From assembly GCA_903826405.1 (NCBI GenBank), contig CAIKEH010000032.1, positions 1-64,000 on the forward strand: a stretch of 64,000 bases of DNA, in the 5' to 3' direction. The position numbers and the translations under genes are program-made. Shown here piece after piece: positions 1 through 64,000 of this stretch. Positions within the stretch are counted from its first letter, which is position 1; every line of letters begins with the position of its first letter. This stretch comes from an uncultured bacterium. Its GTDB lineage: Bacteria > Bacteroidota > Bacteroidia > Chitinophagales > Chitinophagaceae. A model generated the notes under the pieces. That model had not been told where the DNA came from, did no database searches, and saw only the letters and a program-made list of their open reading frames with translations.

Positions 1-561
1 AATATTGACGAGGGAAAACGCTATATCGATCTTGCAGCACAGATCCAATGTCCGCATATTCGCGTATTCCCAAACAACCTGCCCAAGGACCAAGAGAAGT
101 CACGGACGATAGACCTCATTTCAGAGGGACTTCATGAACTCGCGAGACATGCTGAAGGAAGCAAGGTGACCGTGCTTATGGAGACGCATGGTGATCTGAT
201 TTGGGCTGATGATATACTTAAAGTCATGCAACAAGCTACACACCCTCATGCTGCACTGGTTTGGGATATCGTGAACATGTGGATAGAAACACAAGAACCT
301 TCAGAGGACGTTTACCGGAAATTAAAACCTTATATCAGACACACACACATTAAAGATGCTCGGAAACGTGACGGCAAGATAACATACCTTTTCCTGGGTC
401 AGGGAGAGACTCCAGTGATGCAATCCGTCGATATACTGGCCAAGGACGGTTACGATGGATTTTTCAGTTTTGAATGGGAAAAACGTTGGCATCCGGAGAT
501 CGCCGAACCAGAGTTTGCATTTGCAGATTACGCCAAGGTCATGAAAGAACATTTCCGTTGA
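1..561 (+). CDS. Sugar phosphate isomerase/epimerase family protein, 5' end outside window
   Basis: The reading frame is open from base 1 to a TGA at 559-561, giving 186 C-terminal residues of a protein that starts upstream. The visible part resembles the xylose-isomerase-like TIM-barrel family (AP endonuclease family 2). Candidate metal-ligand motifs are METHGD, WDIVNMW, HTHIKDA and a late FEWEKRW. Family members isomerise or epimerise sugars or inositol derivatives with a divalent metal. The substrate cannot be read from this fragment. The gene is followed by REP-like repeats and converges on the FAD/Fe-S dehydrogenase gene. There is no visible signal peptide because the N terminus is missing. 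Family assignment is fairly sure; specific function is unknown. Confidence 0.75.
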   Translation, partial: NIDEGKRYIDLAAQIQCPHIRVFPNNLPKDQEKSRTIDLISEGLHELARHAEGSKVTVLMETHGDLIWADDILKVMQQATHPHAALVWDIVNMWIETQEPSEDVYRKLKPYIRHTHIKDARKRDGKITYLFLGQGETPVMQSVDILAKDGYDGFFSFEWEKRWHPEIAEPEFAFADYAKVMKEHFR

Positions 562-570
562 TCTATCAAT

Positions 571-600
571 CCACCCTCCAAGGGTCCACCCTCCAAGGGT
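571..600. repeat. Tandem 15-bp units of a REP-like repeat
   Basis: Two identical 15-bp units (CCACCCTCCAAGGGT) lie head to tail immediately after the isomerase stop codon. Each unit contains ACCCT and AGGGT around a 3-nt centre, so it is itself a small palindrome. The same core recurs at 681-728, 62698-62729 and 62756-62785, always outside genes. Confidence 0.85.
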
Positions 601-680
601 TGAATGGAAATTGATTAAAAATCAAGATTTTCCTTACGAGGATTTAATAAAATTATACGTTTTTGTCTCATTTGGAAAGG

Positions 681-728
681 AATCCCCCCCCCACCCTCCA
701 AGGGTGGACCCTTGGAGGGTGGGGGGGA
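681..728. repeat. REP-like perfect palindrome with C/G-run flanks
   Basis: The 13-bp arms at 693-705 (ACCCTCCAAGGGT) and 708-720 are exact reverse complements separated by GG. They are extended by a run of C on the left and G on the right. Each arm is internally palindromic, so a nested cruciform or hairpin is possible. It lies 3' of both converging genes and could also act as a bidirectional transcription stop, although it lacks a clear T tract. Confidence 0.85.
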
Positions 729-744
729 TCAAAGAATCAGGGTC

Positions 745-3573
745 TCATGCCGTCTCGTCCACCAAATAAAGAACGGACTCATAATTTTGCTTCACCACTT
801 CGGACATGGCCATCTCACATGTTTTTGTACTGGAATAATGCCCTTCATAATCCTCTGATATCACTTCCTTCCGCTCCTTCCTGGTTGCAGAAGCTGTAAG
901 CTCCGGAAAGAGGAAACCGCGGTCACCTGCCATCCCACAACAGCCGGCATCCACCGGAACAACAACCTCCTCTGCACAAGCCCGGGCAATGGCTACGAAC
1001 TTCCCTTCAGTACCCATCTTCTTCAAAGAACAGACTGGATGCAACAAAACTTTACCCTTTCTCTCTTTTACCTGAATGACAGGCAGAACCATGTCATGAA
1101 GGAAATCTACACTGTCCATGATCTTCAAACTGTCGAACCTAAGTTTGTTTTCCTCACTCAATGAAGGCCGCAACTGATGCAGGGAGTATGCGCAGGAACT
1201 CACATCTATAACCACCGGCAATCGCCCTTCCTTGCTTGACTTCCATATATGTTCCGTAATTCGGTTTGCCGTGAATCGATATGCTTCGCTATAACCCTTG
1301 GAAGAGAAGATCTGGCTGCAGCAGGATCCTTCAAATCCATCCAGCACCGACACCCCTATGCCCGCTTTGGTACATACGGACAAGAATGTTTCCATTAGAT
1401 TTTTTTTACCAGGATAAGTTCCCATTGTACGAGAAATACACGAAGGAAAATACAGGACTTGGCCATTAACCTTATTCATATCCTTGCCCGCATTACGCTT
1501 CAAAATGCGCAGATCAGGAGGTGCTGGCAATTGATCCATCCATAATGGAATGGAAGGGAATATCTTTTTCAAGCCCCGGGTCATGCCAGACATGGTTTTT
1601 TTTCCGAAAACCGTATTCACAAATGATCCGGAACGGAGTCCTACCCTAACCAAACGTTCGACAAAACTGAAATTCGTCGCCACCCAGAGAGCCCGTGCAT
1701 TCTGACCTTCTGAATGATTTTCACGGCGCAATCTTTTTACAAGATCCCCTGTATTTATCCCGACAGGACAGGCAATGGCACAGAGTCCATCTACCGCACA
1801 GGTCTCCAATCCATCATAGGAATACTCCTTCAGTAATTGATCATGACCCTTCTGATCCCCTGCATCCTTCATATTCTGTAAAACCCGACGGATCACGATT
1901 CTTCGCCTAGGCGTAGCAGTAAGATCTCTGCTCGGACAAACGGATTCACAGAAACCACATTCCACGCATTTGTCAACCTCCTCTTCCACCGTGGGCATGA
2001 GTTTGAAATTCTTGAGATGAGCCTCTGCATCATCATTAACGATCACTCCAGGATTGAGCAATGCATCGGGATCGATCGACTTCTTGATCGCCCTGATGAT
2101 CGCATAGGCTTCCCCGCCCCACTCGGTCTCCACGAATGGTGCCATATTCCGTCCCGTCCCGTGTTCCGCCTTCAATGCTCCGTCATATTTATCGACCACC
2201 AGGGTCACCACTTCCCTAAGAAAATGATCGTATGCGGAAATCTGCTCCGCTGTATTGACCGCCTGAGGTATGACGAAGTGGAGGTTCCCATCCTTGGCAT
2301 GGCCAACAATGATGGCATGTTCATAATGATGCTTACGGAACAAGTCATGTAGATCCTGCACCGCTTCGGCGAGTCTATGGACCGGAAAAGCTATATCCTC
2401 CAAAAGTAATGTAGTGCCGCTCGCACGAATAGCTCCTACTGCCGGATATAGCCCTTTTCTGATCTTCCACAAAAGGTCGCGCTGTTCTGGATCTCTGGTC
2501 AAGGAAGGTGGTGCGTATAGCGACAATCCACCCGCGATTCTGCTGAATCCATCCACGACTTCATCTAGCTGGGCATCCGTCGCTTCCTGGAACTCGATCA
2601 ACAACGAAGCGGCAGTTACCGGCAGTGACTTGACCTCCTCGGGCATCCCTTTCATGCCTTCCACCGAACGTATCGCAGCACGGTCCATCAGTTCCACCAT
2701 GGCAGCCCCAGCTTCAGTGAGCGGTACAATGGCATTGCAAGCTGTTTGGATGTCCGGGAACAATAACAAGGAAGTGGCTTTGCAAGGAGGATCATCCACG
2801 GTATGCAGTACTGCTTCTGATATGAAAGCAAGTGTGCCTTCGGCCCCGACTAGCAAATGCGCCAGAATATCCAAAGGATGGTCATGATCGACAAGGGCAT
2901 TGAGAGAATAGCCGACCGTATTCTTCATCCGATATTTACTCCTGATCTTGTCATACAATTTCCTGTCGTCAAGAACCTGACGGCGGAGGCCCAGAAGTTT
3001 CCTGGAAAGATCAGGACATTCACTGACAAATCGATCCCTTTCACCGAGAGCCTCCGTATCAAAGGTCTTACCACCAGGCAAAATGAACCGTATGTGTTTA
3101 AGGGTGTGGTAAGAATTGTTCTTGACACCACAGCACATACCGCTGGAATTATTTGAGAGTATGCCCCCCATCATCGCAGCACCTATGCTTGCCGGATCAG
3201 GACCTATCTTCTTGCCATACTTCCGCAACCGTGCATTGACCATACCACCGATGACACCGGGTTGCACCCTGACTGAACGTCCTTCTTCCTCCACGGAAAC
3301 CTTATTCCAGTAACGGGACAAGTCCACGAGTATGCCGTCAGTAATGGACTGGCCTGAAATACTGGTTCCCCCGGTCCTGAAAACCAAAGGGATCCTTTCT
3401 TTTTGGGAAAAGCGGAACAGGGATACGATCTCGTCTTCTGATATAGGCAGAACGATAGCCTGTGGGACCAAATAATAAAATCCTGCATCGGCCGCAAAAG
3501 ATACCCTGTCGATCAATCGTGAGCGGATGCGGTCAGAAGGCAATATGGATTGTAAACGTTCTATCATGTGCAT
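745..3573 (-). CDS. FAD-binding and (Fe-S)-binding oxidoreductase (GlcD/GlpC fusion, D-lactate dehydrogenase-like)
   Basis: A 942-residue fusion. The N-terminal half is a GlcD-like FAD-linked oxidase, with a PCMH FAD-binding segment (FRTGGTSISGQ near residue 85) and a C-terminal HGTGRNMAPFVE motif. It is followed by a ferredoxin-like domain with two cysteine clusters (CVECGFCESVC near 536 and CAVDGLCAIACP near 592). The end is a GlpC/CCG-type region (CCSQIF near 750, HPVCSLKKMG near 845, CCGMAGDRG near 878). Such proteins oxidise D-2-hydroxyacids such as D-lactate and pass electrons to quinone or another acceptor. I chose the ATG at 3573 (a second ATG is at 3567) because the longer open frame would overlap the upstream SDR gene and adds no domain. 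The 55-bp gap to the SDR gene suggests cotranscription. Confidence 0.88.
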   Translation of the reverse strand: MHMIERLQSILPSDRIRSRLIDRVSFAADAGFYYLVPQAIVLPISEDEIVSLFRFSQKERIPLVFRTGGTSISGQSITDGILVDLSRYWNKVSVEEEGRSVRVQPGVIGGMVNARLRKYGKKIGPDPASIGAAMMGGILSNNSSGMCCGVKNNSYHTLKHIRFILPGGKTFDTEALGERDRFVSECPDLSRKLLGLRRQVLDDRKLYDKIRSKYRMKNTVGYSLNALVDHDHPLDILAHLLVGAEGTLAFISEAVLHTVDDPPCKATSLLLFPDIQTACNAIVPLTEAGAAMVELMDRAAIRSVEGMKGMPEEVKSLPVTAASLLIEFQEATDAQLDEVVDGFSRIAGGLSLYAPPSLTRDPEQRDLLWKIRKGLYPAVGAIRASGTTLLLEDIAFPVHRLAEAVQDLHDLFRKHHYEHAIIVGHAKDGNLHFVIPQAVNTAEQISAYDHFLREVVTLVVDKYDGALKAEHGTGRNMAPFVETEWGGEAYAIIRAIKKSIDPDALLNPGVIVNDDAEAHLKNFKLMPTVEEEVDKCVECGFCESVCPSRDLTATPRRRIVIRRVLQNMKDAGDQKGHDQLLKEYSYDGLETCAVDGLCAIACPVGINTGDLVKRLRRENHSEGQNARALWVATNFSFVERLVRVGLRSGSFVNTVFGKKTMSGMTRGLKKIFPSIPLWMDQLPAPPDLRILKRNAGKDMNKVNGQVLYFPSCISRTMGTYPGKKNLMETFLSVCTKAGIGVSVLDGFEGSCCSQIFSSKGYSEAYRFTANRITEHIWKSSKEGRLPVVIDVSSCAYSLHQLRPSLSEENKLRFDSLKIMDSVDFLHDMVLPVIQVKERKGKVLLHPVCSLKKMGTEGKFVAIARACAEEVVVPVDAGCCGMAGDRGFLFPELTASATRKERKEVISEDYEGHYSSTKTCEMAMSEVVKQNYESVLYLVDETA

Positions 3574-3628
3574 CAAATTCGAACATTCCGAGCAGTGAAG
3601 ATAAGTCGGAATAATGGGTGCCTCAACT

Positions 3629-4387
3629 TCAATAAGGATTGGGACTGGTACTGGTCCATCCTCCATCGATGATAAGAGACTGACCGGTGATGTGCTTAGC
3701 TCCCGCGGACACCAGGAATAGAGCAGCATTAGCGATGTCTTCAACGAAGGCCGGACGTCCCATGGGTGTGATCTTGGACCAAATAGCCGTATAGTTATGA
3801 TCTTCCAGAGTCCTTTCGGTCAAAGTGGCCCCTGGAGCGATCGCGTTAACATTGATCTTATACTGAGAAAGTTCGATCACCAGGTTCTTTGCCAGCATTT
3901 CGATAGCAGCCTTGGTCATGCCATATGCGGCAAGATTTCTGTGTGCCTGATGACCGGTGACGGATGACATGAAAAGCAGTGCCCCTCCCGCAGGCTGATC
4001 TTTCATCTGCTTGGCCGCTGCCTGGGCAAGCAGAAAAGTTCCTCCAAGATTGACCTGCAGAACCCTGTACAGGTCATCCTGAGGATAATTGAAGAAATCA
4101 CCATACAAGGTGATGCCGGCATTGGCAATGGCGATATCGAGGCTGCCGTATGTGGTGGTCGCAGTTTCAACCATCCGGGCAATAACAGCAGCATCGCAGG
4201 AATCACCAGTCACTGCAATGCACCTGTCTGTTCCGGCCGATGCAGTTAGTGCAGCCTCTATGGCCAGGGTCTCATCAATATCATTGAGTATGACGCTTCC
4301 TCCATACTGTACTATCTTCCTGCAGATCTCAAGTCCGATACCCTTTCCCGCACCGGTTACGATGGCGACTTTATTCTTTAGGTCCAT
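3629..4387 (-). CDS. Short-chain dehydrogenase/reductase (SDR)
   Basis: A 252-residue classical SDR. The Rossmann motif GAGKGIG lies near residues 12-18, NAG near 90, the serine at SSVTG, the catalytic pair in YGMTK, and a C-terminal TGQSLIIDGGW. This is the usual length for the FabG-like group, which reduces or oxidises alcohol/ketone pairs with NAD(P). I chose ATG 4387 because it places the Rossmann strand at the expected distance from the N terminus. It is upstream of the FAD/Fe-S dehydrogenase on the same strand, 55 bp away, so both may act on related hydroxyacid or sugar substrates; that is inference. The substrate is unknown. Confidence 0.88.
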   Translation of the reverse strand: MDLKNKVAIVTGAGKGIGLEICRKIVQYGGSVILNDIDETLAIEAALTASAGTDRCIAVTGDSCDAAVIARMVETATTTYGSLDIAIANAGITLYGDFFNYPQDDLYRVLQVNLGGTFLLAQAAAKQMKDQPAGGALLFMSSVTGHQAHRNLAAYGMTKAAIEMLAKNLVIELSQYKINVNAIAPGATLTERTLEDHNYTAIWSKITPMGRPAFVEDIANAALFLVSAGAKHITGQSLIIDGGWTSTSPNPY

Positions 4388-4612
4388 GTGAATAGGCTTG
4401 TAAAGGAAATTGACGGCAAACACCGCACCCTAAACTACGAAAGAAAAGACGGGTGGACAAGAATCGCAGGGAATGAGATTTTAACAAGAATATGATGGTT
4501 TTTACAAATACATGATGATGGAAAGGCTGTACATCAAACAACGATCCGACCGGGTCCATTTCCTAGAGTTTACCTAATTTTAAGACTTACTTCATTTCCA
4601 TATTTCCTCATC

Positions 4613-6061
4613 ATGAGAACGATCATATCGACCATCATTTTACTATTGGACCTGACCATTTCCTATGCTCAAAAAAAGTCGCTGGTGATCAATTTGGACA
4701 ACCTGAAGAAGGAGGCCTCGGTGTCAATCGATTCCAGATATGAAACCTATAAAAATGTGGAACTCCAGATCTGGAATGCCGCAGAAGTGGGCTTCAAGGA
4801 GAACAAAAGTACCAACCTACTTCAGTCAACGCTAAAAGCAAATGGATTCAACGTGGAGTCTGGCGTAGCCGGAATGCCCACAGCATTCATTGCTACTTAC
4901 GGCACCGGCCACCCGGTAATTGCCATACTTGCCGAGTTTGATGCACTTCCAGGTCTCTCACAAGACAGTTCTGCAATCAAAACTCTTGTCGCAGGACGTA
5001 ATGCAGGCCACGGTTGTGGGCATCATCTTTTTGGTACGGGATCTGTGGCCGCCGGTGTAGCCATCAAACAACTTATAGAATCAGGAAGGATAAAAGGTAC
5101 CGTCAAAATCTTCGGTTCACCTGCCGAGGAAGGCGGAGGGGGTAAAGTTTATATGGTACGTGAAGGATTGTTCAAAGAGGTGGATGTAGCTCTGCACTGG
5201 CACCCGAGCGATGTCAATGCGGTGGCGTTCAGCAGTGCACTGGCCTATAAGTCCGCCAAATTCCGGTTCCATGGGATATCTGCACATGCTTCAGGAGCTC
5301 CTGACAAGGGGCGTTCCGCTCTCGATGGAGTAGAAGCAATGGACAACATGGTCAATATGATGCGAGAACATGTTCCTCAGGAAACCCGTATCCATTATGT
5401 GATCACCCAAGGCGGCAAGGCCCCTAATGTGGTCCCCGATTTTGCGGAGGTATTTTACTATGTACGTCATCCGGAAAGGGCACAAGTGGAAACTATTTTT
5501 GAACGTGTTGTAAAAGCAGCAGAAGGCGCAGCTTTAGGCACAGACACCAAAGTGGATCATGAAGTGATCGATGGCACACACGACCTGCTCATAAATAGTA
5601 CTCTGGCTTTGGACATGCAAGAGAATCTGATGAAAATAGGTGGAATACGGTACACAACGGAAGAACTTGCGTTCGCCAATTCATTGCAATCCAGTTTTCT
5701 GGGCAAAGTAGACCCTCCCGATTCCGCCTCCATGGTCAGATCACTTCAACCCGAAAAAGGACAAGGATCAACTGATGTCGGCGATGTGAGCTATGTAGTT
5801 CCGACAGTCGGCATGTCCGCGGCCACCTGGGTGCCCGGCACACCTGCACACAGTTGGCAGGCAACGGCTTGCGGAGGCAAGGATATGGCCGCAAGAGCCA
5901 TGATAGTTGCCGCAAAAACACTTGCCTGGACCGCAATAGATCTGTTCAACAGACCCGCACTGATCGAGAGTGCAAAAGCCGAATTCAACCAACAGATCGG
6001 GAATTACCAGTACAAATCACTCTTGGGGGATAGGAAACCAGCACTGAATTACAGGGATTGA
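4613..6061 (+). CDS. Exported M20-family amidohydrolase (AbgB-like)
   Basis: 482 residues with a signal peptide (about 1-19, ending SYAQ). The mature part is an M20D-type metallo-amidohydrolase: metal motif HGCGHH near residue 135, the glutamate pair in PAEEGGGG near 170, HWHPSD near 195, a dimerisation-domain HASGAP near 222, and a late histidine in TPAHSWQA. Relatives include AbgB, the p-aminobenzoyl-glutamate hydrolase subunit, and other periplasmic aminoacyl hydrolases. It probably cleaves amide-linked amino acids or dipeptides in the periplasm. It is divergent from the SDR gene, with about 225 bp between the two starts. Confidence 0.85.
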   Translation: MRTIISTIILLLDLTISYAQKKSLVINLDNLKKEASVSIDSRYETYKNVELQIWNAAEVGFKENKSTNLLQSTLKANGFNVESGVAGMPTAFIATYGTGHPVIAILAEFDALPGLSQDSSAIKTLVAGRNAGHGCGHHLFGTGSVAAGVAIKQLIESGRIKGTVKIFGSPAEEGGGGKVYMVREGLFKEVDVALHWHPSDVNAVAFSSALAYKSAKFRFHGISAHASGAPDKGRSALDGVEAMDNMVNMMREHVPQETRIHYVITQGGKAPNVVPDFAEVFYYVRHPERAQVETIFERVVKAAEGAALGTDTKVDHEVIDGTHDLLINSTLALDMQENLMKIGGIRYTTEELAFANSLQSSFLGKVDPPDSASMVRSLQPEKGQGSTDVGDVSYVVPTVGMSAATWVPGTPAHSWQATACGGKDMAARAMIVAAKTLAWTAIDLFNRPALIESAKAEFNQQIGNYQYKSLLGDRKPALNYRD

Positions 6062-6236
6062 GCCTCCATGCTCATTCCCTTACTCAGAGCGAACATGACC
6101 TCACCCTCAAATAGGACAAAGATCCCTCCCAGAGGTCAACTCATCCTCTTTCTTTGAACAGAAAAGACTCTGAACTGTTGTACCCTACTCCTGATCCGAG
6201 ACACGGAAAAATACCGGAAACTAAGGACATCCCATC

Positions 6237-7847
6237 ATGACCAGAACGCTCATGCTGATCATATTCCTTTCATTCATGTGTCCGACCTGGGCACAGCGGA
6301 TCCGGTATTCTGACCCCGAATACGACCCGAACAGGTTCATCAATTTCGAGATCATCGGCAGATTCGATGGGATGATCAACATTTTTTTGAATAGCCCATC
6401 CCAAACCTCGATCAACCTATACGATAATAACATGGTGCTGGCCGAACGTGTTCAACTCCCATTCCTTCCCTTGGTTTTGACGCATGTGGACTTCGTCTCA
6501 ACAGCCGACCGTTATATCATCTTTTATCAACAGGTCAAAGCGAACACGGCCTATATAAACGTGGCTGTTTTGAATGGGAGGGGCAGGCTCATCAGTCCGC
6601 CTGTTTTACTGGATAGCACCATCCTATCCGCATCCACCATAGTGTCCAGTCAAAACACCCCTACCGATCAGGAATGGAATGCCATCATTGCGAATAGTTT
6701 CCCCTCAGAGAAAAGTCAGTTTGTACCAGCCTATGCCGTACTGAAAAGTGACGATAGAAAAAAGATCATGCTATTGCAAGCAAGCAGACCGAAGCAGGAC
6801 GAATACCGGTTAAAGACCATCCTTCTGGATAATAATCTTCTTGTTCTGGAGAAAGACACCTTACGGTATGTTGCCCCGGGTCGGGATGCCGCATTCACAG
6901 ACCTTACATTGGACAATGAAGGCGACCTGAGTTTCGCTCGTTCTTTACGAAATGGCTCCGAGGATGGCTTCAAACAAGCTACACTCATACAGAAGATCCA
7001 TGGAGAGGACAGCTTGCATTACATTGACCTGCCCCTTGGTGATGTCACCCTAGACGGTTTGAAAATAAGGGCGGACAACGTTCATCAACGTATCATACTG
7101 AGTTCATTCTATTATGGTCCGGGCAAGTACAATATCACCGGACTGTACAGTCTCCTCTGGGACAAAAAGCGTCAGCAACAATCAGCATCATCCTTTATTC
7201 CTATCAGTGAAAACATCCGCTTGGAGGCAAGGAGTAACTTTGATGCACCGGAGAGGGTGATAAACGATTTCTATCTGCGGCAAATCTATCCATTGAATGA
7301 TGGTGGCTACCTGGTCATGGCTGAGCTCTGTTCCACCTACAGCAGATTTTCCGCATTGCGGAAAAGATCGGATCCGATCTCTGGATCAGGATCAAGGATC
7401 TTCACACCACCCTTATCCTACTGGCAATTCATACCCAGGGACAAGGCCGGTCTCTGGTTCGACAGGACTAGAAGCCCCTACCTCACCGGAGAACAGTACA
7501 CGGATAACATATTGTTACTTTTCCTGGACAGCAAGGGATCACTGAACTCTGCAAAGGTGATCCACAAATCCGAATTCGACCAGACTGAGAACATGACCTT
7601 ATCCTATCAGGTTTGCTCGCCGCAGGGCATCCAGCGTGTCTACTTCAATGAACTCACTAAAGGAATTTCCGTACTGCAAAGTATTTCCATTGGCACAGAC
7701 CTTTCCCTAAGAGAAGACCCCATCATGCACGACCAGAATAAAAATCACAAATTCATGCCAAGATACATGAAGCAAGTTGGTCCAAACAGCCTGGTCATCC
7801 CTTGCCTCGACAGGAAGTCACTAGCATTTGCTTTAGTGGAATATTGA
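6237..7847 (+). CDS. Exported protein of unknown function
   Basis: 536 residues beginning with a clear signal peptide (hydrophobic core up to about residue 19, ending TWAQ). The rest has no membrane segment and no motif I recognise. It is rich in beta-prone segments with repeated aspartate and tyrosine, which would suit a periplasmic beta-rich or propeller-like fold, but that is only an impression. It lacks an obvious T9SS sorting domain. It lies 175 bp after the M20 amidohydrolase on the same strand and converges with the GluQ-RS-like gene (14-bp gap). No function is proposed. Confidence 0.75.
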   Translation: MTRTLMLIIFLSFMCPTWAQRIRYSDPEYDPNRFINFEIIGRFDGMINIFLNSPSQTSINLYDNNMVLAERVQLPFLPLVLTHVDFVSTADRYIIFYQQVKANTAYINVAVLNGRGRLISPPVLLDSTILSASTIVSSQNTPTDQEWNAIIANSFPSEKSQFVPAYAVLKSDDRKKIMLLQASRPKQDEYRLKTILLDNNLLVLEKDTLRYVAPGRDAAFTDLTLDNEGDLSFARSLRNGSEDGFKQATLIQKIHGEDSLHYIDLPLGDVTLDGLKIRADNVHQRIILSSFYYGPGKYNITGLYSLLWDKKRQQQSASSFIPISENIRLEARSNFDAPERVINDFYLRQIYPLNDGGYLVMAELCSTYSRFSALRKRSDPISGSGSRIFTPPLSYWQFIPRDKAGLWFDRTRSPYLTGEQYTDNILLLFLDSKGSLNSAKVIHKSEFDQTENMTLSYQVCSPQGIQRVYFNELTKGISVLQSISIGTDLSLREDPIMHDQNKNHKFMPRYMKQVGPNSLVIPCLDRKSLAFALVEY

Positions 7848-7861
7848 ACATGATTGCATGA

Positions 7862-8782
7862 TCAATGGATATGAGTAGGCCAATGAAGATCTGTATCCCA
7901 TAATAAAATGAAAAGTTCCTCCCAAGTTTGAAATTTGCCAGACTGTCCCAATGTCCCTGCGATCAAAGAAAAGACATCAGCCGGTTCCGCCCCTATTTTC
8001 CGCAGATGATTTATGGAAGTGGATCCGCCAGACTTCGAAAGCTTTTGACCATGGGGATCCATCAATAACGGATGATGGAAAAACACGGAGTTGCCGAATG
8101 CGTTCCCTGTAAGCAAAGAACTCATATGCAATTGTGCCAACGTGGAATCAAAAAGATCATGTCCCCTGACTATGAGGTCAACACCAAAATGATCATCATC
8201 AACGATCGAACTCAATTGATAGGAAGGATGCCCGTCCTTTTTTCTGACCTGAATGTATTGAACGGAAGAAGGCAATGTACAATGAACTGGGGCTGAATTC
8301 AGATCATGAAGAACAACGGGAATGCCCGCTTCTGCTTTGAGCCTCCAACTTATCCCATGGCGGTCCAGCGGGATTTGTTCGTTCAGGCAGTTTCCGGGGT
8401 AAACCGAACCGCCAGGTTCCAGAGTGAATTGCTTACGTGAACATGAACATCCGAACAACAAGCCTGATCCGGCCAGTTCATTCCATGCCGCACGGTACAG
8501 GTCCAGTCGATGTATTTGGGAGTATGAAGTTGTAAACTCATCAACATCGCAAGGTCCCTCATCCCAAGGAATATCCAGAAACTTCAATGTGTCGAAGATG
8601 TCCTGAAGATATTCCGGCCGAACCCTTTCCCTGTCCATATCGTCTATCCGAAGGAGTATCTTTGCACCATGATTCCGCGCCAACCCTACGGTGAGCACGA
8701 AAGAAGCAACATTCCCCAGATGCAGGTAACCACTGGGGGTGGGCGCCAGCCTAGTCCGTTGGAAGTTCTTTTTGGACGACAT
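7862..8782 (-). CDS. GluQ-RS-like glutamyl-tRNA synthetase paralogue
   Basis: 306 residues containing only the catalytic part of a class I glutamyl-tRNA synthetase. The HIGH-type motif is HLGN near residue 16 and the KMSKS-type motif is KLSKSGG near 250. The anticodon-binding domain of true GltX is absent. A zinc-type cluster (CSCSRKQF, then a later tyrosine and cysteine in YPGNC) is present as in GluQ-RS, which glutamylates queuosine in tRNA-Asp. I chose ATG 8782 because it starts just ahead of the RLAPTPSG strand; the in-frame region upstream looks non-coding. The authentic gltX lies 5 kb away. The closeness to GluQ-RS suggests tRNA modification, but this subgroup's substrate is unproven. 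Confidence 0.82.
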   Translation of the reverse strand: MSSKKNFQRTRLAPTPSGYLHLGNVASFVLTVGLARNHGAKILLRIDDMDRERVRPEYLQDIFDTLKFLDIPWDEGPCDVDEFTTSYSQIHRLDLYRAAWNELAGSGLLFGCSCSRKQFTLEPGGSVYPGNCLNEQIPLDRHGISWRLKAEAGIPVVLHDLNSAPVHCTLPSSVQYIQVRKKDGHPSYQLSSIVDDDHFGVDLIVRGHDLFDSTLAQLHMSSLLTGNAFGNSVFFHHPLLMDPHGQKLSKSGGSTSINHLRKIGAEPADVFSLIAGTLGQSGKFQTWEELFILLWDTDLHWPTHIH

Positions 8783-9147
8783 GGTTGAGGAGAACAACAT
8801 ATGTTGATCAATGATCTTGTACCGGATAAAGATAATGCGTAATGCACTCCCTTCACCATACGAATGGCCTGCCGATGTCACCTATCCAGCTCCGAATGCC
8901 GGGTCGTTCGCTAGATCACCATCCCGCATGAAGAAGGGGCTTTTGATCTTCTAAAAATGCCGAAAACCTATTGCATTTTGGATCACATCAGATGAAGTAC
9001 ATCTACCAGTTCAATAAATCTACCAATTGGGGATCACATGATCCGTTACCAGATGGGATCATAGGTCGAGACCTGGAAAAGATAGGATCCGTTCTTTGTT
9101 TTTGATCACTGATACCGGTTGAAATGGAGGTCCTGATACGGCTTGAA
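8783..9147. other. Intergenic region without a recognisable gene
   Basis: Between the start of the GluQ-RS-like gene and the terminator of tRNA-Ser I see no open frame with coding character and no repeat. It must hold the promoter of the GluQ-RS-like gene, but no clear TAnnTTTG box was found. Confidence 0.5.
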
Positions 9148-9175
9148 AAAGCCCCACGCTGGAGCGAGGGGCTTT
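9148..9175 (-). terminator. Rho-independent terminator of tRNA-Ser
   Basis: The 8-bp stem AAAGCCCC (9148-9155) pairs with GGGGCTTT (9168-9175). Read on the minus strand it is followed by a short T run. It lies 13 bp after the 3' end of the tRNA gene. Confidence 0.8.
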
Positions 9176-9187
9176 GCAATTATGCTT

Positions 9188-9277
9188 TGGCGGAGAAGAA
9201 GGGATTCGAACCCTTGATAGCCTTTCGACTATACACACTTTCCAGGCGTGCCAGTTCAACCACTCCTGCACTTCTCC
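9188..9277 (-). tRNA. tRNA-Ser (anticodon GGA)
   Basis: On the minus strand a 7-bp acceptor stem (GGAGAAG pairing with CTTCTCC) encloses a D arm, an anticodon stem CACGC/GTGTG with loop CTGGAAA, a long variable arm typical of serine tRNAs, and a T arm with GGTTCGAATCC. The anticodon is GGA and reads UCC/UCU. The 3' CCA is encoded (9188-9190). The long variable arm and the anticodon agree on serine. It stands alone and is followed by its own terminator. Confidence 0.95.
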
Positions 9278-9394
9278 GGGAAGCGGGGAACGAAAATAAG
9301 CCGTTTTAACCAAATTGCCCAGTGTATGGGATAATTCGTGAGGTAACTCTTTCCCATTCCGCCTTAAATTGGTGCCTTATTAAACCTTAGAGCC

Positions 9395-11164
9395 ATGTTG
9401 ATCCGATTTCTGCTTTACAACCTCGGCATATTCTGCTGCTTGACCTTAACCGCCCAGACAACCAATCCCATACGGATCAACCAACTGGGGTATTATGGCC
9501 GAGGTGTCAAAATCGCATCCTGGATATCAGATGAAAGGTCAAAGCCATTTTTCGTTCTTAATAAGATCAACGGTGATACGGTTTTCAGAGGAACCACAAC
9601 GGGTCCGATACGATCAACAAACTCCTCACTGATGGTCCATACCTTGGACCTTACCCCAATGAACAGACCCGGGACTTACTCGATCTCCATACCCGGCAAA
9701 GCATCCTCCTACAACTTCGCAATCGGACAACATGCATACTTTGATGCCGCTTTGGCCGCACTCAAAGCTTTCTATTTTCAAAGGATGTCCATGCCGATCG
9801 GTCCTGCATTTGGAGGTAAATGGTCACGCGACGCCGGCCATCCGGATGATAAAGTGCTTGTTCATGCTTCCGCGGCTTCCACAGGCAGACCCGAAGGAAG
9901 CGTCCTCTCTTCGCCGGGAGGATGGTACGATGCAGGTGACTACAATAAATACGTCGTTAATTCCGGGATCACCATGGGTACTTTAATGAGCGCTTATGAA
10001 GATTTTCCCGAATACTTTGGAAAGTTGTCAACCGCCATTCCCGAATCCGGGAATCCCCTCCCCGACATACTCGACGAAATTCTTTACAACCTCAGATGGA
10101 TGCTCACCATGCAGGATACGTCTGATGGAGGGGTATATCACAAGTGCACCAATGCATCATTCGACCCCATGGTCATGCCCTCTTCATGTACGCGTCCCCG
10201 GTATATGGTCATGAAATCCACTGCGGCGGCACTGGATCTGGCAGCTGTGTGCGCACAAGCAGCACGGATATTTGAATCATTCGAAAAAATACTCCCCGGC
10301 CTATCCGACAGTTGCAGCCGTGCAGCCCGGATGGCATGGAAATGGGCAGTGAAAAATCCTGAGATCATTTATGATCAGGACGCCATGAACAAAAACTATC
10401 AACCTGCCATTTCCACTGGATCCTATGGTGATAGACACCTGGAGGACGAATGGTTCTGGGCCGCGAGCGAATTGTTGGCCACCACGGGACAGGACAAGTA
10501 TGTGAAAGGACTTGACTCCTGGATCAACCATCCACTTACACTTTCCTCCTGGTCGGATGTAGGGATGCTGGGCTACTATAGTCTGATCCGCGAACAGAAA
10601 ATATTCTCCCCTGCTATTCGGCAAATCATATTGGAATTAAAAAACCGGACCATCCATTTTGCCGACTCACTTCTGATGAACGCTTCATCCAGCGCATTTC
10701 GAACTTCCATGGGTGGATCTCCAAAAGACTTTGTTTGGGGCAGTAATAGCGTCGCCGCGAACCAAGGGATCGTTTTGATCCAGGCTTACCTGTTGACGAA
10801 AGACGAAAAATATATTCAAGGTGCCATTGGAAATGCTGACCATATTCTGGGGCGGAACGCAACCGGCTACTGCTTCATTACAGGAATGGGGACATACTCC
10901 ACCATGCAACCACACCATAGGATTTCCATTGCAGACCAGATCCTTGAACCTGTCCCCGGCCTATTGGCAGGAGGCCCCAATCCAGGTAAACAGGACGGGT
11001 GCAACTACCTGTACTCAGAACCGGAAACCACCTATCTGGATGAAGATTGTTCCTATGCTTCAAATGAAATCGCCATAAACTGGAATGCACCACTGGTATA
11101 CCTGTTGAATGCCATTGAGGCCATAGAAAATTCCGAATTACGTGTGTCGGATCGCAGATTCTGA
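9395..11164 (+). CDS. Exported glycoside hydrolase family 9 (endoglucanase/cellulase)
   Basis: 589 residues with a signal peptide (about 1-20). An N-terminal immunoglobulin-like CelD_N domain follows (IRINQLGY near residue 27, through about 110), then the (alpha/alpha)6-barrel catalytic domain. GH9 hallmarks are GGWYDAGDYNKY near 174-185 (the two aspartates that activate water), PHHRIS near 505 and the C-terminal DEDCSYASNEIAINWNAP near 550-567, with the general-acid glutamate. GH9 enzymes cleave beta-1,4-glucan or related chains with inversion. There is no T9SS sorting domain, so it is probably periplasmic. It stands alone, upstream of a convergent TatD gene. Confidence 0.92.
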   Translation: MLIRFLLYNLGIFCCLTLTAQTTNPIRINQLGYYGRGVKIASWISDERSKPFFVLNKINGDTVFRGTTTGPIRSTNSSLMVHTLDLTPMNRPGTYSISIPGKASSYNFAIGQHAYFDAALAALKAFYFQRMSMPIGPAFGGKWSRDAGHPDDKVLVHASAASTGRPEGSVLSSPGGWYDAGDYNKYVVNSGITMGTLMSAYEDFPEYFGKLSTAIPESGNPLPDILDEILYNLRWMLTMQDTSDGGVYHKCTNASFDPMVMPSSCTRPRYMVMKSTAAALDLAAVCAQAARIFESFEKILPGLSDSCSRAARMAWKWAVKNPEIIYDQDAMNKNYQPAISTGSYGDRHLEDEWFWAASELLATTGQDKYVKGLDSWINHPLTLSSWSDVGMLGYYSLIREQKIFSPAIRQIILELKNRTIHFADSLLMNASSSAFRTSMGGSPKDFVWGSNSVAANQGIVLIQAYLLTKDEKYIQGAIGNADHILGRNATGYCFITGMGTYSTMQPHHRISIADQILEPVPGLLAGGPNPGKQDGCNYLYSEPETTYLDEDCSYASNEIAINWNAPLVYLLNAIEAIENSELRVSDRRF

Positions 11165-11173
11165 GTGTTGGGC

Positions 11174-11938
11174 TCAGGACCCGAAAAGTTCAGCCGCATT
11201 TAGTGATGTGATCCGTGCCACTTCTTCCACCTTCATGCCCAAAGTCTCCGCGATCTTATCCGCAACATACCTGATGAATGAGGGTTCATTGCGTTTACCG
11301 CGAAAAGGCACGGGTGCAAGATATGGTGCGTCTGTCTCCAGAACAACCTTTTCCAAACCGATCACTTTCAACACTTCATCAAGTCCCGCTTTTTTGTAAG
11401 TCACCACACCTCCGATGCCAAGAAAAAAATCGAGTGACTTGATCTTCTCGGCTTGTTCTATCGTGCCTCCGAAGCAATGGAAGACACCACGTATGCCATC
11501 ATCCTTATGTTCAGCGACCAGTTCAATACAACGGTCCGTAGCTTCACGGCTATGGATCACGATGGGCAAATTATGTTTCGTGGCCCAATTCATTTGGCGG
11601 TGGAATGCTTTTTCCTGTTCCGCTGCACGGGTCTTGTCCCAATACATATCCAATCCTATCTCCCCGATACCTGAGAACTTACGTTCTGACAGCCATTTTT
11701 CCATTTGATCCAAAACCTCCTCAAAATCATTTTCGACCGAACAGGGATGCAATCCCATCATGACATGACAAAATCCGGATTCGTTCTCTTCCAATAATAA
11801 CATTCCCGGGATACTTTCCAGATCGACATTGGGTAAATAAATTTTGGACAGTCCCGCCTGACGGGCACGTAAGATGACCTCCTGACGATCGGTCTGAAAA
11901 TCTTTGGAATAAAGGTGACAATGAGTATCAATCAACAT
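11174..11938 (-). CDS. TatD-family metal-dependent DNase
   Basis: 254 residues of the TatD amidohydrolase-like TIM barrel: DTHCHLY at the N terminus, GEIGLDMYW near 95, HSREA near 130, FHCFGG near 157 and ETDAPYLAP near 205. The family are 3'-5' exonucleases or endonucleases using divalent metals, thought to act in DNA quality control. ATG 11938 puts the first metal motif at residues 3-8; an adjacent in-frame ATG at 11941 is equally possible. It converges with the GH9 gene, 9 bp apart. Confidence 0.92.
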   Translation of the reverse strand: MLIDTHCHLYSKDFQTDRQEVILRARQAGLSKIYLPNVDLESIPGMLLLEENESGFCHVMMGLHPCSVENDFEEVLDQMEKWLSERKFSGIGEIGLDMYWDKTRAAEQEKAFHRQMNWATKHNLPIVIHSREATDRCIELVAEHKDDGIRGVFHCFGGTIEQAEKIKSLDFFLGIGGVVTYKKAGLDEVLKVIGLEKVVLETDAPYLAPVPFRGKRNEPSFIRYVADKIAETLGMKVEEVARITSLNAAELFGS

Positions 11939-12045
11939 CATAAGCGCCAAAGTTCTGTAAAAATCAGAGACCGGATTAAACTTGGATTACTGCAATATGT
12001 CTCATACTGGTCCGTTTCAAAAATTCAAATCAAACACTGACGAAC

Positions 12046-12960
12046 ATGTTATTGTCAAAAAAGATCTTCCTCATCACCGGTCTTGCAGTTTTTTCCCTCC
12101 TGACCATGGATTCTTGTAAAAAAGACCAAAGTGCAAATTCTGTGAATGCTGGTTCTCAATCGATTGTGGATGCATCTGGAGATGAGTCCACACTGGAGAG
12201 CACTTTTAACGATGTGTATGACAATGCCGCAGGAATTGACAGTGCCACTGCAGGCGAGTCCTTGGGCATGTACGGAAACAACGGAGCGGGGGTATTCGGC
12301 GCTGCGGCATTTAATTCGGTAGGAGAAATGACCAATGCACCCCAAACAAGATGTTTCACCCTGACGATCATCCCGCAGCAAAGAGGTGTGTTCCCTAAAA
12401 CCGTGACCATCGACTTTGGGGCCGGATGTGAACATAATGGTCATACCCGGATGGGGAAGATCATCACCGTATATAGTGGACCACTTTTTATTCCTGGAAG
12501 TCAGGCTGTTACCACATTTGAAGGGTATGCTATTGACAGTTTCACCGTTGAAGGGAAGCACACGATCACCAATTTGACGGATACGGGGGCAAACCAACGC
12601 AGTGTGAGGGTGGTCGTTGAAAATGCCAAGGTGACCAATACTGCCAATGGGAACTGGAGAACCTGGAACTCCGACCGGACAAGAACCCAGGTTGAGGGGA
12701 ATGGAACGCCGTTGTATCCTCTTGATGATGTGTACAATATAACCGGTGATCGTTCCGGATCGAACTCGCAGGGCAGGACCTGGTCAGGGCAGACGGTTGA
12801 ACCTCTTGTCAGGAAATCTGTGTGCCCTTGGCTGGTCAAAGGCATTGTAAATCTGACAGTTAATGGAAGATCGGGAGTCCTGGATTATGGTGACGGCACT
12901 TGTGACAACCAGGCTACAATTACAGTCAATGCTGTTCCCAAAACGATAACTCTACACTGA
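12046..12960 (+). CDS. Putative lipoprotein of unknown function
   Basis: 304 residues with a typical hydrophobic export signal followed by a cysteine in MDSCKK near residue 26. This suggests a lipoprotein, although the residues before Cys are not a perfect lipobox. The mature part is rich in Gly, Thr, Asn and Val and contains regular beta-strand patterns (for example TVTIDFGAGC and the final LDYGDGTC). It looks like a surface or periplasmic beta-rich protein. I do not recognise the family. It is a single-gene unit with a strong terminator 69 bp downstream. Confidence 0.75.
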   Translation: MLLSKKIFLITGLAVFSLLTMDSCKKDQSANSVNAGSQSIVDASGDESTLESTFNDVYDNAAGIDSATAGESLGMYGNNGAGVFGAAAFNSVGEMTNAPQTRCFTLTIIPQQRGVFPKTVTIDFGAGCEHNGHTRMGKIITVYSGPLFIPGSQAVTTFEGYAIDSFTVEGKHTITNLTDTGANQRSVRVVVENAKVTNTANGNWRTWNSDRTRTQVEGNGTPLYPLDDVYNITGDRSGSNSQGRTWSGQTVEPLVRKSVCPWLVKGIVNLTVNGRSGVLDYGDGTCDNQATITVNAVPKTITLH

Positions 12961-13028
12961 AAAAAAGTTGGACATCTGAAAAAAACACGTACATTGGAAG
13001 CAGTTTTCATAGGGTACGGATTAAAAAC

Positions 13029-13062
13029 GGGCCAGGGTTTCTACCCCGGCCCAATTTTTTTT
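13029..13062 (+). terminator. Rho-independent terminator after the lipoprotein gene
   Basis: A GC-rich stem (GGGCC at 13029-13033 with GGCCC at 13048-13052, plus GGG/CCC inside with one mismatch) is followed by AA and a run of eight T. Confidence 0.9.
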
Positions 13063-13103
13063 AACACCATTTTAAATCTTGATTTCTCTTTCCAGATAAT
13101 TCT

Positions 13104-13724
13104 TCAGGTCAACTTATCACAACTCCACCCACGCTGGCCGATCTCATCCAACACCCGGGGTAGAACGTATTTCAATTTTTTCTCTGCCTTGCTGCTGTCA
13201 TGAAATACGATGATGTCGCCCAGCCTCATCCTGTCGATGACCTGACGAAGGCATTTCTCCTCATTCAACTCGATGTCGAAATCTCCACTCAGCAGTGACC
13301 ACATGATCACTTTCATCCTTAAAGATCGCCTGATCGATCTCACCTGACTGGTACTGATCCGGCCATAGGGAGGCCTGAACAAATTTCCCTTTATGCATGT
13401 AGTGGCCTTTTGTATGTCCTCCAGATAAGCATTGTCGGGAACCTTCCATCCGTTCATATGCGACCAAGTATGATTTCCACAGGCATGCCCTTCATCCAAA
13501 ACCCGCTGATGCAGGCTGGGCAAGCGTTCCACGTTATTCCCAATGGAAAAGAAAGTGGCTTTCGCCTGGCGTTTCCCAAGCTCATCCAGTACGTAAGGAG
13601 TCGCTTGTTCATGGGGGCCATCGTCGAAAGTCAGATAGACACGTCCTTCGTCGGATGGCATATCCCAGACACAGGATGGATAAGCCATTTTGATCAACCA
13701 AGGTGTCCTGACCGGATAAAGCAT
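13104..13724 (-). CDS. Polysaccharide deacetylase (NodB-homology domain)
   Basis: 206 residues forming a compact NodB-type carbohydrate esterase family 4 domain. It has TFDDGPH near residue 32 (catalytic base and metal Asp), HTWSHMNG near 83 (metal histidines), RPPYGRIS near 118 and IVFHDS near 180. These enzymes remove N- or O-acetyl groups from glycans such as peptidoglycan or chitin-type polymers. No signal peptide is apparent, so its location is uncertain. It is divergent from gltX. Confidence 0.9.
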   Translation of the reverse strand: MLYPVRTPWLIKMAYPSCVWDMPSDEGRVYLTFDDGPHEQATPYVLDELGKRQAKATFFSIGNNVERLPSLHQRVLDEGHACGNHTWSHMNGWKVPDNAYLEDIQKATTCIKGNLFRPPYGRISTSQVRSIRRSLRMKVIMWSLLSGDFDIELNEEKCLRQVIDRMRLGDIIVFHDSSKAEKKLKYVLPRVLDEIGQRGWSCDKLT

Positions 13725-13859
13725 AACCGAAGATAATCATTGTTCAAAGTAGCCAAGATCCAAAGCCGAGTAACTGCGATGAATCCCACTGAATTTCCCT
13801 GAATCATGTTCAACCGTTTTGACTACCGATGCATCACGGCAGGGATCGTGCGCAGATCA

Positions 13860-13867
13860 TATCTTTG
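13860..13867 (+). promoter_or_regulatory. Candidate -7 box of gltX
   Basis: TATCTTTG matches the Bacteroidota -7 consensus TAnnTTTG perfectly but ends only 4 bases before the gltX ATG. If used, the transcript would be leaderless or nearly so. No TTTG -33 box is seen at the usual spacing, which lowers confidence. Confidence 0.35.
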
Positions 13868-13871
13868 CGGC

Positions 13872-15404
13872 ATGCAGCAAAAAGTCCGCGTTCGCTTTGC
13901 ACCAAGTCCAACAGGAGGTCTACATCTCGGAGGTGTTCGCACCGTCCTTTATAATTATCTCTATGCACGCAAAAATGGAGGCGATTTCGTACTTCGGATC
14001 GAGGATACCGATCAGTCCAGATTCGTCGAAGGGGCGGAGGAATACATCTCTGATTGCCTGTCCTGGTGTGGGCTTTTACCCGATGAAAGCCCTTCAGTCG
14101 GAGGGCAGTTTGCACCTTATCGTCAAAGCGAGCGGAAATCCTTATATCGGCAATATGCAGAGCAACTCGTACATCAGGGACATGCTTATTATGCATTTGA
14201 CACTCCTACAGAGTTGGATGAGATGCGGAATCGTTTCAGGACAGAAGAGAACCCTTCTCCCCAATATGATCGTAAGATCCGGAAAAGTATGCGCAATTCA
14301 TTGACCATCAGCGAAAATGAGACTATAGCTCTCTTGGCCAATGGTACGCCATACGTCATAAGGATCAAGGTTCCAGAAGGGGAGGAAGTATCTTTCATTG
14401 ACCTGATCCGAGGAGAGGTCAGTTTCTCCACGGATACGGTAGACGATAAAGTACTTCTCAAGGCAGATGGCATGCCCACCTACCATCTTGCCGTGGTTGT
14501 GGACGACCGGCTCATGGAGATCACTCATGCCTTCAGGGGCGAAGAATGGTTGCCTTCAGCACCAGTTCATATCCTTCTGTGGAAATATCTGGGCTGGGAA
14601 ATGGAGATGCCCAAATGGGCACACCTGCCACTGATATTGAAACCAGATGGCCATGGAAAACTCAGCAAACGTGACGGCGACCGACTCGGTTTTCCCGTCT
14701 TCGCCATGAATTGGAAGGACCCCAAGTCTGGCGAACTGACCAAAGGATTCCGTGAACTCGGATTTCTGCCCGAAGCCTTTATCAATATGCTGGCTATGCT
14801 GGGTTGGAATGATGGTAGTGGACAGGAGATCTTCACCTTGGAAGAACTCATTCAAAAATTCGAACTCGATCGTGTGCACAAGGGCGGCGCAAAGTTCGAT
14901 TACGAAAAAGCCAAGTGGTTCAATCAGGAATGGATCAAACGGTCCACTGCGGAAAGATTACTGCCCGAAGTCAGACGAGCATTACATGATGCAGGCATCT
15001 TTGCGGAAGAGATCAAGATCAAGACCGTCATAAACCTCATCAAGGAACGTTGCGTATTGATCCCTGATTTCGTTGAACAGGGGAGCTTTTTCTTTCGCCC
15101 TCCAGAAACCTGGGACATATCCGCAATAGCAGGAAAATGGAATCCATCCAAGAAGGAACTTTTCGAAGATTATATGACCCGACTGATAGAGGCGGAATGG
15201 ACTGCATCTAATCTGGAACAGATATTCAAGAGCATGGCCGCAGAAAGGATGATCAAAGCCGGCGAACTGATGCTGCCCTTACGCATTATACTTGTTGGCG
15301 GGAAATTCGGCCCCCCCGTTTTCGAGATCGCCGAGATATTGGACAGGGACGAAACATTGGCCAGAATGGGAAAGGCAATGAAGGCATGGACGATCGACTC
15401 ATGA
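13872..15404 (+). CDS. gltX: Glutamyl-tRNA synthetase
   Basis: 510 residues with the full class I GluRS architecture. The HIGH-type motif in APSPTGGLHLGG is at residues 10-21, RIEDTDQSR near 42-50, the KMSKS-type motif KLSKRDG near 263, and the alpha-helical anticodon-binding domain follows to the end. It charges tRNA-Glu with glutamate in the cytoplasm. ATG 13872 is chosen because the RVRFAPSPTG strand begins right after it; the open frame extends upstream, but those residues are not GluRS-like. A TATCTTTG box directly upstream suggests a very short 5' leader. Confidence 0.95.
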   Translation: MQQKVRVRFAPSPTGGLHLGGVRTVLYNYLYARKNGGDFVLRIEDTDQSRFVEGAEEYISDCLSWCGLLPDESPSVGGQFAPYRQSERKSLYRQYAEQLVHQGHAYYAFDTPTELDEMRNRFRTEENPSPQYDRKIRKSMRNSLTISENETIALLANGTPYVIRIKVPEGEEVSFIDLIRGEVSFSTDTVDDKVLLKADGMPTYHLAVVVDDRLMEITHAFRGEEWLPSAPVHILLWKYLGWEMEMPKWAHLPLILKPDGHGKLSKRDGDRLGFPVFAMNWKDPKSGELTKGFRELGFLPEAFINMLAMLGWNDGSGQEIFTLEELIQKFELDRVHKGGAKFDYEKAKWFNQEWIKRSTAERLLPEVRRALHDAGIFAEEIKIKTVINLIKERCVLIPDFVEQGSFFFRPPETWDISAIAGKWNPSKKELFEDYMTRLIEAEWTASNLEQIFKSMAAERMIKAGELMLPLRIILVGGKFGPPVFEIAEILDRDETLARMGKAMKAWTIDS

Positions 15405-15504
15405 AAGGAAAAGCCTTAGTTTAGAGGGGAAATTAAACCATTTGTTCTTAAAAATCCCCATCACGGGACTAAGCCCTATTCAATAATTTTCAAAATAGAT
15501 AATT

Positions 15505-16443
15505 ATGCAGACCATACTCGGATCTGGAGGCACCATTGGTAAACCCCTCGCCCACGAGTTGAGAAAATACACGGACCAAATCCGTTTAGTAAGTCGGAAT
15601 CCTCAAAAAGTAAACGATACGGATGAACTGTTTCCTGCCGACTTGAGCGATTCCTCCGCGATTGATAGGGCCATTGCTGGAAGTGAAGTGGTATACGTGG
15701 TCGTTGGATTTGAATACGATCTCAAGGTGTGGCAGAAATCCTGGCCACCTTTCCTGAGAACTGTAATTGATGCCTGCAAGAAGCAAGGTGCCAAACTGGT
15801 GTTCTTCGACAACATGTATTTATATGCGAAAACAGCTTTGCCTCACATGACAGAATCGTCCCCCATTGATCCTCCGAGCAAAAAAGGTGAGGTCAGGAGG
15901 CAATTGCACGACATGATCATGAATGCTGTGTCCAGCGGAGAACTCGCTGCACTGATCGCCCGTTCCGCGGATTTTTACGGACCCGACAATCAGAAAAGCG
16001 CATTGGGCATCATGGTGGCAAACAATCTGCTCAAGGGGAAAAAGGCACAGGCCTTCGGTGATGTGGGCAAGATCCACAACTACACCTACACACCTGATGC
16101 TGCAAAAGCCACTGCCATCCTGGGCAATACTCCAGATGCCTATGGTCAGGTCTGGCATCTTCCCACCACAAAAGAGAAAATGAACACTCGCCAATGGATC
16201 GAACTCATAGGCAAGGAACTGAATGTGAAGCCAGGGATACAATCCATTCCAAACTGGATGATCAAGCTGATAGGTGTCTTCAACCCGATGATGAGGGAAT
16301 TCCCTGAAATGATCTATCAGAATGAAATGGATTATTTTTTTGACAGCAGTAAATTCGAGGAACGATTCGGGTGGTCTGCAACACCACCTGCCGAAGGGGT
16401 AAAGGCGATGATCAAAGATCTGAAGTCATCTGCGAATGCATGA
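15505..16443 (+). CDS. NAD(P)-dependent epimerase/dehydratase-family protein
   Basis: 312 residues of an extended/atypical SDR. The Rossmann motif GSGGTIGKPL is at residues 6-15, an acidic/basic cofactor region follows, then a YVVVGFEYD strand. A serine/tyrosine site of the usual YxxxK type is not obvious; FFDNMYLYAK near 110-119 may be the degenerate equivalent. It resembles NmrA-like or NAD-dependent epimerase proteins annotated only generally. It is about 100 bp after gltX on the same strand but has its own AT-rich upstream region. Substrate unknown. Confidence 0.75.
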   Translation: MQTILGSGGTIGKPLAHELRKYTDQIRLVSRNPQKVNDTDELFPADLSDSSAIDRAIAGSEVVYVVVGFEYDLKVWQKSWPPFLRTVIDACKKQGAKLVFFDNMYLYAKTALPHMTESSPIDPPSKKGEVRRQLHDMIMNAVSSGELAALIARSADFYGPDNQKSALGIMVANNLLKGKKAQAFGDVGKIHNYTYTPDAAKATAILGNTPDAYGQVWHLPTTKEKMNTRQWIELIGKELNVKPGIQSIPNWMIKLIGVFNPMMREFPEMIYQNEMDYFFDSSKFEERFGWSATPPAEGVKAMIKDLKSSANA

Positions 16444-16629
16444 TGACGTCTGCTTCTGAATATCATTCCCTAAGAACTGTCCAGCATGCCGTAGGTGTTT
16501 TTCTTTCGAAATCTAAAATTCAACCGCGTGGCCTTTCCGTTGCAGGAAAAAAAGGAAGGCCGCTCACTTTGCCTTTATCCTGAAATGAACTGGGAAAAGG
16601 AACGGGACGGCAATGTGAAGTGATTGAAT

Positions 16630-16637
16630 TACTTTTG
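16630..16637 (+). promoter_or_regulatory. Candidate -7 promoter box
   Basis: TACTTTTG fits TAnnTTTG and lies 49 bases before the ATG of the cobalamin-binding domain gene. No convincing -33 box accompanies it. Confidence 0.35.
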
Positions 16638-16686
16638 AGAGAGGAAATCTCCCATTGGTCAATCACCATTTGAAGCCGATCAAGCC

Positions 16687-17100
16687 ATGAATCAGAAAAG
16701 ACCCGTACGGGTGCTGGTAGCCAAGGTTGGCTTGGACGGTCACGACCGTGGAGCCAAGGTTATTGCAGCCTCACTGCGTGATGCCGGCATGGAAGTCATA
16801 TACACAGGTCTTCGCCAGACACCCGAGATGGTAGTAAATGCGGCTTTGCAGGAAGATGTGGATGCCATTGGCGTCAGCATATTATCGGGCGCGCATATGA
16901 CCGTCTTCCCCCGGATCATCAAACTCATGCAAGAGAAAGGGATGGACGATGTTTTACTCACTGGTGGTGGCATCATTCCTGAGGAAGATCGGGAAAAGCT
17001 CAATAAAATGGGCGTGGGTCAACTTTTTGCTCCAGGAACGAACACTTCCGAGATCGCGATCTACATCCGTGATTGGACGGAAAAAAACCGTCCTTTTTGA
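16687..17100 (+). CDS. Cobalamin (B12)-binding domain protein, methylmalonyl-CoA mutase C-terminal type
   Basis: 137 residues forming a single Rossmann-like B12-binding domain. The base-off/His-on motif [12 protein letters not shown] (DxHxxG) is near residues 13-24, VSILSGAH near 63 and LTGGGIIP near 96. It matches the C-terminal domain of methylmalonyl-CoA mutase but is encoded alone, without the TIM-barrel catalytic part. Such stand-alone domains pair with a separate large subunit in mutases (methylmalonyl-, isobutyryl- or related acyl-CoA). The partner is not in this window, but a methylmalonyl-CoA epimerase gene is at 33560. Confident on the domain; the partner enzyme is inferred. Confidence 0.88.
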
Positions 17101-17163
17101 CATTTCTACCTGACTGAATCCACTTAGTAAAAGCAAAAGTCCGGCTATCCGGTCTGAAATTCA

Positions 17164-19437
17164 TCAATGTACGATCTTGATGTTGTACTTTTTGGATGCT
17201 GTAGTGACGGTCACCATATAGATCCCCTTGGAATAAGACCTTACAGGCACCTCTACTTCCTTTGAACCGTTCAAATTCTCGACACTTGACATCAAGTGAC
17301 CTACGGCGTCGTGCACGTCCACACGAATTATGCTTTCATCTCCTTTGAGAACGGAGAAATAATCACTGGCCGGATTGGGGAAGATACGGGGTGCGCCTTT
17401 GGGATCGGAGTCAATAACAGCCTTGCCGAATATTTCCCATTCCCATATGGAGAAACCATAAGGGGTGGCCCGATGAATTCCCTGCATACGTACATATCTG
17501 GCCGTGAAATCCACATTGATCGCGTTGGTCATGCTGGTATTACCTATGATGTCTTTAGCAGTGCGCCAATAGACACCATCGGAGGAGTAAAGTATGGAGA
17601 AATCCCTTCCATAAGCCACCTCCCAACGAATGACCATTTTGCAGATCTTGAATTGGCTTCCGAGATCCACATCAAGGTTTTGGTTATCCTCGAATTGGCT
17701 CGACCAGCGCGTATTCAAATTACCATCGAACGCGAAATTAGGCGGATAATCAGGGTACTCCACAGATGTAGTTGATGCCTTTTTCAACAATGCAACATTG
17801 GGCTGGTCACATGAACCGGCGGATTTCGAAACGAGTCCATATACCACCAACTCATTCGTTTGAGTGGCTAAGTACACTTTTCCGTTGGCTATCGTGGGGC
17901 ATACGAATTTGGCATGACTGGAGGGTTGGTCGTCCGGGTCGATGGAGGAATTCCAAATTTCGCGGTTTATATCCGCCGCAGAGAATGCCCTGAGTATACC
18001 GGCCGTGGTCATGACCTCGGCATCACCACCGGATGGATAGGAAGCCCAGAGTATGGCAGTACTGTCGTCATTCCCATCTGAACTCGTTGCTAAAAATCCA
18101 CCGGTCTGACCAATGGGTCCGTAATTGCCCGTGAGCCTTTCCGATTCATTGAAGAGTCCCTTCACCCTATCGAAAGGATAAGCGAACAAAGGTGCATTCT
18201 CTGACCATACATACATGAACTCTTTCGATCCCCGATAATAACCCAGCGAGGCATGAAGGTTGCTGTATGGCCCGATATTCAAGCTTTGCAGGACATTATT
18301 GATAGTGCCATGAAAACCGCCCATGGTGTCCCGGTTGAGTAAATACAGGTCACCATTTTTGTCACCGGAAACCAGAAATCTGGACCCTGGAAATAAGAGT
18401 ACTTGAAAACAACCCATGTCCAGGTCGGCATTATTCAGGGATTCATAATTATATGGTGTGAAATAGCTGGCCACTTCAAGTTTCGCTCCATTTCGGTTGA
18501 GCTTCAGAATGCTTTCTCCGGTATTCCGAGGGGCACTATTATTCGTTGAGGCATCTACGGTGCCATTGCCCGTGGCCACAAATATATTCCCTGCCTCATC
18601 TGCTGCAGGAGCTGCGCCGCTCATCCAGATACCGCCTTCGCCTCCATCAGGAGTTGTCGTGTATACAACGCTCTGTTGCAGTGTGGCTGCGTCATAACCC
18701 AGTAGCCAACCGTGGTATGGACCCCAATCACAATGTGAAGCGAAGCCGATGTAGACGGTGCCGTTCGATAATAGTAAACCGGGACGTTGGTTTTCTTTTT
18801 GGTCTTCGAATGAAAGCACTCCATTGACAGAACCGTCACCATGACCGGGCACCTGGGCAGTGATCCGAACCGGGCTACCAGGTCGCTCTACACCCGTGGT
18901 TATGTCAAGCGCATGCAGATATTGCACGAAGTTAAGGCCGTTATAATCCACACTTCTGGCCACGACATAAAGGATCTTGCTCGTCGTATCGATAACGGGA
19001 GTGCCCACGATACCCATATGGCTGCTGAAATTGTTGTAATTACCGCCACAAGCTCCTGTCATGTCAGAAAAAAGAATGGGTCTCTTTGATGCCGTTGTCA
19101 GATTTACCTGCCAAAATGGATCCTGTGCAGATGCGGAGTCTGCATCAAAAGCATATACAGAATTATTGACGGTAGCTACGAACACCACATTATGCAGACC
19201 GCCGCCGATGGACAAGTTGGAGATGACCAATGGCTGTGCGTAGATCTGATCGTCCACACGCCTGGTGAAAGCCTTCCCGAATTGCTTCGAATTGACGTTT
19301 TTCAAGTTCAGTATCTTCTCATTTGAATTCCAGCCAGTACGGGAAAGATCATTGTGTTGGGTGGTGACGCTGACCTGGGCCTTGGCTTTGAAAGCAAACA
19401 GAGTCATAAAAAGAAGCATTCCCAGATGATTCCTCAT
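17164..19437 (-). CDS. T9SS-exported beta-propeller protein with F5/8 type C domain
   Basis: 757 residues in this order: signal peptide (1-20, ending KAQ); a PQQ-type quinoprotein-like beta-propeller (about 22-535, with repeated VYAFDAD, LYLLNRD and VYLATQTNELVVYG blades); a discoidin/F5/8 type C carbohydrate-binding domain (about 545-675, with AFDGNLNTRWSS and TARYVRMQG); and a C-terminal T9SS sorting domain (FPNPASDYFSV through GIYMVTV to the end). The last domain means transport across the outer membrane and anchoring or release at the surface. The propeller may be enzymatic or structural; no cofactor ligands are certain. Convergent with the B12-domain gene. Confidence 0.85.
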   Translation of the reverse strand: MRNHLGMLLFMTLFAFKAKAQVSVTTQHNDLSRTGWNSNEKILNLKNVNSKQFGKAFTRRVDDQIYAQPLVISNLSIGGGLHNVVFVATVNNSVYAFDADSASAQDPFWQVNLTTASKRPILFSDMTGACGGNYNNFSSHMGIVGTPVIDTTSKILYVVARSVDYNGLNFVQYLHALDITTGVERPGSPVRITAQVPGHGDGSVNGVLSFEDQKENQRPGLLLSNGTVYIGFASHCDWGPYHGWLLGYDAATLQQSVVYTTTPDGGEGGIWMSGAAPAADEAGNIFVATGNGTVDASTNNSAPRNTGESILKLNRNGAKLEVASYFTPYNYESLNNADLDMGCFQVLLFPGSRFLVSGDKNGDLYLLNRDTMGGFHGTINNVLQSLNIGPYSNLHASLGYYRGSKEFMYVWSENAPLFAYPFDRVKGLFNESERLTGNYGPIGQTGGFLATSSDGNDDSTAILWASYPSGGDAEVMTTAGILRAFSAADINREIWNSSIDPDDQPSSHAKFVCPTIANGKVYLATQTNELVVYGLVSKSAGSCDQPNVALLKKASTTSVEYPDYPPNFAFDGNLNTRWSSQFEDNQNLDVDLGSQFKICKMVIRWEVAYGRDFSILYSSDGVYWRTAKDIIGNTSMTNAINVDFTARYVRMQGIHRATPYGFSIWEWEIFGKAVIDSDPKGAPRIFPNPASDYFSVLKGDESIIRVDVHDAVGHLMSSVENLNGSKEVEVPVRSYSKGIYMVTVTTASKKYNIKIVH

Positions 19438-19617
19438 TCTCGAGTTTTGGTTTAGGTAATGTGAAGTTAGTAAAATGCATCAGTGGCATCAATACCCTTT
19501 TATTTTGAGATTTCATCCTGCGTTTACAGTGTTGTTCATGCAGATTTAGAAAAATTGAGGATATTACAAAGTGATTGCACCTAAGAATGAATTGGTTCCA
19601 ATAAGTATTTATCACAT

Positions 19618-20397
19618 ATGAATCATCAGACAATCATTACTGAGCTCGCTGATGGCATTTTCACCATCACCATCAACCGTCCCGACAAATTGAATGCATT
19701 GAACAAGTTTGTCATGGAGGAAATCGATCTTGCCATCACTAAACTTTACCATGATCCGGAGATCCATGCTTGCATATTGACGGGAGCAGGTCCCAAAGCC
19801 TTTGTCGCCGGTGCGGACATATCGGAATTCCTGCAGACCGATCCTCAGGGAGGATCATTATTGGCCAAAAAGGGCCAGGAATTATTTGCTCGCATTGAAA
19901 ATGCACCCAAACCTATAGTGGCCGCCGTAAATGGATTTGCATTAGGAGGTGGATGTGAACTCGCGATGGCCTGCCATTTCCGGATAGCCTCTGAGAATGC
20001 CAGGTTCGGGCAGCCGGAAGTGAACCTGGGCATCATACCCGGATATGGGGGCACCCAAAGGCTGACTCAATTAGTCGGTAAGGGTAAGGCGATGGAACTG
20101 ATGATGACGGCCCAGATCATCGATGCCGCTGAAGCCAAGTCGCTGGGGCTTGTCAACCATGTCACATCAGCGGAATCACTGCTCGAGCACACTCGCCAGA
20201 TCCTCTCGGTCATCATCAGCAAATCACCCTTGGCCATAGGCAAGGTCATTGCTGCAGTCAATGCTTACTTTACCCCGTCCAATGGCGGCTATGAAAAAGA
20301 AGCAGAACTTTTCGGGGACTGCTTCGGCACTTCGGACATGAAAGAAGGCGTAAGTGCTTTTTTGGAAAAAAGGAAACCGGATTTCCGGAAAAATTGA
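19618..20397 (+). CDS. Enoyl-CoA hydratase/isomerase (crotonase family)
   Basis: 259 residues with a canonical crotonase fold. The oxyanion-hole segment AGADISEF is near residue 64, ALGGGCELAMAC near 106-117 (first catalytic glutamate) and FGQPEVNLGIIPGYGGTQRL near 127-146 (second glutamate). Both catalytic glutamates are present, which favours true 2-enoyl-CoA hydration, the second step of beta-oxidation. The C-terminal trimerisation helices are complete. It lies 117 bp before fumC on the same strand. The preferred acyl chain cannot be told. Confidence 0.92.
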   Translation: MNHQTIITELADGIFTITINRPDKLNALNKFVMEEIDLAITKLYHDPEIHACILTGAGPKAFVAGADISEFLQTDPQGGSLLAKKGQELFARIENAPKPIVAAVNGFALGGGCELAMACHFRIASENARFGQPEVNLGIIPGYGGTQRLTQLVGKGKAMELMMTAQIIDAAEAKSLGLVNHVTSAESLLEHTRQILSVIISKSPLAIGKVIAAVNAYFTPSNGGYEKEAELFGDCFGTSDMKEGVSAFLEKRKPDFRKN

Positions 20398-20469
20398 AGC
20401 CAACCCGGAACTCCAGGTGATGAATGAAGTGATCTCCATCATCTTCATAAAAAGTACCCATCTGTCCTT

Positions 20470-20477
20470 TACCTTTG
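20470..20477 (+). promoter_or_regulatory. Candidate -7 promoter box of fumC
   Basis: TACCTTTG matches TAnnTTTG and would give a 5' leader of about 30 bases before the fumC ATG at 20514. No clear TTTG -33 box is seen. Confidence 0.45.
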
Positions 20478-20513
20478 CCTCCATTCACAAATTCATTCAA
20501 CCAAAAGACCTAT

Positions 20514-21914
20514 ATGGAATTCAGGACAGAAAAAGACACGATGGGTGAGGTCAAAGTCCCTGCCCATGCTTACTACGGGGCCCAGACCCAACGGAGCATC
20601 GACAATTTCCGCATTGCCGAGGACATCAACAGGATGCCCAAGGAGATCATAGAAGCTTTCGCCTTCCTCAAAAAGGCCGCTGCACTCACCAACCTGGACG
20701 CGGGTGTGCTTTCGAAAGAAAAATCAGATCTCATCGGGATCGCCTGTGACGAGATCCTCGAGGGAAAACTGAACGAATGGTTTCCACTGGTGGTTTGGCA
20801 GACCGGCAGCGGAACACAAAGCAATATGAACGTTAATGAAGTCGTGGCCTATCGTGGACATGTCTTAAATGGAGGCCAGTTGACCGACAAGGAAAAATTC
20901 CTGCATCCTAATGATGACGTGAACAAATCCCAATCCTCCAACGATACTTTTCCAACCGCCATGCATATTGCCGCGTATAAGATGCTGTTGGGAACAACCA
21001 TACCAGGTATCGAAAAACTTCGCGATACTCTGGCAAAAAAGAGCAAGGACTTCATGCAAGTTGTCAAGATCGGACGCACCCACTTCATGGATGCGACACC
21101 GATCACTCTTGGGCAAGAGTTCAGCGGATATGTCTCCCAACTAGATCATGGGCTGAGGGCCATACGCAATACGCTCCACCATCTATCAGAACTCGCATTA
21201 GGAGGCACGGCCGTAGGCACGGGTATCAACACGCCACCCGGTTATTCGGAGAATGTGGCGAAACATATCGCCAAATTAACGGGGTTGCCATTCATTACCG
21301 CAGAGAACAAATTCGAATCATTGGCCGCACATGACGCCATCGTTGAAGCGCATGGAGCACTCAAGACCGTTGCCGTAAGCCTCATGAAGATCGCCAACGA
21401 CATCCGCATGCTTTCTTCAGGACCGCGTTCTGGTATCGGAGAGATCTTCATTCCGGACAACGAACCCGGATCATCCATCATGCCGGGCAAAGTGAATCCG
21501 ACTCAATGCGAAGCCTTGACCATGATCGCAGCACAGGTGATGGGCAACGACGTAGCCATCAATATAGGTGGCGCAACCGGCCACTTCGAACTGAATGTTT
21601 TCAAGCCGGTCATGATCTACAATTTCCTTCATAGTGCCCGCCTGATCGGCGACGGCTGTGTAAGTTTCAACGACAGATGTGCCGTGGGAATAGAACCCAT
21701 CATGGCCAACATCAACAAGCATGTCAGCAATTCTCTCATGCTCGTGACCGCACTCAATACGAAGATTGGCTACTACAAAGCAGCTGAGATCGCTCAAAAA
21801 GCTCACAAAGAAGGCACCAGCCTAAAGGAAATGGCCATAAGGCTTGGATATGTAAAGGAGGAAGAGTTCGACCAGTGGGTCTGTCCGGAAGACATGGTGG
21901 GTAAACTGCTCTGA
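20514..21914 (+). CDS. fumC: Class II fumarate hydratase
   Basis: 466 residues of the fumarase/aspartase superfamily. Motifs are [14 protein letters not shown] near residue 100, [11 protein letters not shown] near 140, [16 protein letters not shown] near 187 and the signature loop [15 protein letters not shown] near 319-333 with the catalytic serine. It interconverts fumarate and malate in the TCA cycle without an Fe-S cluster. ATG 20514 (starting MEFRTEKD) is chosen because it matches the usual fumarase N terminus; an upstream in-frame ATG adds 13 residues of low-complexity sequence. It ends in its own terminator. Confidence 0.95.
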
Positions 21915-21935
21915 CGATATATTCATAGAACACTG

Positions 21936-21965
21936 AGGCACAGTCATTAAAGGCTGTGCCTTTTT
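21936..21965 (+). terminator. Rho-independent terminator of fumC
   Basis: An 8-bp stem AGGCACAG/CTGTGCCT (21936-21943 and 21954-21961) is followed by a T run (21961-21965). Confidence 0.9.
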
Positions 21966-22043
21966 CTTTGCCATCTGCAGATGATACTAAAGCGTCCGGC
22001 AGGCCGTTTTAGAATTACCCTATAACTTATTCATCCGTACCTC

Positions 22044-22253
22044 ATGACACTACAACCTTACAAACTGCCGGCAACGGAACAGATCAATTACATTTCCGTC
22101 CTTTCAGCGCTCGAGAACTATATCATTCCCACCTCTCCGAACATGAGTGTGGAGGATATTTTCAACAGTCGGATCTACTCCTGGTACATCCTGACCTCAG
22201 GGGATACGGATCTGATACCGGACGACACAGGATGGTTCCTGAATTATGAATAA
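22044..22253 (+). CDS. Small protein of unknown function (69 aa)
   Basis: A 69-residue acidic protein with no signal peptide, membrane segment or cysteine, and no family I recognise. It is supported as a gene by its position: it starts 79 bp after the fumC terminator, ends 23 bp before a strong hairpin terminator, and nothing else is coded there. The sequence is rich in Tyr, Ile and Asp and looks like a compact folded domain rather than random translation. Confidence 0.6.
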   Translation: MTLQPYKLPATEQINYISVLSALENYIIPTSPNMSVEDIFNSRIYSWYILTSGDTDLIPDDTGWFLNYE

Positions 22254-22275
22254 ATATCTGTCACTGTAAATAATC

Positions 22276-22308
22276 TGCCGAGATCCCGTTTAATGCGGGA
22301 TCTCGGCA
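22276..22308 (+). terminator. Strong hairpin terminator after the 69-aa gene
   Basis: A perfect 13-bp stem (22276-22288 with 22296-22308) and a 7-base loop are followed by TTTCCTC. Given the orientation, it most likely ends the transcript of the small gene at 22044. Confidence 0.8.
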
Positions 22309-22764
22309 TTTCCTCATTACACAGAGAACACGCTTTTGGGTATTAAAGTGTAAAACACTGCGGGCCAACAAATCAAAGTTCGCCTAACGAGGTCACCCTT
22401 GCAGGATTGTGGAAGATCAATCTGAGCAACCGATTTTTACGACACTCGTATCGTACATCCACTATTGCCCCTTGGATAATATGTGACTATTTTCAAGCTC
22501 CGGCCCGATCTTAATGACACATAAAACCTGAGGCCAAAAAAGTAAAATACACGGGGCAATGTATACAACATGGAACCTGCTTTCTGGAAATTGTCCGAAG
22601 ATGCATTCAGGTGCATATTGATATCAAGCGGAACAACTGAATAGAATTCATCCGGAATTCACGGGGTCTTGAGCGACTGATGCTTTTGTCTAGAGAAATG
22701 ATAAACGGCGTATTGGTCCATGCCGAATAGAACAAAGTTACGGAACACATCTCCGGCTTTGTTC
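22309..22764. other. Intergenic region, 456 bp, nothing recognised
   Basis: No open frame with coding character on either strand, no repeat and no RNA family that I can identify. Confidence 0.5.
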
Positions 22765-22791
22765 AGAGAGCCTCTTCAGAGGCTCTCTTTT
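22765..22791. terminator. Terminator-like hairpin, probably of the minus-strand lipoprotein gene
   Basis: A perfect 10-bp stem AGAGAGCCTC/GAGGCTCTCT with loop TTCA. It lies 16 bp beyond the stop codon of the lipoprotein gene (minus strand). The T tract, however, is better on the plus strand (TTTT), so direction is uncertain; it may act both ways. Confidence 0.6.
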
Positions 22792-22807
22792 CATGAATTC
22801 ATCCCTT

Positions 22808-23671
22808 TCATTTGCAATGATAGTGGAAGCGTGTAAGGCCAGTGGGAAGTCCACTGTTCGCCGGTAGATCGCCAGACGCCATCCACTCAACGAGGTAACC
22901 ATCAGGAGAGAATTTCTGACCGGTGAATGTAGTAGTCAGGGTCTGGGACAGATTGCCACTGTTGTCATAATTGCTGGCGGAGAGACTGGTGAGCACATTC
23001 CTGCTCGTCAGGCCCAGGTTGATGGCCATAATATAGGGAACGGTCTCAAACCCGTCAGGAAAGATGGGTATGAAATTCTTCACGGTCTGCGTATTGTCAT
23101 AGGTCATGATCGCTGAAAAAAGTTTTTGCTCTGCTCCGGGCACAACCACAAGCCCTTCGACACTGGTCAGGTTATCGCCGCTCCAGGTGTATGTAAAACG
23201 AACGGCGGGGATAGGGATACCGCCAACGAAAATCTCTTTTTTCGCCAAATGTCCGGAGGCAAGATAGCTATACACGAAAGTGATCTTCCCAGATGATGTA
23301 TCCACAGGATCTTGGAAAGTATGGAATTCCATGGCCTTTTTGCTGGCATCCAAGATGAAGTATTCCTGGGCATTAACACGCATGGTGTCACCTGAATAAG
23401 TTATATCGGCATTATATATGGTCAAGCCCTGCACGCTGTCAAAGGTCGAAACACGGGTAACCTGATCATTGGCGTTGAAATAGGCATTGAGGCTTCCAAA
23501 CCCGGCGCCTGATGAAGAATCAACTTCAACGATCTGGCTCAGCCGACAATTTGCACCTATCTTGGGATTGTTTGGATCAAAAGGTCCATTCTCCACACTA
23601 TATTCCTTCTTGCAAGAAAGCACTATGCATGAAACAAGTGCAATGGCGATGATCTTTTTGTTGATTTGCAT
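22808..23671 (-). CDS. Putative lipoprotein of unknown function
   Basis: 287 residues with a lipoprotein signal peptide: Lys-rich start, hydrophobic core and lipobox VLSC with Cys at residue 20, followed by KKEYS. The mature part has repeated short beta-strand units (such as YFNANDQVTRVSTFD, YSGDTMRV and FTYTWSGDNLTSVE), reminiscent of the YD/RHS-like repeat or DUF4595-type lipoproteins of Bacteroidota. That comparison is from memory. It lies 18 bp downstream of lspA, the lipoprotein signal peptidase, so the two are probably cotranscribed. Confidence 0.8.
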   Translation of the reverse strand: MQINKKIIAIALVSCIVLSCKKEYSVENGPFDPNNPKIGANCRLSQIVEVDSSSGAGFGSLNAYFNANDQVTRVSTFDSVQGLTIYNADITYSGDTMRVNAQEYFILDASKKAMEFHTFQDPVDTSSGKITFVYSYLASGHLAKKEIFVGGIPIPAVRFTYTWSGDNLTSVEGLVVVPGAEQKLFSAIMTYDNTQTVKNFIPIFPDGFETVPYIMAINLGLTSRNVLTSLSASNYDNSGNLSQTLTTTFTGQKFSPDGYLVEWMASGDLPANSGLPTGLTRFHYHCK

Positions 23672-23689
23672 GGATCAAGATTGGGTTTT

Positions 23690-24382
23690 TCAAGAAACCT
23701 GCACATCGTCATTAACCTGAGTGCTGGTTTCCACTGTAGGATGTATCTCGGATTTATGTTGCTCGAAAAAACGTTTCTGGAAAAGGAGGATGAGGAATAC
23801 GCCAAAAGAAATGGAAGCATCAGCGATGTTGAATACAGGTCGGAAAAACTCGAAGGACTCACCACCCCAAAGTGGTAGCCAGGAAGGAAAATGCGCATCG
23901 GTAATGATCGGAAAATAAAGCATGTCCACCACCCGGCCATGCAGAATCCCTGCATATCCTCCCTTGAAACCAGGCTGGGAAAAAAACCGAGCTATATTCT
24001 GTGAATACGGATCACTGAACTCGAACCCCAAGCCATAGAAAATACTGTCGATCAGGTTTCCGATAGCTCCCGCATAGATCAAGGTGGCACAAATGACGAA
24101 CCCCAAGTGGTATTTCCTGCGGATGATGTGACGCAGGTAAAAAGTACCGAAAATGACCGCGACCAGTCGGAAAAGTGTCAATACCAATTTGCCCCAGTCA
24201 CCACCCAGTTTCCATCCGTATGCCATACCCTCGTTCTCGATGAAATGAAGTCGGAACCAAGAAGCACCTCGCAAAACCTCCCTTTCTTCACCCAGATAGA
24301 AATGGGTCTTTACATAAAACTTGAGCAACTGGTCGGCCAAGAGTATGAGAAAGGTCAGCCCAAAGACATGCTTTAATTTCAA
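23690..24382 (-). CDS. lspA: Lipoprotein signal peptidase (signal peptidase II)
   Basis: About 230 residues, an integral membrane aspartic protease that removes the signal peptide of prolipoproteins. Four membrane segments can be placed. Family motifs are LADQLLKFYVKTHF near the N terminus, FIENEGMAYG, GAIGNLIDSIFYG (first catalytic Asp), GRVVDMLYF and FNIADASISFG (second catalytic Asp). It carries the extra loop usual in Bacteroidota. No ATG exists before the first membrane segment. TTG 24382 is preferred over TTG 24403 because a TATATTTG -7 box overlaps the latter. Confidence 0.88.
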   Translation of the reverse strand: MKLKHVFGLTFLILLADQLLKFYVKTHFYLGEEREVLRGASWFRLHFIENEGMAYGWKLGGDWGKLVLTLFRLVAVIFGTFYLRHIIRRKYHLGFVICATLIYAGAIGNLIDSIFYGLGFEFSDPYSQNIARFFSQPGFKGGYAGILHGRVVDMLYFPIITDAHFPSWLPLWGGESFEFFRPVFNIADASISFGVFLILLFQKRFFEQHKSEIHPTVETSTQVNDDVQVS

Positions 24383-24400
24383 ACGTGGCGTTTTAAAAAG

Positions 24401-24408
24401 CAAATATA
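24401..24408 (-). promoter_or_regulatory. Candidate -7 promoter box of lspA
   Basis: On the minus strand this reads TATATTTG, a perfect TAnnTTTG. Transcription would begin near 24394, just upstream of TTG 24382. This argues against the more distal TTG at 24403 as the start codon. No -33 TTTG is obvious. Confidence 0.45.
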
Positions 24409-24510
24409 ATGATTGTGAGGCGATTTGATCTTAGGTAGCCCTCATCTCAGATCTGAAAACACCCTTGCACCAGCCTAGTGGGATAAAGGGATGAACAATG
24501 CGGGTCATTC

Positions 24511-27009
24511 TTATTCTTCGAAATAGACCCTTTGTACCCGCTGAGATATGCCGGTCATGATGGCATAGGGTATGGTATCCGCCCATTCCGAAAGTTGGAG
24601 TATGGAAAGTTCCTGACCGAATATGACCACCTCATCACCGGCCTGGACCCCATGGATATCGGTCACATCCAGCATGGTCATGTCCATGCAAACGCTGCCG
24701 ATAACCGGTGCCAGATTTCCACGGATCCAAACATTCCCGGCACCATTGCCCAAACTTCTTGGAAATCCATCGGCATACCCGATCCTGATCGTGGCGATCA
24801 CGGAATCCCTACTGACGGTTGACCTTCGGTTATAGCCCACGGTTTCGCCTGCTCTGATGCGCCTGACCTGTGCCACGGTAGTTCGGAGTGTGGTCGCTTC
24901 TCTCAACAACTTATTCTGGCCTGGCGATGGATCGATACCATATAGACCAATCCCCAGCCGTACCATATCGAATGACAGTCCCGGATGCCTGAAGATGGCG
25001 GCCGTATTGGAAAGATGCCTGAGAAAACCATATTGCAATATACCCTCCATGATGTCACATGCCTGAATGAATTGTTCCGCTTGTTTCCAAGTGTATTCAT
25101 CTTCAGCAGGATCCTCTCCTGCAGCCAAATGGCTGAAAGCAGAAAGTACATGAAAAAGATTTGAACTGGTCAGAAAAGTGGCCAGTGCAGCAGACTCATC
25201 AGGTTCAAATCCCAACCTATGCATGCCGGTGTCGAATTTGATATGCACAGGGAATGATCGTATCCCCTCCCCGTGCAGATAGTTTGCAAAAGCATGAGCC
25301 AGATCGAAGGAATAGAGAACAGGTTGCAGATCGTAATTCGTAAGTGAAGGGAAGCCATTCTCCTCCGTGTTCATCACCATTATGGGCAGACTGATACCCG
25401 CTTTCCTAAGTTCCACACCTTCATCAGCATAAGCAACGGCGAGGTAATCCACTTTATGGTATTGAAGCAGACTAGCCACCTCGTAGGAACCTGCACCATA
25501 GGAAAAAGCTTTCACCATCACCATGATCCGGGTACCTGTAGGTATCCGTTCACGATATTTTCGAAGATTGTGAGCGATCGAACTGAGGTTTACCTCGAGC
25601 CTTGTCTGATGTATTTTTTTCTCCAAATACCTGCCGATCCTTTCCAATTCGAAGATGCGTGAACCTTTGAGCAGTATCGTCTCGTCCCGGAATGGGAGGG
25701 TATGAATGAGCTCCAAAAATGTTTCGGTTGCTGGAAAGAATGCGGTTTCCATTTCCGTGCCATCAAAAAAAGCCCGATGCTTACCGATCAACGGCCCGAT
25801 ACCGATAAGTCTGTTCACCTGATGACTACGCAATACCTTCGCCAGATCTGCATAAAGATTCTCATCGGACTTGCCCGACTGGTGTATGTCAGAAAGTATC
25901 ACGGTCCTTTTCTGGTGCGGTGACTGCTGGACCAGGAAATCCAAAACGAGTTGAATGGAATTCCAATCCGAATTATAACTGTCGTTGATGATGGTGCACT
26001 GGTTATTCCCTTCTTTGAGTTCCAGTCGCATGGTCAAGGGCCGTAACTTTTCCATGCAAGGTTTGATACGGGAATGATCCATGCCCCTGCTACGCAGGTA
26101 GGTGTAACAGTGCAGGATGTTCTCCACAGATGCGTTGTCCGTGAATGGAATCCGGAAATCATGCTCAGTCAAACCCTCCCGTACAGTGATCTCGGTCCAT
26201 CCCGCCCTAGCTTGGGTGCTGAGCACGCATATGGCCGCATCCTCAGCGTGACCCCAATCCAGGATCACCGGCAAATTTACACCGTCAGCTAGTTCACTCT
26301 TCCACACATCTATTACCGAAGTGAGCAGGACATGATCGGAACAATATATGAGGGTCTTGGCATGTATGAAAAGGCTCAACTTCTCCCTGATCTTCTCTTC
26401 TGTTGAGTGGAAGCCTTCTGCATGCGCCTCTCCGATCATCGTGAAGATCCCGGCATCAGGATGAATCATCCGTTCCAGCCTGACCATTTCGCCTTTTTGT
26501 GAGACACCCGCTTCGAAAATGCCCAATTCATGCTCATCAGCCATCTGCCAAATGCTCAATGGTACGCCTATCTGGGAGTTATAACTGCGAGGGCTTCTTA
26601 TGATACTGAGGTCCTCCTCCATCAATTGGAAAAGCCATTCCTTCACCATGGTTTTTCCGTTACTTCCGGTTATGGCCAGAACGGGATAATTGAACCGCGC
26701 GCGATGGACGCTGGCAATATCCTGTAAAGCATCCAATGTATTATCCACCCGCAAGAATGCAGCTCCGGGAAAAGCATCCCATTGAGGATCTTCTGAAACG
26801 ACAAATGCACGTACCCCACTGGCAAACAAATCACTTATGAAATCATGCCCATCCCTTCGGGCACCTTTTAACGCAAAAAACAGGGAATCTGAGGGGGAAA
26901 CGAGCTTCCGGCTGTCCAAGACAAGGTGCCTGACTATCAGGTCGGGGTCACCCTGAAGTAAAAGACCGCCGGTGATCTCCTTGATTCTATGTAATGAATA
27001 GGCAGTCAT
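24511..27009 (-). CDS. Bifunctional UDP-MurNAc-tripeptide D-Ala-D-Ala ligase / alanine racemase
   Basis: 832 residues made of two complete enzymes. Residues 1 to about 455 are MurF: ATP-binding ITGSNGKTMVKEWL near 112, NDSYNSDWNS near 341 and the Mur-ligase C-terminal domain. From about 465 to the end is alanine racemase: VMVKAFSYGAGSYEVA near 502, where Lys carries PLP, KFDTGMHRLGF near 598, and the second catalytic tyrosine in GYNRRSTVSRDS near 728. The fusion makes D-Ala and then joins D-Ala-D-Ala to the peptidoglycan precursor. It is a known Bacteroidota arrangement. It lies 14 bp after terC in what looks like one operon with gldF and gldG. Confidence 0.93.
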   Translation of the reverse strand: MTAYSLHRIKEITGGLLLQGDPDLIVRHLVLDSRKLVSPSDSLFFALKGARRDGHDFISDLFASGVRAFVVSEDPQWDAFPGAAFLRVDNTLDALQDIASVHRARFNYPVLAITGSNGKTMVKEWLFQLMEEDLSIIRSPRSYNSQIGVPLSIWQMADEHELGIFEAGVSQKGEMVRLERMIHPDAGIFTMIGEAHAEGFHSTEEKIREKLSLFIHAKTLIYCSDHVLLTSVIDVWKSELADGVNLPVILDWGHAEDAAICVLSTQARAGWTEITVREGLTEHDFRIPFTDNASVENILHCYTYLRSRGMDHSRIKPCMEKLRPLTMRLELKEGNNQCTIINDSYNSDWNSIQLVLDFLVQQSPHQKRTVILSDIHQSGKSDENLYADLAKVLRSHQVNRLIGIGPLIGKHRAFFDGTEMETAFFPATETFLELIHTLPFRDETILLKGSRIFELERIGRYLEKKIHQTRLEVNLSSIAHNLRKYRERIPTGTRIMVMVKAFSYGAGSYEVASLLQYHKVDYLAVAYADEGVELRKAGISLPIMVMNTEENGFPSLTNYDLQPVLYSFDLAHAFANYLHGEGIRSFPVHIKFDTGMHRLGFEPDESAALATFLTSSNLFHVLSAFSHLAAGEDPAEDEYTWKQAEQFIQACDIMEGILQYGFLRHLSNTAAIFRHPGLSFDMVRLGIGLYGIDPSPGQNKLLREATTLRTTVAQVRRIRAGETVGYNRRSTVSRDSVIATIRIGYADGFPRSLGNGAGNVWIRGNLAPVIGSVCMDMTMLDVTDIHGVQAGDEVVIFGQELSILQLSEWADTIPYAIMTGISQRVQRVYFEE

Positions 27010-27023
27010 CCTGGTAAATCCCT

Positions 27024-27995
27024 TCAGCCGATTTTCCCCCTTGAGGCCATTTTCCGTTTATGATGAATGGAATAGACTATTGAACCGGTCAGGCAAAGTA
27101 GTATGACGGCCAGGGAGACGAATATGGAAATGTGTATGTCCCAATATTCAACAAGCATTTTGACGCCGATGAAGGCCAGGACTATGGCTATGCCCTGTTG
27201 CAGAAAATCAAATTGATCAACCGCACTGCGTAAAAGGAAGAACAGGGAACGCAGGCCCAAGACCGCGAAGATGTTGGAGGAATAGATAACGAGGATATCC
27301 TGCCCGGTGAAAGGCTTGTCGGCATCATCACGAACCAGTGAAACCACCGTGGGAATCGAATCCAATGCAAAGGCGATGTCCACTACAGCAAGCATAACCA
27401 CAACCATGGCGAGCGAGGTGAACCATACTTTTTTGTTCATCGTCAGAAAAAACCTTCCGTCCGGTTCCAATTCCGACAGCCTAAGATAACGGCTCATGAA
27501 TGAGTAGATCTTGGTCTTGCCCGGGTCGAATTCCGCCTCATCTTTCCTGAAAAAGAGCTTCCACCCTGTATACAAAAGAAATACCCCGAACAGATAAAGT
27601 AACCAATGGAACTGTTGGATCAACCCTATTCCAAGGGCGATGAAAACGATGCGGAATACGATGGCAAGCAGAATCCCAATGAGCAGAGCTCTTGCCGCAT
27701 CCAGTTCATTGACTTTGAAATAAGCAAAGATGAGTATGAAGACGAAAATATTGTCGATACTCAGTGACCATTCCATAAGATAGGCAGTGAAGAATTTGGT
27801 AGCCACTAAGGAGCCTTCCTGGAACCAAAGAAAAAAGCAAAACAGGAGTGCGAGTACCACCCAGAAAAGGGTCTGTAACATCGCTTTCTTCATAGTGACC
27901 ACAGTATGCCGCTTGCTGAGCAGACCCAAGTCAAAGACCAATGCCAGCAAGATGAGGATGCTGAAAGTCAAATAGCTTATCTGTTCCGGATTCAT
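27024..27995 (-). CDS. TerC-family integral membrane protein
   Basis: 323 residues with about nine hydrophobic membrane segments. It carries the TerC/Alx hallmark acidic intramembrane residues (EWSLSIDNIFVFILIF near 75 and AFALDSIPTV near 208). TerC-family proteins are linked to metal (manganese or calcium) export and to metalation of exoenzymes at the membrane; tellurite resistance is the historical name. It is 56 bp after gldG and 14 bp before murF/alr. Confidence 0.9.
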   Translation of the reverse strand: MNPEQISYLTFSILILLALVFDLGLLSKRHTVVTMKKAMLQTLFWVVLALLFCFFLWFQEGSLVATKFFTAYLMEWSLSIDNIFVFILIFAYFKVNELDAARALLIGILLAIVFRIVFIALGIGLIQQFHWLLYLFGVFLLYTGWKLFFRKDEAEFDPGKTKIYSFMSRYLRLSELEPDGRFFLTMNKKVWFTSLAMVVVMLAVVDIAFALDSIPTVVSLVRDDADKPFTGQDILVIYSSNIFAVLGLRSLFFLLRSAVDQFDFLQQGIAIVLAFIGVKMLVEYWDIHISIFVSLAVILLCLTGSIVYSIHHKRKMASRGKIG

Positions 27996-28051
27996 ACAAA
28001 TTTATTTCAGATGGCAGGACCCAAATATAGACTCAGAACGCCCCTAATCAC

Positions 28052-29770
28052 TCAAGGTCTTCCATATTTTCGTTTGCGCCAGGCCTGATATGCCATAACC
28101 GACAGGATCACTAATAAGATGGGTAAGCCGATATTGATCAATTGCCAAAATGCCTTTTCTTCTTCAACCTTTTTCTTGTCCAGTAGCCTAAGAGTATAGT
28201 CTTTGCCTCGTGTCTCCAGGATGCCGGATGGGTCGACGAGATATTCAACCGCATTGAGCAGGAATTCCCTGTTGGCATATTGTTGCTTGGTGTACAGGTT
28301 CATACCCATGGGGAGGGGTCGCTCATTTTTTGGAACTTCATTCAGGGCTATATCACCATCGGAAATGACGATCATCTTGTTCTCTTTCTCCGACTGGGGA
28401 AGGAAAGGTCTATGATATACATTGGACATGGAGTCCGACATGGCAGAAGATATGCGATTGGCAAATGGAGAATTGAACCTGCCCTCAAGCAAGATCGCCA
28501 CTGGCACGAACGGCTTCGTGAACGTTTTCAGATCCTCTTCGTTGCGCACGCTTGCCCATTCCACGCGAGCCGGCGCATTAAGTATCCTTGAAGTGGAGGA
28601 ACTACTCAATAAGACCGTTTTACGGATACCCGGTGCTTTGACCGTATCCATGGACTGTGGAAACTTGGCAACCACATAATCCAGATTCTTGGATATGGGG
28701 TGCTCCCCGGGGTTCCGCAGCAAAGGGAAATAGGGCCACGGCACGATCTGGATCTGTGGTTTGCCCCCCACCATACCGACGACAGAAGGTATCTTGTCGC
28801 ATTCAACATCCTGAAGCAGATCCGGGTTGATCCGAACGCCATATCGAAAGAGCTGGTCTTCCAGATTTAAACCCATATCGAAGGCGATGAACTGACCCTC
28901 GCTACGTTGCAGGCTGTCCAGACTTGCATAAAGATTATCCAACATCCAGATCACTTTTCCTCCATGCATGACGTACTGGTCGATCTTCAGCTTCTGTCTG
29001 TCATCAAATCGATGCAATGGCTTCACAATGAAAAGCGCACTGAACTGCTCCGGAATGGAACTGACACTGTCAATCGGAATAAAGCGAAATCCATAATTTG
29101 GCCTTATCGTATTTTCGATCAGATCGGTTATGCGCTCATCGAAGGGCTCGCCGTTTCCGATCAGGTATCCCACAACCGGAACGGTATCCTGGATAATTTG
29201 CTCTATCGCATGAGCCAACTTGTATTCCAAGAGGGCTTCAGCATTGTTGAGGGAATTCAGCCCGTCCACGTTACTCTGTCCTTGAAGGAAGTCGATCCCT
29301 ACGGTCCGGTCTTTGTAACTGACCAAGGCACCAGGGAAAATGAGTTGCTCTTCACTACCCTGTCCTTCCTTTTTTTGCGCCTTGACATTGGTCGGATTGA
29401 GGCCCATCCGGCTTAGGGAATCGAAAAACATCTCCTTTGTGGAATCGGTCAACCCCTCTCCGGGTCGGGAGAACCGGAATCGCAGATTTGCTCCGGCATC
29501 GTTCTTGAAAGAAGAAAGCATGTCCGACGTGCTGCCTTTAAGTTTCTTGAATCCAGCCGGCATGTCCCCATCCAGAAAAACAGTTATGTTCACCTTGTCC
29601 TTAAGGTTCTTGAGCATCCGATGAGTGGGTTCTGACAAAGTATACCTCTTCTCCTTGGTGAGGTCGATCCTGAAATGAGACATGCTCAGCAGCAGGTTCA
29701 ACGCCAACAGACCACTCCCCAGAATGATCCACCCGTAACGGCCAACGGCAAGTCGATTGAGCAGTTTCAT
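28052..29770 (-). CDS. gldG: Gliding-motility ABC transporter substrate-binding protein GldG
   Basis: 572 residues with one membrane anchor at the N terminus (about 14-31) and one at the C terminus (about 545-563). Between them is a long periplasmic region of the GldG/ABC-2 auxiliary type, with RIDLTKEKRYTLSE near 35, VTVFLDGD-like strands and GKVIWMLDNL. GldG works with GldF and the ATPase GldA in gliding bacteria. The gene begins 1 bp after the gldF stop codon region, so translation is probably coupled. GldA is not in this window. Confidence 0.9.
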   Translation of the reverse strand: MKLLNRLAVGRYGWIILGSGLLALNLLLSMSHFRIDLTKEKRYTLSEPTHRMLKNLKDKVNITVFLDGDMPAGFKKLKGSTSDMLSSFKNDAGANLRFRFSRPGEGLTDSTKEMFFDSLSRMGLNPTNVKAQKKEGQGSEEQLIFPGALVSYKDRTVGIDFLQGQSNVDGLNSLNNAEALLEYKLAHAIEQIIQDTVPVVGYLIGNGEPFDERITDLIENTIRPNYGFRFIPIDSVSSIPEQFSALFIVKPLHRFDDRQKLKIDQYVMHGGKVIWMLDNLYASLDSLQRSEGQFIAFDMGLNLEDQLFRYGVRINPDLLQDVECDKIPSVVGMVGGKPQIQIVPWPYFPLLRNPGEHPISKNLDYVVAKFPQSMDTVKAPGIRKTVLLSSSSTSRILNAPARVEWASVRNEEDLKTFTKPFVPVAILLEGRFNSPFANRISSAMSDSMSNVYHRPFLPQSEKENKMIVISDGDIALNEVPKNERPLPMGMNLYTKQQYANREFLLNAVEYLVDPSGILETRGKDYTLRLLDKKKVEEEKAFWQLINIGLPILLVILSVMAYQAWRKRKYGRP

Positions 29771-29771
29771 G

Positions 29772-30491
29772 TCAGCGTTTCATCAGATTTTTGACGGTAA
29801 GGAATAGGAAAAAGAAGATCAGACTCAGGAAATAAAAAATATCCCTGGAATCCACCACTCCCCTGCTGATACGCTGATAATGGAAATCGATTCCCATCAT
29901 ACCGATATAATAATCCACACCGGACCGGAATGCAGGGATTCGACTCAAGGCATCAAAAGCACTATATAGCACGAAGCAGGCGAAAGCGGCGAGAAGGAAA
30001 GCTACTACGGCATTGTTGGTTGCGCTGCTGCAGCAAATTCCTATTGACGTAAAAACTGCTGCAAGTCCGATTAAACCTAAATAAGCACCGATGATCCCTC
30101 CTGTATCGATTCCTCCCGTGGATAGATGATCGATGGTGATGACATAGATGATGGTCGGAAGGATGGATATGAGCACGACGATGAATGCAGCCAGGTATTT
30201 CCCTGAAACGATTTCCCAGGAGCCCAGTGGTCTTGTCTGGAGGATCTCGAAGGTCCCACTTCGGAATTCTTCAGCAAAGCTTCTCATGGTAATGGCGGGT
30301 ATCAGCAAAAGCAGGATCCAGGGTGTCATCTCGAAGAACTTGTCCAATGTGGCGTACCCGAAGTCGAAGATGTTTGAATCCGGGAAAACGAACAGGAAGA
30401 GACCATTCATGATTAGGAAAACAATCACTGCGACATAGCCCGTGAGGCTGCTGAAAAACTGCCTGAGTTCCTTCTTACAAATTGCCCACAT
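29772..30491 (-). CDS. gldF: Gliding-motility ABC transporter permease GldF
   Basis: 239 residues of an ABC-2-type permease with six hydrophobic segments. It begins MWAICKKELRQFFSS, and FRSGTFEILQTRPLGSWEIV near 75-94 is typical of GldF/NosY-like permeases. It is directly followed by gldG. Together with a separately encoded GldA ATPase it forms the transporter required for gliding in Flavobacterium johnsoniae. A probable promoter lies about 17-50 bp upstream. The organism may or may not glide, since gldFG also occur in non-gliders. Confidence 0.9.
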   Translation of the reverse strand: MWAICKKELRQFFSSLTGYVAVIVFLIMNGLFLFVFPDSNIFDFGYATLDKFFEMTPWILLLLIPAITMRSFAEEFRSGTFEILQTRPLGSWEIVSGKYLAAFIVVLISILPTIIYVITIDHLSTGGIDTGGIIGAYLGLIGLAAVFTSIGICCSSATNNAVVAFLLAAFACFVLYSAFDALSRIPAFRSGVDYYIGMMGIDFHYQRISRGVVDSRDIFYFLSLIFFFLFLTVKNLMKR

Positions 30492-30507
30492 AGATTGGAA
30501 TGATCTG

Positions 30508-30541
30508 CAAGATTACTGCAAGTCCGGAAAAAAACGGCAAA
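30508..30541 (-). promoter_or_regulatory. Candidate promoter of gldF-gldG-terC-murF/alr
   Basis: On the minus strand a TTTG (plus 30538-30541) is followed after 22 bases by TAATCTTG (30508-30515), a one-mismatch TAnnTTTG. The spacing is close to the Bacteroidota norm of about 19-21. Confidence 0.4.
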
Positions 30542-30603
30542 AACAAGGTGCAATCTGCTTGAAGTCAGGTCAAGGGCGAAAGTATTTTGCCAGTTCACCC
30601 AAA

Positions 30604-32952
30604 ATGGTTGTTATGGACTGGGAAAAGACCCCGATTCTGGTCATGCTCACGGCATTGATCTTGATGACCCATGATTTGAAGGCCCAGAAAAAATGGGACG
30701 GAGAGGCTGGTGACGGCCTATGGTCGTCTGCAGGAAATTGGAGTCCAGATGGATTTCCATCCCTTAATGACTCCGTCTTACTGGACAACAGCCTTGATCA
30801 GGACAGTTATTCGGTGACATTGCCTCCGGGATCCCTAACTACCGCGCTGACGAAACTGGCCATCCTGCCAGCACATGGTAAGCAAGTGACATTGTTGATC
30901 GGGTCGACCAATAAAGCAAGCCCAGCATTATCATTAAGCAATAATGGTGAATGTCTGGCTCTAGGTGACGGTGCGATCCTGATGAATGCATCCGGAGCCA
31001 CATCAGGCGAGACCATCTCAATGGCCGGTTTTTTAAGTATTTATAATGGAGGTCGATACACACATCATACATCAAGAGCACATGCGACGATCCTCAATCA
31101 TCTTTCCACTCTGCCGGGCACAGAAATGGGCGTCTTCGAATTCGATGTGCCGGGTAACGGCGGATATACGGTTTCCCTTACTGGGAAAACATTCGGCTCG
31201 CTGGTTTTCAGTGCTGAAGCAGCCGGAGGTGCCAAATCCTATAGTGGTAGTGGAGTTTCGGAACTCAGGATACGAGGAGACCTGATCTTGAATAACGGGG
31301 CCCAGTTGACATCCTCCCTTTCCGCAAATATGAGTGTAGCCGGACAACTTTATCTGGACGGCAATCTGAATCTACAACCATCCACCAGCGGAACCTCGAA
31401 CAGAAGTCTGCTATTTCAAGGAATAGGTTGTGTCATGAAAGGTAAGGGACAATTGAACTTAGGTGTGAACTTTCGCAACCTGGAAGTGATGACCGGGTCA
31501 ACGCTCAACCTGGAACATGATATCGACCTGACCCGTACAACTCATGCACTCCGGATACATGGTAAAAGTTCGTTGAACTTGGGAGGTGCGGTGATACGTG
31601 GTCAAGGGTCATTCCTGCTGGACGACTCCGCTAATCTGTACATCGGATCTGCAGAAGGAATAACCTCAGGAGATTCCGGAAATATCCGAACGGGAACGCG
31701 ATCCCTTTCTACACTGGCATCATACATATACATAGGCGATGGGGATCAGCACACAGGCAATTCGATCCCTCCTACGATCCTGGGTCTGGGAGTCGACAAG
31801 CCTCATGGTGATTTACACCTGAGTGGGTCGCTGGAAACCAGTCAGCTCAGCCTTCAAAGAGGTCGAATCATAACTGGAACAGGATCGCTTACTCTGGCAG
31901 AAGGAAACATCACAAGTCCGGTGAACAGCTACGGTAAATCAGATCAGGGTTGGGAGGGAAGCTATGTGGATGGGTACTTCTCGTGTCGTCGTGGTCATGC
32001 CGCAGACCTTGTTTTTCCAGTTGGAGATGCGGGAACTTATGCCCCATTCATTATACATAAACCCGGGAATCTGCCGGTCACATATACCGTCGCATACATG
32101 GCCGGTAACTATCCTTATTCCCAACCCATCGACACGAGCGAAATTGAAAGGTTGAGCACCATTGAATACTGGTCGGTCAGCTCTGCAGGAAAATCGCCGG
32201 ATCATGATGCATCCATCAGCCTCAGTTGGAGAGCCGGAAGCGGTATGGGGATCGGATCATCTCAGAGCACCTCTTTATGCATCGCGGGACTGAAGTCAGA
32301 CAACAATGGCCCCATATGGAAAGTCGTGGGAGGATCCGTACTTGTGGAAAGGAATGACACCACCGGGTGGATCCATTCCAGTTCAGTAGTGACCAGTTTC
32401 ATGGCTTTCACGATCGGCACACCTGTAAAACAAGTTGTACTACCCACGCCTGCAATCAGTTTCAAATGCAGGAGTACCCCTGAAGGAAATTTGCTGAGCT
32501 GGTCCTTATTTGACCAAAAAGATCTTAAGGAATGTGATTTGGAGATCAGTAAGAATGGACTTGCGTACACAACGCTGAAGTCATTGAATTTCCGGGAATA
32601 CAGCTATATGGATCGGGGCGATCCAGGTGATGTTGACTTGTATAGACTGAAAATGACAAATGCAGATGGGGTATCGAACTATTCCAATACCTGTAGGTTG
32701 TCGAAATCAATGATGCATCCACTCAAACTCTATCCTAATCCGGCCCATGATATTCTATTCCTGGAAAGCCCTGTTTCCTGGGCTGGCTTAGAATACCGGA
32801 TCACCTCAATAGAGGGACAAAGTATACTTAAAGGCGTGTTATCCGGACTGAGAGAAAATAAGATCCTACTACCGGGCTTGCACCCTGGCATTTATCTGGT
32901 AAACATTAGAACTAAAGAAGGGGTCATCATCAAGAAATTCCTGAAGCACTAA
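30604..32952 (+). CDS. T9SS-exported protein of unknown function
   Basis: 782 residues from ATG 30604 (an alternative ATG is at 30613). A signal peptide ends near DLKAQ. The long middle part consists of parallel beta-helix-like, Gly/Ser/Thr-rich repeats (for example WDGEAGDGLWSSAGNW and stretches of LxLxxG). Fibronectin-like sequence follows near 620-690, and a C-terminal T9SS sorting domain starts at LYPNPAHDILF near 707. It is probably a large surface adhesin-like or scaffold protein. The frame is open further upstream to 30442, but that part overlaps the start of gldF and lacks signal-peptide character. Function unknown. Confidence 0.82.
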   Translation: MVVMDWEKTPILVMLTALILMTHDLKAQKKWDGEAGDGLWSSAGNWSPDGFPSLNDSVLLDNSLDQDSYSVTLPPGSLTTALTKLAILPAHGKQVTLLIGSTNKASPALSLSNNGECLALGDGAILMNASGATSGETISMAGFLSIYNGGRYTHHTSRAHATILNHLSTLPGTEMGVFEFDVPGNGGYTVSLTGKTFGSLVFSAEAAGGAKSYSGSGVSELRIRGDLILNNGAQLTSSLSANMSVAGQLYLDGNLNLQPSTSGTSNRSLLFQGIGCVMKGKGQLNLGVNFRNLEVMTGSTLNLEHDIDLTRTTHALRIHGKSSLNLGGAVIRGQGSFLLDDSANLYIGSAEGITSGDSGNIRTGTRSLSTLASYIYIGDGDQHTGNSIPPTILGLGVDKPHGDLHLSGSLETSQLSLQRGRIITGTGSLTLAEGNITSPVNSYGKSDQGWEGSYVDGYFSCRRGHAADLVFPVGDAGTYAPFIIHKPGNLPVTYTVAYMAGNYPYSQPIDTSEIERLSTIEYWSVSSAGKSPDHDASISLSWRAGSGMGIGSSQSTSLCIAGLKSDNNGPIWKVVGGSVLVERNDTTGWIHSSSVVTSFMAFTIGTPVKQVVLPTPAISFKCRSTPEGNLLSWSLFDQKDLKECDLEISKNGLAYTTLKSLNFREYSYMDRGDPGDVDLYRLKMTNADGVSNYSNTCRLSKSMMHPLKLYPNPAHDILFLESPVSWAGLEYRITSIEGQSILKGVLSGLRENKILLPGLHPGIYLVNIRTKEGVIIKKFLKH

Positions 32953-33064
32953 AGGGCAGGTCACATTCTAATCAATTTGCGAAATAAAATTCCCGACTCT
33001 AGTATTGGAGTATGAAAATTCGACTTCAATAAAGTATTTGCAAGCCAGAAGAGCTGTTAATGAA

Positions 33065-33415
33065 TCATACGGAAAAACTTTCCCCACAGGCACAGGTCCT
33101 GCTGGCATTGGGATTGATGAAGTGGAAGCCTTTCCCCTCGAGCCCGTCTGAGTAGTCCAACATGGTATTGAAAAGATAGAGGACGCTTTTCATATCCGTT
33201 ACCAGTTTCACGCCTTTGTCATGAAATACCTGATCCATGGGGCGTGATTTGTTGTCGAACTCCATTTTGTAACTCAAACCCGAACATCCTCCACTGACCA
33301 CACTTACACGCACAAAATGGTCATCGCCTTTGCCTTCTTCTGAAAGAAGGGATGCAACCCTATCCCGGGCTTTTTCACTAATGAAGATACCGCCGTCCAA
33401 TGCTACAGACTCCAT
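33065..33415 (-). CDS. HesB/IscA-type iron-sulfur cluster assembly protein
   Basis: 116 residues of the A-type carrier fold. The three conserved cysteines are present, one in GGCSGLSYKM near 43-52 and two in CACGESF at the C terminus. Proteins of this type (IscA, ErpA, SufA) receive and deliver Fe-S clusters in the cytoplasm. ATG 33415 is taken as the start; an in-frame GTG is 6 bp upstream. It stands outside a suf/isc operon and is divergent from the methylmalonyl-CoA epimerase gene. Which of IscA, ErpA or SufA it corresponds to cannot be told. Confidence 0.9.
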   Translation of the reverse strand: MESVALDGGIFISEKARDRVASLLSEEGKGDDHFVRVSVVSGGCSGLSYKMEFDNKSRPMDQVFHDKGVKLVTDMKSVLYLFNTMLDYSDGLEGKGFHFINPNASRTCACGESFSV

Positions 33416-33559
33416 GTTCACCTTTTTTACGCATCCGAATTGCGTTCTGCAAAGATAATGAGTACGTCCGAAAGAACGGCGCCCCGATGAGAAGCATCAT
33501 GTGGACAAAGCCACAAAGCACTTATATTAGCGGTATTCCCGATCACCAAACCATTAACC

Positions 33560-33964
33560 ATGCTCCATGTTGAACATATTGGCATAGCCGTCAAGGATCT
33601 GCAATCGTCTATTTCCTTATACGAAAAGCTATTGAACACCACCTGCTATAAAAGAGAAACCGTAGAATCGGAACGGGTGAACACCGCTTTTTTCAAAACC
33701 GGGCAGACCAAAGTCGAACTTTTGGAGGCTACGGACCCCACAGGAGTGATCGCCAAATTCATTGAGAGAAAGGGTGAAGGCATTCATCATATTGCCTGGG
33801 AAGTGGATGACATAAGAGCAGAAATGGAACGACTAAAGAAAGAGGGTTTCATTTTGCTCATGGATGAACCTAAAAAAGGGGCTGACAACAAATGGGTATG
33901 CTTCGTCCATCCTCGTAGTACAAATGGTCTATTGGTAGAGATCTGTCAGGGGATAGATAAATAG
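33560..33964 (+). CDS. mce: Methylmalonyl-CoA epimerase
   Basis: 134 residues of the vicinal-oxygen-chelate (glyoxalase) fold with two beta-alpha-beta-beta-beta modules. Metal ligands fit HVEHIGIAV near 3-11, a glutamine/glutamate in VELLEA, HHIAWEV near 74-80 and LVEICQ near 126-131. It converts (S)- and (R)-methylmalonyl-CoA, linking propionyl-CoA to the B12-dependent mutase. The cobalamin-binding mutase domain at 16687 is a likely pathway partner although 17 kb away. Length is normal for the family. Confidence 0.92.
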   Translation: MLHVEHIGIAVKDLQSSISLYEKLLNTTCYKRETVESERVNTAFFKTGQTKVELLEATDPTGVIAKFIERKGEGIHHIAWEVDDIRAEMERLKKEGFILLMDEPKKGADNKWVCFVHPRSTNGLLVEICQGIDK

Positions 33965-34098
33965 CAGAAAGGTCTATCAGATAAGCAAATTGGATAACAT
34001 GGATATCCGAAAAGGATCAAACTACTTGGGAAATGCAATAAATAGTGTCAGGTAATGCAATGCTGAAGATGCCGGGTTCAAAGAACCAGATCTCAAGA

Positions 34099-34809
34099 TC
34101 AGATACCCAGTTTTTCGACCGCGAGTTGTGCTGCGACCTGACTGGCATCTTTCTTGTTATACGCTTTCCCTTCAGAGATCAGTTCACCATCAACGACAGC
34201 TCCTACTCGGAATAGTCTCCTGCCATTCTCCATTTTTTCGTCGAGGGTCTCGAATTCAAGCACTTTGCCATTCTTATTGGCCCATCCATAGAGTTTATTC
34301 TTATGATTGATCTCCAGATTTTCCAGATCCTCTACGAACATATGGGTTGTGATCATACGGTGATATACCCAATTCCTTGTTCGATCATAACCCCTGTCCA
34401 AATAGATCGCACCGACAAGTGCTTCAAGTGTATTACCAAAGATCTGGCTGACCTTTAGCGATCCATCGCTCTTGTTGAATAAGGTGATCTTCTTCAGCCC
34501 CATTTTGATCGCAATATCGTTAAGGGTGGCCCGGTTGACCATTTTACTGCGCATCTCTGTTAAAAAACCCTCTCCTTTATATGGGTACCGCTTGAACAGG
34601 TAATCAGCTACGATACCACTGAGGATGGCATCACCAAGATATTCCAGTCGTTCGTTATTCTCGTCCGCATTTTCCCTTATGGAACGGTGGCTCAATGCGG
34701 TCGTGTAGAGGTTTAGGTTGACGGGAGTGAAACCAAGCACGTTGCAGAGCTGGCGGAAATAGGTCCTTTCAGACTTTTTGGTTCTCAGATATTGAATCCA
34801 GAAAAACAA
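34099..34809 (-). CDS. rnc: Ribonuclease III
   Basis: 236 residues. The endonuclease domain has the signature NERLEYLGDAIL near 53-64 and a second metal motif FGNTLEALVGAIYLD near 125-139. A double-stranded RNA-binding domain follows from about 165 to the end (KNKLYGWANKNG and the late KKDASQVAAQLAVEKL). It cuts double-stranded RNA in rRNA and mRNA processing. No ATG fits the N terminus; TTG 34809 is the best start, with an in-frame stop a short distance upstream. It lies 68 bp after fabF, in the common Bacteroidota order acpP-fabF-rnc. Confidence 0.93.
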   Translation of the reverse strand: MFFWIQYLRTKKSERTYFRQLCNVLGFTPVNLNLYTTALSHRSIRENADENNERLEYLGDAILSGIVADYLFKRYPYKGEGFLTEMRSKMVNRATLNDIAIKMGLKKITLFNKSDGSLKVSQIFGNTLEALVGAIYLDRGYDRTRNWVYHRMITTHMFVEDLENLEINHKNKLYGWANKNGKVLEFETLDEKMENGRRLFRVGAVVDGELISEGKAYNKKDASQVAAQLAVEKLGI

Positions 34810-34877
34810 ATGATCATGGTTTGGTGGTTCGGCTCAGTCCGAATGATCTTTCGTAACCTTCTTGACCAAGATGGACC

Positions 34878-36131
34878 TTATCGAGCATATTTCTTGACAA
34901 TGACACAGGCATTGTGCCCGCCAAATCCGAAAGTATTGCTCAAAGCCGCCCGGACCGTTTTTTTCTGAGGTTTCAGAAAAGTGAAATTCAGTTTATGATC
35001 CAATCCGGGGTCCTCGGTGAAATGGTTGATGGTGGGTGGGATGAGGTCGTGGATGACCGCATTGATGCAGGCAATCGCTTCAATGACTCCGGCTGCACCC
35101 AATAGATGGCCTGTCATTGATTTAGTTGAACTGATGTTGAGATCGTAGGCATGATCACCGAATACACCGAGGATGGCCTTGGTCTCTGCGATATCGCCGA
35201 GTGGTGTAGAAGTCCCGTGAACATTGATATAGTCTATGTCTTCGGGTAGCATGCCGGCGTCCTCAAGGGTTACCCTCATGACATTGATCGCACCCAATCC
35301 TTCAGGGTGAGGTGCGGTTATATGGTGTGCATCCGCAGTGGCTCCACCACCACCGATTTCACAGTATATTTTGGCTCCCCTTTTCAAGGCATGGTCAAGG
35401 TCTTCCAGGATCAATGCACCGCTTCCTTCACCCATGACGAATCCGTCTCTGTCTTTGTCAAAAGGACGGGAAGCCGTCTTGGGATCATCGTTACGCTCAG
35501 AAAGCGCCTTCATCGCGTTGAAACCGGCTACGCCAGCATCGCAGATGACTGCTTCGCTGCCACCAGCCACGATGATGTCGGCCTTGCCCATTCGTATATA
35601 ATTGAAGCCTTCAATGATGGCATGCGTGGAGGAAGCACAGGCGCTCACTACGGCGAAGTTGGGACCCCGGAATCCATGTCTCATGGAGATCTGCCCCGCA
35701 GCTATGTCAAGGATCATCTTGGGTATGAAGAACGGGTTGAAGCGGGGAGTTCCGTCACCCTTGGCATACGCCATCACCTCCTCCTGAAAGGTAATGAGGC
35801 CTCCGATACCACTCGAAAAAATGACACCAATCCTATCGGGATTCATGGTCTGAGCGGAGATACCGGAATCTTTCACCGCTTCGTCACTCGCCACGAGTGC
35901 GAACTGAGTGAATCGGTCGATCTTCCGTGCCTCCTTCCTGTCCAAGTATGCCACAGGATCGAAACCCTTCACCTCGCAGGCGAAACGTGTTTTGAACTTG
36001 GAAGCATCGAATAGAGTAATGAAATCGGCGCCTGACACCCCGTTGGTCAGACCACTCCAATATTCGGAAGCGGTATTACCCACCGGTGTCAATGCGCCGA
36101 TCCCTGTAACTACAACTCGTTTGAAATTCAT
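34878..36131 (-). CDS. fabF: Beta-ketoacyl-ACP synthase II
   Basis: 417 residues of the thiolase fold. The nucleophilic cysteine is in VVSACASSTHA near 164, the two catalytic histidines in NVHGTSTPLGD near 304 and TGHLLGAAG near 341, and a lysine in SSTKSMTG. It elongates acyl-ACP with malonyl-ACP in type II fatty acid synthesis. It is 34 bp after acpP and 68 bp before rnc, consistent with one transcript. Length and start match the family. Confidence 0.96.
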   Translation of the reverse strand: MNFKRVVVTGIGALTPVGNTASEYWSGLTNGVSGADFITLFDASKFKTRFACEVKGFDPVAYLDRKEARKIDRFTQFALVASDEAVKDSGISAQTMNPDRIGVIFSSGIGGLITFQEEVMAYAKGDGTPRFNPFFIPKMILDIAAGQISMRHGFRGPNFAVVSACASSTHAIIEGFNYIRMGKADIIVAGGSEAVICDAGVAGFNAMKALSERNDDPKTASRPFDKDRDGFVMGEGSGALILEDLDHALKRGAKIYCEIGGGGATADAHHITAPHPEGLGAINVMRVTLEDAGMLPEDIDYINVHGTSTPLGDIAETKAILGVFGDHAYDLNISSTKSMTGHLLGAAGVIEAIACINAVIHDLIPPTINHFTEDPGLDHKLNFTFLKPQKKTVRAALSNTFGFGGHNACVIVKKYAR

Positions 36132-36165
36132 ATTTGGATGACTCAGGAAAGTCAGGAAGGTCGCC

Positions 36166-36402
36166 TTATTTCGCGTGCTCTTCCAAGTAAGCTACAGCCT
36201 GTCCAACAGTCGTGATGGTCTCAGCCTGTTCGTCAGGTATGGAAATGTTGAATTCCTTTTCAAATTCCATGATCAATTCCACTGTATCGAGTGAATCGGC
36301 ACCGAGATCATTGGTGAAGGAAGCTTCCGGTGTGACTTCTGCCTCGTCTACGCCCAATTTGTCTACGATGATCTTTTTAACCCTAGAAGAAATGTCTGAC
36401 AT
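36166..36402 (-). CDS. acpP: Acyl carrier protein
   Basis: 78 residues, acidic and four-helical. The phosphopantetheine attachment serine is in [16 protein letters not shown] (Ser near residue 36). It carries growing acyl chains as thioesters. First gene of the acpP-fabF-rnc unit, with a good Bacteroidota-type promoter just upstream. Confidence 0.97.
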
Positions 36403-36429
36403 GGTTGTAAAATTTGGTTAATACTGCGG

Positions 36430-36459
36430 CAAAAATAGAGATTTTGCCATTAAAACAAT
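36430..36459 (-). promoter_or_regulatory. Promoter of the acpP-fabF-rnc operon
   Basis: On the minus strand ATTG (plus 36456-36459) is followed after 18 bases by TATTTTTG (36430-36437), a perfect TAnnTTTG. Transcription would start near 36423, giving a leader of about 20 bases. This is the best promoter match I found in the window. Confidence 0.6.
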
Positions 36460-36629
36460 TTTTTGACGCAAATCAATGGAAAAGAAGAAAATACCTCACA
36501 CTCCTGCGACCCTCCTGATCTTTTCGCCGGCAGGTAAGAAAAGTCTCCCGATCCCCGTTCCAGCATGGTAATTACAGTCCTTATCCCTAAATTTATATTG
36601 ATTTAAGTCACAGACCCTCATCGTTTCAT

Positions 36630-37061
36630 ATGCCATTGAAGATCATAGACCACGGCTCACCTGAATACCGTCAGATGGTTGACCTGAGAATGGAGATCCT
36701 CAGGAAACCACTGGGGCTGAATTTCTCTCCCGAAGACCTCGAAAAAGAAAAGGAAGATATCCTCATCGGGGCCTTCGACGAAGATCGGATTCTGGCTTGC
36801 TGTCTGCTGACCAGGGAGGGGGATGGGTTATGCCGTCTACGTCAGATGGCAGTGGTCAATAACCAGCAAGGAAAAGGCATCGGCGCCACATTGATGAACT
36901 TCGCGGAGATCGTGGCACGGGATAAAGGTTACAATATCATGTGCATGCATGCCCGGAAGTCTGCAGCAGGCTTCTATGAGAAACTGGGGTATCTAATCAC
37001 CAGCGACGAATTCCAGGAAGTGACCATTCCGCATGTTGTCATGCAGAAAAACCTGGCCTGA
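36630..37061 (+). CDS. GNAT-family N-acetyltransferase
   Basis: 143 residues with the GNAT fold. The acetyl-CoA motif A is MAVVNNQQGKGIGATLMNFA near 71-90, and motif B follows with a late AGFYEKLGY. The N-terminal part (LRMEILRKPLGL) resembles ElaA/YitI-like small-molecule acetyltransferases. The substrate is unknown. It is convergent with the next gene, 6 bp apart. Confidence 0.88.
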   Translation: MPLKIIDHGSPEYRQMVDLRMEILRKPLGLNFSPEDLEKEKEDILIGAFDEDRILACCLLTREGDGLCRLRQMAVVNNQQGKGIGATLMNFAEIVARDKGYNIMCMHARKSAAGFYEKLGYLITSDEFQEVTIPHVVMQKNLA

Positions 37062-37067
37062 ATCAAA

Positions 37068-37568
37068 TCAATTACTTGCTTTCCGCAAATGGCGTGATAG
37101 GATCTGTCGAGCCTCCTGCATATCCTCCGAAGTTGCGAAGCCATCTTTAGGCAAAAGAAAAAAAGATCTGCTGTCGAAATAGAGATGGAAGAATCCTGGC
37201 GTCTCGAAATAATTACTGAACTCCCTCCAGGCCCAACTCTTTCTACCGTTTTCGGTATCAATGTGAAAATGGTTTTCCTCCATTACGACTTTGAATCTGT
37301 CCCTGAAAGTGTGTGAACGCCGGTATATAAGCCAAGGCAGCCACATCCAGAATGCCGACATCATGGAGATCCAAAGCACTGAACTCATAAGGAAGGGTAA
37401 AGGCGATATCTTCTTCATAAAAAAAAGTACAGCAGCCAGCAGTGCGAACACATTAACCAGTATCATCATGATCTTGATCTCCTGCCGACTGATAAAATGG
37501 TAACGCAACGCTTGCATCACCTGTGGTTTCCGGTAAGCGACATGTATCTTCATATTCCCTTTGTTCAT
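37068..37568 (-). CDS. Small membrane protein, YcxB-like
   Basis: 166 residues with two adjacent membrane segments (about 32-52 and 58-82) and a C-terminal soluble part containing WAWREFSNYFETPGFFHLYF and a FLLPKDGF motif. This layout resembles YcxB-like proteins, a family without known function. ATG 37568 is the first in-frame ATG; the open frame continues a few codons upstream only with TTG. Assignment by general similarity only. Confidence 0.7.
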   Translation of the reverse strand: MNKGNMKIHVAYRKPQVMQALRYHFISRQEIKIMMILVNVFALLAAVLFFMKKISPLPFLMSSVLWISMMSAFWMWLPWLIYRRSHTFRDRFKVVMEENHFHIDTENGRKSWAWREFSNYFETPGFFHLYFDSRSFFLLPKDGFATSEDMQEARQILSRHLRKASN

Positions 37569-37904
37569 GGATCCTTCATCTATCCAGATCAACGAAAGTA
37601 AAAAATTGGATCATCTTAAAGCATGATCCGACCATCGCTGTCTCACAAATATCCATTTCAAGGGTTTCTCCTTACAGAAGAGGAGTTTAGAAATAGCTTC
37701 ACATACCAGGTGGCGAAGGGCACTTCTGAGGGAAATGTTCTTCAAGTAATCTGATGAGCATGATCGTCCCTTCAGCTTCTACAGAAAATAAAATAAGCGA
37801 TGTATTCAATAAATGTCGTTCGCCATTTTGCAAAGTACTCGACACCCTTTACAACTGTAGGGTTACAGGCATGAATCAGGATGTGCTGAAAGGCTTGTGC
37901 GGGT
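37569..37904. other. Intergenic region with one doubtful short frame
   Basis: The only open frame of note is a 43-codon one on the plus strand (37623-37754) with no recognisable domain and no terminator behind it. I do not call it a gene. No repeats or RNA genes seen. Confidence 0.4.
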
Positions 37905-38021
37905 TTATTTGATGGGTCTGCAGCTAGAATAATGATTGTTTGCTGCCTGATAAGGTGTTACGGACCTGGAACAGGAGAATAGGAATGTAATCAGGACAAT
38001 TAGGGCGGCAGTTTTTTTCAT
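37905..38021 (-). CDS. Very small lipoprotein (38 aa)
   Basis: A 39-codon frame starting ATG AAA AAA encodes a lysine start, a hydrophobic core (TAALIVLITF) and the lipobox LFSC with Cys at residue 17. A 21-residue tail follows (from SRSVTPYQAANN to SSCRPIK). The signal peptide II pattern is complete, so export and lipid attachment by LspA are expected. The tail has a second cysteine. Similar mini-lipoproteins with a conserved YQAANxxYxxC-like end occur in Bacteroidota as far as I recall; their function is unknown. It is isolated between the YcxB-like gene and nrdJ. Confidence 0.7.
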   Translation of the reverse strand: MKKTAALIVLITFLFSCSRSVTPYQAANNHYSSCRPIK

Positions 38022-38260
38022 CTTGTTGGATTCAATCATTTTCGAAAGCAAAGGCAATTTTTACGAAAGTCGTCTTGTGAAGCATTAACGAATCGAAAGA
38101 AGAAAAATTGAGTGCCCGCCTTATTCTTCTTTAAGCCAAGGAAAATAAATAAACAAATCGATGAATACCATTAAGTTATAAACCTTATGCCGATTGTTAA
38201 AACACCCTGAATAGCAAACACAATGGCTATCTGAGTCGCATTCTCCTTGACTTTGGGCAT
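38022..38260. other. Intergenic region, nothing recognised
   Basis: AT-rich stretch upstream of the mini-lipoprotein gene, ending at the nrdJ terminator. No coding frame or RNA gene is seen. Confidence 0.5.
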
Positions 38261-38290
38261 AAAAAAACCCGTCCGCTTATGCGAACGGGT
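38261..38290 (-). terminator. Rho-independent terminator of nrdJ
   Basis: On the minus strand a 10-base stem (38281-38290 with 38267-38276, one mismatch) with loop ATAA is followed by a run of seven T. It lies 22 bp after the nrdJ stop. Confidence 0.9.
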
Positions 38291-38312
38291 ACCTTGGTCT
38301 TGGTTTAAGAGG

Positions 38313-41300
38313 TCAGCTGCAACCCATGCTGTTGCCGCAGTTGAGGCATTTGTAGCAGGTGCCGCTGCGAACGGTTATATGACCGCAAGTATTGCAGGCC
38401 GGAGCATCACTTTGCATGCTCTTCATGTATTCCTGTGTGCTGTTTTCAGATTTTACACCAGCGGCACGTTGTACCTTGGCACTGTTGCCGTTGCTACCGC
38501 CGCTATTGGTTGACACAGCAGCGATGACACGCACATCGGAAAGTTCAGGCGTCTTGTTCTTCTCAACATCATATTCCAGACCGGGTACATCATCCCAGTC
38601 ATCATTTCCTGCATTGAGTACTTCCGGTTTGTCCAGAACATGAACAAGGTCGGTACGACCCAGATACTCATACGCCAAGCAGCGGAAGACGAAGTCGACG
38701 ATCGATGTTGTGCTCTTGATGTTCGGATGATCCACCATGCCGGCGGGTTCGAACTTGGTGAAGACGAACTTCTCTACGAATTCCTCCAGTGGCACACCAT
38801 ATTGCAGACCTACGGAAACTGCTATGGCGAAACAGTTCATGAGGCTACGTAAAGTAGAGCCTTCCTTGGCCAGATCGATGAAGATCTCACCGAGTGTGCT
38901 ATCAGTATATTCGCCGGTGCGGAGGAAGATGGCTTGGCCGTTGATCTTCGCCTTCTGAGTGAAGCCCCTGCGCTTTGCGGGAAGGGTCTTGCGTTCGACG
39001 ATCCGGGAAAGCTGGCGCTTCAGTTTGGTGTCGGGTGAAGCCTGCATGCGTTTCTGCAGTTCTTCGAGCAGTTCATCCACAGTGAGTTTTCCGACATCGA
39101 TCAACTGGCTTTCGCCGGTAGCAGCCGTTGTGGTGGTTTCTGCCTCAGGTTCATCCTTGGACTTCTTGCTGTCACTTTTGTTGCTGAGGGGTTGGCTGAG
39201 TTTGGAGCCGTCCCGGTAGAGAGCGTTGGCCTTCAGACCCAGTTCCCAACTCAATTTGTAACAATCGGCTATCTCTTCAACCGTGGCCTCATTGGGCAGA
39301 TTGATGGTCTTGGAAATAGCGCCGCTGATGAACGGCTGAGTAGCGCCCATCATGCGGATATGACCGTGTGCATGGATGAACCTCTCCCCTTTCTTGCCGC
39401 ATTTGTTGGCACAGTCGAAAACGGGGTAGTGCTCTTCTTTGAGGAAAGGTGCACCTTCGATGGTCATTGTTCCGCAGACATAGTCGTTGGCTGCATCGAT
39501 CTGGCTGCCGGTGAACCCGAGTGCTTCCAGCATGTTCCAATCAAAGTTGAAATATTGCTCGGGTTTGAAGCCCAAACGTTGCAGGCACTCCTCACCGAGG
39601 GTGTACACGTTGAACACGAAATTGACCTCAAAGGCTGATTTCACGGCCGTATCAAGCTTGCGGATCTCTTCGGCGATGAATCCCTTCTCGCTGAGGGTCT
39701 GGTGGTTGATGAAGGGTGCTCCTGCGAAGGAAGCCGATCCGACGGCATATTTGATGATGGCATCCGTCTCCTTCTCATTGTAGCCTAGATTATCCAGGGC
39801 GGAAGGAACGGATTGATTGATGATCTTGAAATATCCGCCGCCGGAAAGTTTCTTGAATTTCACCAAAGCAAAGTCGGGTTCGACGCCAGTAGTATCACAA
39901 TCCATGACCAGACCGATCGTACCCGTTGGCGCGATTACTGTGGTCTGTGCATTCCTGTATCCATACTTCTCACCGAGTTCGACTGCGTCGTCCCAAGCCT
40001 TGCAGGCAGCAGATAGCAGGTAATCGGGGCAGTATTTTGCTTTGATGCCCTGAGGTTTGATGCTCAGTCCCACATATGCACCATCCGCATCATAGGCGGC
40101 GGCTCTGTGGTTGCGCATGACACGAAGCATATCCTCACGGTTCTCTTCATATTTGGCAAATGGGCCGTGGATGGCCGCGATCTCGGCTGATGTCTTGTAT
40201 GAAACACCGGTCATGATGGCCGAAATGGCACCGGCGATGCCGCGAGCCTCTTCACTGTCGTATGGAATGCCGCTAACCATCAGCATGCTGCCTAGGTTGG
40301 CGAAACCAAGACCGAGCGTACGATAATCAAAACTCAACTGGGCTACTTCCTTACTGGGGAATTGCGCCATGAGAACAGAGACCTCCAGAACGATGGTCCA
40401 GAGGCGGACGGTCTGTTCAAATCCCGAAACGTCAAAGGAATTATCCGACTCATTAAAATATTTCCGGAGATTGACGGAGGCCAGATTGCAGGCGGTATTG
40501 TCTAAGAACATATACTCGCTGCAGGGGTTGGATGCTCTGATGCGACCACCCTGGGGGCAGGTATGCCACTCGTTGATGGTGGTGTCATATTGAGTACCGG
40601 GATCCGCACAACGCCAGGCTGCATAGGCGATCTTGTCCCAGAGGGCTTTTGCGGGGATCTTCTTCATGATGCGGCCATCCATGCGTCCTTTGAGTTCCCA
40701 GTCTTCCCCCTTTTCGAGCTTTTCGAAAAATTCGTTGGGGATACGTACAGAGTTGTTGGAGTTCTGTCCACTGACGGTGCGATAGGCCTCCCCTTCATAG
40801 TCACTGGCATATCCGGCGCCGATGAGAGCGCCTACTTTCTTCTCTTCCTCTACTTTCCAGTCGATGAACAGTTCTATCTCGGGGTGGTCCAGATCCAGAC
40901 ACACCATCTTAGCAGCCCTCCGTGTGGTTCCACCACTCTTGATGGCCCCTGCGGCACGATCACCGATCTTCAGGAAACTCATGAGGCCTGAGGAGGTGCC
41001 ACCACCACTTAGTTTCTCACCTTCTCCACGGAGGTTGGAGAAGTTCGTACCTACTCCAGAACCGTATTTGAAGATCCTGGCTTCGCGAACCCATAGATCC
41101 ATGATTCCTCCTTCATTGACCAGATCATCCTCAACGCTCAGGATGAAACAGGCATGGGGCTGGGGACGCTCATACGCAGAGGTTGATTTCTTCAATTGTC
41201 CATCGACCTGGTCAACATAGTAGTGCCCTTGGGGTTTGCCCACGATACCATATGACTCGAAAAGACCGGTGTTGAACCACTGCGGGGAGTTTGGTACGCA

Positions 41301-41696
41301 GGCCTGATTGAGTATGCTGTAGACCAACTCTTCATAGAAGATCTGGGCATCTTTTTCAGTTGCGAAATAGCCATAATGCTCGCCCCAAACCCTCCAGCAA
41401 TTGGCCATACGATGAGCTACTTGCTTGGCTGAAGTCTCACGTCCCAGACTGCCGTCAGGCTGTGGCACACCCGCTTTCCGGAAATATTTTTGCGCGAGGA
41501 TATCCGTGGCGATCTGGCTCCATTGTGACGGAACCTCCACATTGGTCATCTCGAATACGACCTCACCGCTGGGATTGCGGATGACCGAGGTACGAAAATC
41601 ATAATTGAACAGATCGAACACATTGGACTCTTCATTAGTGAAATGACGTTTGATCTTCAGTCCGCTCGGGTTTTGGATTTTACTCTTCTTGCTCAT
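38313..41696 (-). CDS. nrdJ: Vitamin B12-dependent (class II) ribonucleotide reductase
   Basis: 1127 residues. The ten-stranded barrel contains NPCSEYMFLDNTACNLASVNL-type active-site sequence near 415-435 (split here for length), PTGTIGLVMDCDTTG near 590, and a long C-terminal extension. The extension ends in a zinc-type cluster (CNTCGHITVRSGTCYKCLNC) as in large NrdJ proteins. It reduces ribonucleotides to deoxyribonucleotides using adenosylcobalamin and needs no oxygen. ATG 41696 (MSKKSKIQ) is chosen; the upstream frame is hydrophobic and non-homologous. No cobalamin riboswitch is evident upstream. Confidence 0.93.
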   Translation of the reverse strand: MSKKSKIQNPSGLKIKRHFTNEESNVFDLFNYDFRTSVIRNPSGEVVFEMTNVEVPSQWSQIATDILAQKYFRKAGVPQPDGSLGRETSAKQVAHRMANCWRVWGEHYGYFATEKDAQIFYEELVYSILNQACVPNSPQWFNTGLFESYGIVGKPQGHYYVDQVDGQLKKSTSAYERPQPHACFILSVEDDLVNEGGIMDLWVREARIFKYGSGVGTNFSNLRGEGEKLSGGGTSSGLMSFLKIGDRAAGAIKSGGTTRRAAKMVCLDLDHPEIELFIDWKVEEEKKVGALIGAGYASDYEGEAYRTVSGQNSNNSVRIPNEFFEKLEKGEDWELKGRMDGRIMKKIPAKALWDKIAYAAWRCADPGTQYDTTINEWHTCPQGGRIRASNPCSEYMFLDNTACNLASVNLRKYFNESDNSFDVSGFEQTVRLWTIVLEVSVLMAQFPSKEVAQLSFDYRTLGLGFANLGSMLMVSGIPYDSEEARGIAGAISAIMTGVSYKTSAEIAAIHGPFAKYEENREDMLRVMRNHRAAAYDADGAYVGLSIKPQGIKAKYCPDYLLSAACKAWDDAVELGEKYGYRNAQTTVIAPTGTIGLVMDCDTTGVEPDFALVKFKKLSGGGYFKIINQSVPSALDNLGYNEKETDAIIKYAVGSASFAGAPFINHQTLSEKGFIAEEIRKLDTAVKSAFEVNFVFNVYTLGEECLQRLGFKPEQYFNFDWNMLEALGFTGSQIDAANDYVCGTMTIEGAPFLKEEHYPVFDCANKCGKKGERFIHAHGHIRMMGATQPFISGAISKTINLPNEATVEEIADCYKLSWELGLKANALYRDGSKLSQPLSNKSDSKKSKDEPEAETTTTAATGESQLIDVGKLTVDELLEELQKRMQASPDTKLKRQLSRIVERKTLPAKRRGFTQKAKINGQAIFLRTGEYTDSTLGEIFIDLAKEGSTLRSLMNCFAIAVSVGLQYGVPLEEFVEKFVFTKFEPAGMVDHPNIKSTTSIVDFVFRCLAYEYLGRTDLVHVLDKPEVLNAGNDDWDDVPGLEYDVEKNKTPELSDVRVIAAVSTNSGGSNGNSAKVQRAAGVKSENSTQEYMKSMQSDAPACNTCGHITVRSGTCYKCLNCGNSMGCS

Positions 41697-41904
41697 GTAA
41701 GCTAATATGATAGGATGATGAATAGTTATACCCCTGATTAAGATGATGTTAAATATGACGGGGGACAACGAAAATATTTTCCATTATGGTACCGTCAAGG
41801 TCAGAAATATCAACATAGTGTGGAAAAACCAAGCAGGGCCGACACAGCAAGGATTTGCGGACTTTTCCACCCTCTGCCCCAAAAAAAATTTTGGCGGAAC
41901 GGGT
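41697..41904. other. Intergenic region upstream of nrdJ
   Basis: About 200 bp holding the presumed nrdJ promoter and homopolymer runs (A8 and T/C runs). No B12 riboswitch B12-box, gene or convincing NrdR box pair is seen. Confidence 0.4.
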
Positions 41905-41943
41905 AAAAAAAAGTAGCCCCTGTTAGCCCGTATCTGAACAGGG
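41905..41943 (-). terminator. Rho-independent terminator of a short minus-strand unit
   Basis: On the minus strand CCCTGTT (41937-41943) and AACAGGG (41918-41924) form a 7-bp stem, followed by GCTAC and a run of eight T. It lies between the 27-codon frame at 42012 and nrdJ, so it ends a transcript other than nrdJ. Confidence 0.65.
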
Positions 41944-42011
41944 CAAAATCGGAAGCTTCCCATATCCATTCTCCCTTAGGGGAACCGCCCAAAATGATCT
42001 TTCCATAGCCA

Positions 42012-42095
42012 TTAAAATTTATAACGCAGACGGATATTCGAAGCCATAATCCGGGATACGTTGTTCCCAAAGAGTCCTTCCCGGGAATACCCCAT
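42012..42095 (-). CDS. Candidate 27-aa frame or remnant of an outer-membrane protein gene
   Basis: The 28-codon frame (ATG 42095, TAA 42012-42014) ends in SNIRLRYKF, an alternating pattern with terminal Phe like the last strand of an outer-membrane beta barrel. The same frame is open for about 20 further codons upstream. A TATCTTTA box (42107-42114) precedes it and a terminator (41905-41943) follows. It could be a mini-protein, a small RNA locus, or the 3' end of a decayed TonB-receptor-like gene. I cannot decide; no homologue can be named. Confidence 0.3.
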   Translation of the reverse strand: MGYSREGLFGNNVSRIMASNIRLRYKF

Positions 42096-42199
42096 CTGGC
42101 CACCTGTAAAGATACAAAGAAACGGCCCGGACCACCCTGATTTTAACCCTCAGGAACCAAAAACTTTTTGCATTTTTGCAGGAAAGGGAAAGACCCCGA

Positions 42200-42964
42200 A
42201 TGAACAGCAACATACTTTCTTCAATCATTGCCAAGAAATCGCAGGGCCAAAAGTCCTTCGCCGTATTGGTTGACCCCGACAAAGCTTCCGGGCGGCAGAT
42301 CGTCGACCTGGTTGCTCTGGCCGTTGAAGCCGGGGTGGATTACCTATTCGTCGGAGGAAGCCTTGTGGTTTCCAACCATTTGGATGAAGTGGTTCAACAG
42401 ATCAAAAAAGAATGTGACATGCCGGTCGTCCTTTTCCCAGGTAGCCCCAACCAGATCTCCCGATACGCCGACGCCTTGCTATACTTGTCCCTCATCTCTG
42501 GACGGAATGCTGAATTGCTGATCGGTCAGCATGTGATCTCCGCCCCCATGGTGAGGCAGAGCGGTCTGGAAATCATGTCGACCGGCTATATGGTAATCGA
42601 TGGAGGAGCCCCTACCACTGTTTCATACATCAGCAATGCCAACCCCATCCCTGCAGACAAGAACGAGATAGCGGTTTGCACTGCCATGGCTGGAGAAATG
42701 CTGGGAATGAAGCTGATCTACATGGATGCAGGAAGCGGTGCGAAAAAACCTGTTTCCGAACAGATGATAGAAGCCGTTTCCAAGCAGATCTCCATCCCCC
42801 TTATTGTGGGAGGCGGTATAACATCTCCCGAACAGGCTTATAGGGATTGTAGGGCTGGTGCAGACCTGATTGTTGTCGGAAACGCGATTGAGAAAGACCC
42901 CATGCTGATCCGAGAGATGAGCGAAGCCATCCACAAATCCCCTACACTGACCACCGGTCACTGA
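42200..42964 (+). CDS. Geranylgeranylglyceryl phosphate synthase-family protein (PcrB/GGGPS)
   Basis: 254 residues of a TIM barrel of the GGGPS/PcrB family. It has FAVLVDPDK near residue 20-28, GGSLVV near 52, FPGSPNQIS near 79, YMDAGSGA near 170, GGGITSPEQA near 202 and a final phosphate site VVGNAIEKD near 225. The family joins a polyprenyl diphosphate to glycerol-1-phosphate, the first committed step of archaeal ether lipids, and in Bacillota makes heptaprenylglyceryl phosphate. Bacteroidota carry group II members, some shown to act in vitro; their cellular role is not settled. ATG 42200 gives the usual length. Chain length cannot be read. Confidence 0.88.
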   Translation: MNSNILSSIIAKKSQGQKSFAVLVDPDKASGRQIVDLVALAVEAGVDYLFVGGSLVVSNHLDEVVQQIKKECDMPVVLFPGSPNQISRYADALLYLSLISGRNAELLIGQHVISAPMVRQSGLEIMSTGYMVIDGGAPTTVSYISNANPIPADKNEIAVCTAMAGEMLGMKLIYMDAGSGAKKPVSEQMIEAVSKQISIPLIVGGGITSPEQAYRDCRAGADLIVVGNAIEKDPMLIREMSEAIHKSPTLTTGH

Positions 42965-42970
42965 CCTACA

Positions 42971-44239
42971 CTAGTTGTCAATCTTGACCCTAGAGGGTGT
43001 TTGCTTCCCACTGATGATCCCTTGACTGCTGACAGAAATGGCTTCTATAATGGCACTCATGTTCTCCATATCCAAAGTTCCTATTTCGTCCTTGACGGTA
43101 TGATAGTACGGCTCACTGTCCATTTTGGAAGTCGAGATCGTATGCGCAGGTACTCCAAGTCGGGCAAGAGTAGCATTGTCAGAACGGAAGAAAAGATTCT
43201 GGTCAGGATAGGGATCAGGCTGAAAAGTGAAAACAGTGCCTTTAAGATTTTCCTGGAGCAGGCTGCCGAAATCAGAACGCTCATATCCGGTGATATAGGC
43301 ACTGTTCCTTCCCCATTTACTTTCCGTACCGATCATTTCAATATTGAACATGGCCACCACTTTGTCGGGTTCGAGTTGTTTGGAGAAATACTGTGAGCCG
43401 TAACCTCCGGATTCCTCCGCCGTGAAAGCTGCGAAGATCAACGTCCTGGCATTATCCTTTCTTTTGTTGAAATGACCGGCAAGTTCAACCACTGCCGTCG
43501 TGCCAGAAGCATCATCATTCGCACCATTGAAGATAGAATCGCCTGAAACAGGCTTTCCCATTCCCAGGTGATCGTAATGGGAGGAGAAGACAACATACTC
43601 TTTTGCACATTTCTTTCCCGGTATCATTCCTACGACATTCGCCATCCGGCTTTTTACCAGATCACTTTTGACCGAAATACTATACTTCGTGGGCTCACGA
43701 TCGGCAAGAACGATAACCACATCACCGCTGCTCTCGGGACGTTGCATATTGAACCTCTTCAGCCGGGGGAAAAGGTCACGGAAAGCGCTGTCGAGGATGA
43801 CGAGTGTGTTACCTTGACCTTCCATGGCCTGAAAAATGGCGCCTCGATCCCCATTCAAAGGCCGAACTACCTTCGCGTCACCGGTCTTCCAGTCTAATTG
43901 CTCCTTTCCCGCAAATACGATCACCTTGGTACTGTCCAATGATCCGCCATCGAGCGCAACCTCTGCCTTTCGGGTTTCGGAACGGATGAGCTGGAACTCT
44001 TGTAGAAATCCCTTCGCTCCGTTAAGCGGTAGAAGTCCGGCTTTCCTGAATTCCTCCTCCAGAAAACTTGCCGCCTTATCAATGCCGGGTGATTGTGCCT
44101 TACGGCCCTGCATGTCATCTGAGGAAAGTATGGAAAGGACACGCCGCACTTCGGACGGATCCATGAGGCCTTTGGCTTTTTGAGCAATGAGGGGAGCAGA
44201 CCCCAGGAAAATGAACAAAATGGTAAACAGGATACGCAT
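42971..44239 (-). CDS. Exported M28-family zinc aminopeptidase
   Basis: 422 residues with a signal peptide (1-19, ending LIAQ). A protease-associated-like insert lies in the middle and the M28 catalytic core follows. Zinc ligands fit SSHYDHLG near 220, NGANDDASG near 239, the glutamate pair in TAEESGGYGS near 272, and YHTVKDE near 378. M28 enzymes release N-terminal amino acids; this one is probably periplasmic. It converges with the GGGPS-type gene (6-bp gap) and is divergent from the arginine operon. Confidence 0.9.
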   Translation of the reverse strand: MRILFTILFIFLGSAPLIAQKAKGLMDPSEVRRVLSILSSDDMQGRKAQSPGIDKAASFLEEEFRKAGLLPLNGAKGFLQEFQLIRSETRKAEVALDGGSLDSTKVIVFAGKEQLDWKTGDAKVVRPLNGDRGAIFQAMEGQGNTLVILDSAFRDLFPRLKRFNMQRPESSGDVVIVLADREPTKYSISVKSDLVKSRMANVVGMIPGKKCAKEYVVFSSHYDHLGMGKPVSGDSIFNGANDDASGTTAVVELAGHFNKRKDNARTLIFAAFTAEESGGYGSQYFSKQLEPDKVVAMFNIEMIGTESKWGRNSAYITGYERSDFGSLLQENLKGTVFTFQPDPYPDQNLFFRSDNATLARLGVPAHTISTSKMDSEPYYHTVKDEIGTLDMENMSAIIEAISVSSQGIISGKQTPSRVKIDN

Positions 44240-44620
44240 GTTATTTTGATTGAAGAGTCATCCCAGAAAGTATCCGGGAAAAATTTTAGAGGTTAAATTG
44301 CAGTTACAGGGAAAATTTTTCACCATATTAAGGAAAAAATCAGTTTTTTTGCACCTCATTCGTTAGACCAGACAACGACCAAAAGAGAAATGACAAAAAA
44401 CCTGACCATAACTTCCGCAAATGAAACCCTCCCGGGTACTTCTGCGCGTTGGGTTTTGCCTGTTCTCCCCAGAACAGTTTTTGCATTCCGACCTACCCCC
44501 TTTTGGGTACGACGTTGATAACCACCCGATTAGGGTCCGCTCAGGTGGCGGGACCCATCACCCCTTCCAGGGGAATTCATCCTTTCCCAGATCAAACATG
44601 TCGTCATTTTTCAAGAGCCC
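44240..44620 (+). promoter_or_regulatory. Long leader region of the arginine operon
   Basis: About 380 bp separate the divergent peptidase gene from the first arginine gene. It contains a weak promoter candidate (TTTC, 22 bases, then TTTTTTTG near 44345), an arginine-rich short frame (44390-44518) and possible hairpins GGGTCC/GGACCC (44533-44538 with 44551-44556) and CCCC/GGGG (44561-44573). CCACC (44522-44526) could pair instead with GGTGG (44544-44548), which excludes the first hairpin. No T-tract terminator is visible, so classic attenuation is unproven. Confidence 0.35.
44390..44518 (+). CDS. Candidate arginine-rich leader peptide (42 aa)
   Basis: A 43-codon frame starting MTKNLTITSANE and ending FWVRR before TGA. 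It has five arginine codons (CGT, AGA, CGA, CGA, CGT), two of them last, and it precedes an arginine biosynthesis operon by 102 bp. There is no signal peptide or known domain. The arginine content and position suggest a regulatory leader, as in amino-acid operons controlled by ribosome stalling. A chance frame is equally possible, since Arg codons are not clustered tightly. Confidence 0.3.
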   Translation: MTKNLTITSANETLPGTSARWVLPVLPRTVFAFRPTPFWVRR

Positions 44621-45334
44621 ATGAACATGGAACAGCAATTACAATTCCAGATATTGATCGCTAGCGAATCCCACTTTCATTATGCAGAGACCATTTGCCA
44701 GGAAATGTCGGAATCGGCAAAGGCCCGCGGCACCGGGATCGCCACGCGATCTCCCGACTATATTCGTGATAAAATGAGGGAAGGTAAAGCCGTGATAGCC
44801 CTATCCGATAAAAACGAATGGGCTGGTTTCTGCTATATCGAGACCTGGAGTCATGGTGAATACGTGGCCAACTCCGGTCTGATCGTCTCACCGTCTTTCC
44901 GCAAAGGTGGTCTGGCCAAATCCATCAAGAAAAAGATCTTCGAACTCAGCAGGCAGAAGTATCCGGACGCCAAGATCTTCGGACTTACCACTGGTTTGGC
45001 TGTCATGAAAATAAACTCCGAGCTGGGCTATGAGCCAGTGACCTATTCCGAACTTACGCAGGATGAGGCTTTCTGGGCAGGTTGCAAAAGTTGTGTGAAC
45101 TATGAGATACTCATGAGCAAGGATCGCAAAAACTGCATGTGTACCGCAATGCTATATGACCCGAAGGACCATTATGAGCCTGAAGAGACCAAAGAGTTTT
45201 TTGAAAAGAAATCCAAAGTGCTGGAAAGACTGACACGCATCAAGGAGTGGAAACTACTGAAACCCTTTTTACGTGAAACAGGAGGAGGTGGCCCTACGGT
45301 AAAGTCATTCTTCAGTTCCATATTCCCATTTTAG
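44621..45334 (+). CDS. GNAT-family acyltransferase at the head of the arginine operon (candidate N-acylglutamate synthase)
   Basis: 237 residues. A GNAT core (EWAGFCYIETW near 67, VSPSFRKGGLAKSIKKK near 90-106, LAVMKINSELGY near 127-138) is followed by a C-terminal extension with several cysteines (WAGCKSC, NCMCTAM). It is first in the arginine operon, 20 bp before argG. The operon has no recognisable argA or argJ, so this protein is the best candidate to acylate glutamate at the start of the pathway. Similar GNAT genes lead arginine clusters in Bacteroidota, as I recall. Given the downstream carbamoyltransferase, the acyl donor could be succinyl-CoA. Function is inferred, not shown. Confidence 0.75.
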   Translation: MNMEQQLQFQILIASESHFHYAETICQEMSESAKARGTGIATRSPDYIRDKMREGKAVIALSDKNEWAGFCYIETWSHGEYVANSGLIVSPSFRKGGLAKSIKKKIFELSRQKYPDAKIFGLTTGLAVMKINSELGYEPVTYSELTQDEAFWAGCKSCVNYEILMSKDRKNCMCTAMLYDPKDHYEPEETKEFFEKKSKVLERLTRIKEWKLLKPFLRETGGGGPTVKSFFSSIFPF

Positions 45335-45354
45335 AACTTTAACTGAATAGGGTC

Positions 45355-46566
45355 ATGTCAAAAAAAGTAGTACTCGGTTTCAGTGGTGGTCTCGACACCT
45401 CTTTCTGTGTGAAGTACCTCACGGAAGACAAAGGATATGAAGTCCATAGCATCATCGTGAACACGGGCGGTTTCTCCGATACGGAACTACAACAGATCGA
45501 GAAACATGCCTATAGTTTGGGGGTGAAATCACATACTGCGGTAGATGCCGTGATAGACTACTACGACAATATCATCAGGTACCTGATCTATGGCAATGTC
45601 CTCAAGAACAATACTTACCCGTTGAGTGTGAGTGCGGAACGGCTTAGCCAGGCCCAGCATATTGCGGAACACGTCAGGAAAACCGGGGCCAATGCCGTGG
45701 CGCACGGAAGCACCGGTGCAGGGAACGATCAGGTCCGATTCGATATGATATTCCATATCATGATCCCCGGTGTGGATATCATCACTCCCATACGTGACCT
45801 CAAACTCAGCCGCGAGTCGGAGATCGAATATCTGAAGGGAAAGGGAGTGGTGATGAACTTCGAAAAAAATCTTTACTCCATCAACAAGGGCCTTTGGGGC
45901 ACCAGCGTAGGCGGCAGGGAGACCCTGCAGTCAAAAGGCATGCTACCCGAATCGGCATGGCCCACACCTGTGACCAAGGAAGGAACAGAGGAAGTGAAAC
46001 TCACGTTCACCAAAGGCGAACTTACTGCCGTCAACGAGCACCAATTTGCACACCCGACCGAAGCGATCAAACATCTACAGTCGATCGCCGGACCCTATGG
46101 GATCGGTCGGGACATACATGTGGGGGACACCATCATCGGTATCAAAGGGCGTGTTGGATTTGAAGCTGCAGCACCCATGGTCATCATTAAAGCTCACCAT
46201 GCCCTGGAAAAGCACGTGCTCACCAAATGGCAACTCAACTGGAAAGATCAACTGGCCTTATTCTACGGCAACTGGCTGCATGAAGGGCAGATACTGGATC
46301 CCGTCATGCGGGATATAGAAGCTTTCTTCACGAACTCTCAGGAACCAGTTACAGGCGATGTGTTCCTGCAACTCATGCCCTACCGGTTTCAGGTAATTGG
46401 CATCCAATCCCCATACGATCTGATGAGCAGCCGTTTCGGTAAATATGGCGAAATGAATACGGGATTCACTGGGGAAGATGTCCGCGGTTTTTCCCGCATC
46501 TTCGGCAATCAGACTTCCATTCATCAACAGATCAGGTCGGAAGTCAACAGCAGGGAGGGCCAATAA
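45355..46566 (+). CDS. argG: Argininosuccinate synthase
   Basis: 403 residues. The ATP-pyrophosphatase P-loop is LGFSGGLDTSFCVKYL near 8-18, and HGSTGAGNDQVRFD near 119 binds aspartate/citrulline. It condenses citrulline and aspartate with ATP to argininosuccinate. It is placed second in the operon here although it acts near the end of the pathway. Normal length. Confidence 0.96.
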   Translation: MSKKVVLGFSGGLDTSFCVKYLTEDKGYEVHSIIVNTGGFSDTELQQIEKHAYSLGVKSHTAVDAVIDYYDNIIRYLIYGNVLKNNTYPLSVSAERLSQAQHIAEHVRKTGANAVAHGSTGAGNDQVRFDMIFHIMIPGVDIITPIRDLKLSRESEIEYLKGKGVVMNFEKNLYSINKGLWGTSVGGRETLQSKGMLPESAWPTPVTKEGTEEVKLTFTKGELTAVNEHQFAHPTEAIKHLQSIAGPYGIGRDIHVGDTIIGIKGRVGFEAAAPMVIIKAHHALEKHVLTKWQLNWKDQLALFYGNWLHEGQILDPVMRDIEAFFTNSQEPVTGDVFLQLMPYRFQVIGIQSPYDLMSSRFGKYGEMNTGFTGEDVRGFSRIFGNQTSIHQQIRSEVNSREGQ

Positions 46567-46703
46567 ACAAAGTTACAGTCGGGTCGGTTGTCTGGAGGGA
46601 TTTGGTGGAGAAAATACAGCATAAGACCAGTGGGTCTTCATATCCAAATAATCCAGTCCCTGCCCGAAGTTTAAAGGAGGAATCAACGGCAATAAAAAAG
46701 AAC

Positions 46704-47684
46704 ATGAACAAGATCAAGATAGGTATCATTGGAGGAGCGGGATACACCGGCGGTGAACTGCTGCGGATACTTCTCCATCATCCCAATGCCCACATCAGTT
46801 TCATCCATAGTAACAGTAATGCCGGCAATCCAGTCCACCTCATTCACCAAGACCTCATCGGGGGAACCGATCTTGTATTCACCCGTGAGATCGATCCGTC
46901 GATCGACTTACTTTTCCTCTGCGTTGGTCATGGAGAGGCCAGAAAATTCCTTGAAGCACATCCGCTCGGAAATGGGGTCAAGGTGATCGATCTTTCACAG
47001 GATTTTCGACTTCCGGATCATGCGCATTTCCAAGGCCTCTCATTCGTATACGGACTTCCGGAGATAAACCGGGATCTCATACGGAATGCAAGAGCTATCG
47101 CCAATCCCGGATGTTTTGCCACAGCTATACAACTGGGATTACTACCTCTCGCCCAAGCTGGGCTACTAGATGAGGTGCAAACTACAGGCATCACCGGTTC
47201 AACCGGTGCCGGCCAAAGCCATAGCCTCACCTCCCATTTCAGTTGGAGAGCAAACAACATACAAGCTTATAAAACACTAACCCATCAGCACCTCCAGGAG
47301 ATCGGTGCCACCTTGCATCAGGTCCAACCAAACAGGACAACTGAAGTCAGCTTCATCCCGTGGCGCGGCGATTTCACTCGGGGGATATTCATCAGTTCCC
47401 AAATGAAATCTGATCTCCCGCTGGATGAAGTGAACGGTCTTTTCCAGGCTTTTTATGAAAATCATCCATTCACCACGATCTGCAGTGAACCCATTTTTCT
47501 GAAGCAAGTGGTCAATACCAACAAGGCTGTCATCCAGATCGAAAAAGCGGGCAACCGAATCGTCATCCACTCTGCTATCGACAACTTGTTGAAAGGTGCA
47601 TCCGGTCAGGCCGTACAGAACATGAATCTCCTGTTCGGGATCGAAGAGGAAGCCGGGCTTAAGTTGAAGGCGAATTTTTTTTGA
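46704..47684 (+). CDS. argC: N-acyl-gamma-glutamyl-phosphate reductase
   Basis: 326 residues. The Rossmann motif GIIGGAGYTGGELLR is near 6-20, the nucleophilic cysteine is in NPGCFATAIQLGLLPL near 134-149 and a catalytic histidine in the SGAGQSHS-like region near 170. It reduces the acyl-glutamyl phosphate made by ArgB to the semialdehyde with NADPH. ATG 46704 (MNKIKIG) is chosen; the upstream 34 codons carry no homology. The 137-bp gap after argG is the largest in the operon. Confidence 0.94.
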   Translation: MNKIKIGIIGGAGYTGGELLRILLHHPNAHISFIHSNSNAGNPVHLIHQDLIGGTDLVFTREIDPSIDLLFLCVGHGEARKFLEAHPLGNGVKVIDLSQDFRLPDHAHFQGLSFVYGLPEINRDLIRNARAIANPGCFATAIQLGLLPLAQAGLLDEVQTTGITGSTGAGQSHSLTSHFSWRANNIQAYKTLTHQHLQEIGATLHQVQPNRTTEVSFIPWRGDFTRGIFISSQMKSDLPLDEVNGLFQAFYENHPFTTICSEPIFLKQVVNTNKAVIQIEKAGNRIVIHSAIDNLLKGASGQAVQNMNLLFGIEEEAGLKLKANFF

Positions 47685-47788
47685 TTAAAAGATCACCGGG
47701 GCTATGAATAATAAATTATCATCATCGAACAGACACCCATTCATTAATCCACTGATTCGCTAATCCGTTAATTCATTTACCACATCTG

Positions 47789-48949
47789 ATGAAATTATTT
47801 GACGTCTATCCGATCAACGACATCACCATCACCCGGGCCAAGGGTTCGCACGTTTGGGATGACAAGGGCCAACAATATTTAGACATGTATGGTGGGCATG
47901 CCGTGATCAGCATAGGGCATACACATCCGAATTATGTGGACCGGCTGACCGAACAGCTTAATCAAGTAGGATTTTATTCCAACTCGGTTCGGATACCGCA
48001 GCAGGAACACCTTGCAGAACTCCTGGGCAAGATCACCAACAAACCCGACTTCCAACTCTTTCTTTGCAATTCCGGAGCAGAAGCAAATGAGAATGCACTA
48101 AAACTGGCGTCATTCCACACAGGCAGGAAACAAGTTGTGGCCTTCAGGAAAGCCTTCCATGGAAGAACCTCCCTTGCCGTAGCGGCTACGGACAACCCAA
48201 GCTTGGTTGCGCCCATTAATCAAACTGACGTCATTACTTTTCTTCCATTCAACGATGAACAGGCGTTGGAAGAACATTTCACCGCCCATGGTGAAGAGAT
48301 TGCAGCCGTGATCATAGAAGGTATTCAGGGCGTGGGAGGGATTCACATTGCATCGGAAAACTTCCTCAGGAAGATCCGATCTCTATGTGATCGTTTTGGA
48401 TCCATATACATAGCTGACAGTATTCAATGCGGTTATGGTCGTAGTGGGAAATTCTTCAGTCATGACTTTGCAGGAGTAGATGCAGACATTTACTCCATGG
48501 CCAAGGGCATGGGAAATGGCTTCCCGGTAGCAGGCATCATGATCTCCCCGAAGATAAAACCAAAGCATGCCATGCTGGGTACGACCTTCGGCGGCAATCA
48601 TCTCGCTTGCGCCGCTGCAATCGCCGTTCTTGAAGTTATCGAATCTGAGGACCTGATCAATAATGCAGCCGCCATGGGATCCCTACTGATGAAGGAGATT
48701 GGCGAAATGCCTCATCTTACGGCTGTACGGGGCCGAGGACTGATGATTGGCTTCGATGTTCCGGATACCATGAAGGATCTCAGGAAGAATCTGCTTTGGA
48801 AACGCAGGATCTTCACCGGAGAGGCCAAGCCGAATGTGATCCGTCTCCTCCCTTCGCTTGCACTCATGAAACATGATGCACAAAATTTCCTGGATGCCCT
48901 GAAAGAAGAGATCCAACTTCTTGAACAACATAGAAACACCGTCAACTGA
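47789..48949 (+). CDS. argD: N-acylornithine aminotransferase
   Basis: 386 residues of the class III (fold type I) PLP aminotransferases. NSGAEANENALKLA near 94-107 holds phosphate-binding residues. The PLP lysine is in MAKGMGNGFPVA (Lys 239), and Asp 210, which holds the pyridine nitrogen, is in IADSIQCGYGRSG. Most relatives have DE[IV]Q where this has DSIQ. It transfers an amino group from glutamate to the N-acylglutamate semialdehyde. The acyl group, acetyl or succinyl, cannot be decided here. It is followed by the carbamoyltransferase after 1 bp. Confidence 0.93.
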   Translation: MKLFDVYPINDITITRAKGSHVWDDKGQQYLDMYGGHAVISIGHTHPNYVDRLTEQLNQVGFYSNSVRIPQQEHLAELLGKITNKPDFQLFLCNSGAEANENALKLASFHTGRKQVVAFRKAFHGRTSLAVAATDNPSLVAPINQTDVITFLPFNDEQALEEHFTAHGEEIAAVIIEGIQGVGGIHIASENFLRKIRSLCDRFGSIYIADSIQCGYGRSGKFFSHDFAGVDADIYSMAKGMGNGFPVAGIMISPKIKPKHAMLGTTFGGNHLACAAAIAVLEVIESEDLINNAAAMGSLLMKEIGEMPHLTAVRGRGLMIGFDVPDTMKDLRKNLLWKRRIFTGEAKPNVIRLLPSLALMKHDAQNFLDALKEEIQLLEQHRNTVN

Positions 48950-48950
48950 T

Positions 48951-49919
48951 ATGAGAAACTTCATCTCCGTCTCTGATGTACAAGACATTCCGTCGCTCGT
49001 CGATCAAGCGCTATTCTACAAGAAAAATCCCTTTTCCGATCAGGATCTTGGAAGGCACAAACGCATAGGATGCCTCTTCCTCAATCCGAGCATGCGTACC
49101 CGATTGAGCACACAGATCGCTGCACAGCATTTGGGCATGGAGGCCATTGTGTTCAATGTGGGTCAGGAAGGCTGGGCCCTTGAATTCGAAGATGAAGCCA
49201 TCATGAGTGGAAACACGGTTGAACACGTACGCGATGCCGCACCGGTCCTGGGTCGCTACTTCGACATCCTCGCCATACGTACATTCCCTTCACTGAAGAA
49301 CAGGGAAGATGACTACAGCGAACTTTATATGAATCAATTCATCAAATACGCGGGAATCCCGGTACTGAGTCTGGAAAGCGCAACCCTTCACCCCCTGCAA
49401 AGCCTCGCGGACATCATCACCATGACAGAGTCCATGCAATCGCAAGGTATCGTCAGGCCACGGGTCGTACTCACCTGGGCCCCTCATGTCAAGCCACTGC
49501 CCCAATGCGTAGCCAATAGTTTTTCTCAATGGGTGAACGCGTGGGGACAGGCGGATTTCGTGATCACACATCCAGAAGACTATGAGCTTGATGATAGGTT
49601 CACGCAGGGAGCTACCATCCTGCATGATCAGGACGAAGCGTTGAAAGGTGCAGACTTCGTATATGTGAAAAATTGGAGTACCTACCAGGATTATGGAAAG
49701 ATCTATACCAATGATCCCGGATGGATGCTCAGCAATAAAAAGCTCCAGTTTACTCGACAGGCACGCGTGATGCACTGCCTTCCCGTTCGCAGAAATATAG
49801 AACTCAGTGATGAGGTTCTGGATGGCCCCAATAGCATCGTCACGCAACAAGCTTCAAACAGAGTTTGGGCAGCACAATCCGTTCTAGCATCCCTGTTGAA
49901 GGACAACGCATCGAAATGA
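48951..49919 (+). CDS. argF': N-acylornithine carbamoyltransferase, predicted N-succinylornithine-specific
   Basis: 322 residues of the transcarbamylase fold. The carbamoyl-phosphate site SMRTR is at 47-51, HPLQSLAD at 147-154, and HCLPVRRN near 277. It acts on N-acylated ornithine rather than ornithine, as in Bacteroides fragilis (succinyl) and Xanthomonas (acetyl). The residue that sets the choice, Glu 92 in the acetyl enzyme and Pro 90 in the succinyl enzyme, is Val 90 here (context GNTVEH). Replacing that Glu with Val was reported to turn the acetyl enzyme into a succinyl enzyme. Its stop overlaps the argB start (ATGA). Specificity is inferred. Confidence 0.9.
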   Translation: MRNFISVSDVQDIPSLVDQALFYKKNPFSDQDLGRHKRIGCLFLNPSMRTRLSTQIAAQHLGMEAIVFNVGQEGWALEFEDEAIMSGNTVEHVRDAAPVLGRYFDILAIRTFPSLKNREDDYSELYMNQFIKYAGIPVLSLESATLHPLQSLADIITMTESMQSQGIVRPRVVLTWAPHVKPLPQCVANSFSQWVNAWGQADFVITHPEDYELDDRFTQGATILHDQDEALKGADFVYVKNWSTYQDYGKIYTNDPGWMLSNKKLQFTRQARVMHCLPVRRNIELSDEVLDGPNSIVTQQASNRVWAAQSVLASLLKDNASK

Positions 49920-50716
49920 AGCCCATGAAAGAAACATTATATATCATCAAAGTCGGCGGCAACATCATAGATGACGAAAGGAAGCTATCCGCCTTCCTCG
50001 CTGATTTCGCTGCACTGCCCGGCAGGAAGATACTGGTTCATGGTGGTGGCAAATTGGCAACTAGGATGGCGGATCAGTTGAATATACCGCAACAAATGGT
50101 GGATGGACGCAGGATCACGGATGAAGAAACCCTCCGGATCGTGACGATGGTTTATGCAGGATACATCAACAAGTCCATCATAGCCTACCTCCAGGCCAAT
50201 GACTGCCCATCGATAGGCATCAGTGGTGCAGATGGTGATGCCATCCGTTCACATCGCCGGATAAAGGGTGAGATCGATTATGGTTTTGTCGGAGATGTTG
50301 ATGCCGTCAATGCTGACCTGATCTCGAATTGGCTGGAACAGGGCCTTGCGCTCGTAGTCGCCCCCATCACCCACGATGGGAAAGGGCAACTACTGAATAC
50401 CAATGCGGACACGATCGCTCAGGAACTGGCAAGTAGCCTTAGTGAAAGATACCTGACCATACTTACCTACTCCTTCGAAAAGAATGGAGTATTGATCGAT
50501 ATCGAAGATGAACTTTCGGTCATCCCCTTGATCACTCCGTCTTCATATGCACAACTTAAGGAAGAGGGCAGGATATTCGCCGGAATGATCCCAAAACTGG
50601 ACAATGCATTTCGAGCACTTGCGTCTGGCGTGGAACGGGTCATCATCGGTAAAGGTGAGGATCTATACCAACTATTGGCCGGTAAGAAAGGGACCACGAT
50701 TAATCTGAACAAATGA
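49916..50716 (+). CDS. argB: N-acylglutamate kinase
   Basis: 266 residues of the amino-acid kinase fold. The glycine-rich IKVGGNIIDD is near 9-18, VHGGGKLATRM near 42-52, SGADGDAI near 104 and late NTNADTIAQELA near 163. It phosphorylates the N-acylglutamate gamma-carboxyl with ATP. ATG 49916 overlaps the TGA of the preceding gene (ATGA), so translation is probably coupled; ATG 49925 is an alternative. Its acyl specificity should follow that of the carbamoyltransferase. Confidence 0.94.
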   Translation: MKPMKETLYIIKVGGNIIDDERKLSAFLADFAALPGRKILVHGGGKLATRMADQLNIPQQMVDGRRITDEETLRIVTMVYAGYINKSIIAYLQANDCPSIGISGADGDAIRSHRRIKGEIDYGFVGDVDAVNADLISNWLEQGLALVVAPITHDGKGQLLNTNADTIAQELASSLSERYLTILTYSFEKNGVLIDIEDELSVIPLITPSSYAQLKEEGRIFAGMIPKLDNAFRALASGVERVIIGKGEDLYQLLAGKKGTTINLNK

Positions 50717-51405
50717 ATATGGAAAAAGCCATACAGCAACTTAAAGATGGTGGGATCAAAGGCCTGATATTCGACATGGACGGCACATTGGTCCACAATA
50801 TGCATTTCCACCAGCAGGCTTGGTTGGCATTTCTGGAGAAACATGGCATCAATGTGAGTGAAGAGGAATTCTGGGAAAAGAATGCCGGAACAATCACGGA
50901 GATCGTACCCCGTTTCTTCGATGGCCTCACCGACGAGGCGGAGATCATCCGATTGGGTAACGAGAAAGAGGCCATGTATCGTGAACTTTACCGACCACAT
51001 GTGGAGCCACTACCGGGACTCAAGGAATTTCTGGAAACCGCTCATTCAGCAGGACTTCGCTTGGCATTGGCCACCGCAGCAGACAAGGGTAATATCGATT
51101 TCACTTTAGAGGAGTTGGGCATCACCGGTCATTTTGATGTACTCACTGGCAGCGAGGAAGTTAAAAAAGGCAAACCTGACCCCGAGGTTTTCCTCGTATC
51201 TGCAAAAAAGCTTGGACTCAAAACCGGGGAATGTCTGGTGTTTGAAGACAGTCATGTCGGCATTAGTGCAGCCCTTGCTGCGGGCATGCCCGTCATCGGC
51301 ATGGCCACCACCCATACCCGAGAAGAATTAACCGCACAACCCTTGCTCGCCATTCTCGACGATTATGTCATGATCGGTAACACAGACATTCAACTTCAAG
51401 CATGA
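50713..51405 (+). CDS. HAD-superfamily hydrolase, beta-phosphoglucomutase-like
   Basis: 230 residues. Motif I is GLIFDMDGTLVHN near 16-28, an alpha-helical cap follows, then motif II/III and motif IV LVFEDSHVGISAALAAGM near 175-192. The fold matches phosphatases and beta-phosphoglucomutases of the GS/Pgm type. It lies inside the arginine operon and overlaps both neighbours by ATGA, which indicates translational coupling. No arginine enzyme has this fold. It may dephosphorylate a misformed or leaked acyl phosphate, or an unrelated phosphate. Role unknown. Confidence 0.9.
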   Translation: MNMEKAIQQLKDGGIKGLIFDMDGTLVHNMHFHQQAWLAFLEKHGINVSEEEFWEKNAGTITEIVPRFFDGLTDEAEIIRLGNEKEAMYRELYRPHVEPLPGLKEFLETAHSAGLRLALATAADKGNIDFTLEELGITGHFDVLTGSEEVKKGKPDPEVFLVSAKKLGLKTGECLVFEDSHVGISAALAAGMPVIGMATTHTREELTAQPLLAILDDYVMIGNTDIQLQA

Positions 51406-52496
51406 GCAAGCACGAAGAACTATATAATGATGCAATATCCTTGCTGAAAGAACTGATCGCAACGCCATCTTTCAGTCGTGAGGAGGATCAGAGTGCTGGC
51501 GTCATCTGCAGGTTCCTCGGGCTGCACCACATTGAGCATTCCCGTACGGGAAACAATGTGTTTGCTTACAACAAACATTTCGATCCTGCAAAGCCCAGTA
51601 TCCTGCTCAACTCTCATCATGATACGGTAAAGCCGGCAAGAGGTTATACCCTTGACCCGTTCACACCGATAGAAAAAGATGGTCTACTATACGGCTTGGG
51701 GAGCAACGATGCCGGAGGGCCCTTGGTTGCTTTGATCGCGACGTTCGTCCATTTCTATGAAAAGCAAGGTCTGAATTATAATATCGTGCTCGCCGCAACT
51801 TGTGAGGAGGAAATATCCGGACCGAACGGTGTGGAAACCCTTTTGTCCCAGGCTTCTTTCATGGATCGTTTCGAAGGAAAAAAAATCGATTCCGCCATTG
51901 TGGGCGAACCCACACAAATGCAGATGGCAGTTGCGGAAAGAGGCCTCATGGTGCTGGATTGCAAGGCCAAAGGCCGATCGGGGCATGCCGCGCGCAATGA
52001 AGGTGAAAACGCGATCGAAAAGGCATTGCAGGACATCCGAAGAATTCAGGAATTAGCATTCCCAAATGTTTCCAAATTGCTGGGTCCGGTAAAATTGAGT
52101 GTGACTGTCATCGAAACAGAGAACAAGGCACATAATGTGGTACCGTCCATCTGTCGTTTTGTAGTCGATGCCCGGGTGAATGAACTATACACCTTTGAAG
52201 ATATTCTGAACATTTTAAGGTCAGAGATCAAGAGTGAGATTGAACCAAGGAGTACCCGTCTGAAATCGACTTCCATGGCACTCAACCATCCGCTCGTGCA
52301 ATCAGGAATCTCGATGGGAAAAACTTACTACGGCTCTCCCACTACATCAGATAAGGCATTGATGGATTTTCCTGCGCTCAAAATGGGCCCTGGTGATTCC
52401 GCCAGGAGCCATACCGCTGATGAATTCATTTCACTTGATGAGGTCAGGGCCGGAATCTCTGATTACATTACCTTACTGGAGAAAATCGTCCAATAG
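51402..52496 (+). CDS. M20-family N-acyl-citrulline/ornithine deacylase
   Basis: 364 residues of the M20 metallopeptidase fold. Metal ligands fit LNSHHDTVK near 67, SNDAGG near 104, the glutamate pair in TCEEEIS near 136 and IVGEPTQ near 163; the dimerisation domain contains GRSGHAARNEG near 190. Placement after the acylornithine carbamoyltransferase suggests it removes the acyl group from N-acylcitrulline to free citrulline for ArgG. It is the ArgE-equivalent of this pathway. Start ATG 51402 overlaps the preceding stop (ATGA). Which acyl group it removes is inferred from the carbamoyltransferase. Confidence 0.88.
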   Translation: MSKHEELYNDAISLLKELIATPSFSREEDQSAGVICRFLGLHHIEHSRTGNNVFAYNKHFDPAKPSILLNSHHDTVKPARGYTLDPFTPIEKDGLLYGLGSNDAGGPLVALIATFVHFYEKQGLNYNIVLAATCEEEISGPNGVETLLSQASFMDRFEGKKIDSAIVGEPTQMQMAVAERGLMVLDCKAKGRSGHAARNEGENAIEKALQDIRRIQELAFPNVSKLLGPVKLSVTVIETENKAHNVVPSICRFVVDARVNELYTFEDILNILRSEIKSEIEPRSTRLKSTSMALNHPLVQSGISMGKTYYGSPTTSDKALMDFPALKMGPGDSARSHTADEFISLDEVRAGISDYITLLEKIVQ

Positions 52497-52514
52497 GCCT
52501 CCCAAAAAAACAAC

Positions 52515-53813
52515 ATGAAACTCTGGCAAAAAGAAAATTCATCCCTCTCCGAGGTCATAGAAAGATTCACCATCGGACGTGACCAGGAATTCGATCTTTT
52601 GCTCGCTCCATACGACGTAATTGGATCCATGGCTCATGTTCGTATGCTCGGGGAGAACGGGTTGATGAGTCAAGAGGAATCGGTTCTTGCGGTCCAAGGT
52701 CTCGAACAGATCGCCAAGGAGATCCAAGCAGGGACCTTTCGCATCGACGAAGGTGTGGAAGATGTGCATTCACAGGTGGAGTTAATGCTCACCGATGCGA
52801 TCGGTGAGGCGGGTAAAAAGATTCATAGCGGCAGAAGCCGAAACGATCAGGTGGCGACGGATATCAAACTTTTTCTGCGTGATGCGATCACGGGCATCAA
52901 GGAAGAAGTGAACCGTCTTTTCTCCCTATTGCTTGAACTCAGCGAAAAGCACAAAGACCAACTGCTGCCAGGATATACACATCTCCAAGTAGGCATGCCA
53001 TCCTCCATCGGACTTTGGCTGGGCGCCTATGCGGAGAGTCTTGTGGACGATCTGGAGATGCTGGCCGCCGCCCATTCCGTTACCAACAAGAATCCATTAG
53101 GCAGTGGTGCAGGGTATGGCTCTTCTTTTCCGCTCAACCGCCAAAGGACCACGGAACTACTTTCCTTTGCAACGCTCAACTGGAATTCCGCATATGCCCA
53201 AATGAGCAGAGGCAAGACGGAGAAACTGGTAGCCATGGCCATGGCGAGCATTGCCTCAACGTTGGCACGACTCTCCATGGATTGCTGTCTGTATCTGAAT
53301 CAGGACCACGGATTCATCGGCTTCCCTGATGAACTCACCACCGGGAGCAGCATCATGCCACATAAGAAGAACCCGGACGTTTTCGAACTTATCCGCGGTA
53401 AGTGCAACCGGATACAGTCCACTCCGAATGAACTCGCCCTGCTTTCCACCAACCTCCCTTCGGGTTACCATCGTGAGATGCAACTCACGAAGGAAGTGCT
53501 ATTCCCTGCTATCAGCGATCTGATGGCATGCCTTCAACTCATGCAGGTCATGCTATCAGCCATGTCCGTGAAGCAGAATATCCTGCAAGCGGACAAATAC
53601 AAATATATATTCAGCGTGGAAGCCGTCAACGAACTGGTCAATAAAGGCATCCCTTTCCGTGAAGCTTACAGGGAGATAGGCAGCCGAATTGCAGCAGACA
53701 GTTTCAGTTTCGACTCTTCCAAACCGCTGAACCATACCCACGAAGGCAGTATCGGAAATCTATGTAATGAAGAGATCAGAAGGGAGATGGCGAAAGTATT
53801 GAAGAAGTTCTGA
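52515..53813 (+). CDS. argH: Argininosuccinate lyase
   Basis: 432 residues of the fumarase/aspartase fold. Near the N terminus is GRDQEFDLLLAPYD. HSGRSRNDQVATDI lies near 104-117, TGSSIMPHKKNPDVFEL near 277-293 is the signature loop with the catalytic serine, and LRLS-like helices follow. It splits argininosuccinate into arginine and fumarate, the last step. Last gene of the operon, 18 bp after the deacylase. Convergent with the LytTR gene. Confidence 0.95.
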   Translation: MKLWQKENSSLSEVIERFTIGRDQEFDLLLAPYDVIGSMAHVRMLGENGLMSQEESVLAVQGLEQIAKEIQAGTFRIDEGVEDVHSQVELMLTDAIGEAGKKIHSGRSRNDQVATDIKLFLRDAITGIKEEVNRLFSLLLELSEKHKDQLLPGYTHLQVGMPSSIGLWLGAYAESLVDDLEMLAAAHSVTNKNPLGSGAGYGSSFPLNRQRTTELLSFATLNWNSAYAQMSRGKTEKLVAMAMASIASTLARLSMDCCLYLNQDHGFIGFPDELTTGSSIMPHKKNPDVFELIRGKCNRIQSTPNELALLSTNLPSGYHREMQLTKEVLFPAISDLMACLQLMQVMLSAMSVKQNILQADKYKYIFSVEAVNELVNKGIPFREAYREIGSRIAADSFSFDSSKPLNHTHEGSIGNLCNEEIRREMAKVLKKF

Positions 53814-53861
53814 GGTCATCCAGCATCAGGCCACCACTCTACTAATCCGCAATTCGGCATT

Positions 53862-54602
53862 TTAAAGGCTCATCATCTCCTTGAACCGGACCGCCTGCCT
53901 TCGACTGACCTCTACCTTCTCACCTCCCTTCAACTCAAGTAGCAACCCTCCGTTGAAGTAGGGTTCCACTTTATCGATCATCCGGAGGTTGACGATATGT
54001 TTACGATTAGCCCGGAAAAAAAGGCGGGAATCCAATCTCTCCTCAAGAGCGTTGAGTGATTTAAGTATGAGTGGTTTATTCTGACCGAAAAACACCTTTG
54101 CATAATTTCCTACGGATTCGAACAATCGGATATCGGAAAGCTTGACGAACCAGCATCGCTCACCGTCCTTCACGAAAACCTGATCATTCTCGCCCAATGA
54201 CCCGCGATTCAAATTTTGACCTTCCTGGACGAGGTCATCCTGCCCGTCTTCTGATAGTTCCATTTTTTGGATCGCATCAGCAAGACGTTTGGGCTCTATG
54301 GGCTTGAGTAGATAATCCAGAGCATTCACTTCAAAAGCCTTCAGGGCATACTCGTCATAAGCAGTAGTGAAGATCACTTCGGGTGCATGGTCGAGTTCAC
54401 CGAGCATATCGAAACCGGTCTTTCCCGGCATCTGAATGTCCAGAAAAATCAGGTCGGGATGAAATTCCTGTATCTTCTCTATTCCCTCATCTGCATTCGC
54501 TGCTTCTGCCACCACTTCGATCTCAGGATACTCCACCAGCAATTTCCTAAGTTCGTTCCGGGCCAGTCTTTCGTCATCGATAATGATCACTTTTTTAACC
54601 AT
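53862..54602 (-). CDS. LytTR-family response regulator
   Basis: 246 residues. The N-terminal receiver domain (1-120) has acidic pocket DDE near 9-11, the phospho-acceptor Asp in FLDIQMPG near 55, and T/K switch residues in TTAYDEYA and LLKPI. The C-terminal LytTR DNA-binding domain (about 150-246) has LFESVGNYAKV and RKHIVNL. It is 19 bp after the sensor kinase gene on the same strand, so the two are likely cotranscribed with the kinase first. Targets unknown; cell-surface or carbohydrate genes are typical. Confidence 0.93.
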   Translation of the reverse strand: MVKKVIIIDDERLARNELRKLLVEYPEIEVVAEAANADEGIEKIQEFHPDLIFLDIQMPGKTGFDMLGELDHAPEVIFTTAYDEYALKAFEVNALDYLLKPIEPKRLADAIQKMELSEDGQDDLVQEGQNLNRGSLGENDQVFVKDGERCWFVKLSDIRLFESVGNYAKVFFGQNKPLILKSLNALEERLDSRLFFRANRKHIVNLRMIDKVEPYFNGGLLLELKGGEKVEVSRRQAVRFKEMMSL

Positions 54603-54621
54603 GGTTTTGTCTTTTGATAGG

Positions 54622-55674
54622 TCAGTGGTGGACGGGCATGGTCACTCGCGCTTCCACCATGTTTTCTGTTGTATCATGGATCTCGAAGGTGGCTTCTTGC
54701 CCATAAAGTAGACCAAGTCTGTTTGCGGTACTATGAAGACCGAAGCCTTCCTTTCTCATCTCACCATTCAGTTTACCCGTGTTACGCACGATCAGTTCGT
54801 GATTAGTTCCCTTGAAATCTGAGATGATCTTTACCACGCCACCCTGGACGTTCTTGCTGATACCATGCTTTATGGCATTTTCCACCAAAGTCTGCAACAT
54901 CATCGGGGGCACAGGCTGGTCCAGCGTTTCCTCATCAATATCATATTCAACCCGTAGCCTGTTCTCGAAGCGAATATGCTCCAAGGCAAGATAATCGCGG
55001 ACGATATCCAGTTCTTTTCCGAGCGTGACCGTTTCCAGATTCTCGGCCTGCATACTGCTGCGTAGGATATTACTGAGTTCGGTGATGGCATTCCGAGCAC
55101 GAGAAGGATTTTCGTCAATAAGCGCCCTGATGCTGTTCAATGCGTTGAAGATAAAATGTGGGTTAATGTGCGCTTTGATGGTCTTCAACTCCAGTTCCTT
55201 AACCAATGCCTGCAACTTGAGGGTGTCCAATTGTTGTTTCCTCGACTTATCTATATAATGATAAATGAAGTAGATACAGTTCCACATGAAAAAATACACG
55301 AAAGCGTAGAAAGCATTGGCTATGATGACCTCCGACTCACTCAAACCTTTCTCCTGTGTATTCCTGACCTGAAAAACCTTGGTCAGAAAACTGTCAAAGA
55401 CACCTACTATGATCGCAAATAGAACTGTTACTAAGATGAATCCAATGATCTGATAATTCAGGGAACGCTGAAGGATATTGCTGCGACGAATGACCTCCCT
55501 CATGAAGTGTGAAAAAAGCAAACCTATGCCTACAAAAATGGTCAACCTTCCAATGATCGAAAGATTGAACCGTTCGAAAGTCACGGCAAAGAAGATATTG
55601 ATGAAAATGAACATTCCCCAGCCAGCAGCCTGGAAAATCCAGTATTTGGGGATCTTATTTAGGAATCCGGGCAT
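54622..55674 (-). CDS. LytS-type sensor histidine kinase
   Basis: 350 residues. Four membrane segments occupy about residues 10-140, followed by a short coiled-coil linker. The His_kinase domain has NPHFIFNALNSIR (phospho-His) near 172-184. The HATPase domain has LVENAIKHGISKN near 263 and GFGLHSTANRL near 313. No periplasmic sensor domain is present, so it may sense within the membrane. ATG 55674 is used; the frame opens upstream only at a TTG. Partner of the LytTR regulator. Confidence 0.92.
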   Translation of the reverse strand: MPGFLNKIPKYWIFQAAGWGMFIFINIFFAVTFERFNLSIIGRLTIFVGIGLLFSHFMREVIRRSNILQRSLNYQIIGFILVTVLFAIIVGVFDSFLTKVFQVRNTQEKGLSESEVIIANAFYAFVYFFMWNCIYFIYHYIDKSRKQQLDTLKLQALVKELELKTIKAHINPHFIFNALNSIRALIDENPSRARNAITELSNILRSSMQAENLETVTLGKELDIVRDYLALEHIRFENRLRVEYDIDEETLDQPVPPMMLQTLVENAIKHGISKNVQGGVVKIISDFKGTNHELIVRNTGKLNGEMRKEGFGLHSTANRLGLLYGQEATFEIHDTTENMVEARVTMPVHH

Positions 55675-55877
55675 TCTATTCACCAAATTGGAGTAAAACT
55701 AAGCAAACACACGCGGTGATTAACAGGCATTGGTACCAATGGTCATAAGACCGGACCAAGGGGTGGATTGCGACCCAGAATATACACCAAATTCAGACCG
55801 GCCAGTGTACTTTAATACCCATTTACCCGTTTTATACAAATTGAGCCGGCTTCAAGCTCGTTGCGCCAAGTATATCC

Positions 55878-57427
55878 ATGAAAACCAAAATTTTACACAA
55901 AACATTCATAATCATACTACTGACAGCGGTCGTGATCCAGTTGAGCATGTCGAAAGCAGTTTCACAAGGACGTGTGATTATCAATGAGTTCATGCCATGG
56001 CCAGCTAATTCCTGCGGAGCAGGCAGCGAATACGTTGAATTATTGAACATGGGTCCCGGTCCCATGAATGTCGGAGGATATATTCTCACGGATGGTGACT
56101 ATGCAGTCACAATCCCATACAATACCATCATTCAGCCTAACCAATTTTATGTCATTTCAGGCGTCAATGTGCTGACAGGTACTTGCGGGAACTGGACGAA
56201 TGCCAACGTCACGGTCAACTTGAACTGGAACACCTGCAATTGTACCAGCGGTACCATACCAACCGCAGATCCGGGTTGGTTCACGGATGGTGGTTCCGCA
56301 CAGGAACAGGTGGTCCTCCTTAGCCCAACCCTGAAAGTAGTTGATGCGGTTGTCAGAAAACTACCACAAGAATCTTCCAGTTTTATAACTACCTCCAATA
56401 GCGCCGGATTCGCACCGCTTACATTCAACCTTGATCTCATGACAATAAGCTATGAGGTGATCGGTGAGTCTGCAGGCCGAGGAAATTCTTTCGCTCGGAG
56501 AATAGATGGTTCCTGCGGATGGCTTAAAGATACTCAGCAGAGTGCTGGCAGTACCAATAATACCCCCGGTGACACTTATGACTTGAGTTACTCAACGGTC
56601 ACCCTTCTGGATCCGGGTTGCGAAACCGGATCAGCCATCATCACATTGAATACAAGTCCCGCCGCCACTTATTTCCCGATCGACTATATCCTTGGATTTG
56701 ACGCTAACAAAGATGGCATGTTCACGGCTGCTGATACATACACCACCGGTATCGACTCTAGTGCCCCTACAATCAATCTTAGTAATCTGCCTGTGGGCAA
56801 GTATGTGATCAATCTACAGCCCGTTCAAGGATGCAACACACAAAACATCACTTTTATATAGGCCCTTGCAATCTTCTGGCATTTCATTACCAGGGATTGA
56901 AAGCCATTCGGTCCGGAAACGGTTATCGGATCACTGCATCAATTTCAGGTGCAGACCAACTGGATCATATTATTCTTTATGGTGGCAAGGACGGTAAGCA
57001 TTTTGAACAGGTAGATTCCATCACATTTTTGAGGCGGAACGACCTTCAATCCATTTATTATATGGGTGACGCTGTTCGTTATCGTTTTTTCAAACTTGTG
57101 CTTGTTGACAAAAACGGTCAAGGTGAAAAATCCGAAGTTGTCAGTCTACCTGATGGACCATCTTTGATGCGACAAGGAATGCTCGCCTATCCAAACCCTG
57201 TTAGCAACGATCTTCACGTGGAATTCCAGGGGCTCACGACAGAAAAGGCCATACTCAAGGTCACTAATTCCTCAGGTAGCGAGGTCAAGAACCTCAACCT
57301 GAATGCTCATCCAGGCCAGAATCAACTACTTTTATCGATGAGCGACTTGAAGCCTGGCATGTACTACATCTGCATTCAAAACCTCGTTTCAGGCATCCGC
57401 ACTGAAACACGCGTCATCAAAGAATAG
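55878..57427 (+). pseudogene. T9SS-exported lamin-tail-domain protein, interrupted by a frameshift
   Basis: The first frame (55878-56861) has a signal peptide and a lamin-tail domain (IINEFMPWPANSC near 34, through YILTDGD and FYVISG), then a beta-rich stretch, and stops at TAG 56859-56861. The second frame (to 57427) begins without a signal peptide and carries the missing C-terminal T9SS sorting domain (AYPNPVSNDLHVEF near the middle, GMYYICIQ near the end). Adding one T to the TTTT run at 56852-56855 joins them into one reading frame of about 517 residues. Either the gene is broken in this strain or the base call is wrong. No slippery heptamer for -1 frameshifting is present. Confidence 0.78.
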
Positions 57428-57527
57428 CCCTTTAAAACATTTTGAATGATCACCTGTTGTATCCATGAAACCGGATTTTCAGTGGTTTTATGCTATTTTC
57501 GTACATTCATTTACAGCGCCATTGAAT

Positions 57528-59459
57528 ATGGAACATCCCGCAGGACCATTACTGAGCAAGATCAACTCCCCGGAAGATCTTCGCAAAATAAGCAGAGATC
57601 AACTTCATGAGGCCTGTGACGAGTTACGCCAATACATCATCGATGTGGTCAGTGTGCATGGAGGGCATTTCGCAGCCAGCCTTGGCGTAGTTGAATTGAG
57701 TGTCGCCCTTCATTATGTCTTCAATACTCCATACGACCAATTAGTCTGGGACGTGGGGCATCAGGCCTATGGACACAAGATACTGACCGGCCGACGCGAC
57801 GATTTCCACACGAACAGGAAATACAGGGGTCTGAGTGGATTTCCCAAACGCAGCGAAAGTGAATATGATACTTTTGGGGTTGGACATTCCTCCACCTCTA
57901 TTTCTGCAGCCTTAGGGATGGCGATCGCAGCCAAATACAATAAAGAGAACAGGAAATCCATCGCAGTCATCGGTGATGGTGCCATGACCGCCGGTATGGC
58001 ATTTGAAGCCATGAACCATGCCGGTGTCGCTGATGCAGACCTGCTCATCATCCTGAACGACAACTGCATGAGCATCGACCCCAATGTAGGTGCGCTCAAA
58101 GAATACCTGACGGACATCACCACTTCCCATACCTATAACAAATTGAAGGATGAGATCTGGAATGCATTGGGTAAACTGCCCGTAGGTAAAACGTTCAGTC
58201 GCGATATGGCTTCCAAGCTGGAACACAGTATCAAAGGCTTCATCAACAAGAGCAGCAATCTGTTCGAAGCGATGAAACTTCGTTATTTCGGGCCTATAGA
58301 TGGTCACAACATCACCAAGTTGGTGGATACCTTGCAGGATCTTAGAGACATCCCTGGTCCCAAATTACTGCACATCATTACCGTAAAAGGCAAAGGATAC
58401 GCACTTGCGGAAAAGGACCAGACCAAGTGGCATGCGCCTGGTCTGTTCGACAAAGTGACCGGCGAGATCAGAAAAAAAGCTTTTGACACACCCCAACCTC
58501 CAAAATACCAGGACGTTTTCGGTCATACTCTGGTTGAACTTGCAGAGAAGAATGACCGTATTTTTGGTATCACCCCTGCGATGCCATCCGGATCATCCAT
58601 GAAATTCATGATGGAACGATTCCCGGAAAGAGGTATTGATGTGGGTATTTGTGAACAACATGCCGTAACCCTTAGTGCTGGACTCGCCACACAAGGCATG
58701 CGAGTCTTTTGTAATATCTATTCCTCATTCATGCAAAGGGCCTATGATCAGGTCGTACATGACGTTGCCATCCAGAATCTACCTGTCACATTCTGTCTCG
58801 ACAGGGCAGGTCTGGTCGGAGAGGATGGTCCCACTCACCATGGGTGCTATGATATTGCCTACATGCGGTGCATTCCGAACTTGATCGTTTCAGCACCGAT
58901 GAACGAGCAAGAGCTCCGAAATCTCATGTACACATCCCAATTGGCATCCAATACGTCCCCATTTGTGATCCGCTACCCTCGTGGTGAAGGGATGATGCCA
59001 GAATGGCGAACACCATTTGAAGAGATGAAGATCGGGAAGGGACGTAAACTCCGCGACGGTCAAGATATCGCCATACTCAGCTTCGGCCATCCCGGTAATT
59101 TTGCTGTATCCGCCATACGTGACCTGAGGGCAGAAGGCATTCATCCCGGCCACTATGATCTTCGATTCGTGAAGCCCATCGATCAAGATCTGCTCCATGA
59201 AGCCTTCAGCAAATACAAGAAATTCATCACGGTAGAGGACGGTACCGTTGTGGGCGGATTCGGAAGCTCCATCCTTGAATTCATGTCGGCACACGGCTAT
59301 AAAGCAGATGTACGCATCCTCGGCATACCAGATCGTATAGTTGAACACGGAAGCCCCAAAGACCTGCATCAGGAATGCCATTATGATGCCCGGGCCATCG
59401 CTGATACTGCAAGAGAAATGATGCGGAACGTCGTTACGGTGAATTCTATAGCCGGTTGA
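57528..59459 (+). CDS. dxs: 1-deoxy-D-xylulose-5-phosphate synthase
   Basis: 643 residues of the thiamine-diphosphate-dependent transketolase type. ThDP motifs are GHFAASLGVVELSVALHYVF near 46-65, WDVGHQAYGHK near 74, GDGAMTAGMAFEAMNHAG near 150 with the NDN of the ThDP fold, then DRAGLVGEDGPTHHG near 425 and the C-terminal transketolase domain. It condenses pyruvate and glyceraldehyde-3-phosphate, the first step of the MEP isoprenoid pathway. ATG 57528 is chosen; the open frame upstream has no homology. Single gene after the frameshifted T9SS gene. Confidence 0.95.
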   Translation: MEHPAGPLLSKINSPEDLRKISRDQLHEACDELRQYIIDVVSVHGGHFAASLGVVELSVALHYVFNTPYDQLVWDVGHQAYGHKILTGRRDDFHTNRKYRGLSGFPKRSESEYDTFGVGHSSTSISAALGMAIAAKYNKENRKSIAVIGDGAMTAGMAFEAMNHAGVADADLLIILNDNCMSIDPNVGALKEYLTDITTSHTYNKLKDEIWNALGKLPVGKTFSRDMASKLEHSIKGFINKSSNLFEAMKLRYFGPIDGHNITKLVDTLQDLRDIPGPKLLHIITVKGKGYALAEKDQTKWHAPGLFDKVTGEIRKKAFDTPQPPKYQDVFGHTLVELAEKNDRIFGITPAMPSGSSMKFMMERFPERGIDVGICEQHAVTLSAGLATQGMRVFCNIYSSFMQRAYDQVVHDVAIQNLPVTFCLDRAGLVGEDGPTHHGCYDIAYMRCIPNLIVSAPMNEQELRNLMYTSQLASNTSPFVIRYPRGEGMMPEWRTPFEEMKIGKGRKLRDGQDIAILSFGHPGNFAVSAIRDLRAEGIHPGHYDLRFVKPIDQDLLHEAFSKYKKFITVEDGTVVGGFGSSILEFMSAHGYKADVRILGIPDRIVEHGSPKDLHQECHYDARAIADTAREMMRNVVTVNSIAG

Positions 59460-59516
59460 TTGCACAGAACTTTAGTCATTCAACAATCGGAAAAGAAGCG
59501 ATCCATTTTCTATCGA

Positions 59517-60092
59517 TCAGGGCTCTATACGCAGATCGTACTTCCCCAATAAACCGGTCAATCCCGAGAGAGAAAAAAAGCATTTCCTGATCCTGTTCTT
59601 TTCCGGATCAATGATGAAATTCAGGGCGGTACGCAGATCGCATTTCTCCAAATTTGTTTCCTCGAATTGTGCCAAAGAAAGGTCGCAGCGGTTGAAAGTG
59701 GAACCAGTCAGGTCCGCCCCTGAAAAATCGGCTTCATGCAGATCACAATCATGGAAAAAAGTTTCTTTCATGGGAAGTCCATGGAATGATGCCAGATCAA
59801 CTTTGCACTGTTCGAGCTTGATCTTGAACAGAAATGGATGACAATCCCGGAACGGCATCCCAGTCAACTTGCAATCCTTGAAAAGGACATTCTTGAGCGA
59901 TGTATTCCGGAGCCTGACATTGCCCAGATTGCATCCGATGAATGAGCAATCCAGGAAATGATATCTCGAAAGATCTGCGCCAGGAATGACCAGCTGCTCA
60001 AATACACATCCATCATATTCTCCCTCCGGAAGTTTACCCTCCACCAGATCCCGCATCGTATATGTCCTGTCTGTAAAATAAAGTTCCGGCAT
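59517..60092 (-). CDS. Pentapeptide-repeat protein
   Basis: 191 residues. From about residue 36 the sequence repeats A(D/N)LxxxxF/L units every five residues (for example ADLSRYHFLDCSF, LRNTSLKNVLFKDC, ADFSGADLTGSTFNRC). This folds as a right-handed quadrilateral beta-helix. The layout resembles the Qnr-like or plain pentapeptide group, but a DNA-gyrase-protecting role cannot be claimed. Convergent with dxs. No signal peptide. Function unknown. Confidence 0.85.
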   Translation of the reverse strand: MPELYFTDRTYTMRDLVEGKLPEGEYDGCVFEQLVIPGADLSRYHFLDCSFIGCNLGNVRLRNTSLKNVLFKDCKLTGMPFRDCHPFLFKIKLEQCKVDLASFHGLPMKETFFHDCDLHEADFSGADLTGSTFNRCDLSLAQFEETNLEKCDLRTALNFIIDPEKNRIRKCFFSLSGLTGLLGKYDLRIEP

Positions 60093-60136
60093 AAGATACT
60101 CGACTTTTGTTCCACACTTGATCCAGAGGACCTGGA

Positions 60137-60607
60137 TTATTTTGCCTTGTTCCGAATACTTTTCAGATGACTCTTTTTGGATACCTTACCATGGGCATCA
60201 GAGGTATTACCTGACTTTTTCAATGGCAGCGCCTTCAGTAAGGTCCTTTTACGTTCTTCCAAAACCCTGTACTGAGCGATCCGTGTCACCAGTTCCAGAG
60301 GAAGGGGTTTGTCCGTTGGAAATTGAACCGCCCCCTTTGATGTCTTGTATGATTTCAATTCCTTCAGAAATTTTTCTATGCCAGCAGCTCCGGGATAAAA
60401 TCCAATATGGTGGTCATATCCGCTGAAATGCACCACATTCTTCTTGTTCAATCGGAAGGTGGGTATACCGTAAGCGATGGCTTCCTCGAGATCCGGCGAG
60501 ACCTTGTGGATCGTATCGCGCATTTGCCTGAGTAATTTCTGTATATCCACCGGATAGCGCGAAATGAAATCATCAATGTCTTTGGCGATGGTTGAAGACA
60601 TGGCCAT
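60137..60607 (-). CDS. DUF1801-type small protein (YdhG-like)
   Basis: 156 residues. It contains the DUF1801 signature: DLEEAIAYGIPTFRLNKK near 38-55, VVHFSGYDHHIGFYPG near 58-73, and SYKTSKGAVQFPTDKPLP near 86-103. Members resemble iron chaperone-like frataxin relatives, but function is not established. A Lys/Arg-rich C-terminal tail (KKSGNTSDAHGKVSKK) follows the domain. It is 44 bp upstream of the pentapeptide gene on the same strand. Confidence 0.88.
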   Translation of the reverse strand: MAMSSTIAKDIDDFISRYPVDIQKLLRQMRDTIHKVSPDLEEAIAYGIPTFRLNKKNVVHFSGYDHHIGFYPGAAGIEKFLKELKSYKTSKGAVQFPTDKPLPLELVTRIAQYRVLEERKRTLLKALPLKKSGNTSDAHGKVSKKSHLKSIRNKAK

Positions 60608-60699
60608 GAGTCAAGATTTTGAGTATGAATGAGGCATGTATTAAAGATATGAAATCAAGGACAGCGCAATTTAGCAGCCATGCAAGCTTTTGATGTTGA

Positions 60700-61083
60700 T
60701 CACTCTTTCGTGATGACCACGAACCTATTGATCTGGTGAAAATAGAAATAGGATATGATCAATACTCCAAGGACCATTAATGGAAAAAATGTTTGACCCG
60801 CAGGGCCGTCAACTGAAAGGTGACTGAGAAATGCAAAAAGAAATTCAACAGCGAAACAAGCATATGCCCATTCCTTGACACGTGCCGGCACCTGCGGAAA
60901 GATAAGAACCAACGCACCGGCGACCTTGAATACAGTCAGCCATATGCTCATATAATCAGGATATCCCAAATGACGTACTCCCTCCTTCGCCATTTCTGTT
61001 CGAGAGGTAAGTGCAGGAATCAGTCCTTCGAACAGGAATATAAGTGTGGTGCTGATCCAGAAGATGACCTTGTTTTTTTTCAT
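60700..61083 (-). CDS. DoxX-family membrane protein
   Basis: 127 residues with four hydrophobic membrane segments (about 6-22, 48-65, 72-90, 100-118), a DoxX-like layout. LGYPDYMSIWLTVFKVAGALVLI near the start of segment 2 matches family style. DoxX proteins sit in the inner membrane; some act with thiol or quinone metabolism, but most are uncharacterised. Same strand as its neighbours. Confidence 0.85.
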   Translation of the reverse strand: MKKNKVIFWISTTLIFLFEGLIPALTSRTEMAKEGVRHLGYPDYMSIWLTVFKVAGALVLIFPQVPARVKEWAYACFAVEFLFAFLSHLSVDGPAGQTFFPLMVLGVLIISYFYFHQINRFVVITKE

Positions 61084-61176
61084 GATCGATGTCGATTTAT
61101 ATAGAGCATGTTGGTGAAATTAAAGAATTGGTCGATACTAGATTGAAAGAGCAGGTCCGTGGCCCCGGTCAGAAAA

Positions 61177-62664
61177 TCAGTTCCTCTTGTATTTGCCATA
61201 AATCGGCTGACCAGGGAAAACATTGGGTACTGTCACGCCCTTTCGGATCACGAATTTGCCATTCACGAGAACATGAATGATCCCTTCAGAGAATTTAAGT
61301 CCTTCTTCGAACGTGGATCTATCCATCACTGTCGCAAGGTCAAATATGGTCATGTCAGCATCTGCACCGATCTGGATCCGTCCTTTGTAATGCATCATGG
61401 GTGATATACCTTCCAACCTTTTAGCAGGCAGGATAGTCATTTTTGCGATGGCATCATCCAATGTGAGTGCTTTCTCTTCCCGAACATATTTACCCAGGAC
61501 ACGGGTGAAGGTACCGGCAGTCCGGGGATGGGCCTTGGGAGCATTGGGCATGCCGTCCGATGCGATAATCGTACCTTTTGTAGCTATTCCGGCACGAATC
61601 CATTCCGGCTTCATCATGTGCATGATCACTGTGCCCCCTTTTGCGCGGTATTTATCAAAAGTATTCTTTGTCAGACGCTCCCCGGTAGCCACCCATTGCA
61701 GATCGCTGTAATCCATTCCCAATTTTTCCCTCCACCCCTCGTTGAAAATGGCACTTTGTAAAAGTGTTGAAGCTGCAGTATAGGGGTACATTTCAGTTGT
61801 GATATCGAACCCCTTGCGTTGTGCATCCTGAACCATGGTAATAGCCAATCCTATCTGGGAAAGACTCATACTATTGATATGGACGATATGCAATGGAGCA
61901 CCTGTAAGTGCGGCATCGGCTATGGCCTCCTGAATCGAAAGCATGCCCATATCCCGGACATGGGTGAAAATGGTAGCTCCAGTTTCCCCGGAAAGCTTAT
62001 ACACCTGATACAACTCATCGGCACTCGCGGCGGGAATGTATCCTATAGGTAAACCAATACCCACAGCACCTTCTGTGAGGTCCTCGCGCATGAAGTTAAT
62101 CGCCTTCGCGGTTTCCTCCTGGTTCAAACTCACGGAATAACTTGGCCTAATGAAATTGAACAGGTTCTCCAGCTGCATTTCACCACGTACGGCCAGCATC
62201 GAAATGCTGTCCAGTTTCCCATTAAATCGAGTAAGTGCACGGAATCGATCGAATCCCCAATTCACGCTGGCACCGTAATTGATGAGCGCTTTCCCTTGTC
62301 GGAAGGCATACCATTTTGAAGGGTATTCAACACCCCATTCCAGTTCGAGCCCTGTGGTGACTCCGTCATGAACCTGATATTCCTGTTCCGTATTCGTGCG
62401 TCCATGGATATGCATATCGATGAATCCGGGAGAAACAACAAGTCCCGATACATCCACCACTTCTTTTCCTTGCAAAGGCGTTATGCTGATCATTTCTATC
62501 CGTCCATTGTTTATGCCGACATGACGAATGGCATCCAGTTTTGAATCCGGGTCTATGACCCTGCCACCAGCTAACACGATGTCATAGATCGGCATCGACT
62601 GGGCAGTAAGGATCTTTGAAAAAAGGAGAAGGTTTAATATGCCAAGTAAAATGGACCTGATCAT
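61177..62664 (-). CDS. Exported amidohydrolase, N-acyl-D-amino-acid deacylase-like
   Basis: 495 residues with a signal peptide (about 1-21, ending LTAQ). The composite beta-sandwich and TIM barrel follow. The first metal motif is GFIDMHIHG near 79-87; others are FTHVRDM near 227, HIVHINS near 252, the catalytic-Asp region ASDGMPNAPKAHPRTAGTF near 367, and a C-terminal sandwich. It resembles D-aminoacylases and related zinc deacylases. Substrate not known; periplasmic. A TATATTTA box lies about 4 bases before the ATG, suggesting a nearly leaderless transcript. Confidence 0.87.
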   Translation of the reverse strand: MIRSILLGILNLLLFSKILTAQSMPIYDIVLAGGRVIDPDSKLDAIRHVGINNGRIEMISITPLQGKEVVDVSGLVVSPGFIDMHIHGRTNTEQEYQVHDGVTTGLELEWGVEYPSKWYAFRQGKALINYGASVNWGFDRFRALTRFNGKLDSISMLAVRGEMQLENLFNFIRPSYSVSLNQEETAKAINFMREDLTEGAVGIGLPIGYIPAASADELYQVYKLSGETGATIFTHVRDMGMLSIQEAIADAALTGAPLHIVHINSMSLSQIGLAITMVQDAQRKGFDITTEMYPYTAASTLLQSAIFNEGWREKLGMDYSDLQWVATGERLTKNTFDKYRAKGGTVIMHMMKPEWIRAGIATKGTIIASDGMPNAPKAHPRTAGTFTRVLGKYVREEKALTLDDAIAKMTILPAKRLEGISPMMHYKGRIQIGADADMTIFDLATVMDRSTFEEGLKFSEGIIHVLVNGKFVIRKGVTVPNVFPGQPIYGKYKRN

Positions 62665-62697
62665 GCTTTAAATATAATGAGAATTACTTTTCTCCCG

Positions 62698-62729
62698 CCA
62701 CCCTCCAAGAGTCCACCCTTGGAGGGTGG
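62698..62729. repeat. REP-like palindrome, left copy of an inverted pair
   Basis: A 32-bp element built of the core ACCCTCCAAGAGT and the reverse core ACCCTTGGAGGGT. It is the exact reverse complement, over 28 bp, of the element at 62756-62785. Same family as the copies at 571-600 and 681-728. Confidence 0.85.
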
Positions 62730-62755
62730 CTATATAAGACTATCCTTCACTAGGG

Positions 62756-62785
62756 ACCCTCCAAGGGTGGACTCTTGGAGGGTGG
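62756..62785. repeat. REP-like palindrome, right copy of an inverted pair
   Basis: Exact reverse complement (28 bp) of the left copy, 26 bp away. Together they can form a long hairpin with a short loop, as in bacterial REP doublets. They lie just after the amidohydrolase start region and before the decayed gene. Confidence 0.85.
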
Positions 62786-63339
62786 GTGCAGGCGGCTTCA
62801 ATCCAACCTGTCAATCTCGGACACCAAGCTGATTATCTGATCACGAGTCTGCTCATAAGCCGCCCATACTGCTTTGCATCAATCTGAGATCTTTTTTCTC
62901 ATGTAACCCTTTTGCCCTGAGCACCTCTTCGATGCGGATTAAGCCTCTGTCTACAGGTAGTTGGGTCTTTGGCCATCGCCTTTTATGCCTGGCCATTTTC
63001 AAATCAAAATCCTGCACCTCTCGTTCGGTCCAATTTCTATCAACAGCAAGGTGAAGCCCTGCCAGAGCAAAGACCAATTAAATAGGCTGGGTTCGCTCAT
63101 CAGCCTCTTGAGCAGCAAAGGCATCCACGGCATGCTGGTGGATTAAATCCGGATTACTCAGAGTGAGTGTATGAAATGTCAATTCCTGGGAAAGTTCTTC
63201 GCCTGATTGCTTGGATCATCGAGCTGTGCATCATGAATCGAGAAACGATTACACGTGATCATGAGCTGTATCTATTAGGTGCAAAGTTGTTTGCCCCTTT
63301 CCATAAACTCGACAACCAATTGCAATGCCTTGCAAGGGG
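62786..63339. other. Non-coding stretch holding the decayed gene
   Basis: Apart from the pseudogene remains (62798-63215) I see no intact gene, RNA gene or terminator between the amidohydrolase promoter region and the Pycsar-type gene. Confidence 0.5.
62798..63215 (-). pseudogene. Decayed gene of a small cytoplasmic protein (DUF5946-like)
   Basis: On the minus strand a homologous sequence is spread over broken frames. The first part reads FHTLTLSNPDLIHQHAVDAF then PI, a TAA (63078-63080), and on with VFALAGLHLAVDRNWTEREV and ARHKRRWPKTQLPVDRG. A single-base change in the A6 run (plus 62891-62896) then restores the frame of the tail CKAVWAAYEQTRDQI, but with a TGA (62879-62881) where a Trp would fit (WCxxVW). 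So at least two nonsense changes and one frameshift are present, and the N terminus is missing. The resemblance to DUF5946-type proteins is from memory and needs a search. Confidence 0.72.
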
Positions 63340-64000
63340 TCAGCCCTTCGAGAAATAGACGGATACGGCAAAAGCAAGCACCGCAGCAATGATGCCATAC
63401 ATGAAGATCGTGTATGAGATACGGAGCAACTTGTACTTTTTCCCCAAAACCACACCAAGGAAATAAATATCCCTGATCATGCTGGAATAGAGATAATCAT
63501 TATCCACCATCATGGATTTCACCCCTGATTCATAATCCCCTAGGCCCATGCCGTGGAAATTGCCAAAGAATAGTAGATTGACCTTCTTATGGAGCACATC
63601 TTCTTTGGTGAAAGTACCCTTTGATATATTGGGCCTGGTGGCCAGAACACTAAATATGATCGCAACCACATTGACGCCCAAAAGTATGATGGTAGGAATG
63701 ATCAAATGCGGATAATCCTCGATTTTGCGCACCAACATAGAAAGTACAACAGAGATGATGATCGAGTTAACTGAAATCATGATATGCGCCTTGCTATCAG
63801 CCATCTCACTCATTCGGATATGGTTGCTAGAAGTAAGTCGGAACATGGTTTCAATTCCACGTGAGGGCTTATCCAGCTTCTCCGCTTTCTCTTTGTCCTT
63901 CTCTTTATCCTTGTCTTTATCCTTCGCTTTGTCCTTTTTTTTCTCTTTTTTTCCTTCAGATATTGTTTCTGTTTGATCACCGCTGGCCCCATCAACCTCC
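63340..64000 (-). CDS. Pycsar-effector-type membrane protein (PycTM), N-terminal part outside window
   Basis: The minus-strand frame is open to the window edge, giving 219 C-terminal residues. From the visible start there is a Lys/Glu/Asp-rich linker (about residues 15-42), then SRGIETMFR, the conserved MADSKAHIMISVNS block (about 65-78), two membrane segments (VNSIIISVVLSML and IIPTIILLGVNVVAIIF), an ATRPNI loop, LLFFGNFHGM, YLYSSMIRDIYFLG, and two more hydrophobic stretches (last near the end). This is the PycTM domain of Pycsar anti-phage effectors. In Bacteroidota it often follows an HD phosphohydrolase domain across such a linker; that part would be outside the window. No cyclase gene is visible on this side. 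A core, non-defence role remains possible. Confidence 0.82.
   Translation of the reverse strand, partial: EVDGASGDQTETISEGKKEKKKDKAKDKDKDKEKDKEKAEKLDKPSRGIETMFRLTSSNHIRMSEMADSKAHIMISVNSIIISVVLSMLVRKIEDYPHLIIPTIILLGVNVVAIIFSVLATRPNISKGTFTKEDVLHKKVNLLFFGNFHGMGLGDYESGVKSMMVDNDYLYSSMIRDIYFLGVVLGKKYKLLRISYTIFMYGIIAAVLAFAVSVYFSKG

Follow-up and report, generated by a model that had tools for sequence, protein, structure and literature searches.

Does the arginine operon of an uncultured member of the Chitinophagaceae (phylum Bacteroidota) carry its intermediates as N-acetyl or as N-succinyl derivatives? The question is raised by argF', a gene for a probable knotted carbamoyltransferase (48951-49919, + strand) within the window analysed here, a 64,000-nucleotide stretch of contig CAIKEH010000032.1. 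The original prediction held that Val 90 of its product aligns with Pro 90 of the N-succinylornithine transcarbamylase (SOTCase) of Bacteroides fragilis and with Glu 92 of the N-acetylornithine transcarbamylase (AOTCase) of Xanthomonas, that changing this Glu to Pro, Ser, Ala or Val makes the acetyl enzyme a succinyl one, and that a native Val argues for succinylornithine and for a succinylated route throughout the operon.

The argF' frame comprises 322 residues without an internal stop. A longer version beginning at TTG 48921 was offered by the ORF caller; the ATG at 48951 is the likelier start, since Met 1 of the B. fragilis enzyme aligns there. Residue 90 is Val, in the motif GNTVEH, and its codon, at the published acetyl/succinyl specificity site, falls at 49218-49220 (+ strand) by arithmetic from 48951. 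When the product was compared with PDB sequences using phmmer, the top matches were the B. fragilis SOTCase (1js1, E 2.2e-95; 2fg6) and its P90E mutant (2g7m), followed by entries for the X. campestris AOTCase (E about 1e-55). The alignments were gapless around residue 90, and the rows opposite GNTVEH read GDKPEH (1js1), GDKEEH (2g7m), GDTEEH (3m5c) and GDTVEH (3l06), the last being an E92V AOTCase crystallised, according to its title, with a succinyl ligand. MAFFT likewise placed Val 90 on Pro 90 of B. fragilis and on residue 112 of the X. campestris chain, which is the published Glu 92 plus the 20-residue offset of the construct; the register was also right for two other landmarks (Asn 185, chain 205; Lys 302, chain 322). 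The predicted alignment is thus borne out with its residue numbers, and it is Val, not Glu, that occupies the specificity site. Chance does not account for this residue, because Val was found in 73 of the best 80 of 587 related loci (genome_contigs), the others having Ser (3), Ala (3) or Ile (1).

Titles of further crystal entries describe AOTCase variants E92V, E92A, E92S and E92P with carbamyl phosphate and a ligand whose name begins N-succinyl-L-nor, and SOTCase P90E with carbamoyl phosphate and a ligand beginning N-ac. Each single change at this site is said to have swapped substrate preference in the work of Shi et al. in 2007. The effect stated for replacing Glu by Pro, Ser, Ala or Val fits these titles and a review (PMC4581275), in whose account Glu 92, Asn 185 and Lys 302 of AOTCase give way in SOTCase to A/S/P/V/Q, P and V/I/E, respectively. 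At these three columns of the MAFFT alignment the argF' product has Val 90, Pro 184 (codon 49500-49502, + strand) and Glu 284 (codon 49800-49802, + strand), all of succinyl type, in place of the Glu, Asn and Lys of AOTCase. Residue 90 may help to choose the acyl group: Glu 92 of the Xanthomonas enzyme would go with the small acetyl group, and an uncharged Val, like Pro, Ser or Ala, would presumably neither repel nor crowd the succinyl carboxylate.

The remainder of the active site is close to that of B. fragilis SOTCase (1js1, 2fg6, 2fg7), with which the argF' product shares the fold, the carbamoyl-phosphate site, equivalents of E142, K236, H176 and R278, and Pro at the Asn185 site. The transcarbamylase motifs SxRT, HPxQ and HxLP are all present (S47-M-R49-T50, H147-P-L-Q150 and H275-C-L-P278). 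Of 17 B. fragilis positions that were mapped (16 SOTCase residues from Table 1 of PMC4581275, and position 90), 14 are identical and three differ: L48 is Met, P90 is Val and R178 is Lys. At the Lys302 site, B. fragilis has Ile where the argF' product has Glu. The succinyl anchors given for B. fragilis are H176, R178 and R278 (PMC4581275), and their equivalents are H179, K181 and R280, so that the first and third are kept. The exchange of R178 for Lys counts against a simple succinyl reading. Lys at this site, which retains the positive charge, is also found in 118 of the 151 close homologues in the phylum and in X. campestris AOTCase. The same exchange would suit a promiscuous enzyme that accepts both acyl-ornithines and leaves it to the acyl group supplied by argX to set the flux, a proposal that sits badly with the reported swaps of preference by single changes at the site and to which the survey below returns.

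An AlphaFold model of the argF' product, built from an input of 34 sequences (the product and 33 of the 80 genome_contigs loci), had a mean pLDDT of 84.4 and a pTM of 0.88. It matched 1js1 with Z 41.9 (rmsd 1.5, 304 residues) and 2fg6 with Z 41.7 (rmsd 1.9, 306 residues); the best AOTCase match was 3kzk (Z 37.4, rmsd 2.1, 304 residues). Because residues 78-86, in the 80's loop adjoining the site, have pLDDT below 50, the model is silent on side-chain geometry at residue 90. The 13 best structure matches were all AOTCase or SOTCase entries. An ordinary ornithine transcarbamylase (OTCase, EC 2.1.3.3), to which the common superfamily and the matching Pfam OTCace domains might point, has a negligible chance of being the right description: OTCase structures scored Z 34.0 and below, the OTCase models fell far under their cut-offs (NF001986, 141.2 bits against 306; TIGR00658, 117.5 against 280.85), and the product bears the marks of the knotted enzymes, namely the proline-containing loop HVKPLPQ, Trp 75 and the E142/K240 pair.

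Within the knotted group, the alternative is that argF' encodes an N-acetylornithine transcarbamylase and that the intermediates handled by the operon are acetylated. The nearest NCBIfam model, NF003384, carries the name N-acetylornithine carbamoyltransferase (286.7 bits, cut-off 288), and X. campestris AOTCase shares with the product the fold, with Z up to 37.4, the 80's-loop Trp and the HxKPL loop. However, the wild-type Xanthomonas enzyme differs in having Glu 92, Asn 185 and Lys 302, which are replaced here by Val and by the succinyl-type Pro and Glu, and identity is 48.4% to B. fragilis SOTCase (312 columns) versus 35.7% to X. campestris AOTCase (297 columns). A FastTree phylogeny of 201 sequences, computed without position 90 and rooted on the X. 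campestris enzyme, contains a branch (support 99) that divides the argF' product, the B. fragilis enzyme and 150 close sequences of the phylum from 48 middle sequences and X. campestris; this places the product on the SOTCase side. Since X. campestris was set as the outgroup, our claim is confined to this branch (152 versus 49 sequences), and, because position 90 is Ala or Val in most of the 48 middle sequences, the branch alone separates no substrates. One further point in its favour concerns argX and is given below; overall, the acetyl alternative is very unlikely.

The operon spans 44621-53813 in the order argX-argG-argC-argD-argF'-argB-HAD-M20-argH, nine co-directional genes of which argF' is the fifth. 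All are on the + strand. Upstream of argF' lie argX (44621-45334), an argA2-like GNAT-family transferase and putative N-succinylglutamate synthase (Pfam Acetyltransf_1, E 3.6e-4); argG for argininosuccinate synthase (45355-46566; NCBIfam argG models, best E 1.2e-86, under curated cut-offs); argC for N-acyl-gamma-glutamyl-phosphate reductase (46704-47684, with the start taken from the ORF translation; TIGR01850 above cut-off, 291.7 bits); and argD for an aminotransferase of the acetylornithine/succinylornithine family (47789-48949; TIGR00707, E 1e-100, under cut-off). Downstream lie argB for N-acylglutamate kinase (49916-50716; TIGR00761 above cut-off, 188 bits); a HAD-family phosphatase gene (50713-51405; HAD_2, E 3.9e-32); an M20 deacylase, the candidate N-succinylcitrulline desuccinylase (51402-52496; Peptidase_M20, E 2.4e-21; TIGR01910, DapE-ArgE, E 3.6e-39, under cut-off); and argH for argininosuccinate lyase (52515-53813; TIGR00838 above cut-off, 345.3 bits). 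ATGA overlaps join argF' to argB, argB to the HAD gene and the HAD gene to the M20 gene. The gene set of the succinylated pathway (GNAT, SOTCase, ArgB, ArgC, ArgD, desuccinylase candidate, ArgG and ArgH) is thus present in full. An open reading frame upstream of the operon (42176-42964, + strand) contains the motif FAVLVDPDK and may encode a protein of the geranylgeranylglyceryl phosphate synthase type.

The eight-gene order without the HAD gene was complete in 52 of the best 80 of 587 related loci in genome_contigs, which are clipped by contig ends to a varying degree, and in 85 of 150 close phylum loci within the stretch taken. Four of the same best 80 of 587 loci have the HAD gene in the position it occupies here, after argB and before the M20 gene; at a cut-off of 1e-15, no HAD gene was seen there in any of the 150 close or 48 middle phylum loci. 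It resembles beta-phosphoglucomutase, and we would not expect it to have a role in arginine synthesis.

In the proposed pathway, the argX product would acylate glutamate, with succinyl-CoA as the likely donor, and the products of argB, argC and argD would carry the succinylated intermediates forward. The argF' product would then convert N-succinylornithine and carbamoyl phosphate to N-succinylcitrulline, from which the M20 enzyme would take off succinate, leaving argG and argH to provide the final steps of arginine synthesis.

For the first step, the GNAT protein of Bacteroidetes arginine operons has been proposed as N-succinylglutamate synthase (PMC7311316, PMC9026213), and we infer that argX is an orthologue of this BT3761-type enzyme. 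According to GapMind, BT3761 is over 50% identical to Cabys_1732 of Caldithrix abyssi (PMC7311316), a protein described, from unpublished results, as an N-acetylglutamate synthase (PMC5317091). Because of this report, argX alone is no proof of a succinyl-CoA donor, and the Caldithrix relative is the further point that favours the acetyl alternative. It also underlies a broader reading, in which natural enzymes without Pro 90 would not be strictly succinyl-specific and argX would set the acyl group, acetyl or mixed in some lineages; we regard this as improbable.

The host genome (G000; 3,585,023 bases in 55 contigs, 100% complete) was searched for other routes to arginine. The carbamoyltransferase domains PF00185 and PF02729 identified two proteins, the argF' product and one on contig 5 whose motif MHPGPINRG presumably marks it as an aspartate transcarbamylase; a second ornithine-type carbamoyltransferase was not found by this search. 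ArgJ had no match in the genome. For ArgA-type synthases the search covered one model, TIGR01890, whose sole match was argB, under the cut-off. In the absence of ArgJ, ArgA and ornithine-type carbamoyltransferase matches, the operon is the sole arginine route that these searches show. Because the three discriminating residues, the grouping with B. fragilis, the argX-headed operon and the lack of matches to ArgJ or an ornithine-type carbamoyltransferase all point the same way, we conclude from comparative evidence that the argF' product is very probably an N-succinyl-L-ornithine transcarbamylase of the knotted group, acting within a succinylated arginine pathway. The same lines of evidence support the extension of the original prediction to the whole operon.

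How far Val itself is informative was addressed by a survey of 392 genomes of the phylum. These are an even sample from a larger group but represent the genera unequally, and the counts are therefore not independent events. By E-value, 199 of the 392 genomes have a knotted carbamoyltransferase: 151 form a close group (at or below 1.4e-83; 43-100% identity to the argF' product) and 48 a middle group (9.8e-64 to 1.4e-38; 34-42% identity), the boundaries being our own reading of the E-values; the other 193 gave weak matches or none. Position 90 in the close group is Val (47), Ala (43), Ser (34), Thr (11), Gln (11), Pro (3), Ile (1) or Gly (1), and in the middle group Ala (35), Val (7), Thr (4), Gln (1) or Pro (1). 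Glu was found at this position in none of the 199 knotted enzymes of the sampled genomes. An argX homologue (E ≤ 1e-10) is present in 150 of the 151 close, 19 of the 48 middle and none of the 193 other genomes; ArgJ, by comparison, was found in 2, 4 and 136, respectively. All 54 genomes with Val 90 have argX and none has an ArgJ match.

Val as the informative letter was nevertheless rejected. Genomes bearing argX vary at the site, and what they have in common is the absence of Glu; since Ala, Ser, Thr, Gln, Pro, Ile and Gly also occur with argX, it is 'not Glu', rather than Val, that constitutes the signal. On the 201-sequence tree made without position 90, the fewest changes required at the site were 25 for the residue itself, 9 for Val versus any other residue and 1 for Glu versus any other. 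Of the step from a native Val to succinylornithine, the succinyl specificity is supported and the special standing of Val is not. The variety at position 90 among argX-bearing genomes might also mean that selection on the site is loose, as would suit the promiscuous enzyme introduced above, but the lack of Glu in the 199 phylum sequences examined speaks against it, and we consider promiscuity extremely unlikely.

We did not adopt the opposite extreme, that any non-Glu residue guarantees a succinyl pathway. In four middle genomes (G223, G365, G376 and G386) Thr at the site is accompanied by ArgJ, and argX is missing, so a non-Glu residue alone is no proof of the succinyl route. Of the five sequences that lie closest to X. 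campestris AOTCase in the tree, four are the enzymes of these genomes (L236, L234, L245 and L235, respectively). ArgJ releases free ornithine, which makes a knotted acylornithine enzyme beside it odd. Neither argX nor ArgJ was found in 25 of the 48 middle genomes (loci L234-L281), and argX lay near the carbamoyltransferase in none of the 48 middle loci within the stretch taken, though 19 of these genomes carry it. In the close group, two genomes with Gln at the site have ArgJ alongside argX (G227 and G389), and one with Thr, whose gene is on an 8.4-kb contig, gave no argX match (G363); none of the three has a Val enzyme.

The diagnostic residues sometimes disagree with one another, as in nine of the 54 Val enzymes, the argF' product not among them, the Asn185 site holds Ala rather than Pro, and in three close enzymes with Ala 90 and argX the Lys302 site still has the Lys of the acetyl type (L113, L128 and L111, in G190, G249 and G355). 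All phylum enzymes with Ala at the Asn185 site have Val 90 (L119, L123, L131, L132, L134, L135, L269, L273 and L280), for which a coupling of the two positions and shared descent are both possible explanations.

These observations agree with published accounts of the phylum. GapMind counted S/P/A/V at the site in 61 of 69 Bacteroidetes (PMC7311316), and ArgF3 and ArgA2 are reported to co-occur in 190 gut Bacteroidetes genomes (PMC9026213); our survey is in line with both. The succinylated pathway described for B. thetaiotaomicron, Echinicola and Pedobacter (PMC7311316, PMC9026213) has, as here, a GNAT first enzyme, a SOTCase with S/P/A/V at position 90 and a deacylase candidate, with no ArgA or ArgJ found in those descriptions. 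The arrangement differs: the genes described here lie in a single run that includes an additional HAD gene, whereas the B. thetaiotaomicron genes BT3549, BT3717 and BT3758-3761 appear, from their tag numbers, to be separate (PMC7311316).

The diagnostic-residue argument is thus already published for Bacteroidetes, as a rule (PMC4581275) and in its application to 69 of them (PMC7311316). The succinylated pathway is the published norm in the phylum, argF' is an ordinary Bacteroidota gene of this kind, and no new biology is opened by it. Its practical meaning is a warning of likely misannotation: the nearest curated model, NF003384, carries the N-acetylornithine carbamoyltransferase name, and relatives scoring slightly above its 288 bits could automatically be given the name of the acetyl enzyme. 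To the published argument the survey adds its counts, with the acetyl-type Glu in 0 of the 199 genomes and an argX-type enzyme accompanying 150 of the 151 close enzymes.
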